NCBI GenBank assembly: GCA_024401225.1
Contig: JAKSLM010000024.1
Span: forward strand, 1-40,512
DNA from: Bacteroidaceae bacterium
GTDB lineage: Bacteria; Bacteroidota; Bacteroidia; Bacteroidales; Bacteroidaceae
Reading direction: 5' to 3'
DNA: 40,512 nt
A program made the translations under genes and the position numbers. The notes beneath the pieces were generated by a model, which saw only the letters and a list, made by a program, of their open reading frames with translations, searched no databases and was not told the origin of the DNA. Positions 1 to 40,512 of this stretch are shown here, one piece after another (the first letter of the stretch is position 1; each line of letters opens with the position of its first letter).

Positions 1-2764
1 GGTTCTTATTCCAATGATATACGAGGTGTGCCATCACGTAGTGAGGCAGCGAGCGATACCATGTTATAGTTCGACCTTGAGCATTTACAGCATACTGAGT
101 AGATGAAAGATTGTGAAGCAAATCGATTCCTTTAATGCTTGCGATGAACTTACCTTTGAGGAAAGGTTTGCTTATTGAGGCGTTTAAGATAAAATCGTCG
201 GTGTCAAGTTCTCTTGTACCATAACCACGGCGACTGTACATATTGGCATCGGCAGCGATTGTCACGTTTATGCTCGGAATGGTGTATGTGCCAGATAGTC
301 CATATTGATAATCAAATGCATTAAGATTATCGAAGTCGCGCATTCTACCTTCGGAATAACGCCAACGGAAGTCGGCTGTGGCACGGATATTCAGTTTGTT
401 CTTGTTGTATTGTATGTAGGCACCATCATGCAGGGCAAGTGTGTTAACGGTATTCTGATAGCTTTCCGTTTCTCCCGCGAGCATCGAGTGGTCAAGAGAG
501 TGATGGAAACTGGCATCTGAGATGTTCTGCCAAGAGAAATAGCGCTTCTCGCCTATGGTGTTTGATACCTGAAATTTAGCATCTGCTATGTACGCACCGC
601 TTACATTTACAGGTTTGTAGGTGTAGACTCCACTGACAGAATTGTATATAACTGACTGTGAGACATCTCTATGATGATAATTGAAGGAAGCAGATGCGTT
701 CCATTGCTTTTGGCTATGTTCGGTCTTATGTCCGTAAAGGGCTATCTCTGCATTGGTGCTTGCATGTCCTTTCAACCCTGGAGCACCAAGTTTCACGACA
801 AGAGGATTGCTATCATCACGAAAGTTTATCATGTCATAGATGTTTGCAGTGGTCTGCCTATGTTTTGAGCTGATACGTAGCTCGTGCTTTTTGCTTGTCT
901 TTCTCGAATATGAAAGCCAAGGGGTTACGAAGAGCGTTTTGTTTGTAGCTAGTGTGTCTATGGAACCCCGCTGATAGTCGAGGGAATGGTAGGTAAACGG
1001 TACTTGCACGCCAAACTCCCAGTTGCTGCTTGACTTCTTGTCTGGTTGAATATTGTTGTGGGTACTTATACTCATCTCAAACACATTCGTTACTGATCGA
1101 AACTTACTGTCATAGCTATTGCCCACATCGGTGATAGCATTCAACGCATCCAACTGAGAGGCAAGAAGCAATGTGTCGGGATGGTAAAGATAATCGTGAA
1201 TGGTACTGTATGATATATCTGTTTTGTTTTTTAACCTATACTGCAGTCTGTCGGTGATTTTTCCAGCATCGCTAAGCTCCAGTCCTCCCGATGTCAGTTT
1301 TTTGGCATAGTCGGTTGCATTGTTGCGCAGTTCTGACGTTGGGGAGACATTGTTTCGGGTGTCATAACGACTTGCTCCCTCAGACTTGTCGCTGCTATGC
1401 TCTGCATATACTACATAGGAGACACGCTTCTTCCATAAACTGAAATCACTCAGCAGCTCCATTTTGCCACTCCATGATGTACCTTCGCTCATGCCTGTAG
1501 TTCGCATTGAAGCTATGAGCGAATCATTCCACTGTTCGAATGTGGAATTAGAATTTCCGTTTCGCTTTCCATAACTGAAATCGGCAAAAATCATCATATA
1601 TTTAGGAGCGTACATTGTAAAGTCATTATGCAAGGCAAGTTTCCAATTGCTGGATTTGCCGATTCTCTCACTTATTGACAATGGGTTGCCACTAATGAGA
1701 AACTGTTCACGATTCTGTCGCATGTGTTGTTTTTCTGTTGATGAAACAAACTCAGTGCGGAATGTCTCTCCAATCATTTCGTCTTTAGACTGGTAATCCA
1801 TCTCCGACCTAACGCTTCGTGTTGTAATCATGGAACGCGGCGTGCGAGTAGGTGACCACGAATTGTTCTTTCCTATGTGTTGAGTCTCATTCACATTGTT
1901 AATATTGCCAAGAAGTGTGAAACGGGTACGATCGGTGAAACCGAGCCCAAATGCTCTGCCCAACCAGCGGTTATCTGTTCCGTATGCACCTTCTACATTT
2001 GCTATATAACCACGATTGTAGTCTTCCTTTAGAATTACATCCATCACATGCTCTTTCGATGGATTTTCAACTCCACGCACTTCATCAAGCTTATGCGTCT
2101 TGTCATATACCTTGATATGCTTTACCGTATAGTAAGGTAGATTCTCCATAAGTACCTGTTTGTTACCTCCAAAGAAAGTACGGGAACCAAGAAGGAGCTC
2201 ATCTATCTTCTTACCATTCACAAATATCTCGCCTTCATCGTTCATCGTTACTCCTGGCATCTGACGAATAAGGTCATCAAGCATTGAACCATCAGGCATA
2301 TTGAAGGCTGTGGCGTCATAGACGAGTGTATCTCCACGATAGAACATTTTTACTTTGGTTGCAGTCACTACCACATCTTTAAGTGATATGGTTCGTGACT
2401 TTCGCATTTTGATAAGTGGTACAACTACTTCTTTCTGTGTAATATCTGTCACAGATGCCTTTTGCCATACAACATCATATCCTTCCAGTTCTGCCTTTAT
2501 CAGATAATCGTGCTTAATGGCTTTGACAGGAGCATAATATGGAGCAATAATGATGTCTCCATTACCATCTTCAATTCTTTCCACATGGGCAGAATCCAAA
2601 ATACAAGTTGTACTGTCAGTCTCATACACGGATATTCTAGCGGCAAGTGGCTTTTTTTTGAAGTCATCTTGAACTTGGCCTACTAGAGTTATTGTTTGAC
2701 TATGCATTGCCAATGACGAACAAAATGCAAGCAGAAATAGCACATGGTAAAATGATTTCTCCAT
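1..2764 (-). CDS. Outer-membrane beta-barrel protein with carboxypeptidase-regulatory-like N-terminus (partial at window edge)
   Basis: The frame is open from the ATG at 2764 to the window edge, at least 921 codons, so the stop lies outside. I translated it directly. It has a signal peptide (about 1-22), then a regulatory-like beta domain (about 24-120). A TonB-plug-like segment follows, with the phrases DVVVTATKVKMFYRGDTLVY and LIRQMPGVTMNDEGEIFVNG, then a long barrel rich in aromatic beta strands. The last residues seen (LPHYVMAHLVYHWNKN) resemble the closing strand of this family, so only a few codons are probably missing. The family is the Bacteroidota outer-membrane beta-barrel group related to TonB-dependent receptors; its substrates are mostly unknown. 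It is divergent from the TPR/HTH regulator at 3022, which may control it. No SusD partner is seen inside the window, which argues against a classical glycan-uptake locus, though one could lie to the left. Confidence 0.85.
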   Translation of the reverse strand, partial: MEKSFYHVLFLLAFCSSLAMHSQTITLVGQVQDDFKKKPLAARISVYETDSTTCILDSAHVERIEDGNGDIIIAPYYAPVKAIKHDYLIKAELEGYDVVWQKASVTDITQKEVVVPLIKMRKSRTISLKDVVVTATKVKMFYRGDTLVYDATAFNMPDGSMLDDLIRQMPGVTMNDEGEIFVNGKKIDELLLGSRTFFGGNKQVLMENLPYYTVKHIKVYDKTHKLDEVRGVENPSKEHVMDVILKEDYNRGYIANVEGAYGTDNRWLGRAFGLGFTDRTRFTLLGNINNVNETQHIGKNNSWSPTRTPRSMITTRSVRSEMDYQSKDEMIGETFRTEFVSSTEKQHMRQNREQFLISGNPLSISERIGKSSNWKLALHNDFTMYAPKYMMIFADFSYGKRNGNSNSTFEQWNDSLIASMRTTGMSEGTSWSGKMELLSDFSLWKKRVSYVVYAEHSSDKSEGASRYDTRNNVSPTSELRNNATDYAKKLTSGGLELSDAGKITDRLQYRLKNKTDISYSTIHDYLYHPDTLLLASQLDALNAITDVGNSYDSKFRSVTNVFEMSISTHNNIQPDKKSSSNWEFGVQVPFTYHSLDYQRGSIDTLATNKTLFVTPWLSYSRKTSKKHELRISSKHRQTTANIYDMINFRDDSNPLVVKLGAPGLKGHASTNAEIALYGHKTEHSQKQWNASASFNYHHRDVSQSVIYNSVSGVYTYKPVNVSGAYIADAKFQVSNTIGEKRYFSWQNISDASFHHSLDHSMLAGETESYQNTVNTLALHDGAYIQYNKNKLNIRATADFRWRYSEGRMRDFDNLNAFDYQYGLSGTYTIPSINVTIAADANMYSRRGYGTRELDTDDFILNASISKPFLKGKFIASIKGIDLLHNLSSTQYAVNAQGRTITWYRSLPHYVMAHLVYHWNKN

Positions 2765-2877
2765 ATTTTCTTTAATTTGAATCTACAACTTGAATACTGT
2801 TTTTGCATTACAATCATAATGCATACCTCGCAACAACTATATGGTACATGTAACGTGTTCGACAAGGAATTTGTAGG

Positions 2878-2885
2878 CAAAAATA
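2878..2885 (-). promoter_or_regulatory. Candidate -7 box for the beta-barrel gene
   Basis: Read on the minus strand this is TATTTTTG, fitting the Bacteroidota TAnnTTTG -7 element. It lies about 115 bp upstream of the ATG at 2764. I see no clear TTTG at the expected -33 position, so the promoter may need an activator. Confidence 0.4.
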
Positions 2886-2916
2886 GTCAATTTTATACCT
2901 ATTATAACGCAAAAAT

Positions 2917-2958
2917 GGTTTACTTCGAGTTTACTTTTGCTTTGTAAACCGAGTTTAC
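2917..2958. promoter_or_regulatory. Cluster of four GTTTAC/GTAAAC half-sites (candidate operator)
   Basis: GTTTAC occurs at 2918-2923, 2929-2934 and 2953-2958, and its complement GTAAAC at 2944-2949. CGAGTTTAC is repeated perfectly at 2926-2934 and 2950-2958, 24 bp apart. GGTTTAC at 2917-2923 faces GTAAACC at 2944-2950. The cluster sits between the two divergent -7 boxes (2878-2885 and 2982-2989), a natural place to control both genes. Which protein binds is unknown; the product of the gene at 3022 is a candidate. Confidence 0.5.
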
Positions 2959-2981
2959 AGGGGTTTTTAATACATTTTTCA

Positions 2982-2989
2982 TACATTTG
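2982..2989 (+). promoter_or_regulatory. Candidate -7 box for the TPR/HTH regulator
   Basis: TACATTTG matches TAnnTTTG, 32 bp upstream of the ATG at 3022. The -33 region is only T-rich, without a clean TTTG. Confidence 0.5.
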
Positions 2990-3021
2990 CACAAAATTTG
3001 ACTCTCTAACATACTATATAA

Positions 3022-4494
3022 ATGAAGCATTTGACTCTCTTTATGTTTCTCGTCATCATCCTCTCAGCATGTACATCCAAGCATGAGGCGATGCTGCAGA
3101 AGATGGACGAACTGGACGCAATGGGCGACAACTACGATACCTTCCCGAACGACACAGTTGCACTTGATGTCGTTGCCTATATGGAAAGGTGCGGAACATC
3201 AGAAGAACGTGCCAAAGCATGGAAGATGCTTGCAAAGGTGTATCGCAGAAAGGGCTGGTACTTCTGGGAGGAGAATGCATTTAGCATGGCTGTGGGATGT
3301 GTGGATACTACCCAAGCTTTCGACACACTCAGTTTTGCACAGACACTCTTCGACTGGTCGCATTGCCTTGCACGTTCTCTGGATGGCTTGCAAAGTCAAG
3401 AGCAGGTGAGGCGTGCTGTACGCTTCGCACTTATGGCAGGCGACACGATTCATGCTATGCGCTACTATGGCGACATAGACTCTGACAGTGCCTATCATTA
3501 TCTATGGCATAAGGGGGAAAAAGCGTTGGCGATGGATGCGAGTATGCCGATGATTGACAATCTTATAAAAATTCATCATTGCGACTCTGCTGCCATGATG
3601 CTTGAAAGATACGACTCTGCTGCTAAGATGCTCGATAAATACAGTAAGTACAGTTCGTACAATCTTGATAGCCCTTACTCGTACGAGGCAAATCACTATT
3701 GGATGATGCGCGGTAAGTTGCACAAAGCAGAAGAACGATACGATTCTGCTATATATTATTATAAAAAAGTGGCAGAACTCGATTCCTTACATTGGGAGGA
3801 AGCAAGTTTGGCTGTGTGGGAAATTGCTGAATGTTTCCGTCGGTTAGGAATGGAAGATTCTGCCAAGTGCTATGAATGGGAGAATGTGAAGATCACAGAA
3901 TTTGGTTCATATCGCTTGATGGAAGACCGCTTCAAGTCACGATTCCGCGACTACCAGATTCAGCACGACAATCTGGATATGCGTGATGAGGCAGAGCGTC
4001 TGCACTTATGGATGCTGGGCGGCATATTCATGTTCGCTTTCATTGTGTTTTTCGGAGTTTATCGCTACATGAAGCTTCGCCAAGAGCATCAGGACACCTT
4101 GCAGCAGAACCATGAGTTTGTGGATATGCTGAAATCACTTAGGGAGAGAGTCAGCAATCCAATCCTTGACACTTCAATCGCCAAGCATTTTCACGAACTT
4201 TCAGCTCAAGATGCCCATCCTACAGAGGAGGAATGGAAGCAACTCTGTGATGAGGTAAATTCGCAGCATCCCAACCTCTTCCCTTGTATAGCAGAACATT
4301 ACGAACTCACCCCACATGAGCAGCGTCTAATAAGCCTCATTGCCATTAGCTGCACTCCGCTACAGATGTCCATCCTTCTCGTCTGCACCAAGAGCAACAT
4401 CAGCAACCTCCGTCGCCGTCTGTACAAGAGGATTGCGGGTACGGACGGCAGTGGAGCGGACCTAGACAAACTGGTAAACAACCTGTGCCAATAA
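3022..4494 (+). CDS. Membrane-anchored TPR-like protein with C-terminal helix-turn-helix (putative regulator)
   Basis: 490 residues. The N-terminus is a lipoprotein-type signal with lipobox LSAC (Cys17). Residues about 30-310 are helical and TPR-like (YYYKKVAELDSLHWEEASL and similar). One membrane segment lies at about 328-350 (LWMLGGIFMFAFIVFFGVYRY), followed by a short coiled stretch. A C-terminal region (about 425-485) resembles a LuxR-like HTH: the phrase LTPHEQRLISLIAI, then a recognition-helix-like SNISNLRRRLYKRI. Bacteroidota have many such TPR-membrane-HTH proteins, thought to link envelope signals to transcription without a kinase. Position suggests it controls the divergent outer-membrane protein through the GTTTAC cluster; that link is inference. 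An alternative view is a sensor whose HTH does not bind DNA. Confidence 0.75.
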   Translation: MKHLTLFMFLVIILSACTSKHEAMLQKMDELDAMGDNYDTFPNDTVALDVVAYMERCGTSEERAKAWKMLAKVYRRKGWYFWEENAFSMAVGCVDTTQAFDTLSFAQTLFDWSHCLARSLDGLQSQEQVRRAVRFALMAGDTIHAMRYYGDIDSDSAYHYLWHKGEKALAMDASMPMIDNLIKIHHCDSAAMMLERYDSAAKMLDKYSKYSSYNLDSPYSYEANHYWMMRGKLHKAEERYDSAIYYYKKVAELDSLHWEEASLAVWEIAECFRRLGMEDSAKCYEWENVKITEFGSYRLMEDRFKSRFRDYQIQHDNLDMRDEAERLHLWMLGGIFMFAFIVFFGVYRYMKLRQEHQDTLQQNHEFVDMLKSLRERVSNPILDTSIAKHFHELSAQDAHPTEEEWKQLCDEVNSQHPNLFPCIAEHYELTPHEQRLISLIAISCTPLQMSILLVCTKSNISNLRRRLYKRIAGTDGSGADLDKLVNNLCQ

Positions 4495-4520
4495 TACAGC
4501 ATCCCGGTGAGGATGCTGTA
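4495..4520. terminator. Perfect 10-bp stem-loop right after the regulator's stop codon
   Basis: TACAGCATCC (4495-4504) and GGATGCTGTA (4511-4520) form a 10-bp stem with a 6-nt loop, starting at the base after the stop codon. There is no U-tract on the plus side, so it is a weak candidate as an intrinsic terminator. It may instead protect the mRNA 3' end. Confidence 0.45.
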
Positions 4521-4680
4521 TGGGAGGAGAGAATTAGGATGTTGTAAACCAGCCTTCTCAATATACCCTTTCAAGAACATAGGTTCTGCAATGAGTGGGT
4601 TATGTGGTTGAGATTTGTGTGGTTCTTCATTATCACATTCCGAGAATCAGGTTTCTATGCCAACGCATCTATTTTCTCAT

Positions 4681-4722
4681 GTGTCCAAAATATTTACACT
4701 TTCGTGTCCAAAAATTTGACAC
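4681..4722. promoter_or_regulatory. Paired 19-bp palindromes, pair 1 (orphan)
   Basis: Site A at 4681-4699 has arms GTGTC and TACAC; site B at 4704-4722 has perfect arms GTGTC and GACAC. Both have 9-bp AT-rich centres and start 23 bp apart. The architecture matches the pairs at 4934 and 9735. No TAnnTTTG box lies at the 48-bp distance seen for those pairs, on either side, so this pair has no obvious promoter. Its distance to pair 2 is 253 bp, close to a whole number of helical turns, which would allow looping. Confidence 0.6.
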
Positions 4723-4750
4723 TCTTCAGCATGATGGTGCCGTAGGGCAT

Positions 4751-4785
4751 AAAAAATCCATGCCGAACTTCACAGTCCGGCATGG
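4751..4785 (-). terminator. Intrinsic terminator on the minus strand
   Basis: CCATGCCG (4758-4765) pairs with CGGCATGG (4778-4785) as an 8-bp stem with a 12-nt loop. On the minus strand the stem is followed by A and then six T residues (4756-4751). It is oriented to end a minus-strand transcript, yet no minus-strand protein gene lies just upstream. This is the main reason for proposing the small RNA. Confidence 0.6.
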
Positions 4786-4871
4786 AGCGCAAGTCTTCCG
4801 ATGAAGCTTGCTTAATATTAACTTTAACTTCAGAATCCAGTCTATGCATGGGATGCACGGGCATGAATTCG
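4751..4871 (-). ncRNA. Candidate small RNA, about 120 nt, divergent from the ABC transporter operon
   Basis: A minus-strand TATCTTTG box (4878-4885) predicts a start near 4871, and the intrinsic terminator at 4751-4785 ends the transcript. Just before the terminator there is a second hairpin-forming stretch of the form GCAAG-TTC-loop-GAA-CTTGC (about 4791-4815). The box lies exactly 48 bp from palindrome pair 2, the same distance as at the transporter and response-regulator promoters. The 65-codon frame crossing it (4694-4891) runs past the terminator and shows no family signature. No known RNA family was recognised, and expression is not proven. Confidence 0.5.
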
Positions 4872-4877
4872 TGTCTA

Positions 4878-4885
4878 CAAAGATA
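4878..4885 (-). promoter_or_regulatory. Candidate -7 box for the small RNA
   Basis: Read on the minus strand this is TATCTTTG. There are 48 bp (4886-4933) between it and the palindrome pair at 4934-4975. No TTTG is present at -33, as expected for an activator-dependent promoter. Confidence 0.5.
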
Positions 4886-4933
4886 TGACATACGGATGAA
4901 TATCGATTAACGAAAACGTAGGTTTTTCTTCAT

Positions 4934-4975
4934 GTGTCAAAAATTTTTACATTGATGTGTCTAATTTTTGGACAC
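4934..4975. promoter_or_regulatory. Paired 19-bp palindromes, pair 2 (between small RNA and ABC operon)
   Basis: The site at 4934-4952 is imperfect (GTGTC facing TACAT); the site at 4957-4975 has perfect GTGTC and GACAC arms. The pitch is 23 bp. The pair is placed symmetrically: 48 bp to the minus-strand -7 box at 4878-4885 and 48 bp to the plus-strand -7 box at 5024-5031. It probably binds the response regulator encoded at 9137-9658, because the same arrangement precedes that gene. Confidence 0.7.
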
Positions 4976-5023
4976 TTTTAGGGGAGTGGTACGAAAAAAA
5001 GATTGTTTTTATCGAAAAATCAC

Positions 5024-5031
5024 TATCTTTG
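5024..5031 (+). promoter_or_regulatory. -7 box of the ABC transporter operon
   Basis: TATCTTTG, 48 bp after palindrome pair 2 and 55 bp before the ATG at 5087. No TTTG is seen at -33 (the bases there are GATT), which fits a promoter that needs an upstream activator. Confidence 0.6.
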
Positions 5032-5086
5032 CAATGAGAATTAGTATAAGTTGTGTTAACGCTCCACTTGGAAGTGAAAAGTAAAA

Positions 5087-7597
5087 ATGGCACGAAAGAA
5101 CTTCGACATAAAGGTATACCACGTTGCGACGGTCATGGCTCTCAGCCTAGCCCTCGTAGTGTGGTATTTTCTTATGACTCAAGTTATGTATAGGCACAAC
5201 TACAACTACGACATCGCCGACAAGGAGAACGTGTACAGGGTGGAGGCAAGGATGAAGCCCCAACGAGAGGAGGTGAGAAAAGCAACGGAAGTGTTTGGCA
5301 AGATGTCGGCTCCACTGGCACAATGCCTGCGCAGACTGCCCTGCGTGGAAGCCTTGGTAGGCGTGAACGAGTCGCACATAGGACTTGCAAACGATGGATA
5401 CACGGAGATCTATTCATCGAGGACATCGATACAGGGATACGTGTACAATGCCATACCGCCCGATATGGAGATGCTGGGACTTACCATGGTGTGCGGAAGC
5501 CTCACCTTCATGGATGAGGGCATGGGTGGAGTGATAATACCTGAGTCGTATGCGCTGAAGCTGTTTGGCAGGGCAGACAGGATAAACGGCATGAAGATTG
5601 CATGGCAGATAGCCGGAAGTGACAAGGTACAGGTGGTAGGCGTATATAAGGATCTGGACGAGAACAGCGTGATACCTAATGGTGTGTATCACACATCGGC
5701 ACATCTGTTTGACTACTCATGGGGAATGAAGGAGTTCAACGTGTTTGTAAGGACCTCGCTCCCTGCATCCATCGGGATTGAGGGGACAGAGAGAACCAAC
5801 GACAGTGTTATCACCTCCATGATAGCCTCAACGATCAAGAAGGAACTGCTTGAGACATTTGCCGACGACTCATCATTTATAGCAAACTACAAGGACATCG
5901 AGTTTCGCGCCACAAGGGTGGCTAACGATGACAGGGCGCTTGAGACGACCAACTACCACATCTACTTCGTGTACCAGCTTGCAGCCATCCTCATTCTCAT
6001 CATAGCCCTTGTGGTCAGCTTCAACATCAGCATGAGTGAGGCACCCCTGCAGATGAAGACCATCAGTACGATGATGGTGCTCGGAGTGAGCAAGCGAGAG
6101 GTTCGACTACGCATATTATTAAGAAGTATCGTGCGCGCGTTGGTAGCTATGCTCATTGCCTTGCTCTTCGTTGTAGCCTTCAGTCACAGGCATTGGGCCA
6201 ACGAGATGTTCATGGCTCCTACAGCTGTCTACATCCCTTACAACCTACCGCTCCTGCCCTGGATGGCATGCATCGCATTGGCGATAGGCATGCTGTCGGG
6301 CATCTACCCTGCCCTATATGTCACTCGTCATCCGCTCACAATGGCCATCCGTGGACGATTTGCCTTGTCCCGAAGTGGACGCGCCATGCGTAACGTCATG
6401 CTCGCGATGCAGTTCACACTCAGCTTTGCCACAACGATGTACTTCGCTGTGGTGCTGCTGCAGAACAGGCATCTGCACAATTACGATTACGGATTCGACA
6501 AGGACAACCTCCTGTATGCAAAGGAGATCATACACCCCGACTTCGAGCACGTGCTATGGAATATGGCAGGAATCGGGCCTATAATGATAGACTCAATAGA
6601 ACAGCAGATACGTGCCGACAAGGATGTGGATGGAATGTGCAGGACAGACTTAGTGCCTTTGGTGCATTGCACACGCGACAGGGTGTATCACATGGATTCA
6701 CATTCGGGAGAAATTCAAATGATAGAGTACCTGTATGGCATAGTGGACAAAGATTTCTTCTCCACTCTGCGCATCGGCGTGAATCCCAATGTCATTGCGA
6801 TACCGGACGGAGGATCGGTCTATGTTATATCGCCAGAGATGAGAAAGATGCTGCAAAATGAAGATGCCACACCCGTAGTAACGGAAGACAATTACATCAC
6901 ATTCCGTGAAGGCAGACTCAATGTGGGTGGCGTGGTAAATAGGCTTACATCTGTATTCCCTGACGCGAGGGTACGACATCTCGACAAACTGTTGTTTGTT
7001 GTTCATGCAAAAGACCACTATAGCCCTTACATCATGGTACACTTGCGTCCTGGGGCTGACAAGCGTGCTGTGGCACAGCGTCTGTACAACATACGTAAGA
7101 GATGCCTGAAGAAGTATGAGAAGGACTATACCGACAAGACATATACTGACGAAATGTACAGGTTCAGCAGCTATGAGCAGGAATTCAACAACACCTACAA
7201 GGTGCAGATGCGGTTCGAACTGCCTATGTTCTTCCTATCCATCTGCTGCATAGCCATCACCCTCATGGGATTGGTGGGCGTCACGATGATAGAGCGCAGG
7301 TACATGCAGCGCAGCACAGCCATACGTCGTGTGCTTGGTACCACGACCATGGAACTGATGCTGATGCAGATGCGCAAGTACGGGTGGATGCTCACAGGCT
7401 GTGCCATGGTCGGCATGCCAGCAGGCTATTGGCTCTCAAAACATTGGATAGCCACCTTCGTACTACAGACGGATGTCCCTCTGTGGCTTCCACTCCTTGT
7501 GTTCGTCCTTATCTCTGTCCTCGTCCTCATGCTGGTGGTGGTACAGAACGTGATAAATGTAAACAAAGACCTGACTTTAGCGATAAAAACAGAATGA
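5087..7597 (+). CDS. FtsX/MacB-like ABC transporter permease
   Basis: 836 residues. There is an N-terminal membrane segment (about 14-32), a large periplasmic MacB-like domain, three or four membrane segments at about 285-450 and a second periplasmic domain. A final FtsX core at about 710-825 contains the cytoplasmic phrase ERRYMQRSTAIRRVLGTT, typical of the FtsX coupling region. This is the two-FtsX-domain form common in Bacteroidota. Such permeases use ATP-driven conformational change for efflux or lipoprotein/peptide handling rather than classical import. Its stop overlaps the ATPase start by 4 bp, so the two are translationally coupled. The promoter carries palindrome pair 2, so it is likely controlled by the convergent two-component system. 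The substrate cannot be told from sequence. Confidence 0.85.
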   Translation: MARKNFDIKVYHVATVMALSLALVVWYFLMTQVMYRHNYNYDIADKENVYRVEARMKPQREEVRKATEVFGKMSAPLAQCLRRLPCVEALVGVNESHIGLANDGYTEIYSSRTSIQGYVYNAIPPDMEMLGLTMVCGSLTFMDEGMGGVIIPESYALKLFGRADRINGMKIAWQIAGSDKVQVVGVYKDLDENSVIPNGVYHTSAHLFDYSWGMKEFNVFVRTSLPASIGIEGTERTNDSVITSMIASTIKKELLETFADDSSFIANYKDIEFRATRVANDDRALETTNYHIYFVYQLAAILILIIALVVSFNISMSEAPLQMKTISTMMVLGVSKREVRLRILLRSIVRALVAMLIALLFVVAFSHRHWANEMFMAPTAVYIPYNLPLLPWMACIALAIGMLSGIYPALYVTRHPLTMAIRGRFALSRSGRAMRNVMLAMQFTLSFATTMYFAVVLLQNRHLHNYDYGFDKDNLLYAKEIIHPDFEHVLWNMAGIGPIMIDSIEQQIRADKDVDGMCRTDLVPLVHCTRDRVYHMDSHSGEIQMIEYLYGIVDKDFFSTLRIGVNPNVIAIPDGGSVYVISPEMRKMLQNEDATPVVTEDNYITFREGRLNVGGVVNRLTSVFPDARVRHLDKLLFVVHAKDHYSPYIMVHLRPGADKRAVAQRLYNIRKRCLKKYEKDYTDKTYTDEMYRFSSYEQEFNNTYKVQMRFELPMFFLSICCIAITLMGLVGVTMIERRYMQRSTAIRRVLGTTTMELMLMQMRKYGWMLTGCAMVGMPAGYWLSKHWIATFVLQTDVPLWLPLLVFVLISVLVLMLVVVQNVINVNKDLTLAIKTE

Positions 7598-8292
7598 TAA
7601 CATTAGAAAACATATCAAAGGACTTCCCTACTACGGCTTGTCTTCGCAACGTGAACCTCACCGTTGAGGATGGTGAGTTTCTCTGCATCATGGGACCTTC
7701 CGGATCGGGCAAGACTACGCTTCTCAATATCATAGGTGCACTCGAACCTCCTACCGAGGGGCGATGCATCATCAATGGTACGGACATCTATGCCATGACT
7801 GACAGCGCAAGAACCATGTACCGACGTGAGCACTTGGGATTCATTTTCCAGGCGTTCAACCTCATCGATGAGATGACCGTATTTGAGAATGTGGAACTGC
7901 CATTGAAGCTCAAGGGACTGCCTGCCAACGAACGCCGCAGCAGGGTAAAGGATATGCTGGCACGTCTCGGCATAAGCCATCGTGCCAAGATGTACCCTAA
8001 TGAGCTGTCGGGTGGTCAGCAACAGCGTGTAGCCATAGCCCGTGCCGTCATCAGTTTTTACTCACCAGCAAGCGACTCCCTCACCAACAGGGATACTCGG
8101 GGCAAGTCGCTCATCCTTGCCGACGAACCTACCGGCAATCTCGACTCAAAGCAGGGTAATGAGGTAATGCACCTACTCACCGAACTGCATCGTGAGACGG
8201 GTGCTACGATAGTCATGGTCACGCACAATCATCGCGACGCTGACTATGCGGACCGAATAGTAGAATTGTTTGACGGAAGGGTGATCAAATAA
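7594..8292 (+). CDS. MacB-type ABC transporter ATP-binding protein
   Basis: 232 residues, starting at the ATG inside the ATGA overlap with the permease stop; a longer in-frame start exists but would sit within the permease gene. Walker A is GPSGSGKTT (34-42), the signature LSGGQQQ lies at 138-144 and Walker B is LILADEP (173-179), followed by the D-loop and a switch histidine in MVTHNH. The family is the MacB/LolD-like ATPases that energise FtsX-fold permeases. Odd feature: residues about 153-172, between signature helix and Walker B, hold roughly 14 residues more than usual (ISFYSPASDSLTNRDTRGKS). The stop overlaps the end of the convergent kinase gene by 8 bp, so the two operons share their 3' ends. 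Confidence 0.9.
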   Translation: MITLENISKDFPTTACLRNVNLTVEDGEFLCIMGPSGSGKTTLLNIIGALEPPTEGRCIINGTDIYAMTDSARTMYRREHLGFIFQAFNLIDEMTVFENVELPLKLKGLPANERRSRVKDMLARLGISHRAKMYPNELSGGQQQRVAIARAVISFYSPASDSLTNRDTRGKSLILADEPTGNLDSKQGNEVMHLLTELHRETGATIVMVTHNHRDADYADRIVELFDGRVIK

Positions 8293-9085
8293 TCTCCATC
8301 TCAAAGCTGACATTCCAGCCATTGGTTCCCGTAGGGAGCAAGGTGATCGAGCCACCACTTATCTTCATAATCTGACGGCATAGGCTCAACCCTATGCCGT
8401 TGCCTGTCTTCTTAGTGGTGAAGAAAGGCACGAAGATATCTTTCTGCTCTGCCTCAGGAATAGGACTGCCATCGTTGCTGACTATGATGTGGGTGCTGCC
8501 ATCGTTGTACTTGTAGGCAGAAAGGTTGATGTGTGTGGCATGCGCCTCGATGGCATTCTTGACAAGGTTCATGAATAGCTGACGCATTAGTCCCGGATCG
8601 GCATGGATGATGATATCCGAAGGCTGGATGTGAGACGTCAGATGCACATCTGCATCCACCATCGAGGATATGCCGGCAAAGAGTTCGTCAACAATGATGT
8701 CCTCGGGCTGCGGGCGCTGCAACGAGGAGAACTTGCGATAGCTGTCGACAAACGAACGCAATCCCTCGCTCGTGTCATGGATGGCCTTGATACCCTCGAA
8801 GTATTCCGACTTCTGGATGGCAGGCTCCTTCATGAAGGTGTCCGACAGCGACACGATAGGGGCCAGCGAATTCATGATCTCATGAGTCAGGATGCGGGTC
8901 AGCTTCTCCCACGATGCCATCTCAATGTCCTGACGCTGTTCCTGCATTATCTCCATCATACGGTTGATGGTAGCTCGCGCAGCACGTTCGCCTGGTGTCA
9001 TAAGTCCATTCTCCGAAATACGGAAGGACAGGTCATCGTTCTTGATGGCTTCGATTATGAGGTCGTATTTGTCGGATGTGAACAT
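8285..9085 (-). CDS. Short soluble sensor histidine kinase
   Basis: 266 residues. H box LTHEIMNSLAPI with His68, N box MNLVKNAIEA, G boxes VSNDGSPIPE and KKTGNGIGLSLC. Only about 55 residues precede the dimerisation helix, and no membrane segment or clear PAS domain is present. The related Bacteroidota kinases that sit beside NtrC-type regulators usually carry N-terminal transmembrane and PAS/HAMP regions. An in-frame stop lies about 20 bp upstream of the ATG, so the N-terminus is not simply mis-called. The partner is the response regulator just upstream (51 bp away). No Shine-Dalgarno site is seen; the spacer is made of heptad repeats. The signal must come from the cytoplasm or through a partner protein. 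Confidence 0.85.
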   Translation of the reverse strand: MFTSDKYDLIIEAIKNDDLSFRISENGLMTPGERAARATINRMMEIMQEQRQDIEMASWEKLTRILTHEIMNSLAPIVSLSDTFMKEPAIQKSEYFEGIKAIHDTSEGLRSFVDSYRKFSSLQRPQPEDIIVDELFAGISSMVDADVHLTSHIQPSDIIIHADPGLMRQLFMNLVKNAIEAHATHINLSAYKYNDGSTHIIVSNDGSPIPEAEQKDIFVPFFTTKKTGNGIGLSLCRQIMKISGGSITLLPTGTNGWNVSFEMEII

Positions 9086-9088
9086 CGA

Positions 9089-9130
9089 GGGAGAGTTAAG
9101 AGGTTAGAGGGGAGAGGTTAAAGGGGAGAG
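9089..9130. repeat. Purine-rich heptad repeat between response regulator and kinase genes
   Basis: Six 7-bp units on the plus strand: GGGAGAG, TTAAGAG, GTTAGAG, GGGAGAG, GTTAAAG, GGGAGAG. They fill most of the 51-bp gap between the two genes. The kinase start therefore has a pyrimidine-rich leader without a ribosome binding site. Confidence 0.6.
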
Positions 9131-9136
9131 GTGGGG

Positions 9137-9658
9137 TTACCTGATACTTTTCAACTTGTTGTATAGTGTCTGGCGACTGATGCCCAGTAGATCGGCAGCA
9201 AGTCGGAGGTTGCCGTTGCACTTATCGACGGCTGCACGGATATGCTCGTCCTCCACCTCGGCAAGAGTGCGTATGTCGTTCTGGCGATCAATGGCTGCTG
9301 TAAGGGTAAAGACAAGTTTATCGTTGTCCCAGGGTTTTACGACAAAGTCGGATGCACCCTGCTTCAAGGCTCTTACCGCCAGTTCGATGTCGGCGTATGC
9401 CGTGAAGAGTACCACCGGCACCTCGGGGTGCAGTTGCTTTATCTTTTCCAACCAAAACAGACCTTCGCCGCCCGTGTTCAGACCTAACGCAAAGTTCATG
9501 TCGAGCAGCACAACCGACACAGTATCCTGGTTCATGACCTGAGGGATGCTCTCGGGCGAGGCCAATGTCAGCACCTGCTCAAATGTCTTCTTCAGAAGAT
9601 ATTTCAGCGAGATCAAAACTTCTTTGTTGTCATCAACAACCAATACCGTACTATACAT
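9137..9658 (-). CDS. Response regulator, receiver plus Fis-type HTH, no AAA+ domain
   Basis: 173 residues from the ATG at 9658, chosen because AGGAAG lies 7 bases upstream and the product then opens with the receiver strand STVLVVDD. An upstream frame extension to 9742 would overlap the palindromes and is unlikely. Receiver: Asp9/Asp10, phosphoacceptor Asp53, the Thr of LFTAY and the Lys of VVKPW. The C-terminal HTH (about 128-173) is Fis/NtrC-like (LRLAADLLGISRQTLYNKL). NtrC-family regulators have a central AAA+ sigma-54 domain; here it is absent, as in the PrrA/ActR class. It probably binds the GTGTC-N9-GACAC pairs and acts on TAnnTTTG promoters, including its own. Confidence 0.9.
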   Translation of the reverse strand: MYSTVLVVDDNKEVLISLKYLLKKTFEQVLTLASPESIPQVMNQDTVSVVLLDMNFALGLNTGGEGLFWLEKIKQLHPEVPVVLFTAYADIELAVRALKQGASDFVVKPWDNDKLVFTLTAAIDRQNDIRTLAEVEDEHIRAAVDKCNGNLRLAADLLGISRQTLYNKLKSIR

Positions 9659-9678
9659 GTTGCTTCCTGTTTTTTTTG

Positions 9679-9686
9679 CAAATATA
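9679..9686 (-). promoter_or_regulatory. -7 box of the response regulator-kinase operon
   Basis: TATATTTG on the minus strand, 20 bp before the ATG at 9658. Exactly 48 bp (9687-9734) separate it from palindrome pair 3. The -33 position reads TGGA, not TTTG. Confidence 0.6.
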
Positions 9687-9734
9687 AGGAGAAATGCCGA
9701 GACCATCCATATATTTTGCAACATATAATGCAAA

Positions 9735-9776
9735 GTGTCCAAATTTTAGACACATGTGTGTCTTATTTTTGGACAC
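9735..9776. promoter_or_regulatory. Paired 19-bp palindromes, pair 3 (response regulator promoter)
   Basis: Two perfect GTGTC-N9-GACAC sites at 9735-9753 and 9758-9776, pitch 23 bp. They lie between the DUF3108 stop and the response regulator promoter. This is the cleanest of the three pairs and points to autoregulation. Confidence 0.7.
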
Positions 9777-9839
9777 TCTTACCTTTCTGCTTTTGCGTGG
9801 TAGTGAAGAATAACTGCCCGATCCGCTCCTGAAGCTTTG

Positions 9840-10646
9840 CTACTTCACCCTCGATGTGAGTGGAAACTTGAGGTTTTCCGCCTGTTTGAAGTATCCCTTG
9901 GCTGTGCCGAACTTGAGGTTGAAGTCGATGCGGATAGGAATGTGGTTCTGGTCGTCGGAGAAGAAGAAGCGGCAGAGCTCGCGTTCCTTGTTCTTCACCT
10001 CATCATCGAGCAGGGTGAAGACGAGGCAACGGTAGGTGTGGCCATCGTTGGCCTTGAAGGTTTCCTTGCCACGGTATATGAGCACTTCCTCCTTCACCTC
10101 TTCGCTTGAGGTCATGGGGAAACGAAGGCGCTGACCAACCTTGAAGTCCTTGGGATCGTAGGTGCGAGCCACGGAGAAGAGGCTGAGCATGTCGTAGATG
10201 CAGTCGTGGCTGAAGTTGGTCTTATTGAATTCCTTACCATCGGGATTGACATAGCGCTGACGGGTGGTGGTGCCTGATGATGAATAGCTGTACCATGCCT
10301 CCTCGAAGCGATGTCGTTTGCCCTCGAGCGATGCCTTGCTGTAGTAAAGCGGGACGACATCGGGGCTGATATAGCTGAGGAGGGTGTCGCGCAGGGTGAA
10401 GAAGGTATCGAACTTAGGATTGGTTTTGAAGAGGAGGTCGTTGCGGAAGGCTGGCTTGCCCTTGTAGGAGGACGACTTCATGGTGTAGGTAGCCGAACCG
10501 CACTTGATCCATACGAATTTCCAGTTGAAGTAGAGGTCGTAGACCAATCGCTCGCCCGACTGGAATCCAGCTGCGGGCAATGGGCATTGTGCCTTGACTG
10601 TGCACGAAAGCACGAAGAGTAGGATGGAGAATAGGTATCTGCTCAT
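9840..10646 (-). CDS. DUF3108 domain protein, exported
   Basis: 268 residues with a signal peptide (1-19, cleavage after VKA). The body matches the DUF3108 pattern: GERLVYDLYFNW near the start, then TNPKFDTFFTLRDTL, VPLYYSK, YDMLSLFSVAR and the C-terminal NLKFG repeat of short beta strands. The function of DUF3108 proteins is not known; they are periplasmic or outer-membrane associated and beta-rich. It starts 34 bp after the Ig-like lipoprotein gene on the same strand and is probably the last gene of the GH3-lipoprotein operon. The response regulator downstream has its own promoter, so it is likely a separate unit. Confidence 0.75.
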   Translation of the reverse strand: MSRYLFSILLFVLSCTVKAQCPLPAAGFQSGERLVYDLYFNWKFVWIKCGSATYTMKSSSYKGKPAFRNDLLFKTNPKFDTFFTLRDTLLSYISPDVVPLYYSKASLEGKRHRFEEAWYSYSSSGTTTRQRYVNPDGKEFNKTNFSHDCIYDMLSLFSVARTYDPKDFKVGQRLRFPMTSSEEVKEEVLIYRGKETFKANDGHTYRCLVFTLLDDEVKNKERELCRFFFSDDQNHIPIRIDFNLKFGTAKGYFKQAENLKFPLTSRVK

Positions 10647-10680
10647 AGGGAGGAAAAGAGAAGAATGGGGCTATCCGGGG

Positions 10681-12996
10681 TTAGAACATTCGTCCAGGAT
10701 TGAACTGGGTGCTGTTGTTGCTGCCATTGCTATTCTTGCCATTCTTGGCGTTCTTCTTCTGCTCGAGGCGCTCCTTGTTACGGCTGCGGGTAGACTTCTT
10801 GTCCTTGTCGGCCTTCTGTTTGGTGATCTTGGCAGGCTTCTGCTTGGCAAGAGGCACGGAGGTAGGGGTGAAGTCCTGGGTTATCTCCCACTGGGCCTTG
10901 AGTTCCATAGGGCGGTCGTAGTAGTACACTTCCTCAGGCATGAGGTCGGTGTCGTAGTTGCCCGGATCCCACACACCATTGCCATTGCGGTCGTAGAAGG
11001 TACGCATGTAGTAGGTGGCTGGCTTGATGAAGTAGAAGTCGGCCTTGCCATCGACTGCCTTGATGGTCTTGACCACCTTGTCGCTTCCATCGAGCAGCTG
11101 TACGACTGCCGAGGTGTCGGCATTGTGGAGCACCACGAAGAGGGTAGAATAGGTGTCGAGCGAACCTACCTTGATCTGGTTCTTCAACCCAGGCGAGCGC
11201 TTGCCATAGATGCTGACAAAGGCTCCGGTGTCGGCCTTGAGGAAGTAGGTGGAGTCTGGCACCCACTCGGCATAGAGCCGGTACTGCATGATCTTGCCCG
11301 GCACCGGCTTGAGCATGAATCGCTCATCGATCTCGATGCTGTCGCGGCGCGTCACGAGGTGTATCTTTGACATGTCGACCGAGTCGATAGGTTCGATCCA
11401 TGTGATTTCTACATTCTTATCAGGATCGAGTGCCTGACCCGTCACCTTGACCTCAAGGAATTCCTCAGGCATAGGTGGGATCTCGCTCTCATCGATGTCG
11501 TCCTTTTCTTTCTCCTTCTTGTTTTTCTTCTTTTTGTCGGCTTTGGTTTTCTCAGCCACGTCCTTCACCTCGACGCTATCGGTGTGGAGGGAGTCGATGT
11601 GAAGCGAGTCGTTATGAAGCGAGTCGTTATGAAGCGAGTCGTCAGCAACGCGAAGGGAGTCGTCATTGTTTACATTCTCGGCTACGGCTTCGGCTGCATC
11701 AGCGTCGTTGCTATCGTCATCGTTGCTATCGCCATCGTTGCCGTTGCGCTCATGCTTCTTTGCCTTGCGCTCCTCCTTGAGCTGCTTCTTGTATTCCTTC
11801 ACCCATTCGTCCCATGCCTTCTGCCTTTCCTTTTCTACCTTTGCCTTGGTGATCTTGGATTCGAGAGGGATGGTGTCGCAGGTGAGGGCGAGCACGCCCG
11901 AGGTGTCGGTATGATAGTAGTCGACGAGGAGTTCGAGGACATCGAGGTTGTAGATGGTCGAGTCCTTGAGCCAGTAGGTTATGGTGTCGTTGTACTCGTT
12001 GGCATCGATGATAAAGGCATCGGTGGTATCGAAATTGAGGGCACGAACACGTGGGAGGGTGTCGCATCGCGAGCTGAAGTAGAGCGAGAAGCGATTGAGC
12101 TCAGGACGCTCGCTCTTGATGAGGTGGCGGTCCTTGTCGTTGGTCTCGAAGGCAAGCAGCACGATGTCGTCTGGGTAGAAGTGGGTGTAAGGCACCTTCT
12201 TGATGGAGTCGTAGTAGATGGTGTCGTGCCAGATGGTATCGTAGCGCACATCGGGCTTGCAGGTGGACTGGATGTCGATGTGATTGAAGGCTACGCGCTC
12301 CGACTTCTGGTCGTAGTAGAAGTTCTGGTTCTTGTCGTCGAGTGCATAGACACGGTAGCGCGCCTCCTTGTCGAGGCCCTTGATGACGAAGTGGCCACGG
12401 CTATCGGTGCGCGACACACGCTCGAACGGCTTGGTCTTGAACACGCTATCGGGCAGCACGCCTACGGTTGCCTTGCCTTCGGAGAGGGAGTCAGCCTCGA
12501 TAGACTCTTCGTCTGGGATGCGGTAGAGGCCTACGAGGATGCCCTTGACTGGCTCGAGGTCGGAGGCATCAAGCACATTGCCCGACACCTGGAATGTATC
12601 GATGTGCTCGCCCGTAGAGAAGGTGAAGGCGTAGTCGCCCATTGGGTTGCCCTCGTTGTTGTCGAGGATGGCATCGGCAAAGTCGATGGTATAGGTGGTG
12701 TTCTCGTGCATGGAGTCGACGAAGCTCACGGTGATCTTTTTGCCTATAGCCTCGATGGTAGGCTGCTCGAGCTGAGGCGGAGAGATGATGACCTTCTCCT
12801 GCGCATTCTCAATCTTCACGTTCTCATTGAACAAGAGCGTGACCTTCTTCACCTTTGTGTTGGTGCTTGCATACTTAGGCGTGGTGGATACGACCTTAGG
12901 CGGATCCTCATCGAAAGGTCCACCATCGGGAGTGCCCAGGTTGGCGCATGCCATGAGCAACAGGAGTGAAAATATGAAGAACAGAATCTTTTTCAT
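10681..12996 (-). CDS. Large lipoprotein with N-terminal bacterial Ig-like domain
   Basis: 771 residues. Lipobox LLMAC puts the lipidated Cys at 17. Residues about 30-135 form a Big_5/SbsA-type Ig-like domain (PPKVVSTTPKYAS, VTLLFNENVKI, YTIDFADAILDNNEGNP). Next come beta-rich repeats of the type seen in carboxypeptidase-regulatory folds (VSGNVLDASDLEPVKGILVG). Residues about 395-510 are a highly charged linker (Lys/Glu, Asp/Asn) with a DSLHN tandem repeat. The tail after about 715 is again Lys/Asn-rich. Similar lipoproteins are widespread in Bacteroidota; their role is unknown, though surface or periplasmic location is likely. Its start overlaps the GH3-like gene's stop by 4 bp, which implies translational coupling. 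Confidence 0.8.
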   Translation of the reverse strand: MKKILFFIFSLLLLMACANLGTPDGGPFDEDPPKVVSTTPKYASTNTKVKKVTLLFNENVKIENAQEKVIISPPQLEQPTIEAIGKKITVSFVDSMHENTTYTIDFADAILDNNEGNPMGDYAFTFSTGEHIDTFQVSGNVLDASDLEPVKGILVGLYRIPDEESIEADSLSEGKATVGVLPDSVFKTKPFERVSRTDSRGHFVIKGLDKEARYRVYALDDKNQNFYYDQKSERVAFNHIDIQSTCKPDVRYDTIWHDTIYYDSIKKVPYTHFYPDDIVLLAFETNDKDRHLIKSERPELNRFSLYFSSRCDTLPRVRALNFDTTDAFIIDANEYNDTITYWLKDSTIYNLDVLELLVDYYHTDTSGVLALTCDTIPLESKITKAKVEKERQKAWDEWVKEYKKQLKEERKAKKHERNGNDGDSNDDDSNDADAAEAVAENVNNDDSLRVADDSLHNDSLHNDSLHIDSLHTDSVEVKDVAEKTKADKKKKNKKEKEKDDIDESEIPPMPEEFLEVKVTGQALDPDKNVEITWIEPIDSVDMSKIHLVTRRDSIEIDERFMLKPVPGKIMQYRLYAEWVPDSTYFLKADTGAFVSIYGKRSPGLKNQIKVGSLDTYSTLFVVLHNADTSAVVQLLDGSDKVVKTIKAVDGKADFYFIKPATYYMRTFYDRNGNGVWDPGNYDTDLMPEEVYYYDRPMELKAQWEITQDFTPTSVPLAKQKPAKITKQKADKDKKSTRSRNKERLEQKKNAKNGKNSNGSNNSTQFNPGRMF
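11581..11640 (-). repeat. Four 15-bp tandem repeats encoding DSLH-type pentapeptides
   Basis: Units of 15 bp at 11581, 11596, 11611 and 11626; the last two are identical (GTTATGAAGCGAGTC on the plus strand). On the coding strand they give DSLHN, DSLHN, DSLHI, DSLHT within the charged linker. Such in-frame repeats can change number by slippage without breaking the gene. Confidence 0.75.
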
Positions 12997-14519
12997 CGGT
13001 TCATATCAATGAGTTCATCGATATACTGGCGTGTGTTGCTGAGGCGAGGTATCTTGTGCTGGCCTCCCAACTTGCCCTTGAGCTTTAGCCACTCGTCAAA
13101 AAGTCCCGGCTTGGCCACCACGATCTCGAGCGGCTGGAGCGTGATGTTCTTGTAGCGCTTTGCCTCATAGTCGGAGTTGAGTGCCTGGAGCGAGCGGTCG
13201 AGTATCTGACCGAAGTCCTCGATGTCGCCTGGCATCTTGGCAAAGTCGATGAGCCACTGGTGGCGGCACTTGGCATCGGCTCCCATGAAGATTGGAGCTG
13301 CGGTGTAATCCTTGACCTGAGCACCCGTGGCAAGGCATGCCTGAAGGAGTCCCTTCTCTGCATTGTCAACAATGAGTTCCTCGCCAAAGGCGTTGATAAA
13401 GTGCTTGGTACGTCCTGTGATGAGGAACTTGTAAGGATCCTTCTGGGTGAACTTGATGGTGTCGCCGATGAGGTAGCGCCACAGACCACAGCTGGTAGAG
13501 ATGAGCATGGCATAGTTCCTGTCGGTATCCACCTCCCAAAGAGGGACGATGCGAGAAGGATCGATAGGGCGACCATCCTCATCGAGATTATCCATAGGGC
13601 AGAACTCGTAGAACACGTCGTAGTCGATCATGAGCAGCATGGCAGGATCGGAGAGATCGTTCTGAATGCCGAAGAATCCTTCGCTGGCATTGTAGGTCTC
13701 CATGTAGTGCATGCCCGACTTGGTGATGATGCTCTTGTACTGCTCACGGTAAGGGGAGAATGCCACGCCTCCATGGAAGAAGACCTCAAGGTTAGGCCAC
13801 ACACTATCGAGGGTGGTGACACCCTTGAGTTCCATGACGCGGTTGAGCACGCTGAGCATCCATGATGGCACACCGCTGATGTTGGTGATGTTCATGTCCA
13901 TGGATGCATGGGCTATCTTGTCGCGCTTCTCCTCAAAGTCGCTGAGAAGGGCGATGGATTTCTTTGGCACACGGGTAAGATTGACCGGACGAGGCACATT
14001 CTCGATAAGTATGGCGCTGAGGTCGCCTACGAGCGACTTTGGCGTATTGAGGTTGGGCGAATGGCTGCCTCCGAGTATGAGGCTCTTGCCACGCAAGATG
14101 TTGCTATCGGGATTGATGGCGAGGTAGCAGCTCACGCAGTCGCGGCCACCAAGATAGTGTACGTTCTTAAGGCCATCGTAACTGACAGGAATGAACTTCG
14201 ACTTGTCGTTGGTGGTGCCGGACGACTTGGCAAACCAGCGCACCTGTCCCTTCCACAGCACATCCTTCTTGCCCTCACGCATGAGATGGATGTAGTCCTT
14301 CAAATCGTCGTAAGTATTGACAGGAACGTTGCTTACATACTGTGAATAGTCGTTGATATCTGCATATCCATGTTGTCGGCCCCACTGTGTATCCCTGGCC
14401 TTGAACAAGAGCTTTTGCAACACATGCTTCTGAATTCTCTCAGCCTGTGTAGCGTAGCGTTCGATGGCCTTCTGCCTCTTCTGGAAATATATCTTATTTA
14501 TGACCTGTGTAGTATTCAT
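12993..14519 (-). CDS. GH3-family acyl-adenylate-forming protein
   Basis: 508 residues with the GH3 fold hallmarks: the phosphate-binding motif SSGTTNDKSKFIPVS near residue 95, a central GVPSWMLSVLNRV segment, YNASEGFFGIQ (the adenylate-binding A5-type motif) and GRTKHFINAFGEEL near 375 (hinge/A8 region). Plant GH3 enzymes adenylate a carboxylate and join it to an amino acid. Bacterial members are common in Bacteroidota, but substrates are not established. The gene leads an operon with the Ig-like lipoprotein (4-bp overlap) and DUF3108 protein, so it may act on an envelope-related acid; that is inference. Its leader contains a large heptad inverted repeat. Confidence 0.85.
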   Translation of the reverse strand: MNTTQVINKIYFQKRQKAIERYATQAERIQKHVLQKLLFKARDTQWGRQHGYADINDYSQYVSNVPVNTYDDLKDYIHLMREGKKDVLWKGQVRWFAKSSGTTNDKSKFIPVSYDGLKNVHYLGGRDCVSCYLAINPDSNILRGKSLILGGSHSPNLNTPKSLVGDLSAILIENVPRPVNLTRVPKKSIALLSDFEEKRDKIAHASMDMNITNISGVPSWMLSVLNRVMELKGVTTLDSVWPNLEVFFHGGVAFSPYREQYKSIITKSGMHYMETYNASEGFFGIQNDLSDPAMLLMIDYDVFYEFCPMDNLDEDGRPIDPSRIVPLWEVDTDRNYAMLISTSCGLWRYLIGDTIKFTQKDPYKFLITGRTKHFINAFGEELIVDNAEKGLLQACLATGAQVKDYTAAPIFMGADAKCRHQWLIDFAKMPGDIEDFGQILDRSLQALNSDYEAKRYKNITLQPLEIVVAKPGLFDEWLKLKGKLGGQHKIPRLSNTRQYIDELIDMNR

Positions 14520-14547
14520 CTAATGAATTCAACTTTAGCAAGTTTCC

Positions 14548-14693
14548 AACTTGCTCTCGTTGAAAGTGAAGAGTGAAGAACGAAGAGTGAAGAATGCAAA
14601 TTGCACGTCTTATAATTTTCCTCTAAATGAAGAGTAATGAGTGTGTATATTCCCATTCTTCACTCTTCACTCTTCGTTCTTCACTTACAAGTT
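14548..14693. repeat. Inverted repeat built from GTGAAGA heptads in the GH3 operon leader
   Basis: Arms of 33 bp at 14564-14596 and 14654-14686 face each other across a 57-bp centre. Each arm is four heptads (GTGAAGA with one ACGAAGA) plus ATG. The ACGAAGA unit is third in one arm and second in the other, giving four mismatches in 33. An outer AACTTG / CAAGTT pair lies at 14548-14553 and 14688-14693. The centre has further degenerate heptads near 14627. It lies between the promoter at 14732-14739 and the GH3 ATG, so the mRNA leader would fold into a long hairpin. No transposase is present. Confidence 0.75.
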
Positions 14694-14731
14694 GAGCATG
14701 CGAAACTTGTATTAATATTTGCAAATTTGTG

Positions 14732-14739
14732 CAAAAGTA
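14732..14739 (-). promoter_or_regulatory. Candidate -7 box of the GH3 operon
   Basis: TACTTTTG on the minus strand, matching TAnnTTTG. Just upstream, in the -12 to -30 spacer, lies a 15-bp palindrome TTTTTCG-C-CGAAAAA (14744-14758), a possible operator. The predicted leader to the ATG at 14519 is about 205 nt. Confidence 0.5.
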
Positions 14740-14807
14740 CGCATTTTTCGCCGAAAAACCTTGAGTTTTACATTATTTATAACATGAACACTACGAAACG
14801 ACGGGCA

Positions 14808-15434
14808 TCATGGCTCAAATGGTAACTCGAGTTGCGACGAACCAAGGAGATTGAAGGTCATGCGATGATAGGGCGAAGTGCCATGCTCCTTGATGCCCTG
14901 ACGGTGGGCTTTGGTAGGATAGCCGGCATTCTTATCCCATCCGTAGAAGGGGTACTCCTCGTGCAAGGCATGCATGTAGTCGTCGCGGTAGGTCTTGGCA
15001 AGGATGGATGCCGCAGCGATGGAGAGGTACTTGCCATCACCCTTCACCACCGTGGTGTGGGGCAGGCGGACATGAGTCAGCGGATCGGTGTAAGGATAGA
15101 AGCGGTTGCCATCTATGATGAGCGACTCAGGGCGCACCTTGAGCCCATCGACCGCACGGTGCATGGCGGTGATGGAGGCACGGAGTATGTTCATCTCGTC
15201 TATCTCCTTGGCAGTAACGATGTCTACGCTCCACGCTATGGCATCGCGCTCTATCTCCTCACGCAACTTGTAGCGCTGGCGGGCGGTGAGCTGCTTGGAG
15301 TCGTTGAGCATGTCATTCTTATAGTCCTTAGGCAGTATGACAGCTGCTGCATAGACGCTTCCTGCAAGGCATCCGCGGCCAGCCTCATCGCAGCCAGCCT
15401 CTATGAGGTCGGGATTCAGATAGGATTGGAGCAT
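14808..15434 (-). CDS. rnhB: Ribonuclease HII
   Basis: 208 residues, normal length. Active-site motif DEAGRG at 16-21 (Asp16, Glu17), [12 protein letters not shown], the Asp of IIDGNRFYP and the conserved [21 protein letters not shown] region with the fourth acidic residue. It removes ribonucleotides from DNA and degrades RNA in RNA-DNA hybrids. The gene overlaps the sirtuin gene by 19 bp; the start at 15434 gives the expected N-terminus before DEAGRG, so the overlap looks real. No clear terminator follows; the GH3 operon promoter begins about 70 bp downstream. Confidence 0.95.
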
Positions 15435-16126
15435 GTGAGTATCTGTATCAGTTCCTTCATACCCTCGGATGCGCCCTTCTTGATGTGGCGTATGGGAAGC
15501 GAAGGATCGAAATTAACATCATTCGGATCAATAAGGAAAATCTGGCATCCAGAACGAGCATACGACAGGAGGCCTGCCGCAGGGTAGACATTGAGCGAGG
15601 TACCAATCACCACAAGGATGTCGGCACTCTGCACCTCCATGATGGCAGGTTCGATCATAGGCACACTCTCGCCAAACCACACGATGAATGGGCGCAGCTG
15701 GCTACCATCCTTGGCCTTGTCGCCCATATGGATGTCAAGGCTGTCCTCAGGCAGGGTGACGATGCACGAGGGGTTGTTAGGATCGCGCGAGGAGGTGGCC
15801 TTCATCAGTTCGCCATGCAAGTGGATCACGTTGTGGCTGCCAGCCTTCTCGTGGAGGTTGTCCACATTCTGCGTCACTACCGTCACATCGTAGCTGCTGT
15901 CCAGTCCTGCTACAAGTCGATGACCCTCGCAAGGAGTGACCTCGAGCAACTGGCGGCGGCGCTCGTTGTAGAACCTGATGACCAGTTCCGGATTGCGATA
16001 GTAGCCCTCAATGCTTGCCACAGCCTCGACGGGATACTGTTCCCAAAGGCCTCCGCTGTCACGAAACGTGCTTATGCCGCTCTCGGCCGACATACCTGCA
16101 CCTGTAAGGAATACGAGTTTCTTCAT
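15416..16126 (-). CDS. cobB: Sir2-family NAD-dependent protein deacylase
   Basis: 236 residues. Rossmann motif [15 protein letters not shown] at 9-23, [12 protein letters not shown] with the NAD-ribose-binding residues, catalytic His in HLHG, then [11 protein letters not shown]. The enzyme removes acyl groups from lysines using NAD+. Odd feature: the small zinc-binding module lacks the four Cys; only one Cys occurs in the stretch between HLHG and IVWFGE. This Cys-poor form is, as I recall, common in Bacteroidota sirtuins. It is the first gene of the pair with rnhB. Confidence 0.9.
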
Positions 16127-16148
16127 GTTGATAATAGTTTATGTATGG

Positions 16149-16156
16149 CAAAAATA
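16149..16156 (-). promoter_or_regulatory. Candidate -7 box of cobB-rnhB
   Basis: TATTTTTG on the minus strand, 22 bp before the cobB ATG at 16126. Confidence 0.5.
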
Positions 16157-16200
16157 GAGAATTATTATGAATAATGAATCATGATTAATGAATTATTTTG

Positions 16201-16208
16201 TATCTTTG
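16201..16208 (+). promoter_or_regulatory. Candidate -7 box of the C10-like peptidase gene
   Basis: TATCTTTG, 17 bp before the ATG at 16226. The region upstream is AT-rich with direct repeats of ATGAAT/ATTAATGAAT type. Confidence 0.5.
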
Positions 16209-16225
16209 CAAAAAAATAGATTACA

Positions 16226-17815
16226 ATGCGACATTTTATAATACTTGCCATGCTTCTTCTTGCCACACAGACATGCGACGCACAGCGCCTCATAAGCAAG
16301 TCGAGCCGACACTACGTTTCTGACCAAAGCATGCCTGAGCGCGTGGATCCGCTGCTGGGCGATGAGGCATGGCACCAATATTATGCTCCTTACAATGACC
16401 TGTGTCCGATGGACAGCACGGGCGAGTTTCGTACCGTAGCGGGATGCGTGGCTCTTGCCATGGGACAGGTGATGCACTACTGGGAGTGGCCTCGCAAATA
16501 TTTCTGGGAGGACATGCTGCCTACGTACGAGGGCGTGAAGTACTCGTTGATGCAGGGACACGCCGTAGCCATGCTGCTCAGGGACTGCGGCAAGAGTGTG
16601 AACATGAACTACGGAGCGTCAAGCGGTGCACAGAGCATCATGCAACCCCTCGCACTAACGTACAACTTCGGCTACAGCAAGACTTTGCAGTACCTGTTTC
16701 GCGATTTCTATTCGCTGGAGGAGATAACCCTCATGCTGAAGACGGAACTGGCGGCAGGACGCCCAATACTCGTATCGGGATTCAGCCAGTCGCTGGCTCA
16801 TGCCTTCGTCATAGACGGATACGATGAGAATGACTGTTTCCACATACGCCTGGGCAATCCCAACAACGATGGCGACTGCTGGACCTATCTGCCCAACATG
16901 ACTCCCGATCAGCCTAAGTGGCACGACATGAATTCGCCCGAGGGTGGCATGAACCTGCTGCAGTCGTTCGTGATTGGCATTGTGCCGGAGGGAAGGCAGG
17001 AACCCGATGCTGTGGAACGCCATTGCTACGCATTCCAATACATGAGTGCCGTGACTGACAATGACTCGGTAGGCGAGGCTGTGTACGCTCGCAACGATGT
17101 AAGGCTTACGGTTCACGATATGAGCAACATAGGCTGGAACATACACGTGGACTCCGTAGCGCTGATGCTCAAGAAGGACGGCAAGGCGGTAGCTCCGCTC
17201 TACACCTACAAGCGCCGATTCCTACTGGAGGAGATAGAGGACTCCACATACACCGACACCATGAGCATCGCAATACCTGAGGATGTGGCCGATGGTGCCT
17301 ACAGCATTGTGCCAATGTATCGCGACAATGCTGCTGGTGGTGGGTACGAATGGCGCGAGGCTCGCACTTGCACGGGTACGCCAAACTATCTTATCGCCGC
17401 CATCAACGGTGACGAGGTGAGAATAACCAGCGACACTCTGCAGACTGCCTACCTTACGCTCGAGGATTACTATTTCCCGGATGTGATAGTGAATGGAAAG
17501 CGCAACACGTTCCACCTCACGCTGAAGAATCACAACACAGAGATATGCGGACGCTTCTACCTGCTCATGGAACCATTGGAGAAGGGCGTAGCACCTTTCT
17601 ACCTGCAGGAACAGGGAGTGACGATGATGGCTGGAGAGGAAAGCACACGAACCTTCACCATGACCGAGACCTATGCGCCACGACTGGGGAAGTACCGTCT
17701 GCACATCATGTACGAATCGAACCTGTTTGCCGACTATCTGATGGAGTTCGAGCTTGATGAGGAGATCATCATCGACATCATCGGCGTCAATGCTTTCCTG
17801 TTTGCAGAGAGGTGA
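16226..17815 (+). CDS. C10 (streptopain)-like secreted cysteine peptidase
   Basis: 529 residues with a signal peptide (1-19). Nucleophile Cys74 lies in the motif RTVAGCVALAMGQVMHYW and the catalytic His192 in AHAFVIDGYDEND, as in family C10 (streptopain, interpain). Only about 50 residues separate the signal peptide from the catalytic block, so the inhibitory pro-domain usual in this family is missing or very short. The WGWGG-like motif normally after the His is replaced by NPNNDG. The C-terminal half (about 265-529) is beta-rich and resembles accessory Ig-like domains. No clear T9SS tail is seen. It could be an active unregulated peptidase or a derived binding protein. The stop is 12 bp from the convergent patatin gene's end. 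Confidence 0.75.
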   Translation: MRHFIILAMLLLATQTCDAQRLISKSSRHYVSDQSMPERVDPLLGDEAWHQYYAPYNDLCPMDSTGEFRTVAGCVALAMGQVMHYWEWPRKYFWEDMLPTYEGVKYSLMQGHAVAMLLRDCGKSVNMNYGASSGAQSIMQPLALTYNFGYSKTLQYLFRDFYSLEEITLMLKTELAAGRPILVSGFSQSLAHAFVIDGYDENDCFHIRLGNPNNDGDCWTYLPNMTPDQPKWHDMNSPEGGMNLLQSFVIGIVPEGRQEPDAVERHCYAFQYMSAVTDNDSVGEAVYARNDVRLTVHDMSNIGWNIHVDSVALMLKKDGKAVAPLYTYKRRFLLEEIEDSTYTDTMSIAIPEDVADGAYSIVPMYRDNAAGGGYEWREARTCTGTPNYLIAAINGDEVRITSDTLQTAYLTLEDYYFPDVIVNGKRNTFHLTLKNHNTEICGRFYLLMEPLEKGVAPFYLQEQGVTMMAGEESTRTFTMTETYAPRLGKYRLHIMYESNLFADYLMEFELDEEIIIDIIGVNAFLFAER

Positions 17816-17827
17816 GAGTGCGTAAGA

Positions 17828-19855
17828 TCAGAACATGTAGCCGATATTGAGGAAGCAGCCTACCTTCTTGGTAATGGTGCTCCAGTTGATGTTGAATTCG
17901 ACAGGGCCTATTGGTGACTTGTAGCCATAGCCAAGTGCTGCACCAAAGTATTTGTCATCATTAAGGATGCTGGCAAATTCGTTGGAGCCGATGGCGTAGT
18001 TGAGCTGGGTGAAGAGGTAGTTGTTGGTGGTGAGGTGCTGGCGGAAGTTGAGTCCTGCCACAAGCAATGAGTTAGGTGCCACCATGTAGTAGTTCACACC
18101 AGCAAAGGCTATCTGCTGAGTGATGTAATGGCCATAGGTGTTGATGCCGCCTATATAGTTGCAATGGCTCAGGTAGGTGTTGTTGTTCTGAATGAATCGT
18201 CCCTCAACGGATGGAGAGAGTATGGAAGACTTGCTGAGCGGAAGGGCCATGTGCCAATAGCCTTCGACTACACTCACTCCTACCCCACCATTGTACTTGA
18301 ATCCATCATCGGTCACATAGCCGTAGCGTGCAAGCCACTTCATGCCTCGTGAAGGAAGAAGGCGAGTGTTCTGATTGTCAAACTGCAGACCTACGTAGTA
18401 CTGCATCGATGGTTCGTTCTTCGCAAAGTCGCGAAGGTATTCCCACTCCTGATTGGTCAGCACATTGTGATAATGTACGTACGAGTACTGGGCACCGAAA
18501 TTGATGCGCAGCTGCTTCCATGAGCGCGAGAACTCGAGCTGGATGCGATTCTTGCTGTACTCAAGGTTGGCAAGGTCGCTAAGGTCGTTATAGAGCTTTG
18601 TCTCATAGTATGAGTAGCGATAGCGAAGGTCGATGTTCCATCGCTCCCAAGGCGTAAAGCCTGTATAGACATTGGCATCGATACGCTTGCCAAGACGTGC
18701 CTGCAGACCAATGCGGAAGTGATTCTTAGGATTGAACTCATACTCTGCTCCCACAAGGATGGATGCGAGTTCTTCGTTGTCGAATCGCGCTCCGATGCCC
18801 ACGAAGCTTGCCTTTGTCCTGCTGTTGTATATGGTAGAAGGAGGAGCGAACGTAGAGTAGTCGACGTTCACCACCTTTGGCTTGCGATCGAGCTTAGGCA
18901 GAGGTCCGTATTCGGCAAGCTTGTCGCGAAGGGCAAGCAGTTCGTTCCATTTGCCACGGGCTGCATTCTCACCATGCACGAGCAGAGTGTCGACAGCACG
19001 GGATGTGAAGCTTGCCGATGAATAGCCTTTCACATCGACATGCATGAAGACATCGGAATTGCTGATGTTGTCCTCCACCTTGTTGGCACAGACCACATCG
19101 AGCACCTGCATGAGCACGCTGACGGTGGAGTTGAGTTCGTCGTAGTTCAGGCCTTCGGCTGCCACGCTCACGCCTATCACATAGTCAGCCCCCATCTGGC
19201 GAGCCACATCGACCGGAAAGTTGTTTTTCAATCCACCATCCACAAGTACCATGCTATCGAGCTTGACTGGAGGGAAGACTCCCGGTATGGCCATGCTGGA
19301 ACGGAGCGACTCGGCAAGGATGCCACGACGCATCACCACTTCCTTATTCTTCGTGAGATCGGTTGCCACACAGGCAAAAGGTATAGGCAGGTCGTCGTAG
19401 TTCATCGGTGTGAGATGGTCGGCAGTAAGCTCGCTCAAGAGGTAGGACACGCTATTGCCCTTCAGGAATCCACCTTCGAGCACTTCGAATGGGGACTTCT
19501 CAAACTCGGCATGGATGAGCAGGGGTTCGGTCTTCTGCTTGAGAGCAAGGCTGCGCTGGTTGCGATCCACCTTATCGGTAAGCACATCCATCCAGTTCAT
19601 CGTACTGACGATGCTGTCAAGCTGATGAGTGGTGTAGCCCGATGCATACAGTCCGCCGACCAGCGATCCCATGCTCGTACCGACTATCATGTCGATTGGG
19701 ATGCCAGCCTCCTCGATCACCTTAAGAGCGCGGACATGTGCCACACCCTTGGCTCCACCGCCCGAGAGGACTACCGCCACCTTAGGGCGCTGTGTCTGTG
19801 CTGATACGATGAGCGATGCAAGTGCAAGTATGAATAGAATGTAAAGTTTCTTCAT
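17828..19855 (-). CDS. Patatin-like phospholipase fused to outer-membrane barrel (PlpD-like)
   Basis: 675 residues with a signal peptide (1-19). Patatin domain: oxyanion-hole motif GGGAKG (32-37), nucleophile Ser61 in GTSMG, catalytic Asp206 in DGG. A short POTRA-like linker follows (about 300-345), then a 16-strand-type barrel of the BamA/surface-antigen class, ending in the strand NIGYMF with a C-terminal Phe. The family resembles type Vd autotransporter PlpD: the barrel carries a lipase to the outer membrane. It is likely to hydrolyse phospholipids or acylglycerols at the cell surface. It is the last gene of the prmC-porZ-glycosyltransferase run. Confidence 0.9.
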   Translation of the reverse strand: MKKLYILFILALASLIVSAQTQRPKVAVVLSGGGAKGVAHVRALKVIEEAGIPIDMIVGTSMGSLVGGLYASGYTTHQLDSIVSTMNWMDVLTDKVDRNQRSLALKQKTEPLLIHAEFEKSPFEVLEGGFLKGNSVSYLLSELTADHLTPMNYDDLPIPFACVATDLTKNKEVVMRRGILAESLRSSMAIPGVFPPVKLDSMVLVDGGLKNNFPVDVARQMGADYVIGVSVAAEGLNYDELNSTVSVLMQVLDVVCANKVEDNISNSDVFMHVDVKGYSSASFTSRAVDTLLVHGENAARGKWNELLALRDKLAEYGPLPKLDRKPKVVNVDYSTFAPPSTIYNSRTKASFVGIGARFDNEELASILVGAEYEFNPKNHFRIGLQARLGKRIDANVYTGFTPWERWNIDLRYRYSYYETKLYNDLSDLANLEYSKNRIQLEFSRSWKQLRINFGAQYSYVHYHNVLTNQEWEYLRDFAKNEPSMQYYVGLQFDNQNTRLLPSRGMKWLARYGYVTDDGFKYNGGVGVSVVEGYWHMALPLSKSSILSPSVEGRFIQNNNTYLSHCNYIGGINTYGHYITQQIAFAGVNYYMVAPNSLLVAGLNFRQHLTTNNYLFTQLNYAIGSNEFASILNDDKYFGAALGYGYKSPIGPVEFNINWSTITKKVGCFLNIGYMF

Positions 19856-19898
19856 GGGTAAAAAGGATTTTTAAGTAGGTAATGAAATGTCGTGTTGC

Positions 19899-20777
19899 TT
19901 ATCCAAGGCATGAATAGTAGCCTAACTTATAGATTGAGAACAGGGTGAGCGAAGGATGCTGACCATACAGATTGCGGCGCATCAGAGGCGAGAAGAGGCG
20001 ATGGAATGCCCGCATCAGCCACAGCAGATGCAACGACCTGAGGCGTTCGTATGCCCTGCCCACATGCGAGTGCGACTGCATCCTGTCGCCAAGCGTACGG
20101 AGGGTGCGCAGGGCTGTCTCGCTCTTACGCAGAAACGTCTCGTTAGTGTCGAGTCCCTGATGCAGGAGCGGATTGTCAATGTGCAGGAGTGCAATGCCCC
20201 GTTTCTGCAGTTCGACGCCAAACAAGGCATCCTCATAGCCATACTCCTTACAGTCCTTATCGAACAGGATCTGCATGAACGTAGGCTTGTGGAGCATGAT
20301 GTTGAAGCACGAGAGGTGGGCATAAGGATGCTGATTGCGCTCGGAGGCGCTGCGATGCTGATCGGCCTGCGACTCGTACTTGAAGCGAAGGGTGCGATGA
20401 GGGTCGTAATTGACTGCCTGATGATGCAGTCCGCCACACACCACGGGCGCCTTGCCGATGGCATCGAGATAGGTGGAAAGGAAGGTAGGATTGTCGACCT
20501 TTGCATCGCTATCGATAATGATGAGCCACTCGTACTGTGCCATCGATGCCAGTTCGTTACGTGTGGCAGCAAGACCGATGTTCTCCTTGCGAATGTGATG
20601 CACACAATGCGTGAGATCCGTAATCTTGTGGTTGGCAATGATAGTGACAGGCGACTTGCTGCCATCCTCAGCCACGATGATCTCGTACGGCACACCAAGT
20701 GCCTCCGCCTGCTGATGCAGGTCGTAGGCTAACTTATAGCAGGTGTAATCGTAGGTAGGAATGAGTATAGAGATCAT
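19899..20777 (-). CDS. Family 2 glycosyltransferase
   Basis: 292 residues from the ATG at 20777; a TTG three codons earlier (20786) is less likely. The N-terminus SILIPTYDYTCYKL with nucleotide-binding EDGSKS and the metal-binding IIIDSDAKVD (DxD) mark a GT-A fold. C-terminal residues EYGYEDALFGVELQKRG include the acidic ED motif of inverting GT2 enzymes. It lies 19 bp after porZ on the same strand. PorZ helps deliver anionic LPS to T9SS cargo, so a role in making a surface polysaccharide is attractive but unproven. The sugar donor cannot be told. Confidence 0.85.
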   Translation of the reverse strand: MISILIPTYDYTCYKLAYDLHQQAEALGVPYEIIVAEDGSKSPVTIIANHKITDLTHCVHHIRKENIGLAATRNELASMAQYEWLIIIDSDAKVDNPTFLSTYLDAIGKAPVVCGGLHHQAVNYDPHRTLRFKYESQADQHRSASERNQHPYAHLSCFNIMLHKPTFMQILFDKDCKEYGYEDALFGVELQKRGIALLHIDNPLLHQGLDTNETFLRKSETALRTLRTLGDRMQSHSHVGRAYERLRSLHLLWLMRAFHRLFSPLMRRNLYGQHPSLTLFSIYKLGYYSCLG

Positions 20778-20796
20778 GACTATCAACCATCTTTAC

Positions 20797-22893
20797 TTAT
20801 TTAATAACCAGAATCTTTGCACATGCACCATGCTTGCCGTTCTCGTCGGTGCAGAGTGCGTAGTAGATGCCCGAACCGACACGCTTGCCTGTGCGATAGC
20901 AGCAATCCCACGAGAATTCGCCACCATAGCTTACGCCTTCGCATACGAGCTGGCCCGAAGCTGTGACTATCTTCACATCGGTGTCGGACATGAGGCCGGT
21001 GATGTGCACATCGCCCGCATATTCAGGTCGCACAGGGTTAGGGAACACCTTTAGCGAGGAGTCGGTCATGGATTCGGACGGATCGGTAGCATTGCCCTGA
21101 TAGCTGCAGAGGCCGCAATCGGTAGCGATGTACACACGACCAGTCTGTCCATCAACGGCAATGTCATTGATAGTGTTGGAGATGAGCGGCGAATTGGGCG
21201 AGGTGAAGTGTGCCACGGTCTCCTTGCCATCGGCCGAGATGAGGTAGACTCCATCGGTAGCCGTACCCATCCACTTGCGGTTGCCTCCATCGATGGCGAT
21301 GCAAGTCACATTGACTCCATTCATCAGATAGTCAGCAAGGTCGGAACCATCGTTGCGTGGCACCTTGATCTGAGTGAAGCGATAGTTGGCTGTCATCACA
21401 TTCTCCGGGTCGGTGCTCACAAAGACTCCCTTGTCGCATCCTATCCACATCTGACCATTCATGTCCTCACACACGGCATGCACGAGGTCGGGCGAATAGG
21501 TGATGCCCTCCAGATTGGTGAAGGTGGTAATGAAGCGATGCTGATCGTCCGACTTATTGTCAAGCGTGCCGTTGGTATTGATGACCAACAAGCCTGCATA
21601 GTACTGGCGATCGGCAGTTGCCTTGCGGCGGCTATTGATCCATGCCCATCCGCGCTGATCGAAGACGGTACGGTCGAAGGTTGGAGTCCTGCGTATGTCC
21701 TCGTAGTACAATGATGTCCAGCGGCCATCCTTCTTCATGATGCGTACTATGGTGTCGCACTCGTTGTTGCACATCCAAATGTTGCCATCATGGTCGTAGC
21801 TAAGAGCCGTGGTGCGGATGTAGCGATAGTTGTTGGGATTGTCAGGAAGGATGGAAGTAAGCGGAGCTGACACCTGGAATTCATCGTTTGGAGTACGATA
21901 AGGAGTGTAATGATGCACAAGCTTATAATCCTTGAACTCATAGATGCCGGAGCTCGCCGTACCCACGAAGTGATGCTCAGGATCGGATGGGTCCTGAATG
22001 ATGTCGGTAGTGTTGGTATAGGTCAAGGCTGGCAAGGCACCCAAGGCAGCCTTCTCGTCGAACGAGGACCAGCGTCCATCCTCGTACTTCATCAGCGTGC
22101 CTGTGTAAGGTTTAGGTATGCTGTAGGAGAAGTGGCCACCAGCCACAAGCAGGCGGTTGCCAATCATATTGAGGCGGTAGGAATAGTTGCGCAACGGACT
22201 GCCGGGCACGATGGTGCTTACCTCGGCAAGGAGCTTGTCGCTCTGCTCCTTCAGCGCCTTGCTTTCATCGGCAAAGCGGCTCGATGGGTATTCGCTCTCG
22301 CCAACCTTCTTCCAGTTGGAAGCATCGAGAAGGTTAAGCTTGCGGTCGCCCTTGAACACTCCGGATGGAGTCTTGGCACAGATAGCCTTATCGTCGGCTA
22401 TACAGCTCGTGATCTTCTCGCCAAAGTAGTAGGTGTTGCTGAATATCTGTCGCATGACATCGATCACAACTACGCCCGAGTTAGTACTGATGAAGGCTTC
22501 GTTGCCGTATACCTTGAGTTCGTTGATCGTCTTGTCGCTGAGCGTCTTCTGCTTCAGTTCTGGCATATTCCAGCGCTCACCATCGGTCGAGAGCAAGTCG
22601 ACATTAGCATTGTCATACAGGAGGACAAGTGTCTTCATGCCATTGCAATAAGCCATGTCGCAGATGCCAAAGTCGCTGAGCGCATTGGTCTTGTCGTAGG
22701 TCTCCACGCTTGTGTCCTCCTTATCATAACTGAAGAGGCTGCCACTAGCCAGCACGTAGGTCTTGCTTCCCACACGCACAGCCTTGGTGGCATCATGGTA
22801 GGAAGCATGGATGATCCAGTCGGAATCGTCGGCATGCATTGTGTGTACAAAGCATGTGAACAATAGGAATATGAAGTATATGGTACGTTTCAT
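20797..22893 (-). CDS. porZ: PorZ-like T9SS component (beta-propeller protein)
   Basis: 698 residues. Signal peptide (about 1-21), then DSDWIIHASYHDATKAV, the usual N-terminus of PorZ. Two propeller-type repeat sets follow with many short blades (NIWMCNNECDTIVRI, QMWIGCDKGVFVS, RKWMGTATDGVYLIS). The C-terminal 80 residues (FPNPVRPEYAGDVHITGL to AKILVIK) form a T9SS sorting-domain-like sandwich. In Porphyromonas gingivalis PorZ belongs to the cell-surface attachment complex and supplies A-LPS to cargo. The symbol is assigned from architecture and motif, not from an alignment. Confidence 0.8.
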   Translation of the reverse strand: MKRTIYFIFLLFTCFVHTMHADDSDWIIHASYHDATKAVRVGSKTYVLASGSLFSYDKEDTSVETYDKTNALSDFGICDMAYCNGMKTLVLLYDNANVDLLSTDGERWNMPELKQKTLSDKTINELKVYGNEAFISTNSGVVVIDVMRQIFSNTYYFGEKITSCIADDKAICAKTPSGVFKGDRKLNLLDASNWKKVGESEYPSSRFADESKALKEQSDKLLAEVSTIVPGSPLRNYSYRLNMIGNRLLVAGGHFSYSIPKPYTGTLMKYEDGRWSSFDEKAALGALPALTYTNTTDIIQDPSDPEHHFVGTASSGIYEFKDYKLVHHYTPYRTPNDEFQVSAPLTSILPDNPNNYRYIRTTALSYDHDGNIWMCNNECDTIVRIMKKDGRWTSLYYEDIRRTPTFDRTVFDQRGWAWINSRRKATADRQYYAGLLVINTNGTLDNKSDDQHRFITTFTNLEGITYSPDLVHAVCEDMNGQMWIGCDKGVFVSTDPENVMTANYRFTQIKVPRNDGSDLADYLMNGVNVTCIAIDGGNRKWMGTATDGVYLISADGKETVAHFTSPNSPLISNTINDIAVDGQTGRVYIATDCGLCSYQGNATDPSESMTDSSLKVFPNPVRPEYAGDVHITGLMSDTDVKIVTASGQLVCEGVSYGGEFSWDCCYRTGKRVGSGIYYALCTDENGKHGACAKILVIK

Positions 22894-22927
22894 TACGATA
22901 TTCTGTTTCTTATTAATAACGTAACGG

Positions 22928-23776
22928 TTATGGTTTTATTGCCTTAACCATGCGATCATTATCAAATTGGTCGCGCAAAAGCTGCACATCACGATAGCCA
23001 AGCGAGGTGAGCATCGCTACCGTATCGGGTCCATACAGGCGATTGATCTCGTAGCAGAGCACTCCCCCACTCCTGAGCATTTCCTTGCCTATGGTGGCAA
23101 TGCGGCGATAGAACAGCAACGGGTCGTCATCAGGGACGAACAACGCAAGGTGAGGTTCGTGATCGAGCACATGAGACTCCATATCTGCTGCCTCCCTATG
23201 ACATATATAAGGTGGGTTGGAAACGATGACATCGATCGCTTCATGAATATCCAACGCCTTCACATCGGCATCGCTGAGTATATCAACCTTGCGGAAAGCT
23301 ACGCTAACCTCATTGAGACGCGCATTGCTCTCGGCTATAGCCAACGCCTCCTCGCTCACATCCCAGGCCTCCACGGCAGCATGCTCCAATAGCTTGGCAA
23401 GCGACACGGCTATGCATCCAGAACCTGTGCCTATATCCACAATCCGCAACGCAGCACCTTCCGTACCATCCGCACACGATGATGCGACAAGCGACACGAG
23501 TTCCTCCGTCTCCGGGCGTGGGATGAGCACCCCTGGACTCACATGCAAAGGGTTGCCACAAAACCAGGTCTTGCCGGTAACATACTGCACAGGTTCGCCA
23601 TCGGCTATGCGCTGGGCCATCAGCAGCAGTTCATCGTCCTCATCTTCGCACATCAAGGCTTCTGCACGCGACAAGCCACGCACATCCTCCAACAGCATAA
23701 ACGCTATTGCCTGAGCCTCTCCGCCCTCTATTTCTGCGGCAGTAAGCAGCTGCCTCACTCGCTGATAGATACCCAT
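22928..23776 (-). CDS. prmC: Peptide chain release factor N5-glutamine methyltransferase
   Basis: 282 residues from the ATG at 23776 (start of MGIYQRVRQLL). The upstream in-frame extension to 23857 would run through the terminator and promoter and is rejected. N-terminal helical domain; GEPVQYVTGKTWFCG; PRPETEEL; SAM-binding DIGTGSG (114-120); catalytic NPPY (187-190), the signature of HemK/PrmC. It methylates the GGQ glutamine of release factors. It heads the run of genes to porZ with a 34-bp gap. Confidence 0.95.
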   Translation of the reverse strand: MGIYQRVRQLLTAAEIEGGEAQAIAFMLLEDVRGLSRAEALMCEDEDDELLLMAQRIADGEPVQYVTGKTWFCGNPLHVSPGVLIPRPETEELVSLVASSCADGTEGAALRIVDIGTGSGCIAVSLAKLLEHAAVEAWDVSEEALAIAESNARLNEVSVAFRKVDILSDADVKALDIHEAIDVIVSNPPYICHREAADMESHVLDHEPHLALFVPDDDPLLFYRRIATIGKEMLRSGGVLCYEINRLYGPDTVAMLTSLGYRDVQLLRDQFDNDRMVKAIKP

Positions 23777-23805
23777 AGTGTCTGAAATGCATTTGTAATC
23801 GTGTG

Positions 23806-23813
23806 CAAAGGTA
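23806..23813 (-). promoter_or_regulatory. Candidate -7 box of prmC-porZ run
   Basis: TACCTTTG on the minus strand, 29 bp before the prmC ATG. It begins just after the terminator of the gene upstream. Confidence 0.5.
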
Positions 23814-23816
23814 AAG

Positions 23817-23846
23817 AAAAAGGCGCAAAGTTCAAAACTTTGCGCC
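23817..23846 (-). terminator. Intrinsic terminator of the large secreted protein gene
   Basis: GGCGCAAAG and CTTTGCGCC form a 9-bp stem with a 7-nt loop on the minus strand, followed by five T residues. It lies 29 bp after the stop codon of the 1527-residue protein. Confidence 0.85.
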
Positions 23847-23874
23847 ATAGAAAACACTTGTTAATCAACAATCT

Positions 23875-26800
23875 TTATTTTACCAAAATCTTGATGACTG
23901 TGTTGTTAGACATCTTAACGATGTTAATACCCTTCTGAGGAGCGTCAAGCTTAGCACCCGATACCGAGTAGTAAGCTACTGGAGTGGCAATCTCAATAGG
24001 AGCAACATCTATAGCCTCGACAGCAGTAGCACCGCCGATCTGCTCAACATTGTTGCCTGAGCCATAGTAGTAGAGATGCCATGCGCCTACAACCTCATAG
24101 TCGTTAGGGAATATTTCCTTCTTCGAAAGACCGATTGTTACTGTACCATCGTTGCCTACGTAGAATGGAAGTTCGTTGAGGTAGTAGCCGGCGTTGAAGA
24201 ATGCTACTGTAGGGCTTGTGCCATCAGGAGCACGGAGGCCAGAAGAGAGTGTGTATGTGTTGCCACAGTTCTCTGGGAGTTCTGTTTCCTTTACAGCACC
24301 CTCTGTGAGGTTCATGACTGGAACTGAGTACTTGTTGTCAGCTGTCTGAGCATAGAGAGTAGTGAGATGAGTGTCCTCGCCATTTGCCATGTGAGCCTCT
24401 TCTTCATCCCAATAGCCGGCACGGTAGTATGTGTGAACTGTTACCTTGTATGTACCCTCTGGGAGACCCTTGATAGTCTGGTTGAGCTCGAATGCAGCAC
24501 GGTTGTACGAAGCTGAGTTCTGCTTGTAACCGTTCATTGGTGTTGTTACCCATCCTTCGATTGTACCAGCATCCTTTGAACCGCGTGCAGGGTCGAATGT
24601 AGGGTTTACGATGAAGTCGGTGTAATCCTCCTCTGTGATAGCAGAAGCATCTGGGAGACGATAGAGACGCCATTCACCGACCACCTCGTAATCGTTAGGA
24701 TAAACCTCTGATTTAGAAAGACCGATTGTAACCTGACCATCAGCAGGAACTACGAACTCAAGCTTGTTGAGATAGTAGCCAGCATTGAAGAATGCAACTG
24801 TAGGACTTGTGCCGTCAGGAGCACGGAGACCTGAAGAGAGTGTGTATGTGTTGCCACAGTTCTCTGGGAGTTCAGTTTCCTTTACTGCACCCTCTGTAAG
24901 ATTCATGACTGGAGTTGAATACTTATCAGCTGATGTCTGAGCATAGAGAGTTGTGAGGTGGGTGTTCTCACCGTTAGCGATATGAGCCTCTTCTTCATCC
25001 CAGTAACCGGCACGGTAGTATGTGTGAACAGTAACAAGGTAGCGTCCTGGCTCAAGACCCTTGACAGTCTGGTTGAGCTCGAATGCAGCACGGTTGTACG
25101 ATACTGAGTTCTGCTTGTAGCCGTTCATTGGTGTTGTTACCCATCCTTCGATTGTACCAGCATCCTTAGAACCGCGTGCAGGGTCGAAATTGTTGTTTGT
25201 GATGTAGTCTGTAACATCAACAGTATCCTTGACAGCAGCACCACCGTCGCCCATGTACCAAAGCTCCCAAGCACCTACAACTTCGTAGTCGTTAGGATAA
25301 ACCTCAGTCTTAGAAAGACCAATTGTAACCTGACCATCTTCAGGAACCTCGAAGCGAAGCTCGTTGAGGTAGTAGCCGGCATTGAAGAATGCTACTGTAG
25401 GACTTGTACCATCAGGAGCACGGAGGCCAGAAGAGAGTGTATATGTGTTACCACAGTTCTCTGGGAGTTCTGTTTCCTTTACAGCACCCTCTGTGAGGTT
25501 CATGACTGGAGTAGTAGCCTTGCCTGCAGAAGTCTGAGCATAGAGAGTAGTGAGGTGAGTGTTCTCGCCGTTAGCCATGTGAGCTTCTTCCTCGTCCCAG
25601 TAGCCGGCACGGTAGTATGTGTGAACTGTTACCTTATACTTACCCTTTGGAAGGCCAGAGATAGTCTGGTTGAGCTCGAATGCAGCACGGTTGTACGATA
25701 CTGAGTTCTGCTTGTAGCCGTTCATTGGTGTTGTCACCCATCCTTCGATTGTACCAGCATCCTTTGAACCGCGTGCAGGGTCGAAGTTGTTGTTAACGAT
25801 AGCGGAAGTGAAGTTTACAGGGTTGTCCTCCGATGCATTGATCTTACCCATCTTAACTGAAACTGTAGCAGCACTTACCTCAGCGATAGCAGCATCTGCT
25901 GCAGCGTTGTCGTACGACTTAGCATCGTAAGCAGCCTTAGCATCATCGTATACACCCTGTGCCATCGCAACTGTAGAAGCGTCAGCCTTAGTATTGTTCT
26001 CGATTGCATCCTTGAGAGCTGCAAGCGAAGTATTGAGTTCTGCATAGAGCTCTGTACCTGTAGTCACTTCGTCCATTGCAATCTTCATTGCCTTGAATGC
26101 ATCATAGAGGTCGTCATTCTCTGCGCTCTTGGCATTCTCGATAGCAGCAGAGAGAGCATTGATTTCTGTCTGGCCAGCATAGTTATCAAGCATTGCATTA
26201 GCGATTGGAGTCTGGCTTGCGATGACTGAAGCAAGAGCATCTGCATTCTTTGCACGGAATGTAAGTTTAAGACCTGACCAGCATACCCATGAATCCTCAT
26301 AACGGAGGTCGTTGCGAATACCAATCTTCATTGTGCCATCAGTCACAAGAGCATAAAGCTTAACGGCATAACGACCCTCCTGGAATGCCGCTGATGCAGA
26401 GTTCACACCATTTGGAACGAATCCGATTCCCTCACGCTCTGCGCAGTCAGCCTTGATGTCGTCCGAAACTTCAGCAACAGCGCCAGTCTCGATCTGTGGG
26501 AGCTTAGTCTCAAAGCTATTCATGTAGACATAAGCACGAACACCAGCCTCTTCGGTAGTGTACTCAGGCTTATCGTAGCCTGCATTACGGCAGAAACCAT
26601 TGAGTGTAAGCTCGTAGAGACCATTCTGCAAACCTGTGAGAGTCTGGTTTACATCGAATGCGATGTTGAATCCTTCAGCGACCTTTGCTCCATCAGGACC
26701 AAGGTTGAAGTTGCAAAGTCCCTTCGACCATGCCTCATTAGATGTGAACGCAGCATTCTTGATGATGTCTGTGCAATCATCGCCATCGCTCATACCTGCA

Positions 26801-28458
26801 GCCATTGCTGTCATGAGGAGTTTATCGAGGAATGCCGCCTCAGCTGTGATCTGAGCCACATCGAGCAGACCGTTCTCAAGAATATAAACAGCTGTACCGT
26901 TGCCATTGTATTCGCCTGCAACTGGACTTTCATCACCATTCACATAGTCAGAAAGGTAGTCAACCTCCTCGTTCTGCTTTGCCGAGTCGAGCCAAGTCAT
27001 AGCCTCTTCAAGCTTAGCGGTGTAGGCCTTATAAGCTTCTACGCTTGGAGCAAGAGCTGCGCTTGCAGCATCGAACGCATCGATAGCAACAGCCATTGCC
27101 GCTGGTTCAGTAGCAGCAATAAGAGCTTCCTTTGCTGCAGTGTATGCTTCATAGAGCGACTTCTGGCAGTAATCGCTTTCATCGAAAGCAGGAGCATTCT
27201 TGATTGCGAGGTCAACAACATACTTGTAAGCCTCTGCACTTGTTCCGAGGTACTCGAGCTTCACGTTATCAAGACCTACCCAGTTCATCTTGTTTGCCTC
27301 TACCTGAAGACCAAACTCAAGGTTCTGCTTCTCGAGGAGGAACGTGTAGACGTCAGTAGGTTCGTTGATATTGATGTTGGTAGCAGTAACAGGAGCCTTG
27401 CCCTTATCGGCAAACAAGTTCACTCCTGTACCTGTATTAGTAAATGCAAGAGCGCTAAGGTGATAAACACCTACAGGCATATCCTTTGCTGTAGCACTGA
27501 TTGTACCGCCTACTGTGAAGTTGCCATTGTTCCAGTTCTCGTAGTGGATACCTGTCACAGCATAGTCAGCAGCATTATTGCCATTGTCTGCACCCTTGTT
27601 CTGAGCACTTGTTGTAGAAGTCCAATCGCTTGCATCCTTGTTCTCAAAGTCGTAGAAAAGAACTGTGAATGGATTCTCAACCGATGCAGCATTGAAGCCT
27701 GCGTTCTGTACAGCTTCAGCAAGAGCCACGCGGGCAGCCTTGAGCTGCTCAGCTGTACTTGAAGTGTTGTCGTATACAGCCTTTGCAGCAGTGGCGTCAA
27801 CACCTGCTGCCACAGCCTTATCAATCACCTTGCCAAGCTCTACAGCAGCTTCGTACTGCTCGATAGCAGCAACATAAGCGGTATAAGCAGCTGGAGTCAC
27901 AAAGTACCAGATGATCTGGCACTGATCCATAGTGTAGCCATCAGGATTCTCTGGGTCACAGAAGTAGAGACGAGTGTCGCCTACCTTTGTTGTATTGATG
28001 CCAAGGTAAGCTCCTGGGAAGTCTGAAGGCTTAAAAGTCTCATTAGCAGCAGAGAGACCGATCTTGTAAGTACCGTCGCCCTGCGCCTCAAATGTGTATT
28101 GGTTGTTTGTCTTGCCGTAGATAGTGTTGTCTACGTAGATAGCATCAAAACCATCAACAAACATGTAACCGATCTGATTCTGCATACCACCCTGAAGCAC
28201 ATAGTTGGTGATGTAGTAAGAACCATCGATCGTTCCGTTCTGAATGTACACCTTGTGACCAAGTGTAGCACTTACACTGGCACGTGTACCCCACTCGTTG
28301 GCTCCGAGAAGGAAACCGTCTGCCTCCTTATTGTAGAGGTAGCATTCCTCACCTACTGCGAGAGGTGTGCTTGCAGGAGCTGCAGGCTTTACCCACTGCG
28401 CAAATGAAGATGCACATACCAAAAGGGTAGCAACAAAGAGAGTAAATCTGTTCTTCAT
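23875..28458 (-). CDS. Giant secreted modular protein with three near-identical modules and T9SS-type tail
   Basis: 1527 residues. Signal peptide ending SSFA-QWVKP. The N-terminal module (about 35-190; LYNKEADGFLLGANEWGTRA) looks beta-trefoil or lectin-like. Helical FIVAR-like segments follow (AVYDNTSSTAEQLKAA), interleaved with jelly-roll-like domains containing FDVNQTLTGL- or LNQTISGLP-type phrases. Residues about 885-1480 are three modules of about 198 residues, nearly identical over long blocks. The C-terminus (AYYSVSGAKLDAPQKGINIV to ILVK) is a T9SS-type sorting tail. No catalytic motif was found. Likely a surface adhesin or glycan-binding protein, paired with the related gene at 28672. 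The gene has its own promoter and terminator. Confidence 0.75.
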   Translation of the reverse strand: MKNRFTLFVATLLVCASSFAQWVKPAAPASTPLAVGEECYLYNKEADGFLLGANEWGTRASVSATLGHKVYIQNGTIDGSYYITNYVLQGGMQNQIGYMFVDGFDAIYVDNTIYGKTNNQYTFEAQGDGTYKIGLSAANETFKPSDFPGAYLGINTTKVGDTRLYFCDPENPDGYTMDQCQIIWYFVTPAAYTAYVAAIEQYEAAVELGKVIDKAVAAGVDATAAKAVYDNTSSTAEQLKAARVALAEAVQNAGFNAASVENPFTVLFYDFENKDASDWTSTTSAQNKGADNGNNAADYAVTGIHYENWNNGNFTVGGTISATAKDMPVGVYHLSALAFTNTGTGVNLFADKGKAPVTATNININEPTDVYTFLLEKQNLEFGLQVEANKMNWVGLDNVKLEYLGTSAEAYKYVVDLAIKNAPAFDESDYCQKSLYEAYTAAKEALIAATEPAAMAVAIDAFDAASAALAPSVEAYKAYTAKLEEAMTWLDSAKQNEEVDYLSDYVNGDESPVAGEYNGNGTAVYILENGLLDVAQITAEAAFLDKLLMTAMAAGMSDGDDCTDIIKNAAFTSNEAWSKGLCNFNLGPDGAKVAEGFNIAFDVNQTLTGLQNGLYELTLNGFCRNAGYDKPEYTTEEAGVRAYVYMNSFETKLPQIETGAVAEVSDDIKADCAEREGIGFVPNGVNSASAAFQEGRYAVKLYALVTDGTMKIGIRNDLRYEDSWVCWSGLKLTFRAKNADALASVIASQTPIANAMLDNYAGQTEINALSAAIENAKSAENDDLYDAFKAMKIAMDEVTTGTELYAELNTSLAALKDAIENNTKADASTVAMAQGVYDDAKAAYDAKSYDNAAADAAIAEVSAATVSVKMGKINASEDNPVNFTSAIVNNNFDPARGSKDAGTIEGWVTTPMNGYKQNSVSYNRAAFELNQTISGLPKGKYKVTVHTYYRAGYWDEEEAHMANGENTHLTTLYAQTSAGKATTPVMNLTEGAVKETELPENCGNTYTLSSGLRAPDGTSPTVAFFNAGYYLNELRFEVPEDGQVTIGLSKTEVYPNDYEVVGAWELWYMGDGGAAVKDTVDVTDYITNNNFDPARGSKDAGTIEGWVTTPMNGYKQNSVSYNRAAFELNQTVKGLEPGRYLVTVHTYYRAGYWDEEEAHIANGENTHLTTLYAQTSADKYSTPVMNLTEGAVKETELPENCGNTYTLSSGLRAPDGTSPTVAFFNAGYYLNKLEFVVPADGQVTIGLSKSEVYPNDYEVVGEWRLYRLPDASAITEEDYTDFIVNPTFDPARGSKDAGTIEGWVTTPMNGYKQNSASYNRAAFELNQTIKGLPEGTYKVTVHTYYRAGYWDEEEAHMANGEDTHLTTLYAQTADNKYSVPVMNLTEGAVKETELPENCGNTYTLSSGLRAPDGTSPTVAFFNAGYYLNELPFYVGNDGTVTIGLSKKEIFPNDYEVVGAWHLYYYGSGNNVEQIGGATAVEAIDVAPIEIATPVAYYSVSGAKLDAPQKGINIVKMSNNTVIKILVK
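24017..24606 (-). repeat. Module copy C of the giant protein (approximate ends)
   Basis: Landmark FDPARGSKDAGTIEGW ends near 24597; the landmark CCGCGTGCAGGGTCGAA starts at 24581. It differs from the other copies at only scattered places (for example NSASYN for NSVSYN, GEDTHL for GENTHL). Confidence 0.8.
24607..25197 (-). repeat. Module copy B of the giant protein (approximate ends)
   Basis: The same landmark starts at 25172, 591 bp (197 codons) from copy C. Confidence 0.8.
25198..25795 (-). repeat. Module copy A of the giant protein (approximate ends)
   Basis: The same landmark starts at 25769, 597 bp (199 codons) from copy B. DNA identity is high, including synonymous positions, pointing to recent duplication or gene conversion. 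Confidence 0.8.
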
Positions 28459-28522
28459 AAATTAATAATTAGTGATTATATAGTTTCTTTTATAAGTATA
28501 AACATGATAGAATAAGTGGGTG

Positions 28523-28553
28523 CAAAATTAGGCATTTAATTCCACATATCAAA
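28523..28553 (-). promoter_or_regulatory. Promoter of the giant protein gene
   Basis: On the minus strand TTTG (28553-28550), a 19-bp spacer, then TAATTTTG (28530-28523). This is a textbook Bacteroidota -33/-7 pair, suggesting strong constitutive expression. The leader is about 58 nt. Confidence 0.75.
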
Positions 28554-28595
28554 ACATTTTACGCTTTTTCTTCCAAACCGACCTATTATGCACAC

Positions 28596-28634
28596 AAAAA
28601 GAGGAGCGTGCCAAACCGAGTTGACACGCTCCTC
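28596..28634 (-). terminator. Intrinsic terminator of the second large secreted protein gene
   Basis: GAGGAGCGTG and CACGCTCCTC form a 10-bp stem with a 14-nt loop on the minus strand, followed by five T residues (28600-28596). It lies 37 bp after the stop codon at 28672. Confidence 0.85.
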
Positions 28635-28671
28635 ATGAGAGTTATATTATTATGTATAATGTACGCGCGAA

Positions 28672-31600
28672 TTACTTAACGAGTACCTTCTTGACAGAAC
28701 CGTCAGACATCTTGATGATGTTGAGACCCTTCTGTACGTTAGCTACACGAGCACCAGATACTGAGTAGATAACTACAGGAGCAGCACTTGTAGACTCAAC
28801 TACGTCGATAGCAGTATTGTCAGCTGGAGATTCTGGCTTAGAGCTTGAAGCACCGTAGTAAGTAAGAGTGTAGTTGTCGACCATCACCCAACGAGCTGAG
28901 AGCTCACCGATAGACTTAGCACCGATCAAGAGATCCTCACCTTCCTTGAGGTTGATGATTACGCTATAAGTGTTGCGAGCATCACGACAACCTTCGGTCT
29001 GAATAGCGATTGGATCGCTGAGTACTGTACGTACTTCCTCGCCAGTAACACCAGCTGCATAGATGTAAGCACGACCCTCACCTGGACCAGCCTCTACGTC
29101 ATTGAGAGAGTTAGAAGCCTCACAAGTGATTTCGTATGTACCTGCTGGGAGACCAGTAAGCTTCTGATAGAAGTCGAAGATAGTCTTGCTACCGTTAGAT
29201 GGGCTCCAGAACTCCATAGATACACCACCGTCGTAACCAGTCTGTACCTGATAGTTACCTTCTGCACCTTCGCCCTTAACAACTGTCCAACCTGTTGGCT
29301 GGCTTGTAGCAGCATTCTGCTCGAAGTCAGGGTTAATGATCATCTGAGTGAATGTAACTGGAGTCTCATCGCTTGCATTTTCGTATGCTGGGATACGGAG
29401 AGCAGCATCAACAGCCTCCATCTTCTCAATGAGAGCAGCAAGCTCATCATTGTTAAGAGCAGCCCAGTTACCGATTTCCTCAGCGATAGCATCGAACTCA
29501 GCCTTACCAGCTGCAGAAGCAGCATCGTAGTTAGCATTGATGTTCTCAAGGAGAGTGTTGTACTTAGCCATAGCCTCAACGTTAGCCTTAGCTAATACGA
29601 GAGCAGCGTTAACCTTCTCGAGAGCCTCGTACATTTCGTCGCCGTCAGCTGCACCAAGAGCGTCCTGAGCAGCAGAGATAGCCTTTTCAACCTCAGCCTT
29701 AGTTGGATCTGTGAGGTTATCCTCATTCTTCTCAGCATAGTCAGTGAGTGACTGAACATAGATTGGGAGCACGTTAGAGAGAGCCTCTACCGACTTACCT
29801 TCGTAAGTAAGCTTGAAGTTACCCCAGAGAGCCCATACGTGAGTAGACTTAGTGTTACGTACACCGATAGTCATCTTACCGCCTTCTACAAGACCGTAAG
29901 CAGTAGCCTTATAACGACCTGCAGAGAATGCTACAGAAGCACCTTCCATACCGTTTGGCCAGTAGCCTTCTTCGTCGCTTGAGTCAACGTTGTCAGCAGG
30001 TGACTTGTGACCTACAGCTGTACCGTCCTCGTTCTGGAAGAGAGGGTTAGTAGTCCACTTACCATCTGCACCATTAGAGAGGTAGCAGTTGAAACCATCG
30101 ACAGCCTGATCCTTAGGAAGCTTGCCATCGAGGATGTTCATGAGTGGAGATGAGAAGTCGTTGAGGTAGATCTCAGCTGGAACCTCTGTGTCAACACCAT
30201 CGTCGAGACGGCAGAAACCGTTAAGAGATACTGAGTAGATACCGTCTGGTGCCTCAACCTCCTGAGAGATGTCGAAGTAGCTATGCCATGACTCACATAC
30301 AGCAGCAGTAGCGATACCACCTGTCCATGCGAAGTTAGTTGGCTGAACGTTTACTGTCCAACCCTTACCGTTTGCATCTGTGAAGCCAGGGTTAGTGATA
30401 GCCTGAGTGAAGTCACCGCCTTCTACGATTGACTTACTTACTGCATCCTTGAAGAGTGCCTCAACTGTATCGATGTATGCGAGAACCTCCTCAGTAGTCA
30501 TTGTACGGTCACCGTCCTCCATGATTTCTACTGGAGTAACCTCAGGATAGCCATCGCCAGCCTCGCCCATGAAGAAGTCAGCGAATGCAGACCACTCGTC
30601 ACCTACGAGGTCCTGCTTCTCTGCGATTTCCTTCTCCCACTGCTTGATAGCGTCGATGAGCTGCTTGTAAGCTGCGATGTTAGCATCGAGAGCTGCCTTA
30701 GCAGCAGTTGCTGCAGCTGCAGCAGCTGAAATCTCCTCTGGCTCTGTAGCAGCATCGTATGCTTCTGCAGCAGCATTGTAAGCGTCGATGAGATCCTGCT
30801 TAGCGTCAGTACCCTCGTACTTGTTGAATGTGTATGACTGCTTAACGAGGAGTGCTGCGTTGTTGTCTACATCATCATTACCGTAGTAGAGGAGTGAAGT
30901 CTCCTTGAATGCCATCCAGTTGAATGTAGCGTCCTTGATGTCGAAACCGAACTCGATGTCAGCTGTCTCACGGAGGATAGCGATGATAGTAAACTTGTTA
31001 GGGTTCCAGAGTACGCACTTGCTACCAGACTTGTACATGTCAACCTGCTCGTCGAGAGTTACAGACTGGTCACCGAAGTACATCTTACAACCTGTAAGAG
31101 CATCAACGTCACCCTTCTCATTGTAGAGACGAACATTTACAGAGAACTTATAAAGACCAGGAGCAGCATTCTTCAATACCTGATATACCTTCTGGTCAGA
31201 GAGGATAGAACCGCTACCTACCCAGTCCTCACAGAATGGAGTAGTCATGTCAGTACCGTCAGCACCACCGTTAGCCTCAGTCGACCAAGTGTTAGTGTGC
31301 CATGTACCTACATCACCTGTACCTGTGAACTCACGAGTCCAAGGACCAACGTCCGAACCGTCACCGATAGTAGCAGTATAGTCTACTGGGCTGTCGAATG
31401 AAGCCTGAGTAGCGAGGTAACCGTTGATGATCTCAGCAATCTGAGCCTCAGCAGCAGCGAGTTCCTCAGCAGTAGAAGCGATATTGTTGTATACTGCAAC
31501 TGGAGCAGAGAAATCGAGGCTTGGATATGTCTTCTTAGCATCAACGAGAGCCTTGTGGAATGATACTACAGCATCAGCAATCTTGCCAGCAGCATCGAGT

Positions 31601-32319
31601 TCCTCGATAGTAGAAGATGTGTTGTTGAACACCTTATTGATGTTAGCGAGGTTGTAAGCATCGTCCTCAGCAACCACTGCATCGATCTTACCCTTGAGGT
31701 TCATAGCTGCGAGGTAGAGCTCTACCTGTGGCTTGAGAGCCTTGTACTCAACAGAGTCGATGAAGTACCACTCATTGTAGAACTGACCTGAGATACTTGG
31801 CATAGACTCGCCGTCTACCTCATAGTAGTCCTCAGGATCGCTCATGTAGCAACGAGTGTTGCCCGAGAGGCCGCGATAGATTTCAGCTACACCGAATGTG
31901 CCACCGTACTCTGTGTTAGAGATCTTGTAGCTGCCATTCTTATTCTCTGAGATCTGCCACTTGTCAGTACCTGGATAAGAAGAGTTACCAACATTGTTGC
32001 CTGCGTCTACCCACATTGCATCGTATCCGTTACATGACACGTAGAGCCATGCATTCTTTGATGCTGGATAGCAAGCGAAGTTGTAGAAAGTGCCATCGAC
32101 CGAAATAAACTTGATCGAGTCAGCAACTGTAGCAACTGAAGCACGTGTGCCCCAATCGTTGGCTCCTGCAAAGAAGCCACCAGCTTCCTTATTGTAGAGG
32201 AACTGCGCTGTGCCGTCAGTAGCCATCTTCTGAATCTGTGAAGGTTCAGGCTTTGTCCACTGTGCAAACGACGCAATGCTCACTACAAGCGAAGCGAGAA
32301 GAAGTAATGATTTCTTCAT
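28672..32319 (-). CDS. Large secreted modular protein, relative of the 1527-residue protein
   Basis: 1215 residues. It shares with the neighbour the signal-peptide junction (FAQWTKPEP), the N-terminal lectin-like module (LYNKEAGGFFAGANDWGTRAS), helical FIVAR-like spacers (VFNNTSSTIEELDAA, VYNNIASTAEELAAAE), jelly-roll-like modules (LTGLPAGTYEITCEAS) and the T9SS-type tail (IYSVSGARVANVQKGLNII to KKVLVK). It lacks the triple module. No enzyme motif was seen. The two genes are probably an ancient tandem duplication that diverged. Likely role: surface adhesion or binding of host or dietary glycans. The exact promoter is uncertain; a near-consensus TACTTTG (one base short) lies about 110 bp upstream. 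Confidence 0.75.
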   Translation of the reverse strand: MKKSLLLLASLVVSIASFAQWTKPEPSQIQKMATDGTAQFLYNKEAGGFFAGANDWGTRASVATVADSIKFISVDGTFYNFACYPASKNAWLYVSCNGYDAMWVDAGNNVGNSSYPGTDKWQISENKNGSYKISNTEYGGTFGVAEIYRGLSGNTRCYMSDPEDYYEVDGESMPSISGQFYNEWYFIDSVEYKALKPQVELYLAAMNLKGKIDAVVAEDDAYNLANINKVFNNTSSTIEELDAAGKIADAVVSFHKALVDAKKTYPSLDFSAPVAVYNNIASTAEELAAAEAQIAEIINGYLATQASFDSPVDYTATIGDGSDVGPWTREFTGTGDVGTWHTNTWSTEANGGADGTDMTTPFCEDWVGSGSILSDQKVYQVLKNAAPGLYKFSVNVRLYNEKGDVDALTGCKMYFGDQSVTLDEQVDMYKSGSKCVLWNPNKFTIIAILRETADIEFGFDIKDATFNWMAFKETSLLYYGNDDVDNNAALLVKQSYTFNKYEGTDAKQDLIDAYNAAAEAYDAATEPEEISAAAAAATAAKAALDANIAAYKQLIDAIKQWEKEIAEKQDLVGDEWSAFADFFMGEAGDGYPEVTPVEIMEDGDRTMTTEEVLAYIDTVEALFKDAVSKSIVEGGDFTQAITNPGFTDANGKGWTVNVQPTNFAWTGGIATAAVCESWHSYFDISQEVEAPDGIYSVSLNGFCRLDDGVDTEVPAEIYLNDFSSPLMNILDGKLPKDQAVDGFNCYLSNGADGKWTTNPLFQNEDGTAVGHKSPADNVDSSDEEGYWPNGMEGASVAFSAGRYKATAYGLVEGGKMTIGVRNTKSTHVWALWGNFKLTYEGKSVEALSNVLPIYVQSLTDYAEKNEDNLTDPTKAEVEKAISAAQDALGAADGDEMYEALEKVNAALVLAKANVEAMAKYNTLLENINANYDAASAAGKAEFDAIAEEIGNWAALNNDELAALIEKMEAVDAALRIPAYENASDETPVTFTQMIINPDFEQNAATSQPTGWTVVKGEGAEGNYQVQTGYDGGVSMEFWSPSNGSKTIFDFYQKLTGLPAGTYEITCEASNSLNDVEAGPGEGRAYIYAAGVTGEEVRTVLSDPIAIQTEGCRDARNTYSVIINLKEGEDLLIGAKSIGELSARWVMVDNYTLTYYGASSSKPESPADNTAIDVVESTSAAPVVIYSVSGARVANVQKGLNIIKMSDGSVKKVLVK

Positions 32320-32699
32320 TGTTACGGTTGAATTTAAAAGATTAGTAAAAATATGTTTGTTAACTTATTTAAGTCAATAGCTAAAGCCACTTCTTCCGGT
32401 ATATTATTATATAAGGTGTAAAAGAATGTTCTGCAAAGTACTTAAAAAAAAACGAAACAACCAAACTTTTTTACACAAAAAGCATTATATAGGTAAAAAA
32501 AAGACAATTCACACATCATTTGCCCACCATTTCAGTACAATCATGACGTTCAACATCGAAATGGCTTTTGGAACACATTCCAAGGGATTATTGACACACT
32601 TTGTCGCCATAAAGGAAAAAACATTCCATTTTTATTTGGTGATTGATAATATATTCGTACTTTTGCAGACGAATTACCTAAAATAAATAAAAAAACAAG
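32320..32699. other. 380-bp divergent intergenic region
   Basis: It holds the leader of the minus-strand secreted protein gene, an A-run near 32447, an inverted repeat CCATTTC (32527-32533) / GAAATGG (32558-32564), and the porin promoter at the right end. An 86-codon frame (32426-32686) shows no family features and has low-complexity Lys-rich sequence; I do not call it a gene. Confidence 0.6.
32635..32665 (+). promoter_or_regulatory. Promoter of the porin gene
   Basis: TTTG (32635-32638), a 19-bp spacer and TACTTTTG (32658-32665): a full Bacteroidota consensus, 34 bp before the ATG at 32700. Confidence 0.75.
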
Positions 32700-33770
32700 A
32701 TGAATAACTACAAGAAAACACTTGCAGCATTACTCCTTTTAACTCCTGCCTTCGCACTATCATCAATGGCGCAAGAGGATAAAGGTACCAAAATAGACCA
32801 ACTGAGCGTCGAGTCACGCATAAGTTACGACTATCAGGGACGTGAAGCAACTCCCGATAGGATTGAAAACAAAGGATTCAAAGGCAAATTCCTCAATCTT
32901 CGCATCGACGGCCAGATCGTGAAGGGACTGACATTCAGCTACCGCCAGCGTCTCAACAAAAACACCGACCAGACATTCTTCGACGCAACCGACTGGCTCC
33001 ATGTCGACTGGGCAGCAACCAACCGTCTCTCGCTTTCAGCCGGAAAGCAGGTCGTGGCTATTGGTGGATATGAATACGACCGCGCACCTATCGACCTCTA
33101 CTCATGCTCTGAGTTCTGGAACAACATACCATGTTATCAGCTCGGCGTATCAGCCACCTACCGACTTGGCCAGAAGCACTCTCTCCTCCTCCAGGTGTGC
33201 AACTCGCCTTTCCGCTCATGGATGAACAACAACAATTCATACGGCATCAACCTCATGTGGTACGGAAACGTAGGCCGCTGGCAGACCATGTACAGCGCTA
33301 ATATGCTTGAGTATGCACCAGGCGATTGGGTGAAGTACATCGCACTCGGCAACCGCTTCCTCATTGCCAACGGTTTGCACCTTGATGTCGACCTCATGTC
33401 ACGCTCTGCTTTGGACCAGTCAGCACTCTTGAAGGACTTCTCCATCATGTCCGAGCTCTCATACTCGCCAACCAAAGCCCTTCGTTGCTTTGCGAAGTAC
33501 ACTTACGATCAGAACAAGAGCGGCGACAATGCCGACAAACTCATACTCGATGGCACACAGCTCCAGATGGGATCAGCAGGAGTGGAATGGTCGCCTATCG
33601 ACAACAACTACCGCGATGCGCTTCGCCTCTATGCCACAGGAAGCTACAGCTGGGGTGACAACACCAATCCTAACGGCACCATGCAGGACAAGGAACTGAA
33701 GATCGAAGCCGGAGTGAAATTCCGTCTCGACATCCTTGAAGGCATCCAACGTATGATTCCACGCAGATAA
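32700..33770 (+). CDS. Outer-membrane porin-like beta-barrel protein
   Basis: 356 residues with a signal peptide (about 1-24, cleavage after SSMA). The rest consists of alternating strands with girdle aromatics (LTFSYRQRLNKNTDQTF, LSLSAGKQVVAIGGYEYD, LRLYATGSYSWGDN), typical of phosphate-selective-porin-like (OprO/P type) proteins of Bacteroidota. Substrate is unknown. It is followed after 112 bp by the inner-membrane permease on the same strand, so the two could form an outer/inner-membrane pair; a stem-loop lies in the gap. Confidence 0.75.
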   Translation: MNNYKKTLAALLLLTPAFALSSMAQEDKGTKIDQLSVESRISYDYQGREATPDRIENKGFKGKFLNLRIDGQIVKGLTFSYRQRLNKNTDQTFFDATDWLHVDWAATNRLSLSAGKQVVAIGGYEYDRAPIDLYSCSEFWNNIPCYQLGVSATYRLGQKHSLLLQVCNSPFRSWMNNNNSYGINLMWYGNVGRWQTMYSANMLEYAPGDWVKYIALGNRFLIANGLHLDVDLMSRSALDQSALLKDFSIMSELSYSPTKALRCFAKYTYDQNKSGDNADKLILDGTQLQMGSAGVEWSPIDNNYRDALRLYATGSYSWGDNTNPNGTMQDKELKIEAGVKFRLDILEGIQRMIPRR

Positions 33771-33800
33771 ATAGTTTAATCCAAAATGAAATTCACCTTC

Positions 33801-33854
33801 AAAGATAAAGAAGATTGAGCAACAGTCTTTTCTTCCTTAATCTTCTTCCTCTTT
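33801..33854. other. Imperfect stem-loop between porin and permease genes
   Basis: A 16-base arm at 33801-33816 pairs with 33839-33854 (14 of 16 matches) around a 22-nt loop, with CCAAA / TTTGG able to extend it. There is no U-tract. It may lower expression of the downstream gene or stabilise the porin mRNA. Confidence 0.4.
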
Positions 33855-33882
33855 GGATGCTGCACTCTTTAATCTTAATAGT

Positions 33883-35595
33883 ATGAACAAAACAAAAAAA
33901 CTACTGCCGAATGGTGTAGCTTGCCTGCTCATCATTGTAGTAATCTTCGGCTACTTGTCGTGGGTAATGGGATTGACCAACATGCTCAATACCATCATGA
34001 AGACTGCCCACGACCTGCTCATCAACACCGTGTTCTACCTCATGGGCATGTGTGTCATTACAGGAGCCCTCGGAAAGGTGCTCGTAGAGTTTGGAGTAGT
34101 CGACCTCTTGCAGCGACTGCTCAAGCCAGTCATGAAACCGCTGTTCAACCTGCCAGGCGTTGCTTCGCTCGGTGCCGTGCTTACCTTCCTTAGCGACAAC
34201 CCTGCCATCATCGGACTGAGCGAGGACCGCAACTTCGCCAAGTACTTCAAGCGCTACCAGCACGTTTCGCTCGTCAACTTCGGCACCACCTTCGGCATGG
34301 GTCTCCTCGTCATCATCTTCATGATGGGACAGGGCTACTTCGCCGCCCCATTCATCGGATTCATAGGCGCCATTGCTGGTTGTATCGTCACCACGCGCCT
34401 CATGCAATACTTCACCTGCAAGGACTTTCCTAACTTCCGCGATGAGGATGCCATCTCGGCCGAGGAACTCAAGGCCATCAACACCGAGAGCAACGATGAC
34501 GAGAACAGCACACAGGCCTCTCGCCCATCAATCTTCATCCGCGTGCTCGATTCGCTTCTCGACGGAGGAAAGTCGGGTGTAGAGATCGGACTTGCCATCA
34601 TCCCTGGCGTGCTCATCATCTCAACTTTCGTCATGATGCTCACCTTCGGTGGATCGGTTGAAGGTATCGACCAGGCAGGCAATGAGATCATCGTATACTC
34701 AGGAGGAGCATACCAAGGTACCGCCCTGCTCCCTTGGCTCGCAAGCAAGATCAGCATCATCTTCGAGTGGTTCTTCGGCTTCACCGCCCCTGAGCTTATC
34801 GCCTTCCCTATCACCGCATTAGGTGCAGTAGGAGCAGCGCTCGGTCTTATACCAGAGTTTGCCAACAAAGGCATCATCGACGGCAATGCTATTGCAGTAT
34901 TCACCGCCATGGGTATGTGCTGGAGCGGATTCCTCAGCACCCATGCAGCAGCACTCGACTCCCTTGGCTATCGTGCCCTCGTGCCTCGTGCCTACGTCAG
35001 CCACCTCATCAGCGGTATTGCTGCCGGCGTCGTAGCCCATTGGTCGTTTGTAGCCATCACCTTCATCACCACCCTCTTCCAGCCTCAACCAGTATGGGAG
35101 ACAGAAGCAGAGGCTATCAACTGCCAGGAGCAGAAGACCTACACCATCAACATCACCCAGCTCGAGGACAGCAGCTACGTAGTTAAGGACTGGTTCGGTG
35201 TCAAGGGTACTGACCTCTCATTTACAGTCAACCGTGCCGATAGCTTCCTCATCATCAACAACAGCTATGCAGAGAAGCGAGGCTACTTCTTCGTACGCAT
35301 CAACCCTAAGGCTCAGGCACATGGCGAAGTATCGTACGCATGTATCTATCCAAGCCGCGGCTACTCAGGCTACGACGGTGACAACGAGAGCGGATCGTTC
35401 TACCTGTTCACCTACCTCTACGATGCATTCAACCGTGCTGTAGGCGGCGGATACTACGAAATCACGTGGGGAGGAGCCAAGCCTCAGACTCAGGAGGTTC
35501 AGAAGCAAATGAACGAAACTCTCGAGCAAGCTCTCGACTCTCTCAACCGTGTCGCCGAAATCAACGACTCTATCGAAGCCATAAAGAAAGAGTAG
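33883..35595 (+). CDS. Nucleoside-recognition (Gate) domain inner-membrane permease with extra C-terminal domain
   Basis: 570 residues from the ATG at 33883; a TTG ten codons earlier is less likely. Multiple membrane segments form two Gate-like halves: LDS(L)LDGGKSGVEIGLAIIPG and TFLSDNPAIIGLSED are characteristic of SpmA/YjiH-type nucleoside recognition proteins. Residues about 415-540 form a soluble beta-rich domain (KTYTINITQLEDSSYVVKDW, GYFFVRINPKAQAHG) not seen in the short family members, then an acidic helical tail. The substrate is unknown. The 22-bp palindromic array begins 23 bp after the stop. Confidence 0.75.
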   Translation: MNKTKKLLPNGVACLLIIVVIFGYLSWVMGLTNMLNTIMKTAHDLLINTVFYLMGMCVITGALGKVLVEFGVVDLLQRLLKPVMKPLFNLPGVASLGAVLTFLSDNPAIIGLSEDRNFAKYFKRYQHVSLVNFGTTFGMGLLVIIFMMGQGYFAAPFIGFIGAIAGCIVTTRLMQYFTCKDFPNFRDEDAISAEELKAINTESNDDENSTQASRPSIFIRVLDSLLDGGKSGVEIGLAIIPGVLIISTFVMMLTFGGSVEGIDQAGNEIIVYSGGAYQGTALLPWLASKISIIFEWFFGFTAPELIAFPITALGAVGAALGLIPEFANKGIIDGNAIAVFTAMGMCWSGFLSTHAAALDSLGYRALVPRAYVSHLISGIAAGVVAHWSFVAITFITTLFQPQPVWETEAEAINCQEQKTYTINITQLEDSSYVVKDWFGVKGTDLSFTVNRADSFLIINNSYAEKRGYFFVRINPKAQAHGEVSYACIYPSRGYSGYDGDNESGSFYLFTYLYDAFNRAVGGGYYEITWGGAKPQTQEVQKQMNETLEQALDSLNRVAEINDSIEAIKKE

Positions 35596-35617
35596 TCCCA
35601 CGACTACCCTGAAAACA

Positions 35618-35749
35618 GCATTGCAAGGAGAAGACAAACTCCTTGCAATAAGTAGAGCAACTCCTTGCAAGGAATCAAGCGAATCCTTGCAAGGAGTTTA
35701 CTGTTTCATTGCAAGGAAACGCCGAAGTCCTTGCAAGGAGTTTTTTGTT
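35618..35749. repeat. Six-unit 22-bp array of the palindrome TCCTTGCAAGGA
   Basis: 12-mers start at 35618, 35640, 35662, 35684, 35706 and 35728, each exactly 22 bp apart. Units 3, 4 and 6 have the perfect palindrome; unit 5 has one mismatch (TCATTGCAAGGA); units 1 and 2 keep one arm each and together form an 11-bp inverted repeat around an 8-nt loop. The 10-bp spacers are not conserved. The array fills the gap between two convergent genes, and unit 6 is followed by TTTTTT. It could be a protein-binding array, a bidirectional terminator or both. Confidence 0.85.
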
Positions 35750-35768
35750 GAGTAGGAAGAGCCCTTTT

Positions 35769-37613
35769 TTATCTCTTTCCTACTTCCTCATACAATGCCT
35801 GGAGGATGGTCTTTGCTTTTCCTTCACGCTTATCGTTTCCTTCTCCTTCGGAATAGACTGTCTTGGAAACATTGTGGTCGAAGGTTGTGACACCAGTAGT
35901 GTCGATATACATGACGTAGTCGCTGGAGGTGTGGAAGGCGAACGGGCGATTGTAGCCGCGTGCCAGAACATTGCGACTGAAGATGAAGTCGTCATGAGGG
36001 AGCCCGAGCTGGGCAAGAAGCGTGGCTGCTATGTCCGACTGCGACATGATGGTATCGATATGCTTGAAGCCGATGGCGGCTCCGCCTGTAAAGACAAGGG
36101 GAATGTGGCAGAACGATGGGTCGGTCAGCGCATCGGTCTCATCAACTCGTATGCCATGGTCGGAACTGATGATGATGAGCAGGTTGTCCCACTGGTCGGA
36201 ACGTTTCAAGCGGTCGATAAGGCGGCCGATGCATTCGTCAGTATAGGCGAAGGCATTGCGCTTCATCTCATCGAGGCGGCGCTCAGGCACTTCCCATGGC
36301 TCATGGCTGCTAAGGGTGAGTACTGCTGTAAAGTAAGGATGCGAGGTGTACTGCCCATTGTTGGAGCGGTTGCACAAATCGTCAGCAAGTCGATTGAGAA
36401 GCACATCATCGCGCACACCCCACTTGCTGTATGAACGGTCGGACACGGAGAAGTCCACATCGCTGACCGTAGATTGGAAACCTGCCTGAAGCATATAGCC
36501 GTTCATGTTGGTGAACGTGATATCGCCTCCATACCAGAAGTCGGTCAGATAGCCCGCACTACGCAGGGTACGAGGGAGTGCTGGCAGATTTTCGCACTTC
36601 TTCGGAATCTTCATGAGCGAGGCAGTAGGCATGCCGAGCCATCCTGACATGATGCTCACCAATCCACGGTCGGTGCGGAAACTGCTTGCATAGCAATGGG
36701 TGAAGCTTACGCCCTCGGTAGCAAGACGGTTCAAGTGTGGGGTAATGCCTCGTTCGCCGCCTATCGCCTCAACGCATTTCTCCGGGCAACCCTCCCACAC
36801 GATGTACAGGATGTTCGGGCGCTGGGTAGTGAGGATGCGTTCGGTCAGCGTGGTATCAGCGACTGTAAAGAGATCCTTGGATGTGCGCTGGCACTCGTCG
36901 CTTTCATAGTAATGAAATTCGTTAGTGAAATCCTGTGTCTTACCTAACGAATAGAGGAAGTTGAATACAGGATTGACTGCACTATGGTTCAGGAACTGTT
37001 TCTCGCTATAGTACACTCGGCTCACATTGGCCGTACCCGCTCCAACGCCTCCACGTATCATAAGGAAGCACAAGCCCATCAATGGTATCATGATGATGGA
37101 CAAGGCACTATGCAGTACGGGATCGAGCTTTGCCTTGCGAATGCACAACACATAGGCACAGATCATCAGAGCGCAATGGACAACGAACGCCACGCCACAA
37201 AGCACGAGGAAGGTGGTTGATACGCTTGCCACGGCATCTGCGGGCTTGTCGGTGTAAAGAAAGACGCTGGAGTCGAGCTTGAACTGCCAGAAGTCGTACA
37301 TCACGGTATCGGCCACAAAGACGATCGACACAAGGATGCTGATGATGACAAAGTAGGCGATGAGCACACGCTTTGTGAGGGTTGCACGATCGTGAAAGAA
37401 AGACGCAGCAATAAGCAGCAATGGGACAACAAGCACATAACCAGCGACGGTGAGATCGAGCGGAATGCCATGCAACAGAACATCAAAGCAGTCGGCAGCT
37501 GTGACTGAGGCATCAGCCGCCTTGTTGTACAGCATGAACATTGGCTTCTGCAACACGAAGAAGAGCATCGTGCAGAAAAACAGTTTCAGGAGTATGGCTA
37601 TGCGTTGTAACAC
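35769..37613 (-). CDS. LtaS/OpgB-like membrane phosphoglycerol or phosphoethanolamine transferase
   Basis: 614 residues. Four or five N-terminal membrane segments (about 1-190), then a periplasmic sulfatase-fold domain: Glu274 in IVWEGCPEK, candidate nucleophile Thr314 in FRTDRG, His437 in SSHEPW, and metal ligands D485-H486 in SSDHG. This matches the alkaline-phosphatase superfamily branch of LtaS, which moves a phospholipid head group onto a glycan or lipid. Gram-negative cells lack lipoteichoic acid, so periplasmic glucan or surface polysaccharide is a likelier acceptor (inference). It starts 1 bp after the stop of the exporter gene, so the two are cotranscribed. Confidence 0.85.
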   Translation of the reverse strand: MLQRIAILLKLFFCTMLFFVLQKPMFMLYNKAADASVTAADCFDVLLHGIPLDLTVAGYVLVVPLLLIAASFFHDRATLTKRVLIAYFVIISILVSIVFVADTVMYDFWQFKLDSSVFLYTDKPADAVASVSTTFLVLCGVAFVVHCALMICAYVLCIRKAKLDPVLHSALSIIMIPLMGLCFLMIRGGVGAGTANVSRVYYSEKQFLNHSAVNPVFNFLYSLGKTQDFTNEFHYYESDECQRTSKDLFTVADTTLTERILTTQRPNILYIVWEGCPEKCVEAIGGERGITPHLNRLATEGVSFTHCYASSFRTDRGLVSIMSGWLGMPTASLMKIPKKCENLPALPRTLRSAGYLTDFWYGGDITFTNMNGYMLQAGFQSTVSDVDFSVSDRSYSKWGVRDDVLLNRLADDLCNRSNNGQYTSHPYFTAVLTLSSHEPWEVPERRLDEMKRNAFAYTDECIGRLIDRLKRSDQWDNLLIIISSDHGIRVDETDALTDPSFCHIPLVFTGGAAIGFKHIDTIMSQSDIAATLLAQLGLPHDDFIFSRNVLARGYNRPFAFHTSSDYVMYIDTTGVTTFDHNVSKTVYSEGEGNDKREGKAKTILQALYEEVGKR

Positions 37614-37614
37614 T

Positions 37615-39456
37615 CTATAGACTTTGCATATCGTTCAACTTTCTGTAATATCCACCCTGAGCAATGAGGGCTTCGTGTGTGCCCTGCTCTACTATCCTGC
37701 CTTCGTGCAGAACATAGATGATGTTTGCATTCTTGATGGTCGACAAGCGGTGGGCTATGGCGATGGTGGTGCGAGTCTTCATCAGTTTGTCGAGTGCATC
37801 CTGCACCAGTCGCTCGCTTTCGGTATCGAGTGCCGATGTGGCCTCATCGAGGATGAGTATAGGTGGATTCTTGAGTATGGCGCGAGCTATTGAGATACGC
37901 TGACGCTGACCACCAGAGAGTTTGCCTCCGCGATCGCCGACATTGGTCTCGTAGCCATGTTCCATCTCCATGATGAAGTCGTGGGCATTGGCTATCTTGG
38001 CAGCAGCAACGACCTGATCCATCGTAGCATTATCCATACCGAAGGCTATGTTGTTGAAGATGGTGTCGTTGAAGAGGATGGCTTCCTGATTCACATTTCC
38101 AATGAGACTGCGAAGCGAGTGAATGGAGAGGTTGCGGATATCTTCGCCATCGATAGTGATGCGGCCTGTCGTAACATCGTGATAACGAGGTACGAGGTCT
38201 ACGAGCGTACTCTTGCCCGATCCCGACTGACCTACGAGTGCAATGGTCTGTCCCTTCTTCACACGCAGGTTGATGTCATGCAGAATCTCGCGCGAACCGT
38301 CGTATGAGAAGGAGACGCCCTGCAGTTCAATCTCATCGTTCATGCCCTCAATGACACGAGGCGATGGGAGTTCGGTGATATTGTTCTCTGCATTCAGAAT
38401 CCTGTTGATACGCTCCATGCTGGCAAGTCCTTTCTGTACCGAATAGCCTGCCTTCGAAATGTCCTTCAACGGCTGAAGCGTGCTGTAGAGGATGGTAAGA
38501 TAGTAGATGAAGCGGCCTCCATCGAGGTTTGTGTTGCCAGAGAAGATGAGGTAACCACCAAACCACAATACGATGACAATCATCACCGTGCCAAGGAATT
38601 CGCTGACCGGATGAGCTGCCGCCTGGCGTATGGCTACACGATTAGCGATGTCGCGAAACTCGTTGTTGACCTTCTCAAAGCGACGCTGCATCTTACCCTC
38701 GGCTATGAATGCCTTGATGATGCGCAAGCCACCAAGGGTTTCCTCAACCTGGCTCATGCTGTCGGACAGCTTGGTCTGCTGCAATATGCTCTTTGCCTTC
38801 AGCGACTTACCGATACGGCCTATTGCGATGGCAAGCACAGGAACTACAAGCAGAGTGAAAAGTGTCAGCTGCCAACTCAAAACCACAAGCGTACCCATGT
38901 ACACCACGATGAGGATAGGGTTCTTGATCAGAGTGTCGAGCGAACTGCCGATGCTGGCATCAATCTCGTTGACATCGGTGCTTATTCGTGTCAGGATGTC
39001 GCCCTTTCTCTCCTCGCTGAAGAAGGATAGAGGCAGACGCAATACTTTATTGTATATATCGTTACGGATGTCCCTGATCACACCAGTACGCAATGGCATA
39101 AGCAAGGCCGAACCGCCGAAGTAGGCTGCCGTCTTGAAGAATGTGACAATCGAAATACCTATGCCGAGAATGAGCATCGTGGTGGCTGGTCCGTACAGGC
39201 CAACCATCTGCTGGGCATAGTAGTTGAGATCGTTCAAGAGAATGTTGGCAGCATGATTGATGTTCTGCAATGTGAGAGGCTCAAACTCATACTGCTCCTC
39301 TTCGGCCTGGAACAATATGTTAAGTATCGGAATGATGGCAGCAAATGAGAATAGGTTCAACACAGCCGATAGTATGTTGACTCCCAATGCGCTGAATATG
39401 CATTTCCTATAGCGGGCAAAGTAAGTGCCCATGATGTTAAAAAACTCTTTCATCAA
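37615..39456 (-). CDS. MsbA-like ABC exporter (membrane and ATPase domains fused)
   Basis: 613 residues. Six membrane segments (about 20-330) with the coupling-helix phrase RLPLSFFSEERKGDILTRIS, then an ATPase: Walker A GQSGSGKST (409-417), signature LSGGQ (513-517), Walker B ILILDEATSALD and switch His in IAHRLS. The family flips lipids such as lipid A core or other amphiphiles; MsbA itself cannot be told from close relatives by eye. It is followed by the LtaS-like transferase with a 1-bp gap and preceded by the AraC gene with 18 bp. Together this suggests an envelope lipid or polysaccharide module. Confidence 0.9.
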   Translation of the reverse strand: MMKEFFNIMGTYFARYRKCIFSALGVNILSAVLNLFSFAAIIPILNILFQAEEEQYEFEPLTLQNINHAANILLNDLNYYAQQMVGLYGPATTMLILGIGISIVTFFKTAAYFGGSALLMPLRTGVIRDIRNDIYNKVLRLPLSFFSEERKGDILTRISTDVNEIDASIGSSLDTLIKNPILIVVYMGTLVVLSWQLTLFTLLVVPVLAIAIGRIGKSLKAKSILQQTKLSDSMSQVEETLGGLRIIKAFIAEGKMQRRFEKVNNEFRDIANRVAIRQAAAHPVSEFLGTVMIVIVLWFGGYLIFSGNTNLDGGRFIYYLTILYSTLQPLKDISKAGYSVQKGLASMERINRILNAENNITELPSPRVIEGMNDEIELQGVSFSYDGSREILHDINLRVKKGQTIALVGQSGSGKSTLVDLVPRYHDVTTGRITIDGEDIRNLSIHSLRSLIGNVNQEAILFNDTIFNNIAFGMDNATMDQVVAAAKIANAHDFIMEMEHGYETNVGDRGGKLSGGQRQRISIARAILKNPPILILDEATSALDTESERLVQDALDKLMKTRTTIAIAHRLSTIKNANIIYVLHEGRIVEQGTHEALIAQGGYYRKLNDMQSL

Positions 39457-39474
39457 TGGAAAATTAAGGCTTCC

Positions 39475-40362
39475 TTAAATCGTTTTTCTGAAGTCGGATG
39501 GCGAGATGCCTACCTTCTTATGGAATAGGCGCGTAAAGTGGTTTGGATAGGCGAATCCCAACGATTCGGCAATCTCCGTGATGGAGAGGCGCGGATCCCT
39601 CAGCATCATCTTTGCTGCGCTCACTATCTTACGCTGGATGTACTCCTGAGCCGTAACGTGAAGCTCACGCTTGATCACATCGCCGAAGTAGTTGGCAGAA
39701 AGGTGGAACTGCTCTGCACACCATGCCACGGTAGGCTGTCCCTTCTGCTCTGGCATTCCACTCGACAGGTAACTGTCAAGCAAGGCATCCAAGCGAGTGA
39801 GGATGCTGGAGTTCTGCTTGCATTTGGTGTCAAACTGGCGCTCATAGAAACGCTTGCAGTAGCTTAGCAGATGCCCAATACCCAAGCGGAGCATGTGGTC
39901 GGTGAGGTGGTCGACTGGCGTGTGGAGCTCGGTAAAGATATTGGCCAGGCAATTGAGTATGGTGCTGCGCTCGGTACTTGAAAGCTCAAGTGCTTCGCTC
40001 GCCTCATAGCTGAAGAAGTTGAACATGTAGAAGTCGCGGCCCAAACCTGCCTTAACAAGGAGCTCAGGACGGAACACCAGCATCCATCCCTTAGGGCGAA
40101 CGCCTGGCTTGAGGCGCATCTGCACCACCTGACCTGGCATGAGGGTGAACACGGTACCAGGTCTATAGCTGATGTCCTTTCCATCCTTGCACAGTCCGCC
40201 GAAATCTTCATCCATCAGCACCACACAGTACATATCGAAATCGATAGGATCGAACAGAGACATGTCGGCCTTCGAAAGGTCGCCCACCGAAATCAAAGGA
40301 TGCAACGTCTTCTGATGGAAGTATGCGTTATATTGGTCTATATCTTTAATCTTTATCGCCAT
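39475..40362 (-). CDS. AraC-family transcriptional regulator
   Basis: 295 residues from the ATG at 40362; an upstream in-frame TTG at 40383 overlaps the -7 box. The N-terminal domain is cupin-like (YRPGTVFTLMPGQVVQMRL). Two HTH motifs sit in the C-terminal 95 residues: WCAEQFHLSANYFGDVIKRE and ITEIAESLGFAYPNHFTRLF, ending with GISPSDFRK, the family signature. It is the first gene before the exporter and transferase, 18 bp apart, and probably regulates its own operon through the repeats near 40395-40422. The ligand is unknown. Confidence 0.9.
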   Translation of the reverse strand: MAIKIKDIDQYNAYFHQKTLHPLISVGDLSKADMSLFDPIDFDMYCVVLMDEDFGGLCKDGKDISYRPGTVFTLMPGQVVQMRLKPGVRPKGWMLVFRPELLVKAGLGRDFYMFNFFSYEASEALELSSTERSTILNCLANIFTELHTPVDHLTDHMLRLGIGHLLSYCKRFYERQFDTKCKQNSSILTRLDALLDSYLSSGMPEQKGQPTVAWCAEQFHLSANYFGDVIKRELHVTAQEYIQRKIVSAAKMMLRDPRLSITEIAESLGFAYPNHFTRLFHKKVGISPSDFRKTI

Positions 40363-40380
40363 ACTATTATATATTTGGTG

Positions 40381-40422
40381 CAAATATACACGATTTTAGG
40401 TAGAAAAAAGTAATTTAGGTAG
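40381..40422 (-). promoter_or_regulatory. Promoter with direct repeats upstream of the AraC gene
   Basis: TATATTTG (40388-40381, minus strand) fits the -7 box. Two direct copies of CTACCTAAA (minus strand; 40395-40403 and 40414-40422, 19 bp apart) overlap the spacer and -33 region. AraC proteins bind direct repeats, so this is a candidate autoregulatory operator. The remaining bases to the window end (40423-40512) show nothing I can name. Confidence 0.45.
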
Positions 40423-40512
40423 GGAATAATGGTCACAAATCAATCGATAAGTAAAAAAGGTAACAAATACATTAAAAATGATAAGTGTATTAGTCAAATA
40501 AAGAATTAAATT

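Follow-up and report, generated by a model that had tools for sequence, protein, structure and literature searches.

Genes, twin palindromes and promoters of the locus

The window, by which we mean the whole stretch of 40,512 nt analysed here (Bacteroidaceae bacterium GCA_024401225.1, contig JAKSLM010000024.1, positions 1-40,512, forward strand), carries a compact transporter and two-component locus. On the plus strand lie an FtsX-type permease of 836 aa (5087..7597; PF02687 in two stretches) and an ABC transporter ATPase of 232 aa (7594..8292; PF00005) resembling MacB, LolD and DarD, with DarD as the top NCBIfam match (232 bits, under the cut-off of 375). On the minus strand lie a histidine kinase of 266 aa (8285..9085), in which Pfam recognised ATPase-domain models only (PF02518, PF13589) and no sensor domain, and a response regulator of 173 aa (9137..9658), assigned by Pfam and clade analysis and proposed as the binder of the sites described below. 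The regulator combines a receiver domain (PF00072, E 5e-20) with a Fis-type HTH (PF02954, E 9e-13), and Pfam found no AAA+ sigma-54 activation domain (PF00158) in it. A further open frame of 921 aa (1..2764, minus strand) runs off the window; it is a homologue (52% identity over 923 columns) of the 929-aa gene that ends a GLPGLI operon in the relative G043.

A preliminary description of this DNA reported three tandem pairs of 19-bp palindromes with an internal pitch of 23 bp, and all six 19-mers were found at the coordinates it gave, with few mismatches to GTGTC-N9-GACAC (4681, one; 4704, none; 4934, two; 4957, 9735 and 9758, none). That motif is present, but the consensus is longer, TGTCYAA-N3-TTRGACA; likewise the 23-bp pitch stands, but it amounts to about 2.2 helical turns rather than the two proposed between dimers. 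Pair 2 (4934..4975, pitch 23) is a putative twin operator with a TAnnTTTG box 48 bp away on either side, giving two divergent promoters, and pair 3 (9735..9776, minus strand, pitch 23), whose 19-mers are perfect, is the putative twin operator of the regulator-kinase operon. The exact 48-bp distance holds for all three boxes: TATCTTTG before the permease-ATPase operon (5024..5031, plus strand), TATCTTTG again before a minus-strand transcript (4878..4885) and TATATTTG before the regulator-kinase operon (9679..9686, minus strand), where it suggests autoregulation. These three promoters thus carry the -7 box of the Bacteroidota housekeeping (sigma-ABfr) class, whose consensus is given as TAnnTTTG in the accessible part of PMC7366714.

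The lack of TTTG at -33, also reported earlier, is true of the three window promoters but is no regulon-wide trait. At 20-bp spacing, TTTG occurs in 7 of 46 distinct promoters (against 11.2% of 251 other boxes) and TTG in 18 of 46 (against 19.5%), so a missing TTTG is not a rule.

Single sites provide no evidence: the window holds 22 at up to two mismatches where 19.8 are expected, and the host assembly has 65 at one mismatch where a backwards control gives 82, so neither shows enrichment. Pairs at up to three mismatches, by contrast, occur four times in the 3.0-Mb host assembly against none for the control, and three of the four are inside the window; the fourth, on contig C103 (L051:812-853), lies upstream of a GLPGLI operon, likewise with a box at 48 bp. 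A zero-mismatch pair pattern, found at four places in only 3 of 12 genomes, was superseded by the three-mismatch one. The observation of paired sites at a fixed promoter distance is confirmed, far above chance.

Pair 1 (4681..4722, minus strand; 4681-4699 and 4704-4722, pitch 23) has no TAnnTTTG box on either side. Reverse-complemented, its two 19-mers match those of the C103 pair letter for letter, the flanks of the two align by eye, and at the 48-bp position stands a degenerate -7 box, TAATGAAG (4625..4632, minus strand), where the C103 counterpart has TAACTTTG. From these alignments pair 1 looks like a decayed operator, the relic of a dead GLPGLI promoter.

The minus-strand box at 4878 had been described as a small-RNA promoter, and its product might be a genuine regulatory small RNA belonging to the regulon, which we consider unlikely. 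The 48-bp register, the strong terminator-like hairpin with a T run after it, expected to end the transcript (4751..4786, minus strand), and a stable fold (z-score of -4.86 for 4748-4872) all speak for such a product. Against it, no Rfam family was found in the window at gathering scores, and the sequence downstream of the box was found in none of the 44 further genomes of the genus save for a 35-bp hairpin piece in three, leaving the transcript without a conserved relative beyond that hairpin. The promoter also sits upstream of the 921-aa gene, the homologue of which closes an operon in G043 whose promoter has a pair at 48 bp, and this fits a broken GLPGLI operon. The 'small RNA' probably arises from an orphaned promoter.

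Site geometry and co-occurrence with the regulator

The suggested scan of the host and its relatives found pairs recurring at homologous operons. In 80 short-class loci, nearly all from genomes with a short (REC-Fis) regulator, we searched for pairs with any pitch of 18-29 bp and for sigma-54 promoters scoring at least 10/12 within 150 bp (L104, a duplicate of L061, was omitted from the counts). The pitch was 23 in 50 of 50 pairs and a TAnnTTTG box stood at 47-49 bp in 48, the two exceptions being window pair 1 and L111:7904; a sigma-54 promoter (-24/-12) was found within 150 bp of 0 of the 50, three of which are the window pairs. The 50 include both L093 and L103, which come from two genomes and share one sequence through the pair and the 60 bp on each side. 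Across loci, 51 boxes were observed at gaps of 47-49 bp against about 0.6 expected, and a pair was present at threshold in only 43 of the 80 short-class loci and 14 of 30 loci with long (REC-AAA+-Fis) regulators. G007 and G043 also have a pair at the location of pair 3, with a box 47 bp away toward the regulator; G025 has one upstream of the regulator, but there the 48-bp box points toward the divergent gene. Lone sites keep the register as well, with a box at 48 bp in G007 and G043 and, in G019, at 47 bp or at 70 bp, which is 47+23.

The regulator could bind these pairs and yet repress, or act both ways depending on how far off the box lies, with boxes on the other side, at 7/8 or 31 bp, covered or crowded. 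Extra boxes do occur at 7/8 bp (eight in short-class loci) and at 31 bp (in four long loci). The fixed 47-49 bp, which puts the dyads near -70 and -93 and clear of the core promoter, makes repression improbable, as does the service of homologous sites at sigma-54 promoters; such promoters need an activator.

Across the genus, the motif tracks the regulator, which supports the local response regulator as the candidate binder named in the preliminary description. Pairs are present in 8 of 8 genomes with the window's REC-Fis regulator and in 5 of 37 without it when unfiltered (Fisher p 6e-6), or in 8 of 8 and 1 of 37 when poor matches are excluded (Fisher p 4e-8). The underlying scan of 45 genomes gave 28 pairs against 5 for the backwards control; for single sites, the backwards control gave 8 versus 35. 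Of the 28 places, 21 were analysed and seven were removed by eye as repeats or as having unlike, GC-richer spacers (two each in G011 and G026, one each in G017, G035 and G019); none of the six removed places that were checked had a TAnnTTTG box within 120 bp. G003, a genome 74% complete, has a pair without a regulator match, and the one lone site in G040 was judged a chance match.

A paralogue clade of the regulator goes with a different motif, TGTATGA-N3-TCATACA, in pairs of the same geometry. These were found in 7 of 7 genomes with the paralogue and 1 of 38 without, with none for the backwards control; G001 has a paralogue-type pair without a regulator match. A box stood at 48-49 bp in 15 of the 16 loci examined (L188-L203, out of 22 counted places and not conditioned on a box), with L201 as the exception, and the L188 pair has a sigma-54-like site (11/12) 91 bp off on its opposite side. 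Genomes with a single regulator hold just the matching motif, be it the window type (A; G007, G043 and G013) or the paralogue type (C; G002 and G009). A further subclade of regulators (B, L060-L063) could share the window-type sites in four genomes. A residue of the recognition helix (in LYNK) correlates with pairs, which are present in 30 of 46 short rows with N and in 0 of 20 rows with A, K, R or S, counts conditioned on a box; the residue is not enough alone.

These patterns bear on whether the pairs might be operators of another DNA-binding protein, a repressor or nucleoid protein, that lie near the regulator operon by accident. Pairs do occur on contigs away from the regulator (C103 and contigs of 12 relatives), yet the co-occurrence (even unfiltered), the altered motif tracked by a paralogous regulator and the pairs flanking the regulator operon in relatives make this very improbable. 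Least probable of all is that the 48-bp spacing was inherited from one duplicated promoter segment and not selected. In favour of this, pair 1 and the C103 pair have common flanks, and the pairs L093 and L103, of G007 and G043, match letter for letter over 162 bp. Against it, 46 of 51 promoters are set apart from one another by more than 12 differences in the 56 positions of spacer and box, the targets are unrelated (TolC-like, TonB_C, DUF4837, GLPGLI and FtsX) and lone or distal sites hold the register. Taken by sequence, the earlier proposal of paired activator sites at a fixed promoter distance, defining a small regulon, is supported.

Full-length relatives and a proposed change of promoter class

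Loci encoding full-length REC-AAA+-Fis regulators have the same half-sites, with a sigma-54 promoter at 51-55 bp in 13 of 15 pairs; a second scan, overlapping those loci, found sigma-54 promoters in this range at 7 of 7 pairs, one scoring 9/12. All 30 long regulators carry GAFTDA, GSFTDA or GSFTNA together with GENG(T/I)GK, and the accessible text of PMC2941729 describes a NorR that remains able to activate despite the same G-to-D change. In the long loci L155, L158 and L168, TATTTTTG at 48 bp was not counted as a switch, because these letters form the T run within a sigma-54 -24 element, TTTTTGGCGCG. As rpoN is retained in 43 of 45 genomes, sigma-54 has not been lost, and the proposed switch is not due to disappearance of the sigma factor.

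In a regulator tree, a single clade (SH-aLRT 99) nested among the long regulators contains 66 of the 67 short ones, with weak support (67) on the outgroup branch. The tree omits L151 (a fragment), L154 (truncated) and L160 (a near copy of L157), and does not include PrrA/RegA proteins. The best reading of these comparisons is that AAA+ was lost and that the regulon shifted from sigma-54 to the housekeeping sigma with its operators kept. The remaining short regulator, L164, matches long regulators best in both domains and may represent a second, independent loss of AAA+ with the same change of promoter class in another register (70/71 bp). The AU test does not reject a single clade that unites L164 with all other short regulators (p 0.44), so this second loss is possible rather than shown. 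The change of sigma class with AAA+ loss is beyond anything the preliminary description claimed.

From the observed site geometry, co-occurrence, tree and dependence of promoter type on regulator type, we infer binding, activation, phosphorylation and polymerase contact as follows. The REC-Fis regulator very probably acts through the twin sites on sigma-ABfr promoters, within a regulon that moved from sigma-54 when AAA+ was lost. The adjacent kinase would phosphorylate the regulator (9137-9658), two dimers of which would occupy the two palindromes of a pair and activate sigma-ABfr promoters with a -7 box that begins 48 bp (47-49) farther downstream. If the box is placed at -12 to -5, the dyads would fall near -70 and -93, and upstream-bound activators at such positions usually contact the alpha subunit of RNA polymerase. 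The predicted targets in the host are the regulator's own operon, the permease-ATPase operon and the GLPGLI operon on contig C103. The ancestor would have been an NtrC-type protein (REC-AAA+-Fis) that used the same twin sites to act on sigma-54 promoters, and along with the loss of AAA+ a sigma-ABfr core promoter would have taken the place of the sigma-54 one. The main lineage would have its -7 TTTG at the former position of the TGG in the -24 element. That the regulon changed sigma in place, from a -24 TGG (T at 51-55 bp) to a -7 TTTG (last T at 53-55 bp) behind unchanged operators, is a tentative proposal that we rate at slightly less than an even chance.

Relation to known regulators

The system resembles NtrC-type regulators (REC-AAA+-Fis, sigma-54) in its receiver and Fis-type HTH, probably by descent, in its twin upstream palindromes and in the adjacent kinase, but it lacks AAA+ and its promoters are TAnnTTTG, with the -24/-12 element at none of 50 pairs. 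The redox regulators ActR, PrrA and RegA (REC-Fis, sigma-70) have the same layout of receiver and Fis HTH without AAA+, but the window regulator scores only 59.1 bits on NF033791, where the cut-off is 250. Activator-dependent promoters of Bacteroidota appear to have been little mapped, and a literature search, mostly covering journals outside subscription, found nothing on the regulator, motif or geometry.

The accessible text of PMC10274813 describes enhancer-binding proteins that work on sigma-70 promoters, namely NtrC of Rhodobacter capsulatus and Caulobacter and VspR of Vibrio. These too are NtrC-type regulators that went from sigma-54 to a housekeeping sigma; as described there, they lack the GAFTGA loop of AAA+, whereas here the entire AAA+ domain is missing and the history of the promoters can be read in relatives. 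In the part of PMC12316311 that is accessible, FtsX-type and ABC antimicrobial-peptide permeases of Bacteroidia are predicted to be under sigma-54 control, which fits the full-length loci here, and that part makes no mention of the regulator, the twin operator or a sigma switch.

The rule of twin palindromes with a pitch of 23 bp and 48 bp to TAnnTTTG predicts the targets of a response-regulator family genome by genome, and at least two specificities coexist in one genome. Fixed operators combined with a new promoter class suggest how a whole regulon can change its switching mode. TolC-like genes have sigma-54 promoters in long-regulator loci and sigma-ABfr promoters in short-regulator loci. 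The departure of a regulon from sigma-54 appears readable here, and similar efflux genes allow promoters of the ancestral type to be compared directly with derived ones.

Paired operators and regulator A across the genus

The window carries two convergent operons, a permease-ATPase operon on the plus strand (5087-8292) and a response regulator-kinase operon on the minus strand (9658 to 8285). According to domain search, the 173-aa response regulator (regulator A) consists of a receiver and a Fis-type HTH without AAA+, and the ATPase domain was the sole domain recognized in the kinase, which may be controlled by the co-regulated transporter. The preliminary description placed three pairs of GTGTC-N9-GACAC palindromes here (4681..4722, 4934..4975 and 9735..9776), with a start-to-start pitch of 23 bp, together with three TAnnTTTG boxes, the -7 element of sigma-ABfr promoters; all of these coordinates are exact. 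The host assembly (3.0 Mb, 105 contigs, completeness 84%; the window is contig C23) contains four pairs at ≤3 mismatches, three in the window and one on contig C103.

Of the 45 genomes available for the host's genus, 8 contained regulator A, defined by the window's tree clade; any regulator match at E 1e-20 was found in 25, many being full-length regulators. Pairs at ≤3 mismatches occurred at 28 places in 13 genomes, compared with 5 places for a backwards control. Seven places were set aside by eye, with no box within 120 bp of the 6 checked, and the 21 analysed were confined to the 8 regulator-A genomes and G003, a 74% complete genome with no regulator match. Pairs were thus found in 8 of 8 genomes with regulator A versus 1 of 37 without it (Fisher p 4e-8), or 5 of 37 before filtering (p 6e-6), supporting the earlier proposal of the local response regulator as the candidate binder. 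A box lay at 47 or 48 bp in 20 of the 21 pitch-23 pairs (3 in the window, 1 on C103 and 17 in relatives), which extends the arrangement proposed for the window to relatives in the genus. Downstream genes included the regulator operon, FtsX permeases, 921-993-aa open frames, GLPGLI, DUF4837 and TonB_C proteins, and family-less proteins.

Extended-form single sites (≤1 mismatch) occurred at 35 places (control, 8); they fall in these 9 genomes and, as one lone site without a box, in G040. The FtsX promoter in G007 and G043 has one lone site, with the box likewise at 48 bp; G019 has one lone site with a box at 47 and another, in two copies, with a box at 70 (47 + 23). Thus, the proximal site stands at a constant distance, and a distal site on its own retains its register.

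According to PMC9723704, the -7 box spans -12 to -5. With the box so placed, the dyads would fall near -70 and -93. Such positions are typical of activators that touch the RNA polymerase alpha subunit. The absence of TTTG at -33, noted for the window promoters, did not hold as a rule across the set: TTG at 20-bp spacing was found in 18 of 46 promoters versus 19.5% of 251 other boxes, and the -33 element is weak, not absent. Extra boxes at 70/71 bp, one 23-bp pitch beyond 47/48, recur beside pairs (L129, L133, L145, L121, L099, L123, L164, L157, L160 and L163); in the L107-L126 group, such extra boxes also recur at 7/8 bp.

Pair 1 and the minus-strand promoter

The C103 pair has TAACTTTG at 48 bp and lies upstream of a GLPGLI gene (TIGR01200) and an 882-aa gene. 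Both of its 19-mers are those of window pair 1, reverse-complemented, with flanks alignable by eye, and TAATGAAG occupies the box position in the window. We read pair 1 as a putative dead GLPGLI promoter. A 921-aa open frame (2764-1) shares 52% identity with the last gene of the G043 GLPGLI operon, which has a pair and a box at 48 bp, and between this frame and the pair-bearing region lies a 490-aa gene (3022-4494, plus strand) that matches TPR weakly. Given this operon-end homologue and the intervening gene, the minus-strand promoter of pair 2 is probably orphaned. This had been described as a small-RNA promoter; its box at 4878 stands, but a conserved product does not, as the predicted ~115-nt product, which would stop at a strong hairpin according to fold analysis, recurs only as a 35-bp hairpin piece in 3 of the other 44 genomes. 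Around the GLPGLI promoters there are repeated copies, in both orientations, of a short inverted element resembling TGCCGTAGGGCA (about 4733-4746 in the window; about 426-440 and 785-795 in L051, the C103 locus).

Short and long regulators and their sigma factors

A scan of named genomes, from which the best 80 of the listed loci were retained, yielded 49 short regulators (171-189 aa or fragment; L104-L151, L179), L164 (201 aa) and 30 long regulators, which are REC-AAA+-Fis proteins at full length or truncated. Pairs were then sought in 111 loci (1.47 Mb; L104 excluded) irrespective of promoters; the backwards motif yielded no pairs at this threshold, and 1 to 3 once it was lowered. The short class (80 loci, including paralogue and G003 loci) had 50 pairs in 43 loci, with pitch 23 throughout, a box at 47-49 for 48 pairs and a sigma-54 site at none of the 50. 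The long class (30 loci) had 15 pairs in 14 loci, with pitch 21 (8), 22 (6) or 23 (1); 13 had a sigma-54 site (≥10 of 12 positions) at 51-55, and the remaining 2 scored 9 at 54. Scanning 10 long-regulator genomes at pitch 21 gave 7 pairs in 6 genomes, several coinciding with places already counted, all with a sigma-54 site at 51-54 (one scoring 9 of 12). At pitch 22, 8 genomes (that of L164 and 7 with long regulators) gave 8 pairs in 6, which brought the Phocaeicola coprocola targets to two, the new one having sigma-54 at 53. In all 30 long regulators (among L152-L183), GAFTDA, GSFTDA or GSFTNA replaces GAFTGA in the sigma-54 contact loop.

In a tree of 100 regulators, built by a quick method and with a weak outgroup branch (67), 66 of 67 short regulators grouped into a single clade (SH-aLRT 99) next to long regulators (91). 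As gain of a homologous AAA+ between two domains is implausible, we read the short regulators as having arisen by putative AAA+ loss. The 67th, L164, has a long branch and ambiguous placement; forcing all short regulators together cost 2.3 log units (p-AU 0.44), so a single loss would be compatible. A second loss seems likelier, because both L164 domains are closer to long regulators (receiver, 181 bits versus ≤137 for any short one; HTH, 74 versus ≤57.5). No sigma-54 element lies within 150 bp of the L164 twin site; TATCTTTG is found at 71 toward an FtsX-like gene and at 70 toward the regulator. Genes similar by eye to this FtsX-like gene are under sigma-54 in L152, L156 and L159. TolC-like genes, assigned to the OEP family by model in L117 only and otherwise by the start of the sequence, are under sigma-54 in L161-L163, L166, L171 and L173; examples under sigma-ABfr include those of L107, L117 and L124. 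RpoN was found in 43 of the 45 genomes of the genus, host included. In the main clade, the old -24 element TGG (T at 51-55) and the new box TTTG (last T at 53-55) share a common register; we infer that the former may have been converted in place into the latter, and L164 shows no sign of such conversion.

Searches of open-access literature gave no description of the short regulator or twin operator. Enhancer-binding proteins active on sigma-70 have already been described (PMC10274813), and sigma-54 control of permeases in Bacteroidia has been predicted (PMC12316311).

A second operator specificity

A box-conditioned search found TGTATGA-N3-TCATACA pairs (pitch 23, 47-48 bp) at many short regulators without GTGTC pairs. 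Ignoring the box, a whole-genome scan found them in 8 of the 45 genomes, compared with 0 for the control; the 8 comprise 7 of 7 with the paralogue regulator C, and G001. Among 16 examined, 15 had a box at 48-49, one of which also had a sigma-54-like site at 91 bp on the opposite side. In whole-genome scans, the C motif was absent from genomes with A and without C (G007, G043 and G013), as was the A motif from those with C and without A (G002 and G009). The host has both regulators (C on contig C79), and one half-site in its C-type pair reads TGTCTAA. Many operators in L107-L127 (for example, L117:2946) mix TGTCTAA and TGTATGA half-sites, which would fit a link between the two specificities through changes in half-sites. 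A third short subclade, B (L060-L063), accompanies regulators A and C in G019, G021, G025 and G027, and no motif was assignable to it in these four genomes. One 40-bp C-type twin operator with an identical degenerate second half occurs at 7 places in two genomes (G002 contigs C29, C40 and C91, and G001:C28; loci L188, L196 and L201), and may belong to a gene or mobile element that is present in several copies and brings its own operator along.
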